The notes beneath the pieces are model-generated. The model saw only the letters and a program-made list of their open reading frames with translations. It did not search any database and had not been told where the DNA came from. Below, piece after piece: positions 1 to 53,422 of a stretch of DNA of 53,422 nucleotides (positions are counted from its first letter, which is position 1; every line of letters starts with the position of its first letter). Both the position numbers and the translations under genes were made by a program. Origin of the DNA: Candidatus Doudnabacteria bacterium RIFCSPHIGHO2_01_48_18. GTDB lineage: Bacteria > Patescibacteriota > Doudnabacteria > UBA920 > 2-01-FULL-46-14. The stretch spans positions 1-53,422 of the forward strand of contig MFEF01000003.1 in assembly GCA_001777515.1 (NCBI GenBank), read 5' to 3'.

Positions 1-63
1 AATCCTCCTTCGACAAACTCTTAAATTAATCACCAGCCGCTCTGCCGACTTGTCGGCAAACCC

Positions 64-98
64 AAAACCACCAGACCTTAGTCTGGTGGTCGGTTATT
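64..98 (-). terminator. Rho-independent terminator downstream of the str operon
   Basis: ACCACCAGAC-ctta-GTCTGGTGGT perfect 10-bp stem located after the last minus-strand ORF. Confidence 0.6.
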
Positions 99-101
99 AT
101 T

Positions 102-431
102 CTAATCTAGTATTTCGTTGTTTGGCTCTATCGGTTCGACGCGGATATCGGGGTTCCCCGCAAACGTACTCGTTTGTGGGGTGATCATGAAATCTTCTTT
201 CATTACCTGCTCTCTTAGATCTTCTACCTGGGCGCGGGTTATTTGCTCATTGACTGCTTCCACTCGTTTCAGATCCACAGCCATCTTGCCGGCCAGTTTT
301 TCCACCATCAAGTCCTCGAAATCACCGTAGCCCATGAGCACGGCGGCTGGTTTGCCATCTTCAAAGAAAATGTATTTGCCGCCGGTGAGCTTGGCGATCT
401 GTATCAAATTTTTCAGCTGCCCGTCATTCAT
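102..431 (-). CDS. Small hypothetical protein, Phd-like antitoxin style N-terminus
   Basis: ORF MNDGQLKNLIQIAKLTGGKYIFFEDGKPAAVLMGYGDFEDL, directly after the fusA stop, same strand; internal Met at 431 preferred. Confidence 0.6.
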   Translation of the reverse strand: MNDGQLKNLIQIAKLTGGKYIFFEDGKPAAVLMGYGDFEDLMVEKLAGKMAVDLKRVEAVNEQITRAQVEDLREQVMKEDFMITPQTSTFAGNPDIRVEPIEPNNEILD

Positions 432-435
432 GAAT

Positions 436-2562
436 TTATCCACCGACCTGGCCGACGCGAATCTTCGCGCCTTCGCCGATTATTTTTTCCGCGACATTCT
501 TTGGCACCTCAGAGTAATGAGAAAATTCCATGGTGTATGAAGCTTGCCCCTGAGACATGGATCTGATTGTTGTAGCGTAACCAAACATGCTGCCGAGCGG
601 AACTGTCGCGGTGATGACTTTGTTTTTGCCGCGGTCGCCCATTTCCTTGATCTCGCCGCGCTTGGCGGAGATATCGCCCATCACATCGCCCATGAACTCC
701 TCGGGGGTAATAACCTCAACCCTCATGATCGGCTCGAGAATTACCGGCTCGGCTCTGCGCATGCCATCCTGGAATGCTTTGGACCCTGCGATCTTGAAAG
801 CGATTTCTGAAGAGTCAACCTCGTGGAAAGACCCATCATAGAGAGCGGCTTTGAAATCAACAACTGGGAAACCAGCGATAACGCCATTGTCCGCGGCTTC
901 CATCACGCCCTTGCCGACAGCCGGAATGTATTCTTTGGGGATGACACCGCCCACGATTTCATCCACGAACTCGCGGCCTTTGCCCGGCTCCTGCGGCTCG
1001 AGCCTCAACCAAACGTGTCCATATTGACCGCGACCCCCCGTCTGGCGGATGTATTTACCTTCCACCTCAACAGTTTTCTTGAAGGTTTCTTTGTATGCCA
1101 CCTGAGGCGCGCCAACGTTTGCTTCCACCTTGAACTCGCGCTTCATGCGGTCCACGATAATCTCCAAGTGGAGTTCGCCCATACCTTCGATGATGGTCTG
1201 GCCCGTCTCTTCGTTGGATTTAATATGAAAAGTCGGATCTTCTTCGCCAAGCTTCTGGAGCGCAATACCCATTTTTTCCTGGTCAGCCTTGGTCTTGGGC
1301 TCAATAGCCTGCGAGATAACCGGCTCTGGGAAGGTGATGGATTCGAGCACGATCGGCTTATCGTCGCTGCAAAGCGTGTCGCCGGTAAAGGTGGCTTTGG
1401 GTCCGACGAGCGCGGCAATGTCGCCAGCAAAAACTTCTTTGATTTCTTCGCGGCTGTTGGCATGCATGCGTACGATACGGCCCACGCGTTCCTTGTTTCC
1501 GGACCTCGCGTTGAGGACATACGAACCAGCAGCTAACGTTCCAGAATATACCCGGAAAAAAGCCAGCTTTCCGACGAACGGATCAGTGGCGATTTTGAAA
1601 GCCAGCGCGGAAAATGGCTCGCTGTCCTCGGGCTTTCGTTCGATTTCGTTTTGCGTGTTCGGATCGATACCCCTTACAGATCCCTTATCATTCGGGTTTG
1701 GCAGGAAATTGGTAACAGCATCGAGAATCGTTTGCACGATGATGCCGCGGCCATCCCCGCCGAGCACTGGGAAAAATTTGCCGCCTTGAGTGGCTTTTCT
1801 GATCGCTGACAAAAACTCGGTTTCTGTAACGTCGCCGCCGGCCAGGTATTTTTCCATCAGCGCATCGTCTGATTCGACAACTTTTTCAAGAAGACTATGT
1901 CGGTACTCTTCAGCCTTAGTTTTGAGATCAGCGGGGATATCTATCTGAGTCAGATCTTTGTCAGTGTAATCCTTGTATACATAACCTTTCATCTGCACCA
2001 GGTCAATGTAGCCGGAGACTTCTTTTTCAAAACCAATCGGAATCTGAATCGGAAACGCGTCTTCGGACAAACGCTTGTGAATCGAATCTAAACTCTTGTA
2101 AAAATCGCCGCCGGTCTGGTTGATCTTGTTGATAAAACACATGCGCGGCACATGGTATTTGTCAGCCTGGCGCCACACAGTTTCGGACTGCGGCTCCACG
2201 CCCATTTTGCCGTCAAAAACCACGACCGCTCCGTCCAGCACGCGCAAGGAGCGTTCTACCTCAACGGTAAAATCCACGTGCCCTGGGGTATCGATGATGT
2301 TGATCTTGTGCTTTACGTCACCCACGAGCTTGTTGTATTTTGGGGTCCAGTAGCACGTCACGGCGGCGGCCGTGATGGTGATGCCGCGCTCGCGCTCCTG
2401 TTCCATCCAGTCAGTCGTGGTTTCACCCTCGTGGACAGCGCCAATCGTGTGCTTGAGGCCGGTGTTATAGAGAATACCTTCGGTCACAGTCGTCTTACCC
2501 GCATCGATATGCGCAATAATTCCTATATTTCTAGTTTGCTCTATTGGAGTCTCTCGAGGCAT
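436..2562 (-). CDS. fusA: Translation elongation factor G
   Basis: GTPase motifs [21 protein letters not shown]; full-length EF-G similarity; follows rpsG. Confidence 0.98.
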
Positions 2563-2648
2563 CCCTCACCCTTTCTTTTCGTTATTCATAACCTTGGAAT
2601 TTTTTATCATAAATAATCTGGTCCCAAACCCCGTGAAAGGATGAGGGA

Positions 2649-3134
2649 TTATTTTCTCTGGAACCTTGCGAAATGAGCGAACGCACGGTTAGCTTCCGCC
2701 ATTTTGTGCGTGTCTTCGCGCTTCTTGATGGCGGCTCCTTCATTTTTGTAGGCCGACATAATTTCGTCGCCAAGCTTGATGTGCATGGGTTTGCCTTTTT
2801 GGCTGCGAGCGGCCGCGATCAGCCAGCGCATGCCAAGCGTGGTTTTGCGCGGTTCCACAACCTCGAGCGGCACCTGGTAGTTGGCACCGCCAATGCGTCG
2901 GCTTTTCACCTCAAGGATCGGGCTGACGTTTTTGAGAGCAGCATCAAAAATCTGGCGCGGTTCCGAGTTCATCTTTTCTTTGATGTAGTTAAAAGATTCA
3001 TAAACAATTTTCTGGGCCACGGTTTTCTTGCCGCGCTCCATGATGTTGTTGATAAACTTGGCAACCTTGACATTGTTATATTTCGGATCTGGATCGATCT
3101 TATTTTTTTTGTATGATCTAGCTTTCCTAGGCAT
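2649..3134 (-). CDS. rpsG: 30S ribosomal protein S7
   Basis: S7-type sequence (MPRKARSYKK...KFINNIMERGKKTVAQKIVY); str operon position. Confidence 0.97.
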   Translation of the reverse strand: MPRKARSYKKNKIDPDPKYNNVKVAKFINNIMERGKKTVAQKIVYESFNYIKEKMNSEPRQIFDAALKNVSPILEVKSRRIGGANYQVPLEVVEPRKTTLGMRWLIAAARSQKGKPMHIKLGDEIMSAYKNEGAAIKKREDTHKMAEANRAFAHFARFQRK

Positions 3135-3173
3135 GTGTTACTTGTTACTCGTTATTAGTTACTTGTTCGCGAG

Positions 3174-3590
3174 CTATTTGGGTCTCTTTGCTCCGTATTT
3201 ACTGCGACCGCGTCTGCGCGCCTCGACACCGGCAGCGTCAAGCTTTCCTCTCACAATGTGATAGCGCACGCCAGGCAAATCTTTGACCCTGCCGCCTCTG
3301 ATCATAACCACAGAGTGCTCCTGCAGATTATGACCAACGCCGGGAATATAAGCGGTGACTTCCATGCCGTTAGTGAGACGGACACGGGCGATCTTCCGCA
3401 AAGCAGAGTTCGGTTTCTTTGGCGTGGTCGTGGTGACCTTGAGACAGACGCCGCGCTTGAATGGACTGCCAAATTTGAGCGGCACGGGCTTGTTATGGAT
3501 CAAATTCAAAGCTCGCATCATGGCCGGTGATTTGGATTTGACCTTGAGCGGTTTGCGTTTTTTTCTGATTAACTGATTGATGGTTGGCAC
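3174..3590 (-). CDS. rpsL: 30S ribosomal protein S12
   Basis: [66 protein letters not shown]. Confidence 0.98.
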
Positions 3591-3887
3591 AATTTTCCTT
3601 TGTTAATTAGTCACTCGCAGGCGTAATAAAAACTGACGGACTGTCAGTTCTCGCCTATTTCGTTTACCTGGTACTCTCCCGAAACCGCGGGATTTACGTT
3701 CCCAAATAAATCGACTGAAAAAGTGATTTCTCCGCCTCAGGCGGAGAGGTTTCTTATTCAATTAACGGTATTATACTAGCCAAATACTACCCTGTCAACA
3801 ACGAAGGTTTGCGCGGTCATCGCTTGATTTTTGAACTGCTTTGTGGGAATCTTGGGACAGTACAAACCACGCCTAAAGGAGGTTGTG

Positions 3888-5417
3888 ATGAAAAAACTAC
3901 GAGTAGTGATTCTCAAGCCGAGTAAATACGGGACAGACGGCTCTGTCCAGCGGTTTCGGCGTGGTTTTATGCCGAATACGACCGTTCCCTATATTCGCAG
4001 CATGACCCCGCAAATGATCGATGATGTTGTGGTTGAAACGCAGACAATCGACGAATATGTGCAAACAGATTTGCGCTACCTCGATCTTTTGAGATCAGAT
4101 GAACCGACCTTGCTGGCTCTTGTCGGCGTCCAGTCTCATCAATTTCACCGCGCACTTGATCTGGGGGCGTATGCTCTCAAACATAAAGTGCGGCATGTCG
4201 TGATCGGCGGGCCGCATCCCATGACCTGCGACACCAGCATGCTGCACAATCGCGGCGTATCATTCGCGCTCGCGGAAGCAGAAATGATCTGGCCGGCTAT
4301 CCTCCGAGACGCGATTCGCGGCCAGCTGCAGCCAGTCTATGGAAAAGGGCAGCGCTGGCAAAAGGAATTATCACCGCTGATAATGCAGCCGCCCAGCAGC
4401 CAGGACATGAAGCGCTATGTTGTGCCTCTTCTTGGCATATACCCCGCGCGCGGTTGCCCTTATACCTGCAACTTTTGCTCGGTGATCAAAATCGCCGGGC
4501 GGCAGGTCAGAAGCGTGGACGTTGACACGATAATGGCCACTCTCTGGGCAGCAAAAAAGGCGGGAATCCAATTCGTCTTGTTTACTTCGGACAATTTCAA
4601 CAAATATGCTGATGCCCCTGCCCTTCTCAATCAAATGATCAGGGAAAAAATCGATCTGCCGTTTATGTGCCAGTGCGACACGCAGGTGTCAAAGCAGGAA
4701 GATTTCATCGAGCTGTTGGGACGCGCTGGGTGTTTTCAGATGTTTGTTGGCGTGGAATCCCTCAACCGGCAAACTCTGCTGAAGGCGCACAAAACCCAGA
4801 ATCACCCTCAGCGCTACGCCGACATTGTCCGCCTTGTGCACAAATACGGGTTCAATGGACATTTCTCCAACATCATTGGCTTTCCTGACGACACTGAACA
4901 AAGCTGCCACGAGCACATGGCGATCATCAAAGAGTTAAGTCCCGGTGCCGTATCTTGTTACATTCTCTGCCCATTGCCAGGGACGGAGCAATACGATGAT
5001 TTTCGCGCCGAAGATTTAGTCTATGAAAAAAATCTGGATCGGTTCGATGCCACTTGCCCTACCTGGAGCCATCCAAACCTTTCGCCTGAACAACTCACCA
5101 ATCTGATGTTCGAGTTCTATCGGACATTCTACTCCGATGAGCGTCTGATCAGAAGCTTCACCACTAGAAACCGCCGGATGAGCTGGCAGTCAGATTTGAT
5201 TGCCCGAATTTTTCCAGTATTCAACCGTTATTCGGTCTGGAGAGGCCTGCACCCTATGGCCGGTGGATTCTGGGATATCAAACGGGATCATGTTTCTGAA
5301 TACCTGGATGTGCGCCGGCAGTATTACGGTTACGAGCATGTCCCCTTGCCAGCCAGCCTGCGTCTGTCAGAAATTGATGAAAAAATGAACGGCAACGTAA
5401 AACTCGTGCTCGCCTAA
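3888..5417 (+). CDS. B12-binding-domain-type radical SAM protein
   Basis: ARGCPYTCNFCSV (CxxxCxxC) radical SAM motif; AAAGGAGG RBS before ATG at 3888. Confidence 0.85.
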   Translation: MKKLRVVILKPSKYGTDGSVQRFRRGFMPNTTVPYIRSMTPQMIDDVVVETQTIDEYVQTDLRYLDLLRSDEPTLLALVGVQSHQFHRALDLGAYALKHKVRHVVIGGPHPMTCDTSMLHNRGVSFALAEAEMIWPAILRDAIRGQLQPVYGKGQRWQKELSPLIMQPPSSQDMKRYVVPLLGIYPARGCPYTCNFCSVIKIAGRQVRSVDVDTIMATLWAAKKAGIQFVLFTSDNFNKYADAPALLNQMIREKIDLPFMCQCDTQVSKQEDFIELLGRAGCFQMFVGVESLNRQTLLKAHKTQNHPQRYADIVRLVHKYGFNGHFSNIIGFPDDTEQSCHEHMAIIKELSPGAVSCYILCPLPGTEQYDDFRAEDLVYEKNLDRFDATCPTWSHPNLSPEQLTNLMFEFYRTFYSDERLIRSFTTRNRRMSWQSDLIARIFPVFNRYSVWRGLHPMAGGFWDIKRDHVSEYLDVRRQYYGYEHVPLPASLRLSEIDEKMNGNVKLVLA

Positions 5418-5437
5418 TAGGGCGAGCACTACAAATC

Positions 5438-5479
5438 AAAAAGGCCTCTAAGCTTCACGCTTGCCGGCCTTTTATTTTT
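5438..5479. terminator. Bidirectional terminator between convergent genes
   Basis: AAAAAGGCC...GGCCTTTT hairpin. Confidence 0.65.
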
Positions 5480-6134
5480 ATCCAATCGGAAAACCCAAAA
5501 TCAGCGCTGATATAAAACGAAAAATCGGAAATACAACAATCGGCAACATTCCTGAAAGCAAAAGCAAGATGAGAATAAAAAAACCAAATCGTTCAAATTC
5601 AAGCAACCGGTTTGCTTGCTCTTCCGGAAACAGGCTGGCGAATATTTTAAAGCCATCGAGCGGCGGTACCGGCAGCAGGTTGAAAATCGCAAGGCTCAGG
5701 TTCACTGCCGTCGCAAGCAGCAAGAACTCAAAACTACCAGTACCAGGCGCCACCTGTCCCAGCCTGATCGGCAGCGCGAAACAAATCGCCAAAAGCAGAT
5801 TGGAACCAGGCCCTGCAAGCGAAACAAGCGCCATATCTCGCTTTGGTTTTTTCAGATTGAAATAATTGACTGGCACAGGCTTGGCCATGCCAAGCATCAT
5901 CCGCGGCGGCAGAAATGTTCCGGTTTGCAAAAAATACAAAATAGATGGCGCAAAAAACATCAACGGCAAAATAATCGAGCCAAAAGGATCAATGTGGGGT
6001 ATAGGATTAAGGGTCAGGCGCCCCGCGATTTTAGCGGTGTCATCCCCCAGCCGGTAAGCCATAACGCCGTGGCAAACCTCGTGGATAACCGCGGAAAACA
6101 GCAGAATGATTAATATGATAATGATTTCCATCAT
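5478..6134 (-). CDS. Site-2 protease family (M50) membrane metallopeptidase
   Basis: HEVCHG zinc motif, NLLPVPPLDG motif, multiple hydrophobic segments. Confidence 0.85.
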   Translation of the reverse strand: MMEIIIILIILLFSAVIHEVCHGVMAYRLGDDTAKIAGRLTLNPIPHIDPFGSIILPLMFFAPSILYFLQTGTFLPPRMMLGMAKPVPVNYFNLKKPKRDMALVSLAGPGSNLLLAICFALPIRLGQVAPGTGSFEFLLLATAVNLSLAIFNLLPVPPLDGFKIFASLFPEEQANRLLEFERFGFFILILLLLSGMLPIVVFPIFRFISALILGFPIG

Positions 6135-6211
6135 GGGTCTTTGGGGCGGTCTTTACAGCCGAATGATTTTAGCTTATACTTAGCAAAGTAATTTATTTAT
6201 AGATATTTCCA

Positions 6212-6418
6212 ATGGTCAGTCCTAACAAATCCTGCAAAATCTGCGGCAAAGGTTATAAAAGAATTTTTAGCCGATCCCACTCGATGCAGAGAACAATCAA
6301 ACGGCAACAGGTCAATCTCCAGTGGCTCACGATTGGTCCTGCAAAACGCATCAAGGCTTGCACTAAATGTATCAAATCTTTCACCGCAGGCAAAATTAAA
6401 CAGCTGCAGCCAGCCTAA
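6212..6418 (+). CDS. rpmB: 50S ribosomal protein L28
   Basis: CKICGKG...SHSMQRTIKRQQVNLQ...KRIKACTKCIKS, two CxxC motifs typical of L28. Confidence 0.85.
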   Translation: MVSPNKSCKICGKGYKRIFSRSHSMQRTIKRQQVNLQWLTIGPAKRIKACTKCIKSFTAGKIKQLQPA

Positions 6419-6448
6419 TATCCCGATTCTTGATCGGGATATTTTAAC

Positions 6449-7642
6449 ATGTTCGAACGGTTTACGAGACCAAAAAAAGCCTCACCTGTCGGCACTTACC
6501 GCGTCGATGTCATTTCTATTCCGGAAGAGCTTGATTTCCAGGAGCAGATGCCAATTGAGATTAGGTATATCCTGAAAAAAACTCCGGAATACAAAAACCG
6601 GATCAAAAAAATTCTGGGCGAAGGCAAGGCGATCGGGGTCAGGACTGTGCTGCGTACGCCGGAAAACATCTTGCAGGCCGTGCATACCATCAGCGTGCAC
6701 AGCCAGGCCAACTATATCATCACCTGGCTGCCGGAGCTGCTGCGCAACAAGCATCGGCCAAAATTTACGCAGACAGAGGTCATGAAAACTCGCGAGCGCG
6801 GCGAAAATCTCGAGGAAGCCGTGGAAGTAATTTTACGCGATCGTTTGCGCTTCAAAAAATTGGTTTTGATTGACGAAGAAAATATTGGCGTACAGCCCGA
6901 GGAGCAGCGGCTAATGACTGGGCTCAATGAAGTTATCTACCCGCTGGCAATAGACTATTCTGTGTTCCGGGTTGTGGCTGACAATGCCAGAGAACGCACC
7001 AGAATCGCGCAGGGCATCATCAAGGCGCTTTTAATCATCGGTCCGATCGCTCATTTTTTAGAAAAATTCCTGCCGGGCGCCGGTAAAGTTTTTACCGCTT
7101 CCGCAGACGATATTCTGGCGGAATCCGCGGAATTGTCAGCTCTGCGAGGAAGCGGATTTACCTGGCGGGAACTGGCTAAGCGAGCGCGAATTCTCGTGCC
7201 GGTTTTCGCGCTGGCGACCTGGGGCGCATTTTCCGTAGAGGGTTTGCTGCATGAAAATAAAATCATCATGGCCGGCGTGGTGTTTGGTCTGTCCGCGGTC
7301 GCGCTGTCTCTGACAACCGCGGTCCAGTCGTTTTTCATGTACCTTTCAAGCATTAAAAAAGTCGCGAGGGAAGGAAAAATCACTTCTTACGCTAACAGTT
7401 CTCTCGTGAGACTTGCGCTGCGGCAGGATTTTACTAACCCGGCTCGCCTCGGACTGCTCTTGGGCGCGGGCCTGGCGCCAATCATGGGTATCCTAGGCGC
7501 GGTCTCTGGCCTCATGCATAATGGCTGGGTTTTGGCTGCAATCGGTTCCACAGAATCGATCGTCGCGGGCATGACTGTTCTGTTTGCCGATTATCTCAAC
7601 GAGAAACGTTTTCACCGCCGTCTGACAAAACTCATCAGGTAA
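6449..7642 (+). CDS. Hypothetical membrane protein with C-terminal transmembrane region
   Basis: Long ORF with soluble N-terminal half and hydrophobic C-terminal half. Confidence 0.75.
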   Translation: MFERFTRPKKASPVGTYRVDVISIPEELDFQEQMPIEIRYILKKTPEYKNRIKKILGEGKAIGVRTVLRTPENILQAVHTISVHSQANYIITWLPELLRNKHRPKFTQTEVMKTRERGENLEEAVEVILRDRLRFKKLVLIDEENIGVQPEEQRLMTGLNEVIYPLAIDYSVFRVVADNARERTRIAQGIIKALLIIGPIAHFLEKFLPGAGKVFTASADDILAESAELSALRGSGFTWRELAKRARILVPVFALATWGAFSVEGLLHENKIIMAGVVFGLSAVALSLTTAVQSFFMYLSSIKKVAREGKITSYANSSLVRLALRQDFTNPARLGLLLGAGLAPIMGILGAVSGLMHNGWVLAAIGSTESIVAGMTVLFADYLNEKRFHRRLTKLIR

Positions 7643-7702
7643 ACCCCCGCACCAAAAAATCTGAATTAAACTCCAGCGTAGCAGAAGAAAATTTCTTAGA
7701 TT

Positions 7703-8038
7703 TTATGGTGTGGGGGTAAATTCCAAAAACATTGACAGGTGATCAGAAGCCGCTACGTTCGGCACTGCAAAGCTTTTGACCTCAATGCCAGGTGAAACAA
7801 AAACATAATCTGCATGTTGAGCGATAAAATAGCTTGTAAACGCCGGCAGTGCGAATGCTAACTCTGCCAGCAAATTCGCTCGGCAGATTTTCTTTTCACC
7901 GTATGACTTCCGATCAGTTATGGTATCGAAAACTTCTTGAAAACAAAAAATATCAGTACTGGGCGCATATTGCCTGACAAAAGCCATCAACGGGTCAAAC
8001 TGCATGCCGCCCCAAACATTCAGGGAAACCAATTTCAT
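7703..8038 (-). pseudogene. Endonuclease/exonuclease/phosphatase family protein with internal in-frame deletion
   Basis: N-terminal SLNVWGG...DIFCFQEVFD joined directly to C-terminal HADYVFVSPGIEV...SDHLSMFLEF; central catalytic segment absent (111 aa). Confidence 0.7.
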
Positions 8039-8119
8039 TTTCTGATCATTTAAACGTGCTGTAGTAAGATTCGACTGTAGAATAGCAGGTGGCCTTCAGA
8101 TTCTCCTCAAGCATTTTAT

Positions 8120-9292
8120 TTATGAACAATGTTTAGTGATTATTTTGATCAAAATATCCGCGCCTGCTTTCACCATATCTTTGCCCATGATGAGCGGCGG
8201 GCTGAAAAACAATGTTTCCGCTGATGCCGAATCTATCACAAGCCCGCTATCTAGGACGTCTGCAAGGATTTTTTGCAACAGGCTTTTATCAGACAGTTCA
8301 ATAGCCATTAGCATGCCAATCCCTCGCACCTCTTTTACTTTGGAGAGATTTTCCAGCGGCTTTAGCAGTGCCAATAAAGATCTTCCCATCTTATCAGCGT
8401 TTTCCCACAATTTGTGTTCCAAAACCAGCTCAACATTCGCCTTAGCAAGGAGCATGTCATTTGGCAGCCAGCCAAAGGTCGAGTAGTAAGGAAAATATCC
8501 TTTGAGTTTAAAAATTTTATTTGCCATTTCTTCCGTGACAAGCACCGCCCCGATTGTCGCGTAACCCCCGGAAAAGCCCTTAGCCAGACACATAATGTCC
8601 GGCTCGAGATTCCAATGTTCGGAGGCAAACAGTCTACCGGTTCGGCCAAATCCTGTAGCAACCTCATCCATAATAAAAACTATCCCGTTAGTTTTGCAAA
8701 TCTTTGCGAGGCGCGGATAAAAATCCGCGGGTGGAATCTTTACTCCGGCATTGGTAAAAATCGGCTCACTCAAAAACGCAGCCACGTTGCCGCCCTCCGC
8801 GATTTGTTCAAACCTAGCAATAACCTCGTCAGCGGTTTTTTCATGAGGCATGGCAATCTTTTCCATTTCCCCTACCCCCGGCGAGATATCCGGGGTCAAA
8901 GCTACGCCCACGGATGCGGCGCCATAGGTGTGCCCATGGTAGACGCCGTCAATGGAAACGATTTTTTTCTTGCCGGTTGCGGCCCGGGCGATCTTCATAG
9001 CCAGCTCGACGGCCTCGGAACCGCTGGTACAGCGGAATGAAACCTGCAATTTCCCGGGAGCGATATCAGCTAAAAACCTGGCAAAATTTTCCCACTCCGG
9101 CCACGAGTAAGACGGTGGAATATAAACTCCAGAATTTTTTAGCGCCATCATTTTTGGGTGCCTCCAACCTACGGTGGAAACACACCAACCGCCCAAAAAA
9201 TCTAAATATCTTTTACCGTTCTTATCAATCAAAAAACAGCCGTCACCATCAACGAAATCAGTCGTATCGCCATAATCAGCTAAGTATTTCAT
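8120..9292 (-). CDS. Class III PLP-dependent aminotransferase (acetylornithine/ornithine aminotransferase-like)
   Basis: IVFIMDEVATGFGRTG, PDIMCLAKGFSGG (PLP lysine), TSGSEAVELAMKIAR. Confidence 0.9.
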   Translation of the reverse strand: MKYLADYGDTTDFVDGDGCFLIDKNGKRYLDFLGGWCVSTVGWRHPKMMALKNSGVYIPPSYSWPEWENFARFLADIAPGKLQVSFRCTSGSEAVELAMKIARAATGKKKIVSIDGVYHGHTYGAASVGVALTPDISPGVGEMEKIAMPHEKTADEVIARFEQIAEGGNVAAFLSEPIFTNAGVKIPPADFYPRLAKICKTNGIVFIMDEVATGFGRTGRLFASEHWNLEPDIMCLAKGFSGGYATIGAVLVTEEMANKIFKLKGYFPYYSTFGWLPNDMLLAKANVELVLEHKLWENADKMGRSLLALLKPLENLSKVKEVRGIGMLMAIELSDKSLLQKILADVLDSGLVIDSASAETLFFSPPLIMGKDMVKAGADILIKIITKHCS

Positions 9293-9305
9293 AAGTAGTC
9301 CTTTA

Positions 9306-9376
9306 TCGGGCTGCCGAGAATCGAACTCGGACTACATGCACCCCATGCATGCGTACTACCACTATACGACAGCCCG
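9306..9376 (-). tRNA. tRNA-Pro(GGG)
   Basis: CGGGCTG/CAGCCCG acceptor, anticodon stem CATGC/GCATG with loop ATGGGGT, T-arm CCGAG-TTCGATT-CTCGG; no encoded CCA. Confidence 0.93.
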
Positions 9377-9432
9377 ATCACATGTGAATTGGAAAGTCAT
9401 CTAATTTTATCATCTGTTGGTAAATAAAAAAA

Positions 9433-9464
9433 GCGAGCGATTGACGGTTGGGTCAATCGCTCGC
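9433..9464 (-). terminator. Strong rho-independent terminator
   Basis: GCGAGCGATTGAC-N6-GTCAATCGCTCGC followed by T-tract on the minus strand. Confidence 0.8.
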
Positions 9465-9474
9465 ACACAAAACC

Positions 9475-9723
9475 TCAGGTTTCGGCGGCGAGATTTTTCA
9501 GCGGAACAACCGGCGTTCCCATTTCGAGAATCGTTTCGATCTCACGCAGCTTTAAATCCATGTCATGGTAATTCTTATGCATCAGTACGGTGCCTGTCTC
9601 GTGATCGAGTCGGGCGCCAAGATTCTGCATATTTTCCAGCAACCTGCCACGCAAGCTCTGAAGATCTGTTGTCTCCATTTTGTGAAGGGGGACCCTAGGA
9701 ACTCTTCTATATTTTTTTTGCAT
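9475..9723 (-). CDS. Small hypothetical protein
   Basis: 82-aa ORF immediately before a strong terminator. Confidence 0.55.
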   Translation of the reverse strand: MQKKYRRVPRVPLHKMETTDLQSLRGRLLENMQNLGARLDHETGTVLMHKNYHDMDLKLREIETILEMGTPVVPLKNLAAET

Positions 9724-9736
9724 CGGCTATTCCCCT

Positions 9737-9916
9737 TTAGCGGGCGAAATAACTTCGATCTGCCTGCGCTTCTTTCTGATCGAGAATTCGTTCTTCCCGA
9801 CGTTTGAGAACATGCCGGCGATGATCCGAAAGCGCTTCTGCGGCACGCCTGCTGACACGTCGTAATTCCGCGTTCAGCTTTCGCTGTGACCTGTTCATGT
9901 ACTTCTTTTGGCTCAT
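9737..9916 (-). CDS. Small Arg-rich hypothetical protein
   Basis: ORF MSQKKYMNRSQRKLNAELRRVSRRAAEALSDHRRHVLKRREERI; the longer ORF-track start lies inside the tRNA-like gene. Confidence 0.5.
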   Translation of the reverse strand: MSQKKYMNRSQRKLNAELRRVSRRAAEALSDHRRHVLKRREERILDQKEAQADRSYFAR

Positions 9917-10024
9917 TCTAAACCGTCCTTCAGAAAGTTGTCCAAAATTAGTGCGATATCTATCGCACCGCCTTGTTTCAAAATCCTCCTCAAGATTGAA
10001 AATTGTACTCCTTGTTAACCTAAG

Positions 10025-10093
10025 TGGGGACGATGGGTTCGAACCCATGTGCCTTCTCTGCAAGAGCAGTGACCGTCTTCTGTCCACGTCCCC
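10025..10093 (-). tRNA. Atypical tRNA-like gene (Ala-TGC or Cys-GCA not resolved)
   Basis: GGGGACG/CGTCCCC 7-bp acceptor, GAC/GTC D-stem, T-arm ATGGG-TTCGAA-CCCAT one base short, anticodon stem CTGCT/AGAAG with one mismatch around CTTGCAG. Confidence 0.6.
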
Positions 10094-10347
10094 TTATAAA
10101 ACCAAAATCCGCTTTTGCGGCGGACTTGGGTCTTTTTGCTGCGGATCAGTATTGATTTCCTCTATGACACAAGTCGCCGTCTGGGATAAATAGCAAACTT
10201 AATGAGACCGGAGTGAATCGGTTTCATTGTTGCCGCGTATTTTCGCCAGACATTGCTCATATAATAGCGCAGAAATTAATACTTAATGGCAATGGTATCA
10301 GCAGTAACAACAGTAGTCAAGCAGCCATCCACAGCTTTTCCACACTT

Positions 10348-11355
10348 TTATCCCAACTTATTCACAATATTATTAAGTTCTTCGTCAGAGAAAAATTCGA
10401 TAGTAATCCGGCCAGCGCCTTTCGCGCCTTTGCTGACCTCGACCCTGGTGCCAAGCTTGCCGCGGAGCACGTTTTCCAGCGAAGTCAGAAACGGATCGGG
10501 CGTGAACATCTCGCGAACTTTGATCTTGCGGCGGGCGATTTCACGCACCTTAGCCTCGATGTCTCTCACCTTCATGCCTTCCCGAACAATGACCTTGTAC
10601 ATCTCTAGCATCTCTTCCTTGTCACGCAAAGTCAAAAGCGGCCGGGCTTGTCCTTCCGCGATTTTTTCTTCGATCAACGCACGCTGCACCTCAACTGGGA
10701 GATTTAAAAGCCGCAGCAGGTTTGACACTGTGGAATGGTTTTTACCGACCTTGGCCGCGATATCGATAATCTTGAGGCCGAATTCCTCCTGCAAACGCTG
10801 GTAAGCCCTGGCCTCTTCGATCGGATTGAGGTTGGCGCGCTGCACGTTCTCGATCAACGCGATCTCCAGCTTTTGCTCACCCCCGAGCTTTGGGGACAGC
10901 AAAACCGGAATCTTGGTCAGACCAGCGAGTTTTGATGCGCGAAAACGGCGCTCCCCTACAAGTATTTCGTATTTGCCATCCGTGCGCTCCGTCACCACAA
11001 GCGGCTGAATCACGCCGTGGACCTTGATAGACTCCGCGAGTTCTTGCAGTTTCTGCTCGTCGAAAATCCGCCGCGGCTGAAATTCATTTGGCACAATGTC
11101 GTCCACAGAAATCTCCCGCATCTGCTTGCCGTCAAGCGGGGAACGAAACTTGGCCTGCGGGTCTGATTCTACTGTCGGATGCCTTATGAGTCCTGACTTG
11201 TCAACTTTCAGGCCCTCTTCCTGGATCCGCTCCAGGTCAGCGGCAACCTCCTGGGTCATGTCCTGATCAAGCGCGCCAAATTTGTCGAACTCACCTTTCA
11301 GGTCAGAGCCGGACAGGTCTTCAAAATTTCCTAGTTTAAAAACATCATCACCCAT
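10348..11355 (-). CDS. parB: ParB/RepB/Spo0J family partition protein
   Basis: QPRRIFDEQKLQELAESIKVHGVIQPLVV, YEILVGERRFRASKLAG, ALIENVQRANLNPIEEARAYQ. Confidence 0.95.
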   Translation of the reverse strand: MGDDVFKLGNFEDLSGSDLKGEFDKFGALDQDMTQEVAADLERIQEEGLKVDKSGLIRHPTVESDPQAKFRSPLDGKQMREISVDDIVPNEFQPRRIFDEQKLQELAESIKVHGVIQPLVVTERTDGKYEILVGERRFRASKLAGLTKIPVLLSPKLGGEQKLEIALIENVQRANLNPIEEARAYQRLQEEFGLKIIDIAAKVGKNHSTVSNLLRLLNLPVEVQRALIEEKIAEGQARPLLTLRDKEEMLEMYKVIVREGMKVRDIEAKVREIARRKIKVREMFTPDPFLTSLENVLRGKLGTRVEVSKGAKGAGRITIEFFSDEELNNIVNKLG

Positions 11356-11433
11356 GAAGGAAATTTATCAAAATTAACGTAAAAGGGCAAAATTTCCAAT
11401 TTCAACCGCTCAGTCACGCTAAGCTGTCGCAAC

Positions 11434-11484
11434 AAAAAAGGGAATAGACGTTCGTCCTTGCGGATTACTTATCTATTCCCTTTT
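11434..11484. terminator. Terminator hairpin
   Basis: AAAAGGGAATAGA...TCTATTCCCTTTT. Confidence 0.7.
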
Positions 11485-11524
11485 CCCTCCAAATGAATTT
11501 CCTCCTAGTTTAAAGCATCCTGGT

Positions 11525-12571
11525 TTAAAGCGGGAGTCGAAAATCCATAACTCCCATATCGTACCGGATGTAAGCTTCAGGGTCATTCCCTGTCCAGAGC
11601 TCGAAAATTTCCAGATACAGCTCAGTTGTACGGCCAATGATTTCCGGCGGAATCCTGACCGCGTGCCCCGCTGCCCTTTGTTCGTCGATTTTGGGTTTGA
11701 GTTTCGGAAACGGCCCATACTCGGTCACGACGGTTTTCAAAAAATCTCTCACGAACTGCTTGTCAAAACTCGGCTGCGGCTTCTCTGCAGCCAAGTACTC
11801 GTCATAAGTCGCTGCCGGCCAGAAACGTGACGAATCGGGAGTGCCCCGCTCGTCAGCATAGCGCATCTTACGATTCCGATCGAGCCCGAATTCCGCCTTG
11901 GTATCCACGAAAATTATTCCTCGTGGCAGGCCATGGGCTGCGCAGCGGTTATAAAGCTCGAGTGTTAACTGCTTGATGCCGAACTGCCGCTCTGCATCTT
12001 CTGCGTCCATGTGTTCGTCGTGATCATCTTCAGATTTGGTGCTTGGGGTAAACGCCGGTTCAGGAAGCTTGGAGCCGTCAATCAAACCGGGCGGCAGCTT
12101 TATGCCGCAGACTTCGCCAGTTTTCTGGTACGGTTCTACGGCCGAACCCGTGAGATAGCCGCGGGCAATCCCCTCTACCTTGAGCATCTTCAAGTTCATG
12201 ACAATCGAGGCCCGGGCTTGCAGCTCGGTATTACCGCGAAAATGCGGCGGTAGATATCTGTCGATTTCAGGTCCAACTGCGATCAGGTCATGATCATGAT
12301 CTGCCATGATCGTAGTAACGGCAAAATGGTTCATCGCATTTAGCACATAGCCTTTGCAGGGAAACAGCGATGACGTAACTATGTCGAACGCACTCAAGCG
12401 GTCTGTTACAACCACCATACGCATGTTTGACTGGTTAGGAAGCAAATAACTGTCGCGTGCTTTGCCTTGCGGCAATCTCTGCAATCCTCCTGCAACCAGG
12501 TGAGTGCTGAGTGTGGTTTCGGCCACGCCAGCAGGAATCTTAGGAACTTTGTCTTCAATCATTGCCATCAT
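11525..12571 (-). CDS. purC: Phosphoribosylaminoimidazole-succinocarboxamide synthase
   Basis: GKARDSYLLP, VVVTDRLSAFDI, VEGIARGYLTGSA, FVDTKAEFGLD. Confidence 0.93.
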   Translation of the reverse strand: MMAMIEDKVPKIPAGVAETTLSTHLVAGGLQRLPQGKARDSYLLPNQSNMRMVVVTDRLSAFDIVTSSLFPCKGYVLNAMNHFAVTTIMADHDHDLIAVGPEIDRYLPPHFRGNTELQARASIVMNLKMLKVEGIARGYLTGSAVEPYQKTGEVCGIKLPPGLIDGSKLPEPAFTPSTKSEDDHDEHMDAEDAERQFGIKQLTLELYNRCAAHGLPRGIIFVDTKAEFGLDRNRKMRYADERGTPDSSRFWPAATYDEYLAAEKPQPSFDKQFVRDFLKTVVTEYGPFPKLKPKIDEQRAAGHAVRIPPEIIGRTTELYLEIFELWTGNDPEAYIRYDMGVMDFRLPL

Positions 12572-12577
12572 TGCCTC

Positions 12578-13147
12578 CTAGTCTTCTGGAATCGGCGCGG
12601 CAGCGGCCAATGCCCGGGGTTGTTGCTCATCCAGCGTGCCGCGAACATCGAACTGCGGCTGCTGCTTTGTCTTGAGAAATTCGTCTCTGAAATGCCCGAG
12701 CCTCACCAGTATCGAGCGATCTGACCTGGAGAGACTCTGACAGGCCAAAACGGCGGCATTCAAAAAGCCACGTTTTCCGTGACCAGGACACGACACAGCC
12801 ACGAAATCCGGTGTCGATAGCAGAGACGGAATATGCTCAGCCGTTTCAGGCACGCACATCACGACCGTTCCCTCCATGAAAGGCGTCGCGTAGGCAAAAT
12901 ACGACGCCGCGGCGCGGCCGATCATGGGGAAAAGCCCGGCGCAGGTTATGACGATCTCGACCTCGAGATTTCGGAGTTTTTCACAAAATTCCGCATTCTC
13001 GATCGGATTTTTTTCAGCCGATCCACGTATGAGGATCCATCGATGCTTGCCGAGCACCTTGTCGAGCATGTCGTAGACGAACTCAGCATTCATCCACTTC
13101 TCATCGTCCTTGCTAGCGACCATTAGAGCCACTAAAATTTGACTCAT
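12578..13147 (-). CDS. Divergent PurE-like (AIR carboxylase family) protein
   Basis: PurE-like core (PSLLSTPDFVAVSCPGHGKRGFLNAAVLACQ) next to purC. Confidence 0.7.
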   Translation of the reverse strand: MSQILVALMVASKDDEKWMNAEFVYDMLDKVLGKHRWILIRGSAEKNPIENAEFCEKLRNLEVEIVITCAGLFPMIGRAAASYFAYATPFMEGTVVMCVPETAEHIPSLLSTPDFVAVSCPGHGKRGFLNAAVLACQSLSRSDRSILVRLGHFRDEFLKTKQQPQFDVRGTLDEQQPRALAAAAPIPED

Positions 13148-13189
13148 CCTTTCTCTCCTTTCATCCAGTCGGTTGACTATAGTTTGGGT

Positions 13190-13315
13190 TTACTGTCCAT
13201 CGCTGTTTGCCAATTGATAAACGATACGCCTGATTTCAGTATAACCGCGATCTCCACATTTCTGAGTCTCATCCCAAATTTTTCCCATTCTCTCTCTGGT
13301 ATACCGTGGAATCAT
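13190..13315 (-). pseudogene. purB 5' remnant (adenylosuccinate lyase N-terminus only)
   Basis: MIPRYTRERMGKIWDETQK matches the conserved PurB N-terminus, then diverges and stops after 41 codons; purine-rich RBS upstream. Confidence 0.6.
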
Positions 13316-13656
13316 TTCTTTCCCCCTTCTTTCCGTATCTAGAATTGCCGTGAAAACAACGCAAACCCACCATGAGTTTGATTGATTATGATAGCAAAAA
13401 GACGGCCGCTGGGAAAATCCCGGCGGCCGTGTCCTAAATTCGCAAAAAGGATCTGCGTAAAACTCGTCTCTGTCCTCTTCTGGCAGAGTCATCAGAATAA
13501 ACAAATCAATAGGTAATTTTTTACGCCCCATGTGTCCTCCTAGTTTTTCATCCCGACTAGAATATGCACCCCCCTGTCGCTGCCAATAACATACCACACT
13601 TGACCCGGACCGCAAATTTTGATAAACCAAAGGAATGAAAGTTAGAGGAGGCTGCT

Positions 13657-14028
13657 ATGGTCAGAGATATTTTGGTGATTGCAGGATTTCCTGCGCTCGT
13701 TTACAAAGGCGTAGAAACCGGATCGAACTTTCCACGGCTCGAAAATTCCGAACAGTTTTTTTGGACGGTGATTCTGGCCTTCTGTGCTGGACTGTGGCTT
13801 GCGATGCTTTCTCCATCGATGGCCTATAAAGCGACGCGGTTCTTCGAAAAAGGATGTTACTTTCCTGTGCTGTTCATCGCCACACTGCTCGTCCCCAAGC
13901 TGGGTATCGTGGCAGGCGGGGCGATGTCATTGGCTGGCTGGCTGTTCTTCTTCATTGCCGCGAAAGGGCTGATGACATTCCTGGATGGAATGGAATACGC
14001 CAAAAATAACCCGGGGTCGAGGCGCTAG
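13657..14028 (+). CDS. Small membrane protein, hypothetical
   Basis: 123-aa ORF with several hydrophobic segments; RBS gaggagg upstream. Confidence 0.65.
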   Translation: MVRDILVIAGFPALVYKGVETGSNFPRLENSEQFFWTVILAFCAGLWLAMLSPSMAYKATRFFEKGCYFPVLFIATLLVPKLGIVAGGAMSLAGWLFFFIAAKGLMTFLDGMEYAKNNPGSRR

Positions 14029-14045
14029 ACATGCGCCATAATATC

Positions 14046-14086
14046 AGAGTCTCGCTGGCTTCACGCTCGCGAGACTCGTCCTTTTT
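14046..14086 (+). terminator. Terminator hairpin
   Basis: GAGTCTCGC...GCGAGACTC followed by T-rich run. Confidence 0.6.
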
Positions 14087-14101
14087 ATATATACTTGGTT
14101 T

Positions 14102-14803
14102 ATGCGTTCCGCCTCGAAATCACAACTAAATAAAAGGCAGCGCTATTTACAAGTTGCTCTAAATAGTACTCTTGATGATGCTCAAAACATTATTGAGCAG
14201 CTGCCATTGTCGGACCGCATTATTGTCGAGGCTGGCACGCCCCTCATCAAGCGTTATGGCGCGGAGGCTATTCGAAAAATCAGCTATTGGTACACCGGGC
14301 GTCTTGCACAGGCAGGCGAAAAGATTTTCCCGTATATTGTGGCAGACCTCAAGACGATGGACCGCGGGAGTACCGAGGTCGAGATAGCCGCGCAGGGTGG
14401 CGCTTCAGCTGCCATAGCCCTTGGCAGCGCCCCGATTGAAACGATAAATTCGTTCATTGAGAACTGTGAAAAGCTTGGCGTTGACGCGATGATTGACATG
14501 ATGAACGTGGAATACCCGATTAATGTTTTGGGCAAGCTCAAAAAACTGCCGCCTGTGGTGATCCTGCATCGCGGCGCAGACGAGGAAGAGTTCAACAAAG
14601 AAAAACAAATCCCCTTGCACGAGATTCGTCGTATCAAGGGGGCTTATGACATCATGATTTCTATTGCCGGCGGCGACACGATCCGTGAGGTACAACGGTC
14701 AATCTTCAACGACGCAGACATTGTCGTTGTTTGGAAAACAGTGTTTCAGAGCACTGATGAAACCGTCGGCCTGATCGAAGATTTTCTCAAGCAAATCAAA
14801 TAG
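14102..14803 (+). CDS. OMP decarboxylase/3-hexulose-6-phosphate synthase superfamily protein
   Basis: VEAGTPLIKRYG, YIVADLKTMDRG, EVEIAAQGGASAAIALG motifs of the HPS/KGPDC family. Confidence 0.8.
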   Translation: MRSASKSQLNKRQRYLQVALNSTLDDAQNIIEQLPLSDRIIVEAGTPLIKRYGAEAIRKISYWYTGRLAQAGEKIFPYIVADLKTMDRGSTEVEIAAQGGASAAIALGSAPIETINSFIENCEKLGVDAMIDMMNVEYPINVLGKLKKLPPVVILHRGADEEEFNKEKQIPLHEIRRIKGAYDIMISIAGGDTIREVQRSIFNDADIVVVWKTVFQSTDETVGLIEDFLKQIK

Positions 14804-14804
14804 C

Positions 14805-15722
14805 TTATTTCTTGCCTTTCATGTATTCGGTCAAAGATTTGACCCCTTCCATGAACTCGATCGGCAGAGCAAAGATCACAGTTTTTGACGGATCAGGGTT
14901 GATCCGCTCGATCGTTTGCAGGGTGCGCATAGAAAGGCCGCCAGGAACTTGGCTAAGTCTTTCTGCAGCCTGCGCCAGTCTCTCTGCGGCAGCGAATTCA
15001 CCTTCCGCGCGGATAATAGTAGCGCGGCGTTCTCGCTCTGATTCGGCCTGCTTGGCCATAATGCGCTTCATGTCCGCTGGCAGCTCGATATCCTGAATCT
15101 TTATGTCAGTAATGTTTATTCCCCAGACCTTTGTGGCTTCGTCCACGATTTTTTTGATTGCTTCGGAAATATGCTCTCTTTCTGACAACAGCGGATCAAG
15201 CTCAATACCGCCGATCACGTCTCTGAGCGCAGCCTGCGCGTACTGCGAAACCGCGAGTGTATAATCTTTGATGTTGAGAATCGCATGCTCCGCCGATTCC
15301 ACCTGAAAATACACCACGGCGTTGATACCAACCGGCACGTTATCTTTGGTGATGACCTCTTGCTGCGGAATATCGACTGTGGTAATACGCAGATCAACCT
15401 TTTGCATTTGCTGGATACCCATAAAAATCCAAGTTAGACCGGGACTGCGGGTGCTGGTGTATTTACCAAGGGTCAATACGACGCCGCGCTCGTACTGATC
15501 GACGATACGCAGTCCCCCTAGCCCCAAAACTAAAATCAAAAGAATGACTATCGCCCCAAAGCTCAACCCCCCAGGCAACAGTCCTGTTTGTGAAATTATA
15601 GTGCCGGCAACGAACAAAAAAATGAGCGTACTAACCAGCGAGGCGACAGGATTTTTTTGATTTCCCATATTGTTAAAATTAAAATTTGATTGATCAAACC
15701 TCATGGATGCAGTATAGCACAA
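14805..15722 (-). CDS. SPFH/stomatin (slipin) family membrane protein
   Basis: RIVDQYERGVVLTLGKY, VDIPQQEVITKDNVPVGINAVVYFQV, SERERRATIIRAEGE. Confidence 0.9.
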   Translation of the reverse strand: MCYTASMRFDQSNFNFNNMGNQKNPVASLVSTLIFLFVAGTIISQTGLLPGGLSFGAIVILLILVLGLGGLRIVDQYERGVVLTLGKYTSTRSPGLTWIFMGIQQMQKVDLRITTVDIPQQEVITKDNVPVGINAVVYFQVESAEHAILNIKDYTLAVSQYAQAALRDVIGGIELDPLLSEREHISEAIKKIVDEATKVWGINITDIKIQDIELPADMKRIMAKQAESERERRATIIRAEGEFAAAERLAQAAERLSQVPGGLSMRTLQTIERINPDPSKTVIFALPIEFMEGVKSLTEYMKGKK

Positions 15723-15821
15723 AAACAGCCGTAAAGCTGTTTTTTGGTGCAGTATTCTTAAAATGGTTCAAACGCATTTCAAGTTTTTCTTTGACGGCAA
15801 ATTCTTTGAAAATTATATCAG

Positions 15822-16406
15822 CTACCATCCGCCACAAGTGCCAACCCCCACACAATATCCACGGCTCGAATCTTGACACCCATTATTATTGTTATAATAA
15901 CTTCCGTCTAGATCAGACTGAAGAACTTGGTGATCGGTTTCCAAAAAGATAGCCAAACGATAACTTTGCCCATTGCTGCAGCCGGTAGGATAGCCTGGAT
16001 AGTAAGATACATCACTTGCAAATGGGTCAGAGGTTTTACGAAGCGGATCCTGCGGCACCTTTGAAATAACGGGAGTATAGTTAGAAACGGTAAAGCCGCA
16101 TTGTGTACCCGTTTCTAAACATTGGGAAAAATATGCCCAATGTCCGGACCACATAATATGCCCTGGACTTTGCGGATAGCGACCTTGCGAATCATAAAAA
16201 AGTTCCAGCGCAAGTTGTATTTGTTTGAAATCAGCGATTCGCTTGGCATCCCGTGCTTTGGCCCGCGCCGAGTTCAAACTCACCAAAACCACGCTGGCCA
16301 AAAGGCCAATGATAGAAATAACCACGAGGAGTTCGATCAATGTGAAGCCGCTGTATTTCCTCCTCCTTGTGGGGAGGATTAAGGGAGATGTTAAATTGTT
16401 CATCAA
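15822..16406 (-). CDS. Type IV prepilin-like protein
   Basis: GFTLIELLVVISIIGLLASVVLVSLNSARAKARDAKR prepilin N-terminus. Confidence 0.92.
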   Translation of the reverse strand: MMNNLTSPLILPTRRRKYSGFTLIELLVVISIIGLLASVVLVSLNSARAKARDAKRIADFKQIQLALELFYDSQGRYPQSPGHIMWSGHWAYFSQCLETGTQCGFTVSNYTPVISKVPQDPLRKTSDPFASDVSYYPGYPTGCSNGQSYRLAIFLETDHQVLQSDLDGSYYNNNNGCQDSSRGYCVGVGTCGGW

Positions 16407-16645
16407 TCTTTTCTAATTACGGCTACGGCACCCTTATTGCTAGAACTAGTTCGAAAAATAATTCCTTAATACTTTGAATTACGAAGCTCCCTCCACGTTT
16501 ATCCTAGCATGCTGTCTGAATTTTGGATAGCATTAGGTCATGCCTTTATTACTGCCGTCAAATCTTGACGGCATGAGTAAGTGTACGAAATTCCCAAGGA
16601 ATTGACTGGTTTCGTAATTCAAAGTTATACTGTAAAAATGGAAAT

Positions 16646-17221
16646 ATGAAACAAAAAGGCTTCACAATTATAGAACTTTTGGTTGTCATAAGCGTGATTA
16701 GTCTGGTTGCTTCAGTAATTATGACAACTCTATCTACGGCGCGTGCAAAGGGCCGCGACGCAAGACGAATAGCCGATCTGCGGCAAATTGTAAATGCACT
16801 GAATTTATACTATCAAAATAACGGAGTTTATCCTCCCGTGACTGCGCCAATTGGACCAGGGGGCTGGGAAACTTCGCTTGGCAATTTCTTGCCAAGTCTC
16901 GTGGCTGGCCAATTTATTTCATCAAAACCCGCGGATCCGATTAACCAGGTAATTGCTGGTTTTAATTTGTTTGTGCAGCAGGGTAATTATTACTACGCCT
17001 ATTACAATTATCCTGCTACATCAGCGCCAAACTATGGGTGTTCTTTTAACAAACCATTTTCAGTTATTGCAATCAAAGAATTTGAAGGTGGGCCGAAACC
17101 CGAATATTCTAAAGCGCAATGCGGCACGATTCCTGTTGGGGGATGCCCAATGGGAGGAATCGCGACTGTATGCCGTGATTGGTCCACTGAATTTAACTAT
17201 TCAGTAATGCTTGTTCCGTAA
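16646..17221 (+). CDS. Type IV prepilin-like protein
   Basis: GFTIIELLVVISVISLVASVIMTTLSTARAKGRDARR; promoter-like TTGACT-N18-TATACT upstream. Confidence 0.92.
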   Translation: MKQKGFTIIELLVVISVISLVASVIMTTLSTARAKGRDARRIADLRQIVNALNLYYQNNGVYPPVTAPIGPGGWETSLGNFLPSLVAGQFISSKPADPINQVIAGFNLFVQQGNYYYAYYNYPATSAPNYGCSFNKPFSVIAIKEFEGGPKPEYSKAQCGTIPVGGCPMGGIATVCRDWSTEFNYSVMLVP

Positions 17222-17331
17222 AAAACCCACACCGAGCATATAAAGAGACCATTCTCATACCTGCTCCAGTCGCAGGAGGAACACCGTACTTGTCAAAATA
17301 AAGCATGACCGCCTTCGTAATTGTAGTTTTA

Positions 17332-17880
17332 TTATTGCGCTCCGCCTGCGGAGATACAAAAATTATGAGTGGGGTAGCGAGCGTTACAGCCGGGGTCTGC
17401 CAGCGGAGTGGCAGTTTCCAGAAGCGCAGAAAGCACATAAGCGCAAGCTGCCGCGCCGCACGTGATACCAAATTCCGTCTCGCTTTGCACGGGCTCGTAG
17501 AGATACATATATGGCCTGATGTTTCGAGGATCCCAGGGGGCGGCGGCAAGGAACTGCGGTGAAACGAGTTTGAACCCGCCTGCTGCCCAAAAATCGCCTG
17601 GTCCAGGTGTTGTGTCGCTTCCAGGCGAGCATCCTGGCAGCACATCTGCGCTTGCACCGGCTGAGGTATCGCAAGAGACTGCGTCAGGAGGGTAAGCGCT
17701 ATTTTGATCGAAATAAAACTCCAGCGCTGTGGAGAGTTGCCGCAAATCCCCAATGCGTTTCGCGTCCCTGGCTTTGGCTCTTGCGGAATTCAGACTTATC
17801 AAAATGACGCTGGCCAAAAGGCCAATGATAGAAATAACTACCAGAAGCTCAATAAGAGTGAAGCCCTTTTTATTTTTCAC
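17332..17880 (-). CDS. Type IV prepilin-like protein
   Basis: GFTLIELLVVISIIGLLASVILISLNSARAKARDAKR. Confidence 0.92.
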   Translation of the reverse strand: MKNKKGFTLIELLVVISIIGLLASVILISLNSARAKARDAKRIGDLRQLSTALEFYFDQNSAYPPDAVSCDTSAGASADVLPGCSPGSDTTPGPGDFWAAGGFKLVSPQFLAAAPWDPRNIRPYMYLYEPVQSETEFGITCGAAACAYVLSALLETATPLADPGCNARYPTHNFCISAGGAQ

Positions 17881-18067
17881 TAAATTTGCAGTAAAATCTT
17901 GCTTGATTTGTAATTTTTTGGTTTAAAGGGCATCAGCCTAACTATTTTTCCCTTTGCAATCCCGCACCAGCCAACTTTTGTTTCAAATTTGCGGTGAATG
18001 CCTGCTGATCATACCCCAAGACGTGCGAAGCGAGGCTGCTTCCTCTTGTTGCTTGCTATTTCCGAAA

Positions 18068-18151
18068 TGCCGCGGGAGGGAGTCGAACCCTCATGATCTT
18101 GCGACCGCGGGATTTTGAGTCCCGTGCGTCTGCCAGTTCCGCCACCGCGGC
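18068..18151 (-). tRNA. tRNA-Leu(CAA)
   Basis: GCCGCGG/CCGCGGC acceptor, CTCAAAA anticodon loop, long variable arm, T-arm GAGGGTTCGACTCCCTC; no encoded CCA. Confidence 0.93.
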
Positions 18152-18185
18152 GTAAGAAAAATTATACTTTATTTTCAGCTACTTT

Positions 18186-18809
18186 TCAATAACGAAAGTA
18201 ACGACTGAACAACTTTGAAATAATGTAAGCCGACCCAACGCCAACCGCGGCGCCGGCTAACACATCCGTGGGATAATGCGCGCCAAGGTAGACACGCGCG
18301 ATACTCAAAAAAGCAGCGCCGGCAAAAATAATAATTCCGTATTTTTTATCATAGAAATAAATCCAGCACCTTCCTGTCGGGGTATTGCACCCCGCAGGAA
18401 GGCTATATTGAGCCATTCATCCCCGCAGCAAGCTGCGGGGTATTCTGGAAGGTGCTGGATAAAAAGCGACGGCAACCGCAAAATAAAACGCCGTATGGCC
18501 TGACGGAAACGCTGGGGCTGACACGTTTACTAGTGCTTTTATTTCTTCCATGACCGAGCCTGGACGCGCACGCTTGTAAAACCACCTGATTCCTTCTACT
18601 AAGACAAACCTTGATAGGACTGCTGACAAAAATGCAGACCAAAACAAACGGCGTTTGCGAACCAGCATCACAACCAGAAGCCCTATTGCAGCGTAAACTC
18701 CGTAGTAGTCAGCATGGATAAAAATCTGATCCAAAAAATCCCAGCGCTTCGCAAAACCATTTACCAGGCCAAGGACATGATTATCAAAGCTGGCAAGATA
18801 CTCTTTCAT
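18186..18809 (-). pseudogene. PAP2 family phosphatase interrupted by a 98-bp element
   Basis: N-terminal half ends at SGHTAFYFAVAVAFY; C-terminal half resumes with YDKKYGIIIFAGAAFLSIARVYLGAHYPTDVLAG after the element. Confidence 0.9.
18362..18459. mobile_element. 98-bp MITE-like palindromic element, copy 1
   Basis: TCCAGCACCTTCC...GGAAGGTGCTGGA 13-bp TIRs, flanking TAAA duplication, identical to 28044-28141. Confidence 0.88.
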
Positions 18810-19582
18810 CCCCGCAAAAAAAATACTATTAATACAACCATGGCCAATATTATCCTATACCACGTAAAAACCGCGAACGATCGCTGAGAAATAAAGCGAA
18901 GCAGCAGCTTGATGGCAATCATGCCGAACACAGCTGAGCTTATAAATCCGGCGGCGAACGGCGCTGTTATTCTCTCAATATCTTGAAACACAACGAGACC
19001 CGCACCGAAAATGACCGGGCCAGATAGCAGAAAAGAAAATTTGGCCGCTTTTTCGCGTTTCAGGTGACTCACAAGCCCTGCGGTAATTGTCGCTCCTGAC
19101 CTCGAAACGCCGGGGATTAGAGCAATGGCCTGAGCAAACCCGATAAAGAGCGTGTTCTTCCAGTTTAGATCATGAATGTGAGCGTCTTTGCGACCCGATC
19201 TATCGGCGATAAAAAGCAGAACGCCAAAAACGGCGAGAGTTGCCACTGTCACGAGCGGATGCCGCAGCTTGTATTCGATCACGTCTGCAAAAAAGTACCC
19301 CAGCACGGCAGCAGGAACAGTGCCGAGCGCCAAAAACATCGCGAGTTTGCGGTCGCGATGCCCGGGAACAAAAATCGCTTTGGCGTACCTGAGGTAATCT
19401 TTGCCGAAAAAAATCAAAACCGCGAGGAGCGAGCCCCAATGTAAAGCAATATCAAACCCAATACCCTGATAATCCCAGCCAAAAAAATATGGAACGAGAA
19501 AAAGATGCGCTGACGAAGAAATCGGCAGAAACTCGGTCAGCCCTTGGATGATCCCGAGGACAATTGCTTGAAATATTTCCAT
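18806..19582 (-). CDS. uppP: Undecaprenyl-diphosphatase
   Basis: IVLGIIQGLTEFLPISSSAHL, IPGVSRSGATITAGL. Confidence 0.95.
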   Translation of the reverse strand: MEIFQAIVLGIIQGLTEFLPISSSAHLFLVPYFFGWDYQGIGFDIALHWGSLLAVLIFFGKDYLRYAKAIFVPGHRDRKLAMFLALGTVPAAVLGYFFADVIEYKLRHPLVTVATLAVFGVLLFIADRSGRKDAHIHDLNWKNTLFIGFAQAIALIPGVSRSGATITAGLVSHLKREKAAKFSFLLSGPVIFGAGLVVFQDIERITAPFAAGFISSAVFGMIAIKLLLRFISQRSFAVFTWYRIILAMVVLIVFFLRG

Positions 19583-20907
19583 TAATCTATTCCTGGCACG
19601 GGAAAACGAACAGCAAGTTCCTCAACCTGCGCTTTGATTTCCTTGATGATTGCCGTGTGAGTCATTTGTCTGGTAAATTCTTTTAGCGCGGCGGCTCGTT
19701 TCTCTTTTTCTTGGGGAAGCTCTATTGGCCCAAATTCTTTGGCAATCCGTGCGATCATTTTTCCGATTTCCTGCATTTCTTTTTCCTTCATACCGCGTGA
19801 GGTCAGAGCGGGTGTTCCTAGACGGATGCCGGATGGATAGTACGGCGGCATGGGATCGTTTGGCACAGTGGTTTTGTTAGTGCTGATCCCGACCTCTTCG
19901 AGCGCTTTGTCCACAAAAACGCCGCTGCCGGCTGTAAACGGCCGCAGATCAATGAGCATGAGATGATTGTCTGTCCCGCCGGAAACCAGCTTGAGGCCTT
20001 CAGCGGTCAGAGTTTCGGCTAGGGCTTGGGCATTTTTTACAATTTGCCGGACATAGTCTCGGAACTCGCTCTTCCCGGCCTCAGCCAAAGCGACAGCGAC
20101 CGCGGCAATCGTGTTTTCGTGCGGTCCGCCTTGCATCCCTGGAAAAACAGCTTTGTCGATTTGCTCTTTGTACTTTTCCCGGCAAAAAATCATGGCTGCC
20201 CGCGGGCCCCGTAGAGTTTTATGTGTGGTAGTCGTGACAATATCTATGGCTGGAAATGGCGACTGATGCGCGCCGCCAACGATCAAACCGGAAATGTGAG
20301 ACACGTCAGCCATAGAGATCGCGCCCGCGTGGCTGGCGATGGTGGCGATGCGCTCAAAATCAATGGTCCGAGGATAGGCCGTGTATCCAGTGAGAATAAT
20401 TTTCGGCTTATGTTCAATCACCAATTTTTCGATAACGTCATAATCAAGCATCTCGGTTTTTGGATCAAGCGGATAATAAACAAAGTTATAATTCTTTCCC
20501 GAAAAATTCACTGGCGAGCCATGTGTCAGGTGTCCGCCGTGATCAAGTTTGAGGGACATTATCGTATCTCCGCGCTCCAAAAGCGCGAAATAGACAGCAA
20601 GGTTCGCTGGACTACCGGAAAGGGGCTGCACGTTCACGTGATAACCGTCCGCGCCAAAAACAGCTTTTGCTCGTTTCTGCGCCAAACGCTCCACCTCATC
20701 AATGTGAACATTGCCGCCATAGTAACGTTTGCCAGGATATCCTTCCGCGTATTTATCGGTCAAAATGCTGCCAAGCGCCTCGAGCACCGCGGAAGACGCG
20801 TAGTTTTCCGATGGTATCATCTCTAGGCCCAATCTTTGCCTTTGCGATTCCTTTTGTATAATCTCGTATATTTCTGGATCCTGCTTTTTTAGTTCTTCGT
20901 ATGTCAT
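19582..20907 (-). CDS. glyA: Serine hydroxymethyltransferase
   Basis: LEMIPSENYASSAVLEALGS, YPGKRYYGGN, TTTTHKTLRGPRAAMIF. Confidence 0.97.
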   Translation of the reverse strand: MTYEELKKQDPEIYEIIQKESQRQRLGLEMIPSENYASSAVLEALGSILTDKYAEGYPGKRYYGGNVHIDEVERLAQKRAKAVFGADGYHVNVQPLSGSPANLAVYFALLERGDTIMSLKLDHGGHLTHGSPVNFSGKNYNFVYYPLDPKTEMLDYDVIEKLVIEHKPKIILTGYTAYPRTIDFERIATIASHAGAISMADVSHISGLIVGGAHQSPFPAIDIVTTTTHKTLRGPRAAMIFCREKYKEQIDKAVFPGMQGGPHENTIAAVAVALAEAGKSEFRDYVRQIVKNAQALAETLTAEGLKLVSGGTDNHLMLIDLRPFTAGSGVFVDKALEEVGISTNKTTVPNDPMPPYYPSGIRLGTPALTSRGMKEKEMQEIGKMIARIAKEFGPIELPQEKEKRAAALKEFTRQMTHTAIIKEIKAQVEELAVRFPVPGID

Positions 20908-21014
20908 GTGGTTCAAATTAATAATACTGCCGAACTGTTTACATGAGTCGCGGCAATATTTTCAGATTCAAAATTTTTATCTTATCCCTGCTCATCTCAA
21001 CATTTCTAACAGGT

Positions 21015-22181
21015 TCATCTTAATAATCCGTAAAAAGTAGTTAATATCCCGGCAAAGGCAAAAATCAGAAACAGTCCGGTTATTTCATTTGCCACCAAAC
21101 TCAGAATAATAATCCCAACTGAGGCGGTGATGATCTTACCAATCGACAAGCTGAACTCGTAAAAAACGCTGTACGCGATCGCGTAGTCAGGATCTTTTTC
21201 CGCGGCCCGCTCAAAGGTTAGCGAATTCATTGGCACATTAAGCACATCTTTTGCTCCTTTGGTTAAAACTTCGAAAGCTAGCACCGCTGGCACTGTAGTG
21301 CCTAAGAAACGGAAGATCCAGGTTATGCCGTAAAAAATGGAGCTCGTCAATATGAGCCGCCGTTTGTTGGTCTTATCCGCCAGCTGGCCCACGTATAACA
21401 TTAACATAGTCCCAAGGCCCCCAGCAATCATGGAAATTGCTCCGATATCGCGGTAATTGGGAATGACAATAAACATAAAAATCGGCCATAAACTCATAAC
21501 CATAAGGTCCTCCGCATAACCCCAGTAACCAAAAAAATTCGTCTCTCTTTCCTTGATCACCTTCCAAAGTGTTTTTATTTTGAAATCGTGCTTCGAATAA
21601 ATCTCGGGGCTGCGAAAAAGCGGATAAGCAGAAGCCAGCATCAACACCGCGCTAACACAAAACAACCACAGAAAGCCAAATGTGTGCGCAATGAAGCCGC
21701 CGAGAAATGGACCGACAATAAATACCACTTGAACAAGCGAGAATAGCATGCCTACCTCGCGGCCGCGCTGCCGGTTTTTCGAGTTAAGCGCAACGTCAGC
21801 GTCGTAAGCCGGCCAGAAAAAAGATTTTTGCAGCGCCAGGAGCAGCGGTACCATGTACCATAAATGCGGAAAATCTTTCAAGGAAAAAAGCCCGAACCAA
21901 TATACCACATAAAAAAAATTCGCGACAAAAATCGAACGTTTGTAGCCAAAACGGCTGGCAAATTCGGCGCCAAATGAAACCAGGATTGCGTACCAGACAT
22001 AAACCTGCACGAAAAACCAGAGAATGTCCATGATGGAATAGCCGATGCTGTAGAGATAGATTGGCTCAAAAATAAAAACCATGGACAATGCCAGGCTGTG
22101 AATGGCTGTGTACCAATAAACCTCTTCCACCTCTCTTGTTGGTCGAGAAGTAAAATAGTGAAAATATTTAAGCGGATGCAC
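21015..22181 (-). CDS. MFS transporter
   Basis: About 12 hydrophobic segments; MFS-like architecture. Confidence 0.8.
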   Translation of the reverse strand: MHPLKYFHYFTSRPTREVEEVYWYTAIHSLALSMVFIFEPIYLYSIGYSIMDILWFFVQVYVWYAILVSFGAEFASRFGYKRSIFVANFFYVVYWFGLFSLKDFPHLWYMVPLLLALQKSFFWPAYDADVALNSKNRQRGREVGMLFSLVQVVFIVGPFLGGFIAHTFGFLWLFCVSAVLMLASAYPLFRSPEIYSKHDFKIKTLWKVIKERETNFFGYWGYAEDLMVMSLWPIFMFIVIPNYRDIGAISMIAGGLGTMLMLYVGQLADKTNKRRLILTSSIFYGITWIFRFLGTTVPAVLAFEVLTKGAKDVLNVPMNSLTFERAAEKDPDYAIAYSVFYEFSLSIGKIITASVGIIILSLVANEITGLFLIFAFAGILTTFYGLLR

Positions 22182-22194
22182 TGGTTACTCGTTA

Positions 22195-22866
22195 TTAGTT
22201 ATTTGTTTTCAGTACTTTCAGTATTTGTTTCTTGCTTATTGGCCCCCGCCTGATTATTTCGATTTTGCCGCTTTTTAATCTTACCATAGTTGACGGTTGA
22301 ATTTTTTTAAGTTTTCCACTATCGAGTACCAAATCAGGTTTGAGCTTTTCGCTCCTAAACTGCCATTCTATCTGCGAAATGGAATACGCGGTTGGCGAGG
22401 TCGAGATATTCGCGCTTGTGGCAGTAATCGGCCGGCCAAGTTTTCTCACGAGTGCTAGCGCGATTTTGTTGTCTGGCATGCGGATGCCGATTGTTCCAGT
22501 CCCGGCAGACAATATACCAAAAGCGATACCTCGCCCCTTGCGGGAGAGGGATGCCCGCCTCGACTCGCCGTCTTCGGCGAGGCGGGGGGTGAGGGGTAAA
22601 ATCAAAGTTAACGGCCCAGGCAAAAATTTTTTAAATAATTTCTCTGCGACTGGAGTAAATTTGGCGTATCTTTTTGCCATCGCAAGATCTGCTATGATAA
22701 TATGAACGGGTTTTGCCGGCCGGCGCTGCTTGATCTGAAACAGCCGCTTCACAGCTTTCGGATTGGTGGCATCCACAGCGAGCCCATAAGCCGTGTCTGT
22801 CGGAAACACCACCGCCTTGCCAGCGCGCAAATATTCAACTGCTTTTTTTAAAATTTCATTACGCAT
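22195..22866 (-). CDS. L-threonylcarbamoyladenylate synthase (Sua5/YrdC family)
   Basis: GKAVVFPTDTAYGLAVDATNPKAVKRLFQIKQRRPAKPVHIII; GPLTLIL; TSANIS; start taken at MRNEIL. Confidence 0.93.
   Translation of the reverse strand: MRNEILKKAVEYLRAGKAVVFPTDTAYGLAVDATNPKAVKRLFQIKQRRPAKPVHIIIADLAMAKRYAKFTPVAEKLFKKFLPGPLTLILPLTPRLAEDGESRRASLSRKGRGIAFGILSAGTGTIGIRMPDNKIALALVRKLGRPITATSANISTSPTAYSISQIEWQFRSEKLKPDLVLDSGKLKKIQPSTMVRLKSGKIEIIRRGPISKKQILKVLKTNN
22528..22598. repeat. REP-like GC-rich palindromic repeat inserted in frame in sua5
   Basis: CCCCTCACCCCCCGCCTCGCCGAAGACGGCGAGTCGAGGCGGGCATCCCTCTCCCGCAAGGGGCGAGG, nested hairpins. Confidence 0.7.
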
Positions 22867-22886
22867 TTTGACGCAATTGCTTGGTT

Positions 22887-23576
22887 TTACGTAGCGAGTC
22901 GCAAATCTTCGGGCGTGGAAATTTTCTTCCAAAACGTCGCCTCAACAACTGAAAATTTATGTCCATCTTTAACCATTTGCAATAAGGTCTGGGGTAATCC
23001 ATATTCTGAAGTATGATTTTCCGCTAACACTGGAGGGTACTTAAAAAAATCCTTATTTAAGATGTACGCTCCGGCATTAACTAAATCGCCTTTCTTTCCC
23101 GGCTGTCGTTCCACAATATTTGCTAATTTTCCACCTTCCACTTTAACAATAGCGTTTTCATAACTTGGATCATCCTTAACGAGTCTCGAAACTAGAATTC
23201 CTAGAGGCTCGCGAGCAAGCTTTTCTAAATCGTCTTGAGAATACAGATCGTCTCCCATGATAACCAAAAATTTGTCTTTTAACTTATCTTTACAAGCAAA
23301 CAAAGCATCGGCAGTCCCGTTAAGGTGAGGCTGATTGACGTATTCGAGATCTAAAAACGTTGCAACATTCTTTATTTCTCTTAAATAAGCCTGAATTTGG
23401 GAACCCTGGTATCCACCGACCACAAATGCTTTATTAATTTGCTGAGGCAGCGATCTCAAACTTCTGATGAGTAAAGTTTGATCATCATTCTCCAACTTCA
23501 AAAGCGGCTTGGGGGTATCCTTTGTTAGATCTCCCATCCTTGTCCCCCGCCCCGCTGCCAAAATAACTGCCTGCAT
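22887..23576 (-). CDS. Sugar-phosphate nucleotidyltransferase family protein
   Basis: MQAVILAAGRGTRMGDLTKDTPKPLLKL; VIMGDDLY. Confidence 0.93.
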   Translation of the reverse strand: MQAVILAAGRGTRMGDLTKDTPKPLLKLENDDQTLLIRSLRSLPQQINKAFVVGGYQGSQIQAYLREIKNVATFLDLEYVNQPHLNGTADALFACKDKLKDKFLVIMGDDLYSQDDLEKLAREPLGILVSRLVKDDPSYENAIVKVEGGKLANIVERQPGKKGDLVNAGAYILNKDFFKYPPVLAENHTSEYGLPQTLLQMVKDGHKFSVVEATFWKKISTPEDLRLAT

Positions 23577-26410
23577 TATAGCACCACGAAATTAATGATC
23601 TTTCCTGGAACATAGATAAATTTGGCCACGGTTTTTCCGACGAGCTGCTTTTGAACCTGGGGACTCGATTCGGCGGTTTTCCTGGCATCCGCTTCGCTGG
23701 CGCTGACAGCAACGCGAATAGTATCCCTGACCCGGCCGTTGACCTGCACGGCCATGGTTATGAACTCGTCTTTGACGAAATTAGCATCAAGCTCCGGCCA
23801 CGGTGCAAGGTGAACCGATTGTTTATTGCCCAATGAGCGCCAAAGTTCTTCAGCGAGATGCGGCGCAAACGGGGCGAGCAGCCGCAAAAATATTTGCAGG
23901 TGCTGTTTGGTAGGGATTGTCTTTTCAAATTCATTCATGAGAATCATCAAGGCAGAAACAGCAGTGTTGAACCGGTAGTCTTCGATATCTTCAGTGGCTT
24001 TCTTGATGGTTTTGTGAACTGCCGTGTCCAGGTCCGCGGCTTCTTTCAATTCTGACTGGGCGATTCGCCAAACCTTTTCCAAAAACCTTCTCACGCCGAT
24101 TATCCCCCGGCTGTTCCAGCTCACCGTCTGCTCGTGCGGCCCGAGGAACAGCTCGTATATGCGCATTGTGTCCGCGCCGTAGAGTTCTATGATTTCGTCA
24201 GGATTGACCACGTTGCCCCGCGATTTTGACATTTTCTCGCCGTCCTCAGCAAGAATAATGCCGTGCGGCACGCGCTTGGTGTAGGGTTCGGCAACCGGCA
24301 CAATCCCCTGGTCATGCAAAAACAAATTCCAAAAACGAGAATACAGTAAATGCAAAGTGGTGTGCTCCATGCCGCCAAAATACACATCAACCGGCAGCCA
24401 GCGCTGCATCAGATCTTTTGTGGCCAATTCTTTCTTGTTCTCAGGGTCAGTGTAGCGCAAATAGTACCATGAACTTCCCGCCCACTGCGGCATAGTATTG
24501 GTTTCGCGCTTGGCTTTCCCGCCACACTGCGGACATTTTACATTCACCCATTTGTCGATCACGGCAAGAGGCGATTCCCCTGTTCCGGTCGGCTCGTATT
24601 TTTTCACGTTGGGCAGTTTCACCGGCAAATCTTTTTCCGGAACCGGCACAGTACCGCATGCAGTGCAATGAATAATCGGAATCGGCTCACCCCAATATCG
24701 CTGCCTCGAGAACACCCAGTCGCGTAGTTTGTATTGAATCTTTTTCTTGCCGAATTTTTTTATGGCTTCGTCAATTGGTATCAAAGGCTTGTCAGCGATC
24801 GCCAGCTTGTATTTTTCCGCAAATTGGCGATCCCGCTCGTCGTGCGCGGGCACAGCCATTATTGCGCCGGTGCCGTAACCCATCAAAACATAATCCGCGA
24901 TCCAAAGCGGAATTTTTTCTCCGGTCGCCGGATTGATCGCTTTGATGCCTTTCAGCTCCACGCCGGTTTTTTCTTTCTCCAGAGCTGACCGCTGAATATC
25001 GGTTTTTTTCCTGGCCTCTTCCATGTATTTCAAAACCTCTGACGCATTCGAAACACGCGGTGCCAGTACCTTCGCTAGCTGATGTTCTGGCGCCAGAACC
25101 ATATAGGTCGCGTCATAAATCGTATCAGGACGAGTTGTAAAGATTTTTATTGCCCCCAAAGCAACAGACAAAACCTCTGGTTCAATCTTGGCGCGGAAAT
25201 GCGAATCTTCAGCGCGGACTTTGAATATGCCGAACCCGGTTTTTTCCGCAAACTGTTCACCATCTGAAATAGGAACAACATGATCGCCGGTATCATACAA
25301 AAATGTAAAACCAAGGGAATTATTTTTTATGATTCGAAAATCAAATCCTCGTTGCACAGCAGCAGTAACTGTTGGCCGCTCTTTTCCATCCAAATATTTG
25401 CCGCTAAATGGAGTCCCGATCAAAATAGCGCGGTTAATTTTTATTCCTTGTTCTAGGAGCCGCATTGCTACAACGCCGCCAAACGAATGCCCGATCACCA
25501 CTGTTTGCTCATCGAATTTACATTGCTTTTTAACAAATTCGGCTTGCACCAGATCATCTGGTTCCTCTGGATTTGGCATATCAGGAACCTGCACCTCAAA
25601 TCCTTTGTTCTCCAGTTCATGTTTCAGCCACGGATAAAACACATCCGTTGACGCTCCTCCCTTCGCATGCAAAATCACAAACCGCTTCACCGCAGGCTGA
25701 TCTAAAAAAAAATCAATTTCCGCGCCCTCGCTTTTCCCGATCCAGTTTTCCTGCTGCAGCTTGACTTGATCAGGCCACTCGGGTAGATTTTTCAGCCCCT
25801 CAAGCAACTTTTCAGCGTAAGCCGTGATTTTCAAATACCATTGCCGCAGTTCTTTTTTCTCCACAGTCGCGCCGCACCGTTCGCATTTTCCATCAATCAC
25901 CTCTTCGTTCGCGAGACCAGTCTTGTCCTGCGGACACCAGTTGATCAGGCCGGTCGCCTCGTAGGCAAGGCCAGCTTTGTAGAATTGCAAAAAAATCCAC
26001 TGTGTCCATTTGTAATAATCAGGATCTGTGGTGTTTATCTCCCGTGACCAATCAAATGATGTTCCCCAGCTTTGCACCTGCCGCTTGGCGTTTTTAATGT
26101 TTTGCTTTGTGGTTATGCTGGGGTGAACTCCCTTCTTGATAGCAAAATTTTCTGCTGGCAGACCAAAAGCGTCCCAGCCCATCGGGTACATTACCTCTGC
26201 CCCGTGCATCCGCTGGTAACGCGAATACACATCCCCTGCGACATACGGCCGCAAATGCCCCATGTGCAGTCCCTCGCCCGAGGGATACGGAAACTCAATC
26301 AAAATATATTTCTTAGGCTTTTTTGATTTATCCTTGGCATTATAAATTTTCTTCCGATTCCAGAATTTCTGCCATTTCTGTTCTAGTTTTTTCGGCTCGT
26401 AAGATTTCAT
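23576..26410 (-). CDS. leuS: Leucyl-tRNA synthetase with embedded alpha/beta-hydrolase domain
   Basis: PYPSGEGLHMGH (HIGH), KMSKSRGN (KMSKS), FTTRPDT and GTGAIMAVPAHDERD editing motifs; extra ~185 aa with GHSFGG inside CP1. Confidence 0.97.
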   Translation of the reverse strand: MKSYEPKKLEQKWQKFWNRKKIYNAKDKSKKPKKYILIEFPYPSGEGLHMGHLRPYVAGDVYSRYQRMHGAEVMYPMGWDAFGLPAENFAIKKGVHPSITTKQNIKNAKRQVQSWGTSFDWSREINTTDPDYYKWTQWIFLQFYKAGLAYEATGLINWCPQDKTGLANEEVIDGKCERCGATVEKKELRQWYLKITAYAEKLLEGLKNLPEWPDQVKLQQENWIGKSEGAEIDFFLDQPAVKRFVILHAKGGASTDVFYPWLKHELENKGFEVQVPDMPNPEEPDDLVQAEFVKKQCKFDEQTVVIGHSFGGVVAMRLLEQGIKINRAILIGTPFSGKYLDGKERPTVTAAVQRGFDFRIIKNNSLGFTFLYDTGDHVVPISDGEQFAEKTGFGIFKVRAEDSHFRAKIEPEVLSVALGAIKIFTTRPDTIYDATYMVLAPEHQLAKVLAPRVSNASEVLKYMEEARKKTDIQRSALEKEKTGVELKGIKAINPATGEKIPLWIADYVLMGYGTGAIMAVPAHDERDRQFAEKYKLAIADKPLIPIDEAIKKFGKKKIQYKLRDWVFSRQRYWGEPIPIIHCTACGTVPVPEKDLPVKLPNVKKYEPTGTGESPLAVIDKWVNVKCPQCGGKAKRETNTMPQWAGSSWYYLRYTDPENKKELATKDLMQRWLPVDVYFGGMEHTTLHLLYSRFWNLFLHDQGIVPVAEPYTKRVPHGIILAEDGEKMSKSRGNVVNPDEIIELYGADTMRIYELFLGPHEQTVSWNSRGIIGVRRFLEKVWRIAQSELKEAADLDTAVHKTIKKATEDIEDYRFNTAVSALMILMNEFEKTIPTKQHLQIFLRLLAPFAPHLAEELWRSLGNKQSVHLAPWPELDANFVKDEFITMAVQVNGRVRDTIRVAVSASEADARKTAESSPQVQKQLVGKTVAKFIYVPGKIINFVVL
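25151..25705 (-). other. RBBP9/YdeN-like alpha/beta-hydrolase domain inserted in LeuRS CP1 (approx. aa 236-420)
   Basis: FVILHAKGGASTDVFYPWLKHELENKGFEVQVPDMPNPEEPDD...VVIGHSFGGVVAMRLLE...FLYDTGDHVVP...RAEDSHF; candidate S309, D376, H404. Confidence 0.88.
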
Positions 26411-27183
26411 TTTATTGCTTTCAAAACTTGTCTGTGGAGAACGGGATTGCCTGCCAGCAGCTCATCACTGCTCCATTTGTAGGGCTTGCCCTGCAAATCC
26501 GTAATCTTTGCGCCAGCTTCTTTCATTATCAGCGCGCCGCCAGAAATATCCCAAGGATTCAAACCTTTCGCAAAAATCACGTCATTGCGGCCGCACGCTA
26601 CATATGCTGCACCTAGCGCGACCGAAGACGCGGTGTCATTCCACATTTGCTCCTCAAAAATTACGCGTTCATAAATGAGCCTGCGATAGTGATTTCCTTC
26701 CCTCTTTTCCAGGAGACTGGCTACATAGCAAGCAAAATTTCCGTATTGCAATTTGTCTTTTTTGCTTACCCGAATCTTACGGTTATTGAGAATCGCTCCT
26801 TTTCCCGCCTCTGCATAAAAAAGCTCGTCATGAATCGGATCATAAACCACACCGTGTTTGAGTCTGCCGTCGCTGACAAAAGAAAAAGTGGTGCTAAATT
26901 GCGGAACGCCTTTGACGAACGCGTGTGTGCCGTCGAGCGGATCAATGATCCAAAAATTTTTTCCTTTTTTCAGATGACCGCTCTCTTCGCCGAGAATCCC
27001 GTGGCTCGGAAATTTTCGACGAATTTCATCAATGATAAATTTTTCTGCCGCAAAATCGTATTCAGTGACCATGTCCTGAAAGCCGTCTGGCGATGGCTTT
27101 TTCTGGACGTTCTTTTTTTTGTAGAACCCCTCTCGCAGTATCGCCCCCGCACCACGGGCTAAATTGATTATGAACGCTTTCAT
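26407..27183 (-). CDS. Inositol monophosphatase family protein
   Basis: GILGEESG, WIIDPLDGTHAFVKGVP, NPWDISGGALIMKEAGA. Confidence 0.93.
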   Translation of the reverse strand: MKAFIINLARGAGAILREGFYKKKNVQKKPSPDGFQDMVTEYDFAAEKFIIDEIRRKFPSHGILGEESGHLKKGKNFWIIDPLDGTHAFVKGVPQFSTTFSFVSDGRLKHGVVYDPIHDELFYAEAGKGAILNNRKIRVSKKDKLQYGNFACYVASLLEKREGNHYRRLIYERVIFEEQMWNDTASSVALGAAYVACGRNDVIFAKGLNPWDISGGALIMKEAGAKITDLQGKPYKWSSDELLAGNPVLHRQVLKAIK

Positions 27184-27936
27184 CTATTTCAGCAATTTAA
27201 GAATCTTTGGATGCAGTTTCGGATTTGCCGCGATTATTTCCTTGGAATCCCAGCGGTAAGGCTTGCCTTTCAGATCCGTGGTCTTTGCCCCTGCTTCTTT
27301 GAGAATCAATCCAGCTGCGGAATAATCCCATGGATAGGCGCCAATCTGAATCGCAAAATCAAATCTGCCAGCAGCCGTATTTGCTAAATCTAGTGCTGAC
27401 GCCCCTTTGTGTATGCTCCACGCGTTAGTTTTCAAATGAAATCTGTGCACTTTTTTTTTCATGGCGACAGAAACCGATGAATTGAAATCAGACACATCCA
27501 GAGCATGCTCCGGTGAACTAATCGGCGAAACTGTTATTTTTTTTCCATTCAAAAAAGCGCCTTTGTTTTTTGCTGCAAAAAACAATTCGTCCTGCATCGG
27601 ATCGTAAACAGCTGCTGCTGACAAAACACCGCTCTTCGCATACGCAATCGAAATACAAAAATAAGCAATTCCGCGAGAAAAATTACGAGTCCCGTCAATC
27701 GGATCGATTATCCATAAATGCTTCTGGTTTTTAATATCTGTTCCTTCTTCCGATAAAATGCCGTGTGAAGGAAATTTCTTCCTTACCCTGTCCTGGATAA
27801 ATTTATCTACAGCGAGATCATACTGCGTCACCGGGTCCCAATGTCCCTGTTTTTGCTTGATTTGGATTTCTTGCTTGAACCCTTGCCGGAGTATTTGTCC
27901 CGCTCCCTTGGCCAAGTTTTTAATAAACTGTTCCAT
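27184..27936 (-). CDS. Inositol monophosphatase family protein (tandem paralogue)
   Basis: GILSEEGTD, WIIDPIDGTRNFSRGIAYF, YPWDYSAAGLILKEAGA. Confidence 0.93.
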   Translation of the reverse strand: MEQFIKNLAKGAGQILRQGFKQEIQIKQKQGHWDPVTQYDLAVDKFIQDRVRKKFPSHGILSEEGTDIKNQKHLWIIDPIDGTRNFSRGIAYFCISIAYAKSGVLSAAAVYDPMQDELFFAAKNKGAFLNGKKITVSPISSPEHALDVSDFNSSVSVAMKKKVHRFHLKTNAWSIHKGASALDLANTAAGRFDFAIQIGAYPWDYSAAGLILKEAGAKTTDLKGKPYRWDSKEIIAANPKLHPKILKLLK

Positions 27937-28002
27937 ATTTGGATTTTACCACAGTACCTAAAAAAATAAAACCTTGCCTAAACAGCACTAAAATCAATTT
28001 CT

Positions 28003-28043
28003 ATTACGTAAAACCAAGCAATTGCTTGGAAATGCGTAATAAA
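28003..28043. repeat. CCAAGCAATTGCTTGG palindrome, copy B
   Basis: TATTACGTAAAACCAAGCAATTGCTTGGAAATGCGTAATA near-palindrome. Confidence 0.75.
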
Positions 28044-28141
28044 TCCAGCACCTTCCTGTCGGGGTATTGCACCCCGCAGGAAGGCTATATTGAGCCATTC
28101 ATCCCCGCAGCAAGCTGCGGGGTATTCTGGAAGGTGCTGGA
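28044..28141. mobile_element. 98-bp MITE-like palindromic element, copy 2
   Basis: Identical to 18362-18459; flanked by TAAA on both sides. Confidence 0.88.
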
Positions 28142-28160
28142 TAAATAATTTGTGGTGAAA

Positions 28161-28826
28161 TTAAAGTACCCCCGTACGCTGAAAAAACTTTTTCAGTTTT
28201 TTTTCATCGTCGATGTCCAACCTGTTAATCTCCATAGCTGTGACATAGTGCGCTATCTGATAATGAGAAGCAACATACTGTATCTCCTCTCTTGGATCAT
28301 AAGGATAAAGCCACAAAGTCCTTTGTAATGGAAAAAAAATCATTTCTTTCAGCTTATTGCGAAGCAAATCTGCTCCCCTTTTGTGTTTTTTTGTCGGTAT
28401 GTCGGCAGCAATCAGCCACCATTTGCCGTTCCAATGTTTTTGCTTTGGAACTGTCAGATTATTAAAATTGATGTTTTGAATTTTTTTCCTGCCAAGTTTA
28501 GTTAAAAACACTATAAAATCGTCTCCCGCCCATCTCAGGCGGATGAATTTTTTTGTCCTCAAATAATAAACCGTTCGAATAGCTTTTGCTTCACTGTCCT
28601 TTCGCAGCAATTTTCTGCCGTTTTTATCGTAAAATAACCGCTCAATACCTTTCATCAATTCAACTCCGAGGTTCCCCATACTAATAGCTATAGGAGACGC
28701 GGCTAAAATCAGAGCAAATTCCGTTGCATTTTTTAATTTCATGATTTGTTCGGTATTCAATAGTTTTCTCTTTTCCTTCGGCAAAAGATTCCGGATTGTA
28801 TTTGCGATGTCTTTGTGGTAAGCCAT
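28161..28826 (-). CDS. PaaX-like protein with C-terminal Cas2-like domain
   Basis: HWNGKWWLIAADIPTKKHKRGADLLRNKLKEMIFFPLQRTLWLYPYDPREEI resembles PaaX C-terminal/Cas2-like fold; start at MAYHKD. Confidence 0.7.
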   Translation of the reverse strand: MAYHKDIANTIRNLLPKEKRKLLNTEQIMKLKNATEFALILAASPIAISMGNLGVELMKGIERLFYDKNGRKLLRKDSEAKAIRTVYYLRTKKFIRLRWAGDDFIVFLTKLGRKKIQNINFNNLTVPKQKHWNGKWWLIAADIPTKKHKRGADLLRNKLKEMIFFPLQRTLWLYPYDPREEIQYVASHYQIAHYVTAMEINRLDIDDEKKLKKFFQRTGVL

Positions 28827-28843
28827 ACTCCTATATAATACAT

Positions 28844-28883
28844 CACTACACAAAACCAAGCAATTGCTTGGTTTTGTGTAGTG
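28844..28883. repeat. 40-bp perfect palindrome, copy C of the CCAAGCAATTGCTTGG family
   Basis: CACTACACAAAACCAAGCAATTGCTTGGTTTTGTGTAGTG. Confidence 0.85.
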
Positions 28884-28939
28884 TGAAATCAAAAATTAGA
28901 AAAAAGGAAACCGCGAAAAAAATCGGCCGGATGGGACCG

Positions 28940-29785
28940 CTAAATTCTAAATAGCCGTCGGGCGTTGGCAGTAGTAACCTCTTCAACTTTGGAAATATCA
29001 ATCCCCTTCATCTGCGCGAGCTTTTCAGCCACAAATCTGACATATGACGGCTCGTTCCGTTTGCCGCGGTGCGGCAAGGGAGTCAGAAAAGGCGCGTCAG
29101 TCTCAAAAATCGTAGATTCCAGCGGCAGATTCTTGACCACCTTGTCGCTGCGGCCTGTTTTGTCAAAAGTAATTATGCCATTGAGAGCAACAAGCCCGCC
29201 GCGCTTCACAAATTCCATGGCCGTAGGAGCGTCTCCGGTAAAACAATGAATTTCAAAATTTGGCGACCGGTAATTTTCGTCGAGTATCTTGAGGACATCT
29301 TGGTACGCATCCATAGACCCTTCAGCCGGGCGGCAGTGGATCATGAGCGGTTTGTCAATTTCTTTGGCAAGCTCAATGTGTTTGATCATCACGTCCTTTT
29401 GCTTTTGTTTGATTGCGTCGTGGTCATGCTCTTTGGGTAAACGGTAATAATCGAGGCCAAACTCGCCTATCGCAACGACCTTAGTGGATCTGGCAACCAG
29501 ATCGCGAAACGAGCCAACCTCAAATTCCTCGCCGTCTGTATGAAAACTCGCCTCTTCCTCATCTAGGTCCACTCGGTGCTCGAACAAATGAATCGGATGA
29601 AGCGCGACCGCAGCGTAAACACCGTCTGAATAATTTTCCGCAAGCTCAACCGCCGAACGCGAGGTCTCAAATTTGGTCCCGGCATTGACTATCCAAACAC
29701 CGCTGTCTAGCGCGCGTTTAACAACATCGTCAGCATCATCCTTGAACGCTTTAAAATTCACATGAGTATGAGTATCGATGAGCAT
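28940..29785 (-). CDS. TatD family hydrolase
   Basis: MLIDTHTHVNFKAF, GEFGLDYYR, MIHCRPAEG, IFETDAPFLTPLPHRGKRNEPSYV. Confidence 0.95.
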   Translation of the reverse strand: MLIDTHTHVNFKAFKDDADDVVKRALDSGVWIVNAGTKFETSRSAVELAENYSDGVYAAVALHPIHLFEHRVDLDEEEASFHTDGEEFEVGSFRDLVARSTKVVAIGEFGLDYYRLPKEHDHDAIKQKQKDVMIKHIELAKEIDKPLMIHCRPAEGSMDAYQDVLKILDENYRSPNFEIHCFTGDAPTAMEFVKRGGLVALNGIITFDKTGRSDKVVKNLPLESTIFETDAPFLTPLPHRGKRNEPSYVRFVAEKLAQMKGIDISKVEEVTTANARRLFRI

Positions 29786-29795
29786 TATCGGCTTG

Positions 29796-31220
29796 TCATT
29801 TCTGGCGGGGAAACAGAGGTTCGGCCTTGGCAATACTATCTGCGGCCAATGCCTTTCTAATCTTCTCCGTAGTCTCTGGCATGATTGGAGCTAATTTTTC
29901 CGCAATTTCACCTAGCAACGCAACCAGGCTGCAGATGACTTCCCCAAACAATTTCGGATTCTTCTCAGCCTGCTCCCACAGCTTTGTCTCGTCAATATAT
30001 CTGTTGGCCCATGAGATTTCTTCCCAGATACGCGCTAAAGCTTCATGGAACCTCATCTCCGCCATCATCAAAGCAGTATCTTTCAATTCGCGCGGGGTTG
30101 GCACAATCTCTGGCACTACTCCATCGAGTTTGGTGGCAATCAATGTAGTTACTCGGCTAAAAAGATTGCCGAGGCCATTGGCAAGATCTCCCTGGTAGCG
30201 CGCTTCCAGCTTTTCGATAGAAAAATCTCCGTCTTGTCCAAACGGAATCTCGCGCAGCAGAAAATATCGCACTGTGTCGGGACCGTATTTTTGAGCTAGC
30301 TCCACCGGATCAATCACGTTCCCGAGGGTCTTGCTGATCTTTTGCCCATTGATCGTGAAAAAACCGTGGGCATAAACCTTTTTCGGCCACGGAATTTTTG
30401 CCGCCTCAAGGAGCGCCGGCCAAATGATGCAGTGAAACCGCGTGATGTCCTTGCCGACAATGTGAAGATCCGCGGGCCAAAATTGTTTGTATTTCTCGCC
30501 TTTTGGAAAATCAGTGGCTGAAATATAGTTGAACAGCGCGTCCACCCAAACGTAAACAGTCTGGCCTTCATCCCATGGGATTTTTATCCCCCATTTAACA
30601 TTGGGTCGCGAAATCGCCACATCTTCGAGTCCTTGATCAATAAATGCCAGAATCTCATTGCGTCGTGATTCTGGGGCGACAACAAATTCATTACTCAAGA
30701 TTCTCTGCTTCAGAATCTCTCCATAATCAGACAATTTGAAAAACCAATTTTTTTCCTTCAGCTTCTCCGGCGCTTTTTTATGGTCCGGACAAAGCCCGTT
30801 TTCATCCAGATCGCTTTTATTAAGAAAAGCCTCATGGCCGACGCAGTATAATCCTTCATATTCGTCCTCATAGATTTTCCCCGATTTTTTGAGAAGCTCC
30901 AAAAACAAGACAACTGCTTTTTTGTGCCTGTCTTCAGTCGTACGAATAAAATCATCAGGAGCGATATCAAGCATGTCCCAGGTTAAAGAAAACTTCGCTG
31001 CCATTTCATCGGTAAACTCTTCGGGAGTTTTACCGGCGGCGGCGGCGGCCTGCTCTATTTTCGATCCGTGCTCATCGGTACCAGTCAGAAAAAAAGTCTG
31101 TGTGCCAGCTAAGCGGTAGAACCTGGCAAGCGCGTCAGCCGCAATCGTCGTGTATGCCGTGCCAATATGCGGCTGGGCATTAACATAGTATATTGGCGTT
31201 GTTAGATAAAATTTTTCCAC
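29796..31220 (-). CDS. metG: Methionyl-tRNA synthetase
   Basis: FYLTTPIYYVNAQPHIGTAY, KISKTLGNVIDP; probable GTG start at 31220. Confidence 0.95.
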   Translation of the reverse strand: MEKFYLTTPIYYVNAQPHIGTAYTTIAADALARFYRLAGTQTFFLTGTDEHGSKIEQAAAAAGKTPEEFTDEMAAKFSLTWDMLDIAPDDFIRTTEDRHKKAVVLFLELLKKSGKIYEDEYEGLYCVGHEAFLNKSDLDENGLCPDHKKAPEKLKEKNWFFKLSDYGEILKQRILSNEFVVAPESRRNEILAFIDQGLEDVAISRPNVKWGIKIPWDEGQTVYVWVDALFNYISATDFPKGEKYKQFWPADLHIVGKDITRFHCIIWPALLEAAKIPWPKKVYAHGFFTINGQKISKTLGNVIDPVELAQKYGPDTVRYFLLREIPFGQDGDFSIEKLEARYQGDLANGLGNLFSRVTTLIATKLDGVVPEIVPTPRELKDTALMMAEMRFHEALARIWEEISWANRYIDETKLWEQAEKNPKLFGEVICSLVALLGEIAEKLAPIMPETTEKIRKALAADSIAKAEPLFPRQK

Positions 31221-31221
31221 G

Positions 31222-32241
31222 TTACAACCTCTGCTCCCGGAAATCGCTGACAAACACACTGACCGCGCCAACAATAGGCACCGCCATCAAGAGCCCGATA
31301 ATACCAGCGACCTTGAAACCGATCAAGACCGCCAAAAGGATCACCAGAGGATTTGCGCCGACTGTTTTACCCATGACCTTTGGCACCAGGATATAGTTTT
31401 CTGTCTGCTGAATGAGAATGTATAAAATGATCACGAAGACTGCCAGAGTTGGCGATTGCGCGAACGCCACAAACACTGCCGGTATCCCGGAAAGAATGGG
31501 TCCCAAATAAGGAACAATCTCGAGAAGGCCGGCAAGGAGCGCCAGCGCGAGCGCGTATTTAACCCCGAGCGCGGTGAGTCCCAAAAAAGTAAAAGCGAAA
31601 ATAAACCCGGAAAGCACAAGCTGTCCCAGAAGCCAGTAACCAATCTTTTTCTGTACCTTGTCTGTTAGGCCCATTATATAGGCCTGATGTTTGAAAGGCA
31701 CGAGCGACCGTATGAAATTTTTCATGCCATTCTCAGAAGAGATAAGATAGAAAGTAAACACCAGGATGCCGACCAGCTGAACAAAGCTATTAACCACGCC
31801 CAGGGTTTTTTGAAATACGTCTTCAGTGAGCTGCGAGAAACTCTGGCCGAGCGCGGAAAGTCCCCTAGCTAACCCCAGCTGATTTAACGCCTGCGAAAGC
31901 GTGCTGGCTCTAGTTGAAAGGTCATGGCGGAAATCCTCAATACGGCTGGAAAGCATATTGAACTCTTCGACCATGGGTGGGATTAGGAAATAAACCACTA
32001 ACCCTAAAAGGCCAAGGAAAAATAAATAAACCATAATCACAGACATTCCCCGGGGAAATCTGGCCTTGCGGTATAGCCAATCCACGAGCGGATCCATTGC
32101 TGATGCTAAAATCATCGCCACCACCAGCATGAGAATTATGTCGCGGATGATGTACATCAAAACCAACACCAAAGCCACTATCGCGACTTTTATGAGCGCT
32201 GTGGTAGAGATGTGGATGTTGACGTTCTGCGGTTCATTCAT
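31222..32241 (-). CDS. AI-2E family transporter
   Basis: AI-2E/PerM-like hydrophobic profile; LALLAGLLEIVPYLGPILSGIPAV. Confidence 0.9.
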   Translation of the reverse strand: MNEPQNVNIHISTTALIKVAIVALVLVLMYIIRDIILMLVVAMILASAMDPLVDWLYRKARFPRGMSVIMVYLFFLGLLGLVVYFLIPPMVEEFNMLSSRIEDFRHDLSTRASTLSQALNQLGLARGLSALGQSFSQLTEDVFQKTLGVVNSFVQLVGILVFTFYLISSENGMKNFIRSLVPFKHQAYIMGLTDKVQKKIGYWLLGQLVLSGFIFAFTFLGLTALGVKYALALALLAGLLEIVPYLGPILSGIPAVFVAFAQSPTLAVFVIILYILIQQTENYILVPKVMGKTVGANPLVILLAVLIGFKVAGIIGLLMAVPIVGAVSVFVSDFREQRL

Positions 32242-32274
32242 ACTGCCCTAATTCTAGCGGAAAAACGGCAATAA

Positions 32275-33540
32275 TCAAAGCTTGAGCAGTTTTTGGATTT
32301 CCGCCGGTTTGCCGGCGCCAACAACCGCGAGATTAAGTTTTTTGGCATCAAATGTTTCTTTCGCGACCCGCTGCACGTCTCTGGCTGTCACGCTATCTAT
32401 GGCCTTGAAGGCCTCCTCCGGCTCTAAAACTTTTTTACGAAACGCGATTTGCTCCAAATACCAGCCAAGCAGATTTTCACTGTCCTCCAGCGACAGCGTC
32501 AGTGTTCCTTTGATGTATTCTCTGGCTTTTTTCATCTCACGGTCAGGAACGATTTCCTGCTTGATCTTTTTGAGCTCTTCAAGCGTGACCTTGATGGATT
32601 CACTGAGCGACCCCTGGCGCACGCCGGCCTGCACCACAAATAGTCCGGTATCCTGATAATTGGAGCTTGAAGCTTTTACGTAATAAGCAAGACCTCTGCG
32701 CTCTCTGATTTCCGTAAACAGCCGCGAACTCATACCTCCGCCTAGGATTGTGGCGAGGACCAGCTGCGGAATATAGTTGGGATGGTTGTATTCATAAGAC
32801 TTGAAACCGAGCGCTAAATGCATCTGCTCGGTTTTTTTCGGAGCGATGCGCAGCGCCGGGCCAGCCTTCTTCTCCACGGCCATTATCCATTTTGGGACCT
32901 TTTTGTTGCTCAGCTTGCTCCAATGCAGATACACGAGCTTGTCAAAAATCTCTTCATCAAAAGCGCCGGCTACGGCCATAATCATATTTTCGGGCTGATA
33001 ATATGCCTTTACGTAATCGAAAATATCCCGGCGACTGATTTTGGAAACGATCGGTTTGGTGCCGGCAATGTTCCGGCCCAGCGGCTGGTCTGGCCACATT
33101 ATCTCTTCCAAAACGTCTTCCACATGGCGCATTGGTGTGTCCTCGTACATGTTAATCTCTTCAGCGATCACGCCTTTTTCGCGCTCGATTTCAGCCGCAT
33201 CAAAAACCGGATGCTGCAGCATATCTGTCAGGACCTCGAAAATAAACGGCAAATGCTTTTTTGCTGCTTTGATGTAATACTGCGTATGTTCTTTGCCGGT
33301 GTTGGCATTGTACTCCGCGCCGATCGCGTCAAGAGCGTGCGACAGTTCTTGCGCGGTCGGATATTTTTCTGACCCTTTGAAAAAGAGGTGTTCTAAAAAA
33401 TGAGATATACCGTTCACGCGCTTTTCTTCCTGCCGTGAACCGACCTTCACAAACATGTCCACGAGCACAGATTGCGCGCCTTTAATGGGAACTTTGAGAA
33501 CTGTGAGACCGTTCTTTAATATTTGCTTTTTAAACATCAA
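32275..33540 (-). CDS. M16 family zinc peptidase
   Basis: GISHFLEHLFFKGSEKYP (HxxEH), ERGLAYYVKAS. Confidence 0.95.
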   Translation of the reverse strand: MMFKKQILKNGLTVLKVPIKGAQSVLVDMFVKVGSRQEEKRVNGISHFLEHLFFKGSEKYPTAQELSHALDAIGAEYNANTGKEHTQYYIKAAKKHLPFIFEVLTDMLQHPVFDAAEIEREKGVIAEEINMYEDTPMRHVEDVLEEIMWPDQPLGRNIAGTKPIVSKISRRDIFDYVKAYYQPENMIMAVAGAFDEEIFDKLVYLHWSKLSNKKVPKWIMAVEKKAGPALRIAPKKTEQMHLALGFKSYEYNHPNYIPQLVLATILGGGMSSRLFTEIRERRGLAYYVKASSSNYQDTGLFVVQAGVRQGSLSESIKVTLEELKKIKQEIVPDREMKKAREYIKGTLTLSLEDSENLLGWYLEQIAFRKKVLEPEEAFKAIDSVTARDVQRVAKETFDAKKLNLAVVGAGKPAEIQKLLKL

Positions 33541-33630
33541 TTCAAAATTAAAAAATCAAAATGTAAAATGACAGTGTAAAATTTTAAAATTCTTAATTGT
33601 CATTTTGATCTTTACATTTTGCATTTTACA

Positions 33631-34698
33631 TTAGCTAATTATCATCGACTTTATATCTTTAGGCGACTTTGATAATACCTCGTTGTCCTTATTCTTTATC
33701 AATACCATATCCTCTATCCTTACCCCGCCCCAGCCTTCAATATATATCCCCGGCTCAACCGTGACAATCATGTCGCTGAGCAAAATGTCGTCTGATTTTG
33801 GTGAAAAATTCGGCAATTCGTGTATTTCCAAGCCAACACCATGCCCGGTGTTGTGGGTAAACCCAGCACCACGAAGCTGGTGCTGGGTAAATTTGTTACG
33901 CCAATCACTCACCTCATCAATATATTGTCGTGCCGTTTTGTCCACCACCGAAGCTTTGTTCCCTAATCTCGCTTTTTCAATTCCCCGCTTCTGCGCCACC
34001 AGCACTGTGTTATAAATCTGCGCTTGTTTTTTGCTAGGTGAACCGATAAACAGGGTTCTAGTGAAATCCGAATGATATCCTTTTACCAGAACTCCGAAAT
34101 CAAGAAGTAAAAAATTGTTGCGCTTGATTTTTTGTTTTCCTGAAAGGTGATGGGGCGCAGCTGCGTTTGCCCCAAAGGCCACGATCGATTCAAAAGCCAT
34201 GCCGTCAGCGCCGTGCTGGATAGCGGTTCTCTCCAGCTGCTGCGAAATCTCGATTTCTGTCATTCCCACCCGTGCATATTTTTTTATTTGCGCAAAACAC
34301 GCGTCAACTATCCGCTGGGCTTTCTTTATGCACTGAATCTCTTTTGCTGATTTAACAGCGCGCAAATCCTCAACCACGTTTGTGGCAACTATCCATTTGG
34401 CTTTGTGGTTTTTTTTCAAACTTGCCAATTCCCGAACAGTGATCCGGTCCTCGATCCCAATGCGGCCAGCGAGTTTGAGCTCTTCAATTTTTTTCACTTT
34501 CAAATCTGACTCGCGTTTGGCCCGGATAGTATACCGGTCGTCAACATACAATTCCGCACTCTTTCTGGTGACAAACACCACGCCCATAGAACCGGTAAAA
34601 CCAGACACATATTGCCGGTTAAGCTTAGTCAATACCAAAAACGCGTCGAGCGCGTTTTGTCTGAGGTAATCCTGCAAATTTTTGATACGATTATCCAT
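33631..34698 (-). CDS. M24 family aminopeptidase (Xaa-Pro peptidase-like)
   Basis: LLDFGVLVKGYHSDFTRT, THNTGHGVGLEIHELP, VTVEPGIYI. Confidence 0.93.
   Translation of the reverse strand: MDNRIKNLQDYLRQNALDAFLVLTKLNRQYVSGFTGSMGVVFVTRKSAELYVDDRYTIRAKRESDLKVKKIEELKLAGRIGIEDRITVRELASLKKNHKAKWIVATNVVEDLRAVKSAKEIQCIKKAQRIVDACFAQIKKYARVGMTEIEISQQLERTAIQHGADGMAFESIVAFGANAAAPHHLSGKQKIKRNNFLLLDFGVLVKGYHSDFTRTLFIGSPSKKQAQIYNTVLVAQKRGIEKARLGNKASVVDKTARQYIDEVSDWRNKFTQHQLRGAGFTHNTGHGVGLEIHELPNFSPKSDDILLSDMIVTVEPGIYIEGWGGVRIEDMVLIKNKDNEVLSKSPKDIKSMIIS
33861..33888. repeat. Palindrome inside the M24 peptidase gene
   Basis: ACCCAGCACCA-cgaagc-TGGTGCTGGGT, perfect 11-bp arms. Confidence 0.7.
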
Positions 34699-34704
34699 AG
34701 ATGC

Positions 34705-34764
34705 GTCATTCCCGCGAAAGCGGGAATCCAGTTTTTCTGGATCCCCGATCCAGTCGGGGATGAC
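34705..34764. repeat. dRS3-like double-hairpin intergenic repeat
   Basis: GTCATTCCCGCGAAAGCGGGAATCCAGtttttCTGGATCCCCGATCCAGTCGGGGATGAC. Confidence 0.7.
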
Positions 34765-34766
34765 AA

Positions 34767-36113
34767 TTAGAGACTGGAAAAATTTTCTCTAAAATAGTTT
34801 ATTAGTTCGGCTATAGCGACTCGTTCTTGAGCCATTGTATCCCTGTCTCTAATCGTCACTTTTTTATCTTCCAAGGAGTCAAAATCTATTGTTACGCAAT
34901 AAGGCGTGCCAATCTCGTCTTGCCTGCGATAGCGCTTGCCGATCGAAGCAGTTTCATCATACTGTACCATCCACCGCTTTCTCAAATCGCCATAAATCTC
35001 TTGCGCTAGGCTGATCAGTTCTTCTTTTTTGGAGAGCGGCAGAACCGCGATTTTTATCGGCGCAAGCGCTTTGGGCAGGCGCAAGGTGATTTCAGTTTCA
35101 TGCACGGCCGTCTCCTTGCCGGACCTGGCTTCGGTTTCAGTATAGGCGTCAGCTAGTACAGCGAGCATGATACGATCAAGACCGAATGTCGGTTCCACTA
35201 CATAGGGGATGAATTCCTCACCGGTTTTTTCGTCTTTATATTTCAAATCGGCTCCGGATAATTCAATGTGATTTTTTAGATCATAGTCAGTGCGGTTGGC
35301 AATCCCCGCTATCTCGTCCCAGCCGAATGGAAAATTATAATATGTATCCACTGTCCGCTTGGAATAATGCGCCAGTTCTTCTGTGGGAAGCTCAACAGTT
35401 TTGAAATTTTCCTTCTTCAGTCCCAATTCCACAAAAAATTCTTGTTGGTAAGCAAGCCAGCCCTCAAACGCCTCATCGTCTTCTCCGGGTTTAACGAAAT
35501 ATTCTAGCTCTCCGATCGTGAATTCTTTCATACGAAAAATTGAGTTGCCAGTCGTAATTTCATTACGAAATGAGCGGCCGATTTGGGCGATTCCAAAAGG
35601 TAATCTCCGCCGCATACTCTCGGTTACGAGCTTAAAATCAGTAAACATCGCTTGCGCCGTTTCGCCGCGCAAATAAACCGTGGACTTGCTGTCCTCAGTG
35701 GTGCCAATAAATGTTTTAAATAATAAATTAAAATTCTTCGGTTCTGTCCATTCCGCCTTTTTACCCTTATGGGTTTCTTGGTGTGCGGCGATCTCTTTTG
35801 ATTTATCCACACGCAGCCTCATGTGGCATACTTTGCACTCAACCAAAGGATCTGTGAAGTTTTTTATGTGGCCTGAAGCTTCCCAAACCTTGGGATTCAT
35901 GATAATCGGACCTCTCATACCCACCATATCCGATCTTTTTTGAACGATTTTTTTCCACCACAAATCGCTGATGTTTCTAAACAATTCCACGCCCAGAGGT
36001 CCATAGTCGTAGCTATTTGCCAGCCCGCCATAAATCTCGCTGCCGGGAAAAATAAAACCCCGCCGCTTGCATAAATTAACGATTTTTTCCAGTGTAACTG
36101 ACATATTGTGCAT
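34767..36113 (-). CDS. glyS: Glycyl-tRNA synthetase (dimeric class II type)
   Basis: GFIFPGSEIYGGLANSYDYGPLG, RGETAQAMFTDFK, YVVEPTFGLDRIMLAVL. Confidence 0.95.
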   Translation of the reverse strand: MHNMSVTLEKIVNLCKRRGFIFPGSEIYGGLANSYDYGPLGVELFRNISDLWWKKIVQKRSDMVGMRGPIIMNPKVWEASGHIKNFTDPLVECKVCHMRLRVDKSKEIAAHQETHKGKKAEWTEPKNFNLLFKTFIGTTEDSKSTVYLRGETAQAMFTDFKLVTESMRRRLPFGIAQIGRSFRNEITTGNSIFRMKEFTIGELEYFVKPGEDDEAFEGWLAYQQEFFVELGLKKENFKTVELPTEELAHYSKRTVDTYYNFPFGWDEIAGIANRTDYDLKNHIELSGADLKYKDEKTGEEFIPYVVEPTFGLDRIMLAVLADAYTETEARSGKETAVHETEITLRLPKALAPIKIAVLPLSKKEELISLAQEIYGDLRKRWMVQYDETASIGKRYRRQDEIGTPYCVTIDFDSLEDKKVTIRDRDTMAQERVAIAELINYFRENFSSL

Positions 36114-36125
36114 AATAACAAAAAA

Positions 36126-36395
36126 TTAGCCTTCTTTCCATAAACTATGCCAATTTCCAATCTCTTGCCCTAACTCATATGCATTGCCATGGCTAGTAAA
36201 CCCCAGAAACGAATCGGCAATGAATGTCCAGTCAAAAAAAGGATAAAGTTGCCGGTAAATTGCATGATGCAATACCCTGTCTCGAACACTGGCTTTGTGA
36301 ATGTTGCGCGGCTTGGGATCAGAGATATTAAATGCCTTGTAACCGCCATGCTGATAAATGAACCCTCCCCCCAACGGAAATTTATCCACAGCCAA
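36126..36395 (-). pseudogene. DGR-type reverse transcriptase fragment
   Basis: YQHGGYKAFNISDPKPRNIHKASVRDRVLHHAIYRQLYPFFDWTFIADSF matches the N-terminal DGR/retroelement RT region; no catalytic YxDD segment follows. Confidence 0.85.
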
Positions 36396-36759
36396 TCTCC
36401 CTATTTTACAAAAAGCCAGCGATGCTTACAAACTGTGGCACAATATGCTGGTACATCTCCCTAGACTGACCAAATACTCTCTGGGAGAAAAAATCAATCT
36501 GCTCTTTACTGATGTGATAGAGCTTATTCTCACCGCCGATTTTGCCAGGGAAAGCAAAATGGCAATCATTCAAAAAGCCAGCATCAAACTCGACACTCTG
36601 AAATTCTTTCTGCAACTGGCTTGGGAACTAAAAGCCATGGATAATAAAAGATACATTGCGATTTCTTCGCCGCTAGTGGAGGTTGGAAAGATGCTAGGCG
36701 GATGGCAGAAACAACAATTCATAAAAGAAGCTCCCACCGAAGTAGGAGCAAGAAGATAA
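36358..36759 (+). CDS. avd: DGR accessory protein Avd / four-helix-bundle protein
   Basis: LPILQKASDAYKLWHNMLVHLPRLTKYSLGEKINLLFTDVIELI...IIQKASIKLDTLKFFLQLAWELKAMDNKRYIAISSPLVEVGKMLGGWQKQ. Confidence 0.88.
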   Translation: MNPPPNGNLSTANLPILQKASDAYKLWHNMLVHLPRLTKYSLGEKINLLFTDVIELILTADFARESKMAIIQKASIKLDTLKFFLQLAWELKAMDNKRYIAISSPLVEVGKMLGGWQKQQFIKEAPTEVGARR

Positions 36760-37376
36760 TAGCGGCGACGCAGGAACCGATCGTTGCGGTTGAAGTTGTT
36801 GTCAAGCCAGTTGAAGTTCAGCTTCCAGCGCTTGCCATTCCAGTTGAAGTAAGCCACGTTGCCGCTGCCATCGTCGCCATCGTCGTCCTGCAACTCGGTA
36901 AGCGGCATGATGAAGTAGTGCACACCGCGGGACTCGACAGGGAAAATCTCTTTTCCCTCGTCCTGGGCTTTGAGCAAGTCTGCGGCCAAACCGACACTGC
37001 CGATTGCATTGACTTCTTTCGCGCGCTTCATCATGGTCTCGCCGCTAACGTATTCCTCGTCATCGCGAACGGGACATGAGCTGTAATCGAGCTTGGCGAG
37101 GTCAACGTCGCCTTCGAGACGGTCACCGCCCTTTTTGACTTTCCACCCTTGCGGAATGAGTCCGGTGTCCTTTGCCGCAATCGGCGTAACTATACCGCTT
37201 GCTTTTTTGGAAAACTCAATCATAAAAGCGGCGATCTTGTCTTCGAGTTCCGTGCCTGGATACTCCAGGGCTTTCTGAAAAACTGCATCGGGAATCCCAG
37301 ACTTCTGCGCCGCAATCATCAATCGATCATGCAGCTTGTCAATTTTCTGAGCAGATGCGGTCAATGGTGTTTCCAT
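36570..37376 (-). CDS. DGR target-like protein carrying a variable-region-type C-terminal segment
   Basis: AYFNWNGKRWKLNFNWLDNNFNRNDRFLRRR Asn-rich segment typical of CPR DGR targets; last ~55 aa are antisense to avd; RBS AAGGAGG before ATG at 37376. Confidence 0.75.
   Translation of the reverse strand: METPLTASAQKIDKLHDRLMIAAQKSGIPDAVFQKALEYPGTELEDKIAAFMIEFSKKASGIVTPIAAKDTGLIPQGWKVKKGGDRLEGDVDLAKLDYSSCPVRDDEEYVSGETMMKRAKEVNAIGSVGLAADLLKAQDEGKEIFPVESRGVHYFIMPLTELQDDDGDDGSGNVAYFNWNGKRWKLNFNWLDNNFNRNDRFLRRRYYLLAPTSVGASFMNCCFCHPPSIFPTSTSGEEIAMYLLLSMAFSSQASCRKNFRVSSLMLAF
36762..36856 (-). other. Putative DGR variable region (VR)
   Basis: AAC/AAT-rich codons clustered in an otherwise conserved framework. 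Confidence 0.7.
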
Positions 37377-37530
37377 CGGCACATCCTCCTTATTGAAATA
37401 CTCAATCTCGGAATTGAGACGAGCAGTTTAACTATCAACCAAAACGCTTTGATAATCAAACTGCTAGACTCAATAACTGGCAATGTTAGCATATTTTGAC
37501 GATTTTGTCAAGAGTGTGTACAGTTACCTC

Positions 37531-37821
37531 ATGACTATTGAAGAATTAAAAAAGGCGGTGAGTCCGGTATTGCGCAGGAATTCCGTTGAATATGCGGGCG
37601 TTTTTGGCAGTGTAGCAAGAGGCGAAGCACGGCCCGAGAGTGATGTAGATATTCTCGTAAAATTTACGGGTCCAGCGACCTTTGCCGGTTATCTCCAGCT
37701 GGATGAAGATTTGCGCAAAACTCTGGGGCGGGAGGTTGATCTGGTTACCGAGGGAGGTGTAAATAAATTTTTACGTCCACAAATTGAGCGAGACCTGAAA
37801 ATAATTTATGGACAAAGATAA
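37531..37821 (+). CDS. mntA: MNT-type nucleotidyltransferase (MntA-like antitoxin)
   Basis: FGSVARGEARPESDVDILV nucleotidyltransferase motif; overlaps the HEPN gene. Confidence 0.9.
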   Translation: MTIEELKKAVSPVLRRNSVEYAGVFGSVARGEARPESDVDILVKFTGPATFAGYLQLDEDLRKTLGREVDLVTEGGVNKFLRPQIERDLKIIYGQR

Positions 37822-38125
37822 AATATATCTTGAGGAGATAAAGGAATTTTGTGGGAAGATTATTGCGTTCACAAAAAATTCCAGCTTTGATGATTTTGCG
37901 GCTGACGAGAAGCTGCAGCTGTCAGTTATAAAATTAATTGAAAATGTAGGCGAAGCTTCAAAACGGTTGGCAGATGATGCGCGGAGTCAGTATCCCAAGG
38001 TAGACTGGAAAAAAGCCATGGCAATGCGCGATCGCTTGGTGCACGATTATATGGACACTGATTTGGCGATTGTTTTTGATGTGGCCAAAAACGAAATACC
38101 GAAGCTATTGAAAGCACTGGGATAG
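37808..38125 (+). CDS. hepT: HEPN-domain toxin (HepT-like, DUF86)
   Basis: RDRLVHDYMD (Rx4HxY) motif; adjacent MNT gene. Confidence 0.9.
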   Translation: MDKDKIYLEEIKEFCGKIIAFTKNSSFDDFAADEKLQLSVIKLIENVGEASKRLADDARSQYPKVDWKKAMAMRDRLVHDYMDTDLAIVFDVAKNEIPKLLKALG

Positions 38126-38127
38126 GA

Positions 38128-39309
38128 ATGGATTTCTTCCAAATCCTCAAAAACGACATCAACTCAAAGGCCCGGCTTGGGATAATCAATACTGCTCACG
38201 GCCCGGTAAAAACTCCGGCATTTTTGCCGATTGGCACGAGGGGCAGCGTCAAAGCCGTAACCTCGGAGGAGCTGCGGTTTTGGGGCGCGGAAATGATTTT
38301 GGCTAACACCTATCATCTGTGGATGCGGCCGGGAGACGCGCTGATTAACAAGGCCGGCGGCCTGCATAAATTCATGGGCTGGGACGGCCCGATTTTTACT
38401 GATTCCGGTGGGTACCAGGTGTATTCGCTTGGAGAAAAAATTACCGAAAGCACTAGCGAGCGCAAACCAACCCTCAAAAAGATTACTGAAAAAGGCGTGG
38501 AGTTTAGAAATGAGCTTGATGGTGCGCTTCATGTCCTCAGCCCTGAGGAATCGATTCAGATCCAATCCAACCTGGGATCTGATATCGCGGTCGTGCTTGA
38601 TGATGTACCAGGCCTGCCTGCTACCAAGACGCGACTCGAGAGCTCGCTCGAGCTGACGTTGAAATGGGCGGAAAGAGCAAAAAAACAGTTTGAAAAGATT
38701 ACGCCTGAAAGCGTCAATCCCGGTCAAAAACTTTTTGGCGTAGTACAGGGCGGCGACCGCGAATATCTGCGAAAAAAATCCGTCCGGGCCTTGCAAAAAA
38801 TCGGTTTTGATGGCTATGGTATCGGAGGGCTGGCGATTGGTGCGGTGGCAGACGACCCGGAGATCATGTACCGTGTGATCGATTTTACTGTTCCTTATCT
38901 GGAGGATGATAAACCTCGGCATTTGCTGGGCGTCGGCTACCCGGAACAAATCATCAAATCTATCGCCCTTGGCATGGATACGTTTGACTGCGTGATCCCG
39001 ACCCGGAATGCCAGGCACGGCGAGCTGTTTATCAATCAAAAAAACGGCAATGGTGCCGGTTACGCTGCTCTGAAAATTTTAAACAAACAATATGCCGAGG
39101 ATTTCACGCCGATTGACAACACCTGTTCCTGCTACGGCTGCCGCCATCATAACCGCGCTTATCTGCGTCATCTGTTTATGAGCGGCGAACCACTTGGCAT
39201 TCGCCTCGCGACTATGCACAACCTAAGATTTTATTTGGATTTTATGGAAAAGGTCCGAAGATCAATAGAGTTTGAAAGCTTTTCCGAGTTGCTCGCGCTT
39301 TATCAGTAA
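38128..39309 (+). CDS. tgt: Queuine tRNA-ribosyltransferase
   Basis: ANTYHLWMRPGDALI, FTDSGGYQVYSLG, GGLAIGAV, CSCYGCRHHNRAYLRHLF. Confidence 0.97.
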   Translation: MDFFQILKNDINSKARLGIINTAHGPVKTPAFLPIGTRGSVKAVTSEELRFWGAEMILANTYHLWMRPGDALINKAGGLHKFMGWDGPIFTDSGGYQVYSLGEKITESTSERKPTLKKITEKGVEFRNELDGALHVLSPEESIQIQSNLGSDIAVVLDDVPGLPATKTRLESSLELTLKWAERAKKQFEKITPESVNPGQKLFGVVQGGDREYLRKKSVRALQKIGFDGYGIGGLAIGAVADDPEIMYRVIDFTVPYLEDDKPRHLLGVGYPEQIIKSIALGMDTFDCVIPTRNARHGELFINQKNGNGAGYAALKILNKQYAEDFTPIDNTCSCYGCRHHNRAYLRHLFMSGEPLGIRLATMHNLRFYLDFMEKVRRSIEFESFSELLALYQ

Positions 39310-39337
39310 TTAACCCCCTCCAGCTTAACGGTTACAA

Positions 39338-39718
39338 CTAGGTTGGCAAATAAACGGAAATTTTCTCGAGTATTTCCTGGGGCTGATGATAAGTTTTGAC
39401 CAGATAATCCTCTGCGCCCAGCAGTAGTGCGAGTTTTTTGTCATCATCCACATGCTTGCTGCCAAGGTTTGTCAAAACTATGACGGGAATATTTTTTGTG
39501 TCTTGATCCTTTTTGAAAGCCTTGAGCAGCTCAAAACCATTCATGCTGGGCAGTAGAATATCCAGCAATATTAGATCGGGCTTTTTCTTGGCGAGCTCCT
39601 GGCCTTCTTTGCCGTCATGCGCGATTTCGACATCAAATTTCGCGGACAAAACCTCGTCATACAGTTCAGCTAAATCCTGATCGTCTTCTATTAGCAATAT
39701 TTTTTTTCTTTTTGTCAT
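39338..39718 (-). CDS. Response regulator receiver protein
   Basis: ILLIEDDQDLAELY, DLILLDILLPSMNGFELL, VIVLTNL, DYLVKTYH. Confidence 0.95.
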   Translation of the reverse strand: MTKRKKILLIEDDQDLAELYDEVLSAKFDVEIAHDGKEGQELAKKKPDLILLDILLPSMNGFELLKAFKKDQDTKNIPVIVLTNLGSKHVDDDKKLALLLGAEDYLVKTYHQPQEILEKISVYLPT

Positions 39719-39731
39719 TTCTTTGGGATCC

Positions 39732-40949
39732 TTAGATTAAAGGTAACTGTTTAGATTCTTCCAGCAATTGTAAGGTGAAACAAAATCGGCTGCCAATCCC
39801 CAACTCAGAATCTACCCAGATGCGGCCTTTTTGCATTTCCACCAACTGCTTGACAATATAAAGTCCCAGGCCAGTGCCTCCAGCTTTTATGGAGAGCGCA
39901 TTGGGAACGCGGAAAAATTTTTCAAAGATGCTTTGATGATAGTCTTTGGCAATGCCCACGCCATTGTCTTGCACGCAAATAGTTGCTATCGGGCCGCTTT
40001 CCGTTATTGATTTTTTACAGCTTATTTTTATTACAGCGCCTGATTCAGTGTATTTGAGAGCGTTTCCCACGAGATTCGAAATGATCTTTTTCGTGTGATC
40101 TGGGTTGCCGCTTAACAGATAATCCTCGTGCATTTCCACAAACAGAGTTTTGTTGTCGTTCTTTGCTTTGATCCGCCATTCGTTCACGACTTCGTCAATG
40201 ATGGGGCTGATTTCAAAGGGCAAAAATTCCATTTTCGGCCGGTGTTCTAGCTTAATAACACTCAGTAAATCCTCTACCACATCGTGTAATTTTTTCGCCG
40301 CTCTGACGAGTTTTTCGACATATGTCTGCTCTTTGCCCAAAACTCCGTGATGCTCTTTTTCAAGCAGCGTCAGATATCCCTGCAGTGCCGTTAGCGGCGT
40401 CCGCAGCTCGTGAGCAGCCGACGAAATGAAATCCTCTTTTGTTTTTTCCAGCTGTTTTCGCTCCGTAATATCCTCTACAGTGCCTTCATAACAAATAATA
40501 TCCCCGTCCTCGTCTTTTACAGCCCGCGCGTTTTCGCGAATGTAGATTATCGAGCCGTTTTTGCGCCGCCACGCAGCTTCTGAAGCTTTTACCTCGCCTT
40601 GCATCTCTACCAGCTCTTTGAAGCGTGAACGCGGGGATTGTGGATCAAACCCTTCGGCCTCAAGGTTTCTGGTGCGCAGCTCTTCCAAGGAATCGTAACC
40701 GAGCATTTTGATCAACTGCGGATTGCAAAGCAAAATGCGGCCATCAGGCGTCGTACGGTAAATACCCATCGGACTGTTCTCAAAAAAGTATTTATACCGT
40801 TCTTCACTCTGTCTTAAGGCGGACGCGATGGCTTTGGCATGGTCGTGCTCGCTTTCCATCTGTACAACCCGATTCTGCAGGGACTCAATTTTCTGCCTCG
40901 CAATTGCCAGTTCCTCGTCTAAATCATGTTTTAATGCGATTTTTTCCAT
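39732..40949 (-). CDS. PAS-domain sensor histidine kinase
   Basis: PAS segment; SSAAHELRTPLTALQGYL H-box; NLVGNALKYT; GTGLGLYIVKQLVE. Confidence 0.95.
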   Translation of the reverse strand: MEKIALKHDLDEELAIARQKIESLQNRVVQMESEHDHAKAIASALRQSEERYKYFFENSPMGIYRTTPDGRILLCNPQLIKMLGYDSLEELRTRNLEAEGFDPQSPRSRFKELVEMQGEVKASEAAWRRKNGSIIYIRENARAVKDEDGDIICYEGTVEDITERKQLEKTKEDFISSAAHELRTPLTALQGYLTLLEKEHHGVLGKEQTYVEKLVRAAKKLHDVVEDLLSVIKLEHRPKMEFLPFEISPIIDEVVNEWRIKAKNDNKTLFVEMHEDYLLSGNPDHTKKIISNLVGNALKYTESGAVIKISCKKSITESGPIATICVQDNGVGIAKDYHQSIFEKFFRVPNALSIKAGGTGLGLYIVKQLVEMQKGRIWVDSELGIGSRFCFTLQLLEESKQLPLI

Positions 40950-41134
40950 ATGGCAAGTTTTATTATCCCATTTCCGATTTCGCTTCGCAAATCGAGTAAA
41001 CAGAAAAAATTGTACAAAATGCACAAAAGACCATATTATAAACTTGTATTTTTTGGGTTAAATTAGGGATTTTTGAATAATTGGATATTCTGTACAATTT
41101 ATCTAGCATTACTTAACTACGAGGGAGTTATAAA

Positions 41135-42385
41135 GTGAACTTTATTGAACTGGCTTCATCCGCGATCATTGACAAGCTAAAAAGCGTATTGGATCAGGAT
41201 GTGGCAATAACAGATCTCACAGGCACTGTTGTTGCCGACAGTGAAATCAAAAATTTTGGGAAACACCTGCCTACTACAGCCCTGGTTTTGAAAAACAACA
41301 AAACTATGCCCCTGCCAAAAGGCGAACTGGAGGCTGAAGTCACAGCCTGGGCAACTCCTCTCATATATGACAACCAGGTCGTCGGCAGCCTCATCCTCAA
41401 AGACAATGGGCGGGTAACTGAAGAGCAGATCAACCTCGCCAAATCCCTTGCTGAGCTTCTTATCCACCAGGTCATGGTGCTGCGCATGCTTCCGACCACG
41501 TCGCAAGTGCTCGACAAATTTTTCTATGATTTGTTCGAGGGGCAGGAAAATGATAAAACCAAGCCCTTGGAACAGAGCCGTTTTCTTGACATTCACTACT
41601 ACAAGGTCGGCTTGGATCGAGATCGAATTGTGGTCCTAATAAACATTCCCGGATTTTGGCAAAAACTCTTGGGCCAAAATATCGTGCCGCAGGAAACAGA
41701 GCAAGCCAAGGTTGAACATTACAAGCAAACCATTCAGCAGATCTTCAAGCCGTATGGCGCGTCGCTCGAAGATATCTTAGTGACTTATTTCAGCGGTGAT
41801 AATTTCATCGTGCTCATCGCGGCTCCGCCCGAGAGTGGCCAAAAAACTCACGAGCAGGTCCTCAATAACGCTGATACCATTCCGGGACTGATAAAGAATT
41901 CACTCGGGGAAACAGCGCTTTTGGCTGTCCCCAATTTTCACGCGGGACTGGACGGGCTCCTCAAAGCCTACAATCAGGCGAAAATCACCTTGTCGCTTGG
42001 GAAAAAACTTTATCCCGTCAATCATGTTTTTTTCTATCGCGAGGTGATATTGGCGAAAATGATCAACCAGATTCCCGCGGCAGAGCAGCAATATTTTATT
42101 AACTATTACTTAAAGAGTCTGCTTAAAAAACCGCCCCTGCTAAAAACCCTGTCCGCCTATTTCTCGGCTGACCTCGATCTTAAAGCGACGGCGCAAAAGC
42201 TCAATATACACAAGAACACGTTGTATTACCGGTTTGACAAAATTGAGAAGCTAATCGGACTCGACCCGCGCTCATTTCATAATGCTATCAAGATTGTCCT
42301 AGCGCTTCTCATGTATCAAATCAGTGCTGACGTGGAGTCAAAAAACACAAATTCTCAGGTTCCGGTTAACCAATTGTTTGGATAA
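41135..42385 (+). CDS. CdaR/PucR-like transcriptional regulator
   Basis: Sugar-diacid-recognition-like N-terminus; C-terminal PucR HTH ATAQKLNIHKNTLYYRFDKIEKLIGLDPR; GTG start after GAGGGAG. Confidence 0.85.
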   Translation: MNFIELASSAIIDKLKSVLDQDVAITDLTGTVVADSEIKNFGKHLPTTALVLKNNKTMPLPKGELEAEVTAWATPLIYDNQVVGSLILKDNGRVTEEQINLAKSLAELLIHQVMVLRMLPTTSQVLDKFFYDLFEGQENDKTKPLEQSRFLDIHYYKVGLDRDRIVVLINIPGFWQKLLGQNIVPQETEQAKVEHYKQTIQQIFKPYGASLEDILVTYFSGDNFIVLIAAPPESGQKTHEQVLNNADTIPGLIKNSLGETALLAVPNFHAGLDGLLKAYNQAKITLSLGKKLYPVNHVFFYREVILAKMINQIPAAEQQYFINYYLKSLLKKPPLLKTLSAYFSADLDLKATAQKLNIHKNTLYYRFDKIEKLIGLDPRSFHNAIKIVLALLMYQISADVESKNTNSQVPVNQLFG

Positions 42386-42622
42386 ACCGCACAATGACTC
42401 GAAAAGCACCAGCAGGCACTATGGATAAGCGCGATTGAAGCGCGTCATATTCCGATCCTGAATTATTACAGGCTTTAACAGAAATATATAGACTTGGGCC
42501 GCTTGAGGAAATGCCAATCAAAATGCGTTATCCTCCGGTCCCCACCAATATGCTTGGGTAATTCGGGCGGAAAATTAAAAAGCTATACAAACGAGGTTAG
42601 GCGTTTATATAGCTTCAGGGTA

Positions 42623-42669
42623 GAACCCCGTTGTCACTAAATAATTTTCGTGGCAGTGGGGTTTTTTTA
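42623..42669 (+). terminator. Terminator hairpin
   Basis: GAACCCCGTTGTCAC...GTGGCAGTGGGGTTTTTTT. Confidence 0.7.
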
Positions 42670-42679
42670 TTGGCTGTTT

Positions 42680-44875
42680 TTACCGCTGTACGAAGCGGTC
42701 TAGATTTGGCTTGCCACCAGGCCGTCCGCCGCTGCGAGGCGGTCTTTGTCCGCGATCGCTGCCTTGGGAAGGATTGTATCCTGGCAGCAAAGCTTTGCGA
42801 GACAGGTTGATACGCCCCATTTCATCAACATTGATGACTTTGACTCGAACCGTGTCGCCAATATTTACCACATCGGTAACCTTTTCCACGCGGTGATTCT
42901 CCAACTCGGAAATATGGATCATGCCGTCCTGTCCTGGCAGAATCTGCACGAAAGCCCCAAAATCCAAAATTTTTACAACCTTGCCTTCAAACTCTTCGCC
43001 TACCGCGACCTCGCGCACTAGATTTTTGATCCAATCAACCGCTTTCTTTGAGCCCTCCTCATTGTTTGAGGTCACCATTACAAGACCGTCATCCTCAATG
43101 TCAATCTTCACGCCGGTCTCGGCAATGATTGTGTTTATGACTTTGCCGCCCGGACCAATAACTTCGCGGATTTTTTCCGGATTGATATAAAAAGAAGTTA
43201 TTCGTGGCGCGAAGGGAGACATTTCCTTGCGCGGCTCTGGGATGGCCGAGAGCATCTTCTCTAGGATAAACAGCCGGCCGGCTTTCGCTTGCTCGAGAGC
43301 GGCGCTCAGGATCTCGACAGTGAGGCCTTTGACCTTGATATCAAGCTGCAACGCGGTAATGCCATCTTTGGTGCCGGCAACCTTGAAATCCATGTGTCCG
43401 TTGCCATCCTCAATGCCTTGAATATCTGATAAAATCTTGAAATTGCCGGTTTTAGTATCAAGCACCAAACCCATCGCGATTCCTGACACAGGCGCTTTAA
43501 TCGGCACGCCTGCGTCCATGAGCGCTAATGTGCTGCCGCAGGTTGACCCCATCGAGGTCGAGCCATTACTCGATAGCACTTCAGACACGAGGCGAACCGT
43601 ATAAGGAAAATCTTCTTTTTTGGGGATCATTGGCTCGAGCGCGCGTTCAGCCAGCGCGCCATGGCCGATTTCGCGGCGGCCCGGAGATCTCAAAGGCTGA
43701 ACCTCGCCGACAGAATAGCCGGGGAAATTATAGTGATGCATATAGCGCTTGTGGCGCTCATCGATCGTATCCAGATCCTCGAGCAGCTGCACGTCATCGG
43801 GCCCGCCCAGCGTCGCTGTGGTCAGCACCTGGGTTTCGCCTCGTTTAAAAAGACCCGTCCCGTGAACGCGCGGCAGTACTGAAACCTCGCAGCTGATGGG
43901 CCTTATTTCATCCAGCACTCGGCCATCAACCCGTTTTGAATCCTTTAATATAGCGCCCTGTAGCAATTCTTTGACTTTTTTATCATAGATGTACCCAACT
44001 TCTTTTTTGAGTGCCGCGTCATCCCCAGCCAGCTCAGTCACTGCCTTGTCACGAAGATCATTCATCGCCTTTTCGCGATCCGTTTTTTCCGGCTTGAAGA
44101 GAGCCGCGGCGAGATCGTCCTTGTAGGCAGAAAATTTTTCCACTAGCTCAGCTTGCGGCGCGAAAGTTTTTATTTCTACCTTGGCATTACCAACATCACT
44201 GGCAAGTTTTTTTATAAGCCCGACAATATTTTTAATCTCGCCTTGCGCGAAAGCGATTGCTTCCAGTATTTCTGCTTCCGGCACTTCTTTTGCGCCTGCT
44301 TCAACCATGATGATATGATTCTCTGTGCCTGAAACTATCAGATCCAGCGTGCTGCCGTTTTCTTGCTCCGCATAGGAGGGATTGAGCACGAGTTTCCCAT
44401 CAATCTTCCCGACCCGCACGCCAGCGATCGGACTATCCCAGGGAATATCAGAAACCTCGATCGCGGCAGAGGCAGCGTTGAGCCCGAGCACGTCAGGATC
44501 GTTTATACCGTCAACAGAAAGAACCGTGACCACGACTTGAATATCGTTGCGTATATTATCGTTGAACATTGGACGAATACTGCGGTCAATCACGCGGCCG
44601 CGCAAAATCGCGTCATCAGAAGGACGGCCTTCGCGTTTGACCCAGCGCGAACCCTTGATCTTTCCCGCAGCATAGAGCTTTTCCTCATAATCAACCATGA
44701 GCGGCAGATAATCTATTCCATCCCGTTGGCGTCCAAGGACGATGGTCCCCATGACCATGGTGTCTCCCGCTCTTACTACCACGGAACCGTTTGCTTGCAT
44801 GGCAAATTTACCCGTTGACAGATTCCAGGTCTTTGTCCCAATTTGGGCCTCAGCTGAATATTCTTTTTTTGGCAT
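42680..44875 (-). CDS. pnp: Polyribonucleotide nucleotidyltransferase
   Basis: RRE[I/H]GHGALAERAL, SSNGSTSMGSTCGSTLALMDAGVPI, KH and S1 domains at the C-terminus; start at MPKKEYS. Confidence 0.97.
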   Translation of the reverse strand: MPKKEYSAEAQIGTKTWNLSTGKFAMQANGSVVVRAGDTMVMGTIVLGRQRDGIDYLPLMVDYEEKLYAAGKIKGSRWVKREGRPSDDAILRGRVIDRSIRPMFNDNIRNDIQVVVTVLSVDGINDPDVLGLNAASAAIEVSDIPWDSPIAGVRVGKIDGKLVLNPSYAEQENGSTLDLIVSGTENHIIMVEAGAKEVPEAEILEAIAFAQGEIKNIVGLIKKLASDVGNAKVEIKTFAPQAELVEKFSAYKDDLAAALFKPEKTDREKAMNDLRDKAVTELAGDDAALKKEVGYIYDKKVKELLQGAILKDSKRVDGRVLDEIRPISCEVSVLPRVHGTGLFKRGETQVLTTATLGGPDDVQLLEDLDTIDERHKRYMHHYNFPGYSVGEVQPLRSPGRREIGHGALAERALEPMIPKKEDFPYTVRLVSEVLSSNGSTSMGSTCGSTLALMDAGVPIKAPVSGIAMGLVLDTKTGNFKILSDIQGIEDGNGHMDFKVAGTKDGITALQLDIKVKGLTVEILSAALEQAKAGRLFILEKMLSAIPEPRKEMSPFAPRITSFYINPEKIREVIGPGGKVINTIIAETGVKIDIEDDGLVMVTSNNEEGSKKAVDWIKNLVREVAVGEEFEGKVVKILDFGAFVQILPGQDGMIHISELENHRVEKVTDVVNIGDTVRVKVINVDEMGRINLSRKALLPGYNPSQGSDRGQRPPRSGGRPGGKPNLDRFVQR

Positions 44876-44993
44876 TACATATTTGTTCCGGTTCTGGAAC
44901 AACGTTCCTGAGAGGTATCTGGAGCCTTGGAGCTGCAAATATTTCTCAACAAGCGTTCTTCCAACCGAGACCGTTAATTGTTAATTGTTCAGC

Positions 44994-45260
44994 TTATTTC
45001 TTCAGCTTAAGCTTTTCAACAATCTTCTCGTGGCGCTTCTCGTCCTCTTCCTTCAAATATCGAAGCAAACGGCGGCGGTTTCCTACCATTTTCAAAAGCC
45101 CGCGGCGGGAGTGGTTGTCCTTTTTATGCTTGGTCAAATGCTCGGCTACCTGCTCAATTTCCCGCGACAAAATCGCGATTTGCACCTCTGGACTGCCGGT
45201 ATCGCCCTTGTGCGTCTGAAATTTCTTGATGATATTCTCTTTTTCCTTAGTTGTAAGCAT
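44994..45260 (-). CDS. rpsO: 30S ribosomal protein S15
   Basis: [54 protein letters not shown]. Confidence 0.97.
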
Positions 45261-45315
45261 GCAAAAATACTACCATAGCCGTAAACATATGGCAAGCCCC
45301 TGTAGGGTTATAAAT

Positions 45316-45353
45316 AAAATCGGCCGCAAGTAAGCCTTACGACCGATTGTTTT
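45316..45353. terminator. Terminator hairpin
   Basis: AAAATCGGCCG...CGACCGATTGTTTT. Confidence 0.55.
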
Positions 45354-45366
45354 AGTGAAGGTTAAC

Positions 45367-46185
45367 TTAACTTGGCACTTTTCCCGAGTCGTTTAAATAT
45401 TTCAAGAACTGTGGACACTGGGGGTCGTCCTGGCAGCGTAGCAGGATATTGTCGATTTCGATAAAATCCGATTCCAGCGGCTGGCCGCTCGCCCGCAATT
45501 GCCTCACGGCCTTGATGTTGACCTCAAACCACGCTCTCGCCTCTTCCTGGGATATTTCTTCAGTCGTGCGCTTCTGGTTATAGAACTCTGCTGTATGCTC
45601 CAAATGCACTGCTTCGTGAACCAGCATCAGCGCGAAAGTATTTTTCACCTGTTGGTTAAACCCCGTCGCAACATTTTGCTGGACCCGCAAGATGATGAAC
45701 AGCCTCGATATCGAGAGATTAACAAAAGGCATAAACGGCGGCTGTGCATCATTGTTCCTTGAGGTGTAGCCTGACGTCATCATGGTTGCTTCCTTAGGTC
45801 TGCCGTCCGAAGTGGTGAAGAGTCCGGCATAAGGGTTGAACCCCAAGCGACCAGCCTGGGTTTCCGTATAAACCCAGCTGATCTTTTCTGCCATGAACGG
45901 CGTCATATAAGAATTCTTCGGGTTTGATGGATTTACGTCGGCCAGCAGGTCATTGACTAGCCTCACCGCCTCCGATTGAGGGATGGTGAGTCGAACATTG
46001 CCTTGTGCGTCTGTGATGACGATAACCATTTCGGCCTCCTGGTCAGGGGCAATAGACGGCGTAACTTGCGGCTCCACAGGCCTTTTTTTTGATGGCATTA
46101 TTGCGAACGTGAGAATAGCGCCCACAGCAATAAGGCATATGCATAAAATGCGCCGAGGTTTTGTTCGGGCGTTTTTCCTCTTCAC
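45367..46185 (-). CDS. Membrane-anchored protein with HExxH-type motif
   Basis: N-terminal hydrophobic anchor; LMLVHEAVHLEHTAEFY. Confidence 0.7.
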   Translation of the reverse strand: MKRKNARTKPRRILCICLIAVGAILTFAIMPSKKRPVEPQVTPSIAPDQEAEMVIVITDAQGNVRLTIPQSEAVRLVNDLLADVNPSNPKNSYMTPFMAEKISWVYTETQAGRLGFNPYAGLFTTSDGRPKEATMMTSGYTSRNNDAQPPFMPFVNLSISRLFIILRVQQNVATGFNQQVKNTFALMLVHEAVHLEHTAEFYNQKRTTEEISQEEARAWFEVNIKAVRQLRASGQPLESDFIEIDNILLRCQDDPQCPQFLKYLNDSGKVPS

Positions 46186-46253
46186 TTTGGTTCCTCCTAT
46201 GTATTGGGAATGGAATTGTATAAAATTTTGCTTGCTTTGTCAATCATTTGCAA

Positions 46254-46288
46254 TAAAAAATCCGCGTTGCAAACAACGCGGATTTTTT
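46254..46288. terminator. Strong bidirectional terminator hairpin
   Basis: AAAAATCCGCGTTG-caaa-CAACGCGGATTTTTT. Confidence 0.8.
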
Positions 46289-46304
46289 CAACGACTTTTG
46301 CTTG

Positions 46305-49253
46305 CTATTTGACCTTGATGCCTATTACGGCAGTCCTCGAATTGCCGCTCATGTCAGTCGCAGTAACGGTAACGATATATGCCCCAGCTCTGCTCCAGGA
46401 GTGATTTAACTGATAAGGATAACCCGAGCCAAGATGCTGCACAGCCACTACGGATCCGTCGCCCCAATTTATGGTATAGACAACTGGCAATCCTTCTGGG
46501 TCAAGCGAATAGCCGCTTATTGTCTGACTGATTCCAGCTTGAAACGACTTTGGCATATTCACTGTTGGAGCAGTGGGAACAAGATTTGCAGTGACTGCAC
46601 CCTGCACAGCTGTAATGCTAAAGGAGGTGCTTCCCAAGAAACTGCCTTGTTGGCCGTTCTGCACTGTATAGACATAGGAAGTATAGCTGCCAACATCATT
46701 TGGACAAATTGAGGTATAAGTGCTCGGTACCGTAAAAACTCCATTGTTCTGAATATTGCCGTTCTTGTACTGTAGGAGCCAAATCTGTGACGACGAATAC
46801 CCATCAACCTGGAAGGTATAGGTGTCGCCGCAGCTCACTGTTGAAGTTTTAAATGGACCTTTATAAAATGCTGGACTGCCTGTTGGAGCCGGTGCAACGG
46901 CTGTTGAAGCAGGGTTGATTGTGAAGTAAGCCACACCCAGAAGGCCCCCTCTCTGACCGCTTACTACTGGATAAACGAAATTGGTATATGACCCTTCGTC
47001 CTTGTTGCAAATCGAGGTGTAGGTTGTTGGCACAGTATAGATAGCATCATAGTTCGGCGTAGATGAGCTGCCTTTGTACTGCGTGAGCCAGACCTGCGAG
47101 CCAGAGTAGCCGTCAACCTGGAAGGTATAGGTGTCGCCGCAGCTCACTGTTGAAGTTTTAAATGGACCTTTATAAAATGCTGGACTGCCTGTTGGAGCCG
47201 CAGTGGTGGCGGCCAGAATATTAAATGTGGTGTCTGACTCGTCAGTTATCGCTCCGCTCGTGGTATTCATAGTGATACGAATCTTGTATCCCGCCCCCTC
47301 ACCAGTGTACAGTGATCCACCATAGTAATATTGACCTGGAGTCCATCCTATGATTCCTGAAGGTGAATTCGCTACAAAGACGGTCTTATTTGCCTCAGCG
47401 TGCAGAGTTCCGCGGATCTGCCCGTATTGAACAAGCTGCAAAACATAGGTCGGATGACCTGAAATGTTGGACATGTCAAAGTTGACTGTGCAAGTCGTGC
47501 AGTTGGTATACCAGTTTTCCCCGCCATTCGGAGCAGTAATCCGGACTGAAGGCAGAACTGCCGGGGTATTCGTCAGATTAAACCGAAACGTTTTCGCCTG
47601 TTCCTTTATCGAACCATACCTTTGCACACACAAAGAATCGAGCCGCACTGACCCGCAATATAGCGTAACTTTTACTTCGTAAGTAATGCTTATGTCACTC
47701 GGGGCCTTGAGATTCACTGTCCAAAATCCGGTGGAAGCATCATAGCTGGCGTTCGCTGCTTCAAACGACGGATTCATCCCCACTGCAGAGTTGTACAAAT
47801 GGGCCTGGATATTAAAGCCCTCAGCGTATGAGGCAATGCTGCCGTCAGGCTCAACAGCCTTGACTTTGAAAGAAATCGGCGCCCCGGGAGCATATGAGCC
47901 TTGTTGGCCGTCCACGGAGGCAATGGAATACAGACCTGCAACCGGAGGCACTGTGGCGATAGGTGAAGCAATGGTAAATTCTGCGCTTTTCGCGTGCGCT
48001 CCCCCGCCAGCCGGAATCAAATTTATATAGTGTCTTCCAGGCTGAATAAACGAGAGGTCGCCGGGAAGTTTGTATTCATAATGCCCGCTGGTGTTTGTGG
48101 GGTATCCTTGAACCATCTGGCCGTAAAGCTGGGCAATGCTGCCGTGCCCCGTGACAGAAACGAGCTGAATCACATCCACGCCAGGCAAAGCCGGCGACCA
48201 GCGAATGTTTAGGGTGTCGCGTCCCAGAACAAGATTCTCGCCCCCGGCCGGGGAAAGCACTGAAACGGTTGATGTGGCTGCCGAGGTTGTTTCGATTGAA
48301 TTTACAGAAACATAGTAAACATTGGATGCAGAGTGGCCATAGCCATCGTTTACGTCAATCCGGACGGTATAAACTCCGGCTCTCGACCAGGTGTGACCGA
48401 CTGTGTAATCTGCTCCGGAAGCAAAGGTTTGTCTATCAGTCGAACCATCGCCCCAGGAGACGAGGTAATTGATGCTGTCCCCATCCGGATCAGCAGCTGA
48501 TATGCTAAAATTTTGAGGTATTCTTTCTCTAGTCGTTAGGTTTCCGGACAAAACCGGCAAGCTGGGACCACGTTCGCTGGTTCGGATGATCACCTCGCGG
48601 CGGCGAACTATAGCTTCCACCGGCAGCAAGCGATCAGCGTCATGGGCGAGAACGACCCGGGAAAAATCGTGGCCGTGGGAATAAAAATCCTCTACGGAAA
48701 TAAATGCGCGTCTCCCCGTTGCCGTCATTTCAAAAATAGTACCGTTGTCGTTGATGAGGGTTCCGGCCGGGTGGCGAAGCGAACTGCTGAATGGTCCAGC
48801 GCCGACAATTTCCTCACCTTCTGTCAGGTCGGCAAAGGTTTCCACGTTGGAAACCACAACATTGTCAAACGAATAGCCTAGGCCGAGAAATCCGCCAGCC
48901 GAGGTAAATCCGCGCTTTCTCCCCTCCGTTACCAGGTAAACGAGCTCATTGTCCGGACCCTTTACGAGCGTGCCGTCGCGGAAAATCATGATCGGCCCCT
49001 CGGTCAGAGCCAGGTCCTCGCTGCTGGGGACGCCGACCTGGTTAAAATTATACCCATGCGAGAAAAATACTGCCGGGGACCGAAATGCGCGCCGCTGGCC
49101 GCCGGTGATGAGAAAAACCGTGCCGTTAGCGTTGATGAGGGAGCCATCCGGGCTTTGCGCCGCGAACGCACTTTCCGCAACAAAAAAACCGGTCATCAAA
49201 ACGACTCCGGCCAGGATGAATGCAGAAAAACGCAGAAAATGCTTGTATTGCAT
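46305..49253 (-). CDS. Secreted PKD-domain surface protein
   Basis: Signal peptide-like N-terminus, PKD motifs (NWGDGS, SWSRAGVYTVRI), tandem repeat modules. Confidence 0.88.
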   Translation of the reverse strand: MQYKHFLRFSAFILAGVVLMTGFFVAESAFAAQSPDGSLINANGTVFLITGGQRRAFRSPAVFFSHGYNFNQVGVPSSEDLALTEGPIMIFRDGTLVKGPDNELVYLVTEGRKRGFTSAGGFLGLGYSFDNVVVSNVETFADLTEGEEIVGAGPFSSSLRHPAGTLINDNGTIFEMTATGRRAFISVEDFYSHGHDFSRVVLAHDADRLLPVEAIVRRREVIIRTSERGPSLPVLSGNLTTRERIPQNFSISAADPDGDSINYLVSWGDGSTDRQTFASGADYTVGHTWSRAGVYTVRIDVNDGYGHSASNVYYVSVNSIETTSAATSTVSVLSPAGGENLVLGRDTLNIRWSPALPGVDVIQLVSVTGHGSIAQLYGQMVQGYPTNTSGHYEYKLPGDLSFIQPGRHYINLIPAGGGAHAKSAEFTIASPIATVPPVAGLYSIASVDGQQGSYAPGAPISFKVKAVEPDGSIASYAEGFNIQAHLYNSAVGMNPSFEAANASYDASTGFWTVNLKAPSDISITYEVKVTLYCGSVRLDSLCVQRYGSIKEQAKTFRFNLTNTPAVLPSVRITAPNGGENWYTNCTTCTVNFDMSNISGHPTYVLQLVQYGQIRGTLHAEANKTVFVANSPSGIIGWTPGQYYYGGSLYTGEGAGYKIRITMNTTSGAITDESDTTFNILAATTAAPTGSPAFYKGPFKTSTVSCGDTYTFQVDGYSGSQVWLTQYKGSSSTPNYDAIYTVPTTYTSICNKDEGSYTNFVYPVVSGQRGGLLGVAYFTINPASTAVAPAPTGSPAFYKGPFKTSTVSCGDTYTFQVDGYSSSQIWLLQYKNGNIQNNGVFTVPSTYTSICPNDVGSYTSYVYTVQNGQQGSFLGSTSFSITAVQGAVTANLVPTAPTVNMPKSFQAGISQTISGYSLDPEGLPVVYTINWGDGSVVAVQHLGSGYPYQLNHSWSRAGAYIVTVTATDMSGNSRTAVIGIKVK
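46804..46891. repeat. 88-bp direct repeat, copy 1, within the PKD protein gene
   Basis: Identical to 47113-47200. Confidence 0.9.
47113..47200. repeat. 88-bp direct repeat, copy 2, within the PKD protein gene
   Basis: Identical to 46804-46891. Confidence 0.9.
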
Positions 49254-49373
49254 ATGTATTTAATTATTTATTTGTTTATCTCCTGTATTATAGCACAAAA
49301 AGGAGCCCTGCGCAACCGCGCGTGCGCAAATTCTGCTATAATATATTGTGCGACCTCTATTTAGAAACAAAAA

Positions 49374-50300
49374 ATGACACCACTCGAAAAATACAAAACC
49401 CAATTTCTTGAGCATCTCGAAGTGGAAAAAAACCGCTCGAGGCTCACTATCCGCAATTACGATTTGTACCTGAAGCGATTTTTAGAATTTGCCAAAGGCC
49501 GCCAGGCCAATTCCCCGGCCGCGGTCGATCTTGATCTCGTGCGCAGCTTCCGCCTCTTTCTCAACCGGCACACGGACCGTTTTGGGCGCGGCATGAAACT
49601 GCAAACGCAAACCTACCACGTCATTGCTCTGCGGTCGTTTTTAAAATACCTTTCAAAGATTGACATAAAAACCTTGGCAGCCGAAAAACTCGAGCTGCCC
49701 AAAACTCCGTCAAGGCAGGTGGCGTTCCTGGAAACCGATGACCTGGAAAAACTTTTCAAAGCGGTGGTGGCTGAAAAAAACGAACTGCGCAGATTGCGAG
49801 ACCGGGCCATACTCGAGCTTTTATTCTCCACTGGCCTGCGGGTCGCGGAAGCCGCAAATCTCAAACGCGGCCAGGTCAACCTTAAAAAAGATGAATTCTC
49901 TGTCAAAGGCAAGGGCGATAAAATCCGCGTCGTGTTCCTCTCGCCTTCGGCAAGACATGCCCTCAAATCCTACCTCGAGCGCCGTCGTGACAATTCCCCC
50001 GCCTTGTTTGCCCGTCACAACCAAGAAATAGAAATGCTCGACGAAATTCCACTCACCGCCCGCAGCATCCAGAGGCTGGTAAAAAAATATTCCCTGCTGG
50101 CTGGCATCTCGATCTCGATTACGCCACATACTCTGCGTCATACTATGGCTACCGATCTGCTGCAGGCTGGCGCGGACCTGCGCTCTGTTCAGGAAATTCT
50201 TGGCCATTCGTCAATAACTACAACGCAGATCTACACTCATCTGACAAACAAACGATTAAAAGAGATTCATCACAAGTATCACGGCAAATTTAGAAAATAA
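49374..50300 (+). CDS. xerC: Tyrosine recombinase XerC/XerD-like
   Basis: STGLRVAEAANL, TPHTLRHTMATDLLQAGADLRSVQEILGHSSITTTQIYTHLT. Confidence 0.93.
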   Translation: MTPLEKYKTQFLEHLEVEKNRSRLTIRNYDLYLKRFLEFAKGRQANSPAAVDLDLVRSFRLFLNRHTDRFGRGMKLQTQTYHVIALRSFLKYLSKIDIKTLAAEKLELPKTPSRQVAFLETDDLEKLFKAVVAEKNELRRLRDRAILELLFSTGLRVAEAANLKRGQVNLKKDEFSVKGKGDKIRVVFLSPSARHALKSYLERRRDNSPALFARHNQEIEMLDEIPLTARSIQRLVKKYSLLAGISISITPHTLRHTMATDLLQAGADLRSVQEILGHSSITTTQIYTHLTNKRLKEIHHKYHGKFRK

Positions 50301-50369
50301 TTGTGCTTTTACACATGACCTCCGTCATAAATGTTATACATAATGAACCTATCAATAAAATCGCGGTGA

Positions 50370-50405
50370 TTATCACTTGACGTTGGTGAGTGATAATAGT
50401 ATGAT
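50370..50405 (+). promoter_or_regulatory. CIRCE-like operator overlapping a sigma70-type promoter of clpB
   Basis: TTATCACTT-N9-GAGTGATAA; -35 TTGACG (50377-50382), 17 bp spacer, -10 TATGAT (50400-50405). Confidence 0.75.
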
Positions 50406-50428
50406 ACAAATTACTTAAATTTACTCTC

Positions 50429-53080
50429 ATGATTCCCCTCGACAAATTTACGCAAAAAGCCCAGGAAGCCATTGCTACTAGCCAAACCATAGCTTCGGAA
50501 TACGACCAGCAGCAAGTTGATTCTCTTCACCTTCTTTTGTCCCTCATTCAGCAGGAAGGCGGAGTGGTTGGCTCGCTTCTGGAGAAACTCAAGATTGACA
50601 CCAAGCTTTTGGAGAACCAGATCCAAAAGCATCTTCGCATCGTCCCCCAGATCGCGGCTTTTCCCTCGGGCCTGGGTCAAATTTACGTTACCCGCAACCT
50701 CAATGAGGTGCTGTCGCAATCTATGAAAGAAGCCATCAAGCTAAAAGATGACTATGTTTCGACCGAACATTTGTTCTTGGCCATTCTGGAGCGCGGGGGA
50801 CAAGCCAAACGAATCCTCGAGCAGTTCAACCTCAGCGCTGACGATGTCCTCGACAGTCTCAAGGAAATCAGAGGATCCGAACGGGTGACGAATCCGGAAC
50901 CGGAGCAAACCTATCAATCTTTAGAAAAATATACCCTAAACCTCACTGAGCTAGCCCACAAAAACAAACTTGATCCGGTTATCGGCAGGGACGCAGAGAT
51001 CAGGCGAGTCATGCAAGTACTTTCGCGGCGCACAAAAAACAACCCGGTCCTGATCGGCGAACCGGGCGTTGGAAAAACCGCGGTGGTGGAGGGCTTGGCG
51101 CAAAGGATAATCTCCGGCGATGTACCGGAGAGCCTAAAAAATAAAATCCTTCTTTCACTGGATCTGGGCGCGCTTTTGGCTGGCGCCAAGTTTCGAGGCG
51201 AATTTGAGCAACGCTTGAAATCAGTTTTGCGGGAAATTGAACGATCTTCCGGAAAAATCATTCTTTTCATAGACGAGCTGCATACAGTGGTCGGCGCCGG
51301 CGCTGCGGAAGGCGGCCTTGATGCCTCGAACATGCTCAAACCCATGCTGGCGCGCGGCTTACTCCACGCGATCGGCGCCACTACCCTGAAGGAATATCAA
51401 AAATATATAGAAAAAGACGCCGCGCTTGAGCGCCGGTTCCAGCCAATCATCATTTCCGAGCCATCAGTCGAGGACACGATTGCTATTTTGCGCGGGATCA
51501 AAGAAAAATATGAAGTTCATCACGGCGTAAAAATCACCGACGAGGCACTAATATCTGCCACGCAACTTTCCTCGCGCTATATTTCTGACAGATTCCTTCC
51601 GGATAAAGCCATTGACCTAATCGATGAAGCCGGCTCGAATCTCAGGCTTGAGATTGACAGCATGCCTGAAGAGCTTGATATGCTGACCCGTCGCATCCAG
51701 AAACTCGAAATCGAGCGGCAGGCTCTAAAACAGGAGGAATCCGAACGAGCCAATGCGGAACTGCCGCGGATTGAAAAGGAACTGGCTGAACTCCGGGAAC
51801 AAGCGCGCAACCTGCGGCTGCACTGGGAAGCTGAAAAAGAAGTCATAACGAAGATCCGCGAGAACAAAACCAAGATTGATGAGCTGAAAATGAAGGCTGA
51901 GGCCGCGGAGCGTGCCGGCGATCTGAACCGCGTTGCCGAGATTCGCTATGGCGAGCTGCCAAAGCTGACGCGCGAGATCGAAGACAAGGAACAGTACCTC
52001 ATCAGGCTGCAGAGCAAACATAAGATCTTGCGGGAAAAAGTTACCGAAGAAGATATCGCGCATGTCGTGGCGCGCTGGACCGGTGTGCCAGTGTTCAAAA
52101 TGCTGGAATCTGAAACCAAAAAACTCACGCACATGGAAACAGATCTGAAAAAAAGAATCATTGGACAGGGTGAAGCTATCGACGCGATCAGCAACGCGAT
52201 TCGAAGAAGCCGGGCAGGCATCGCTGAAGAGCGCAGGCCAATTGGTTCGTTTATCTTCATGGGGCCCACTGGGGTGGGAAAAACTGAAACCGCAAAAGCG
52301 CTCGCGGAGTTTTTGTTCAATGACGAAAGGGCTCTCGTGCGCATTGATATGTCCGAGTACAGTGAGAAACATTCTGTCTCGAAATTTATTGGTTCACCGC
52401 CAGGCTATGTCGGCTATGAAGAAGGCGGCCAGCTTACGGAGATCATCCGCAGACGACCATACAGCGTGATTCTCTTTGATGAAATCGAAAAAGCTCATCC
52501 AGAAATTTTCAATATCATGCTTCAAATATTGGATGACGGCCAGCTTACGGATGCCAAAGGTCGCGCAGTCAATTTCAAGAACACTATCATGATCATGACT
52601 TCCAACCTCGGTTCAGAAATGATTCGCACCCGCGGCCTCGGATTTACCGAAGCAAAAAAAGATAAAGAAATTCCGGAAAAAGAAATGCGCGAACGGGTCC
52701 TGGACATTCTGAACCGGCACTTTAGGCCCGAGTTTCTAAACCGCATTGATGAGATCATCATCTTCCATCCCCTATCGCGCAAGCATATCGATGACATTGT
52801 TGACCTGCAAATTGCTCTGATTCAAAAACGACTCATCGAACGCAACATCATGATCAAGGTCAAACCTGCCGCCAAAAAGGTTTTGGCAGAACGGGGTTAC
52901 GATCCTGTCTATGGTGCCCGTCCCTTAAAACGTGCACTGCAAAGAGAAATCCTCGATAAGCTCGCCTTAGCCATGATCAAGGGCGAAGTCGAAAACGGTG
53001 ACGAAATCGAAATCGACGCCAACAAAAAAGACGGTCTCATCTTCAAGACAAACAAGGTTTTGACCTCAAAAACGCGTTGA
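50429..53080 (+). CDS. clpB: ATP-dependent chaperone ClpB-type AAA+ protein
   Basis: Clp N domain; two Walker A motifs ([18 protein letters not shown]); coiled-coil middle domain. Confidence 0.95.
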
Positions 53081-53100
53081 CGAAACGACAGGATCCGACC

Positions 53101-53128
53101 AAAAAAACCGCTCAGCAGGGCGGTTTTT
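53101..53128 (+). terminator. Terminator after clpB
   Basis: AAAACCGC...GCGGTTTTT. Confidence 0.7.
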
Positions 53129-53150
53129 GCTTGCCTGGCAGTAACAAGTC

Positions 53151-53179
53151 TTGACTTTTTTCGTCTTTTGTGCTACTAT
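53151..53179 (+). promoter_or_regulatory. Sigma70-type promoter
   Basis: TTGACT-N17-TACTAT upstream of the secreted protein ORF. Confidence 0.65.
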
Positions 53180-53258
53180 TTATGGTTTACGATTAGAACT
53201 ACATTTTTCGGAAATTCACGTTCCTTTCAAGATCTCACGTCCATAGGAGGATATTCAA

Positions 53259-53422
53259 ATGAAGAAAGTGTTTTTGCTCACAGTACTGCTGTTTGTTATT
53301 ACTGCCCCGCTGTTTGCGCAAAAGGCACAGCAAGAAGCCGGGCAGATTGCCGCAGCTACTTCGCTGTCTTTCCCTATACCGTCGCCGCGAGTCATTATCA
53401 ATGACACGGAAAATGATACGTG
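53259..53422 (+). CDS. Secreted protein, partial at window edge
   Basis: AGGAGG RBS, MKKVFLLTVLLFVITAPLFAQ signal peptide, open to the window end. Confidence 0.75.
   Translation, partial: MKKVFLLTVLLFVITAPLFAQKAQQEAGQIAAATSLSFPIPSPRVIINDTENDT

Follow-up and report, generated by a model that had tools for sequence, protein, structure and literature searches.

What kind of element is represented by a target-like ORF, a bAvd gene and a reverse transcriptase (RT) remnant that lie together within 1.3 kb, between glyS and an MNT/HepT pair, in a CPR/Patescibacteria genome, and can its target still be diversified? A preliminary description had recognized them as three parts of a rearranged and decayed diversity-generating retroelement (DGR) without a nearby template repeat (TR), in which the variable gene was either frozen or dependent on an RT in trans. 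We analyzed the whole stretch of 53,422 nucleotides (the window), which is located on contig C3; the genome assembly, a MAG-like draft, comprises 919 kb in 33 contigs. The locus is very probably a decayed cellular CPR DGR, in which the RT was lost and the VR and TR were merged by deletion, leaving a target that is fused to the TR and is no longer diversifiable. The features of the locus are as follows.

34767–36113, (-): glycyl-tRNA synthetase gene (glyS), flank and synteny anchor
36126–36395, (-): RT remnant; start, catalytic core and YxDD absent
36358–36759, (+): avd (bAvd, 133 aa), reading frame intact; PF22296
36363–36372, (+): CCCTCCCCCC, interrupted relic of a C-run at the avd 5' end, by comparison with relatives (run there mostly 8–13 long)
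36570–37382, (-): hybrid target ORF with the Asn-rich segment quoted in the preliminary description; listed length 270 aa, from GTG 37382
36722–36764, (-): TR 3' flank with terminator-like hairpin (stem 36749–36730); flank match to the L016 TR
36765–36893, (-): single VR/TR-derived repeat; 3' part TR-type, Asn codons AAC/AAT unmutated
37483–38125, (+): MNT/HepT-type nucleotidyltransferase-HEPN pair, flank and synteny anchor; same order in G002

Locus architecture and an intact relative

A search with the target in genomes of the same taxonomic order revealed an intact DGR (L016, contig C24 of genome G031, JAMDAY010000033.1; the identical contig also appears as L034), whose target family, avd and RT agree with those of the window and are arranged and oriented alike. 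The VR and TR of L016 each span 129 nt, with 20 differences, all at TR adenines, and its RT consists of 344 residues and contains GLPLGNLTSQ and YADD. The wider survey comprised 157 non-redundant loci, drawn from 80 that an avd profile retrieved from GTDB genomes, 80 from the phylum, the genome of the window itself and two relatives. The standard CPR layout, target(-)/VR – TR(-) – avd(+) – RT(-), is found in almost all of ~150 loci; an RT divergent from avd and a TR just past the avd 3' end are nearly universal. An exception is C18 of the window genome, where avd is codirectional with the target and the RT is reversed. The TR lies 7–168 nt and the VR 398–1459 nt past the avd core (140 loci).

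The gene order of the window locus is typical of CPR DGRs, which marks it as a DGR by descent. The recognition of three DGR parts within 1.3 kb is upheld by the ORF, the bAvd profile match and the RT homology to L016. The locus is not rearranged as had been supposed, because an avd antisense to the target and RT is the usual CPR arrangement. In the relative G002, the order of glyS, the MNT/HepT pair and tgt matches that of the window; the gap between glyS and the pair is only ~210 bp and contains no DGR part. Therefore, the cassette is present in the window lineage and absent from the matching site of G002.

The RT remnant and avd

The RT remnant is composed of two segments of the L016 RT. Positions 36368–36207 correspond to residues 62–115, with 80% identity to this intact DGR RT (tblastn, 4e-27), and the 25 residues that follow (36212–36138) match the C-terminus (residues 315–339). 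The remnant lacks ~60–61 N-terminal codons, including the start, and ~199 internal residues (116–314) with all catalytic motifs, while the C-terminus and stop are retained. The preliminary description of ~50 aa of RT was accurate as to the absence of the N-terminus and catalytic motifs but gave too short a length, since the genuine C-terminus has survived too and the catalytic motifs were lost through an internal deletion. The window RT has neither DGR motif 4 (SQ) nor YxDD; both motifs are present in L016. The codon-position differences of the N part from L016 (7/6/28) indicate that the surviving segment was long under protein-level selection.

HMM searches, which had been proposed as a check on both genes, assigned Avd (PF22296). 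They gave no match for the RT remnant in Pfam or NCBIfam, yet the remnant was recognized by tblastn and by a profile of CPR DGR RTs (1e-22). The avd gene call proved correct: the product matches Pfam bAvd above the cut-off (E=6.6e-14) and NCBIfam NF033474 DivGenRetAVD (1.6e-21) with 76.6 bits, slightly below the cut-off of 80. Its codon-position differences from the L016 avd (26/24/69) indicate purifying selection.

A single repeat derived from the VR and TR

The target ORF has a better start at ATG 37376, after AGGAGG, and a promoter-like TTGACA-17-TAACAT is located upstream (37511–37483). It has no match in Pfam or NCBIfam, but it is homologous to the L016 target and, in its C-terminal repeat, to the TR/VR of L016; the two targets are 53% identical. 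The N-terminal ~165 aa are native. The final ~63 aa are encoded by the sequence 3' of the TR and by avd in antisense, and the native stop is gone: target homologues end ~0–8 aa past the repeat, and the window ORF continues for ~63 codons.

The repeat itself is of the TR type. Its AAY codon fraction is 0.209, compared with a mean of 0.221 in TRs (n=69) and a maximum of 0.132 in VRs (n=69), and it matches the TRs of L035 and L036 residue by residue. The sequence 3' of it, CGCTATTATCTTCTTGCTCC followed by a GC hairpin and a T-run, resembles the TR flank of L016 (CGCTACTATCTTCTTACTCC) and is unlike the L016 VR flank (CGCGAGAAGAAGCCCTCGGTCGCTTAG). The folding energy of this region is −14.3 kcal/mol (z −3.6), and a terminator scan also points there. 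The hairpin was considered as a VR-side DGR hairpin and rejected, since it follows the TR in L016 and is terminator-like. The repeat also sits at the place of a TR, beside the avd 3' end and at a TR-like distance.

No TR/VR pair was detected in 34001–40000. A genome-wide search for a matching TR, as had been suggested, found none elsewhere in the 919-kb assembly. Hence this target has, in the window and in the genome, no pair of distinct TR and VR with differences at TR adenines; such pairs are present in L016 and at C11, C18 and C24 of the window genome. The preliminary description correctly noted that there is no separate TR nearby, but it overlooked that the TR survives as the Asn-rich segment, merged with the VR. 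A TR elsewhere serving the window target was rejected, and dependence on an RT in trans was not borne out, because such an RT would have no template. The view of the locus as decayed is supported by the missing RT core and start and by the lack of a separate TR; with neither RT nor separate template, it is unable to diversify alone and holds a frozen variable gene.

Retrohoming was rejected as an origin of the TR-type repeat, because the 3' flank of the TR came along and retrohoming would keep that of the VR. The single repeat, the TR flank, the TR position, the TR-type codons and the read-through past the stop point to VR x TR recombination or annealing with deletion of the spacer. Any crossover would lie toward the 5' end of the repeat, at about 36850–36893; the position of the crossover and the ends of the deletions are estimated from relatives only ~70–80% identical.

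Proposed history of the locus

The architecture, the missing parts, the TR-type content and flank of the repeat and the lack of any other TR are observed directly; the recombination mechanism, the order of events and the effect on expression are what we infer. A cassette of target/VR, TR, reversed avd and RT would have been seated between glyS and the MNT/HepT pair. Its RT would have lost the first ~61 codons and ~199 internal codons, and this loss probably came first. Homologous recombination between the VR and TR (or single-strand annealing) may have deleted the ~0.4-kb spacer together with the target stop, and the 5' part of the target would then have been joined to the TR along with the flank 3' of it. 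The hybrid gene could give rise to a protein with a foreign tail, or to a stop-less mRNA, since the terminator hairpin is now inside the ORF.

Recurrence of the merger and alternative explanations

Three further loci carry a single repeat fused to the target at the place of the TR. In L167, the repeat is Asn-rich, the ORF reads into avd and no RT was found. In L180, the 5' half of the repeat is VR-like and the 3' half TR-like, and the RT frame is broken at (GA)16. In L226, the repeat is VR-like, the ORF reads into avd and the RT lacks its N-terminus. The crossover thus lies at different places in the collapsed loci, as predicted by recombination. L075, L182, L190 and L230 were rejected as collapses because the RT is intact and no VR is near avd (a TR was seen in L075 and L190). 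L112 is ambiguous, because its one VR-like repeat has its own stop and a VR-like flank, and plain TR loss is equally likely. In this DGR (L112 4420–5112), the lone repeat is at the TR position, and the RT carries a deletion of 36 aa flanked by LHH repeats.

Assemblers are known to be prone to error at short diverged repeats, and the window genome is a MAG-like draft; an assembler could have collapsed the VR and TR, as near-identical repeats of 130 bp, and mis-joined the RT. However, such an artefact should affect RT-intact loci equally. The collapses, four in all and judged by eye after the repeat scan gave no pair, occur in 4/26 loci with a non-intact RT and in 0/112 with an intact RT (Fisher p=0.001); this speaks against an artefact. 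Furthermore, neither of the two RT deletions is bounded by VR/TR-like repeats, and the joined parts stay in frame. We consequently regard an assembly artefact as unlikely. If the Asn-rich gene were an ordinary one outside any DGR, and its four-helix-bundle (23S IVP-like) neighbour were unrelated to it, this would agree with the lack of Pfam and NCBIfam matches for the target and RT remnant; it is hardly conceivable, given that L016, a close homologue, combines this target with avd and RT in a complete DGR.

The window genome contains four DGR loci: that of the window, C18 (L004), C11 (L005) and C24 (L031). The RT of C18 is intact, and it is the only intact RT in the genome. That of C11 is frame-broken at a (GA)9 run, and C24 has a perfect A-only VR/TR pair, but its RT lacks the first two thirds. 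The element could be silenced but maintained, if the C18 RT used the fused repeat as a template in trans and re-mutated it in place; the window avd is open, and the sequence from the TR downstream to avd is retained. The preliminary description had advised a search for an intact RT elsewhere. One does exist, but the C18 RT and TR are unrelated to the window repeat. DGR cDNA synthesis uses cognate RNA downstream of the TR (PMC12875486, BPP-1), and the adenine codons of TR type have stayed unmutated, whereas re-mutation would produce the reverse. Maintenance in trans is thus very improbable, and the merger of VR and TR in a decayed DGR is preferred.

A ~100-bp hairpin repeat is dispersed in the window genome (L004 270–350 and 7367–7460; L031 4850–4955 and 8572); one copy is located exactly at the C24 RT break, and the repeat also occurs near C18. 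A (GA)9 run lies upstream of the C18 target (L004 ~236–255), beside the hairpin repeat.

Solitary homologues of the window target (L017, L018, L019, L020 and L022; in G003, G039 (two), G045 and G048) have diversified C-termini. No TR, avd or RT was found near them, and no TR of that family was found in their genomes. Therefore, frozen targets seem to persist.

Simple-sequence runs and putative phase variation

A simple-sequence run is located between the avd start codon and the avd core in 104/157 CPR DGR loci (e.g. L034 ~4000–4020); the surveyed relatives include L034–L113 and L166–L245. These runs are mostly C8–C13, and CA, GA, CT, CAAT and AGGAC units occur at the same place. The avd start ATG is antisense to RT codon ~7. 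Run density in the avd–RT gap is 65 per 10 kb, compared with 0.16–0.20 in the flanks, and no runs were found inside avd or on the TR side. The ATG is in frame with avd in 28/92 run-bearing loci but in 34/39 loci without an avd run (p=2e-9); the latter fraction counters the explanation that a random ATG would be in frame by chance in one third of cases. The window avd is in frame, and no uninterrupted run is present in it, only CCCTCCCCCC.

A second kind of run, (GA)8–19, occupies one RT site (hmm position ~186–200, in the motif 3–4 loop) in 15/151 RT-bearing loci: L065, L113, L177, L180, L196, L197, L199, L203, L209, L210, L220, L221, L224, L240 and, in the window's own genome, L005 (C11, ~3981–4006). 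The RT is a single ORF in 4/15 of them and frame-broken in 11/15. By the listings, none of these loci also carries an avd run. Several RT-loop runs are preceded by a CGATTTTCG..CGAAAATCG-like hairpin. Among viral DGRs, a run was found in 0/48 with codirectional avd and RT and in 3/13 divergent ones of the same collection. In 18 genomes (16 with matches), selected mostly for having a run in their DGR, (GA)8 occurs at ~25 places, of which ~20 are at DGR loci by eye.

Both Avd and RT are needed for retrohoming in the reconstituted BPP-1 DGR (PMC12875486); therefore, frame switching of either should switch hypermutation. The CPR DGR relatives show two features of contingency loci, a run near the start of or inside an ORF and a frame randomised by run length, as compared across species with one genome per species. 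On this comparative basis, it is likely that CPR DGR hypermutation is phase-variable, with slippage at the avd start or in the RT loop acting as a reversible on/off switch. Loci stuck in the off state would decay, and one recurrent end would be the VR x TR collapse with a frozen target. If true, such a switch on a hypermutation machine would explain how very small genomes keep the cost of continuous hypermutation in check. No phase-variable switch on a DGR is described in the titles and abstracts of the open-licence literature searched.

Comparison with known systems

By its parts and layout, the locus is likened to the cellular CPR/Patescibacteria DGRs (DGR clade 2, Roux et al. 2021, PMC8144416). 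It shares with them a target without a known domain, a bAvd, relatives with A-specific TR/VR, an RT with GLPLGNLTSQ and YADD in L016, and a layout as in ~150 relatives. Unlike them, the window contains a single merged repeat and lacks the RT core.

Phase-variable contingency genes of Neisseria, Campylobacter and Haemophilus carry C/G or dinucleotide runs (PMC8437040, PMC5084427). The CPR relatives carry like runs and are in frame in about one third of cases; the run of the window itself differs in being interrupted.

Inactivated DGRs with a damaged RT and intact, separate VR and TR are reported in the DiGReF survey (PMC3521204), and the window is similar to them in that the RT was lost by mutation. 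In contrast to those DGRs, the VR and TR of the window are merged and the target stop is lost; a VR/TR merger is not described in the survey passages searched. The window thus adds a form of DGR decay, with a well-supported anatomy and an inferred mechanism. The VR/TR fusion is a further, structurally definable decay step, which is seen only with a non-intact RT and freezes a hypervariable gene for good.
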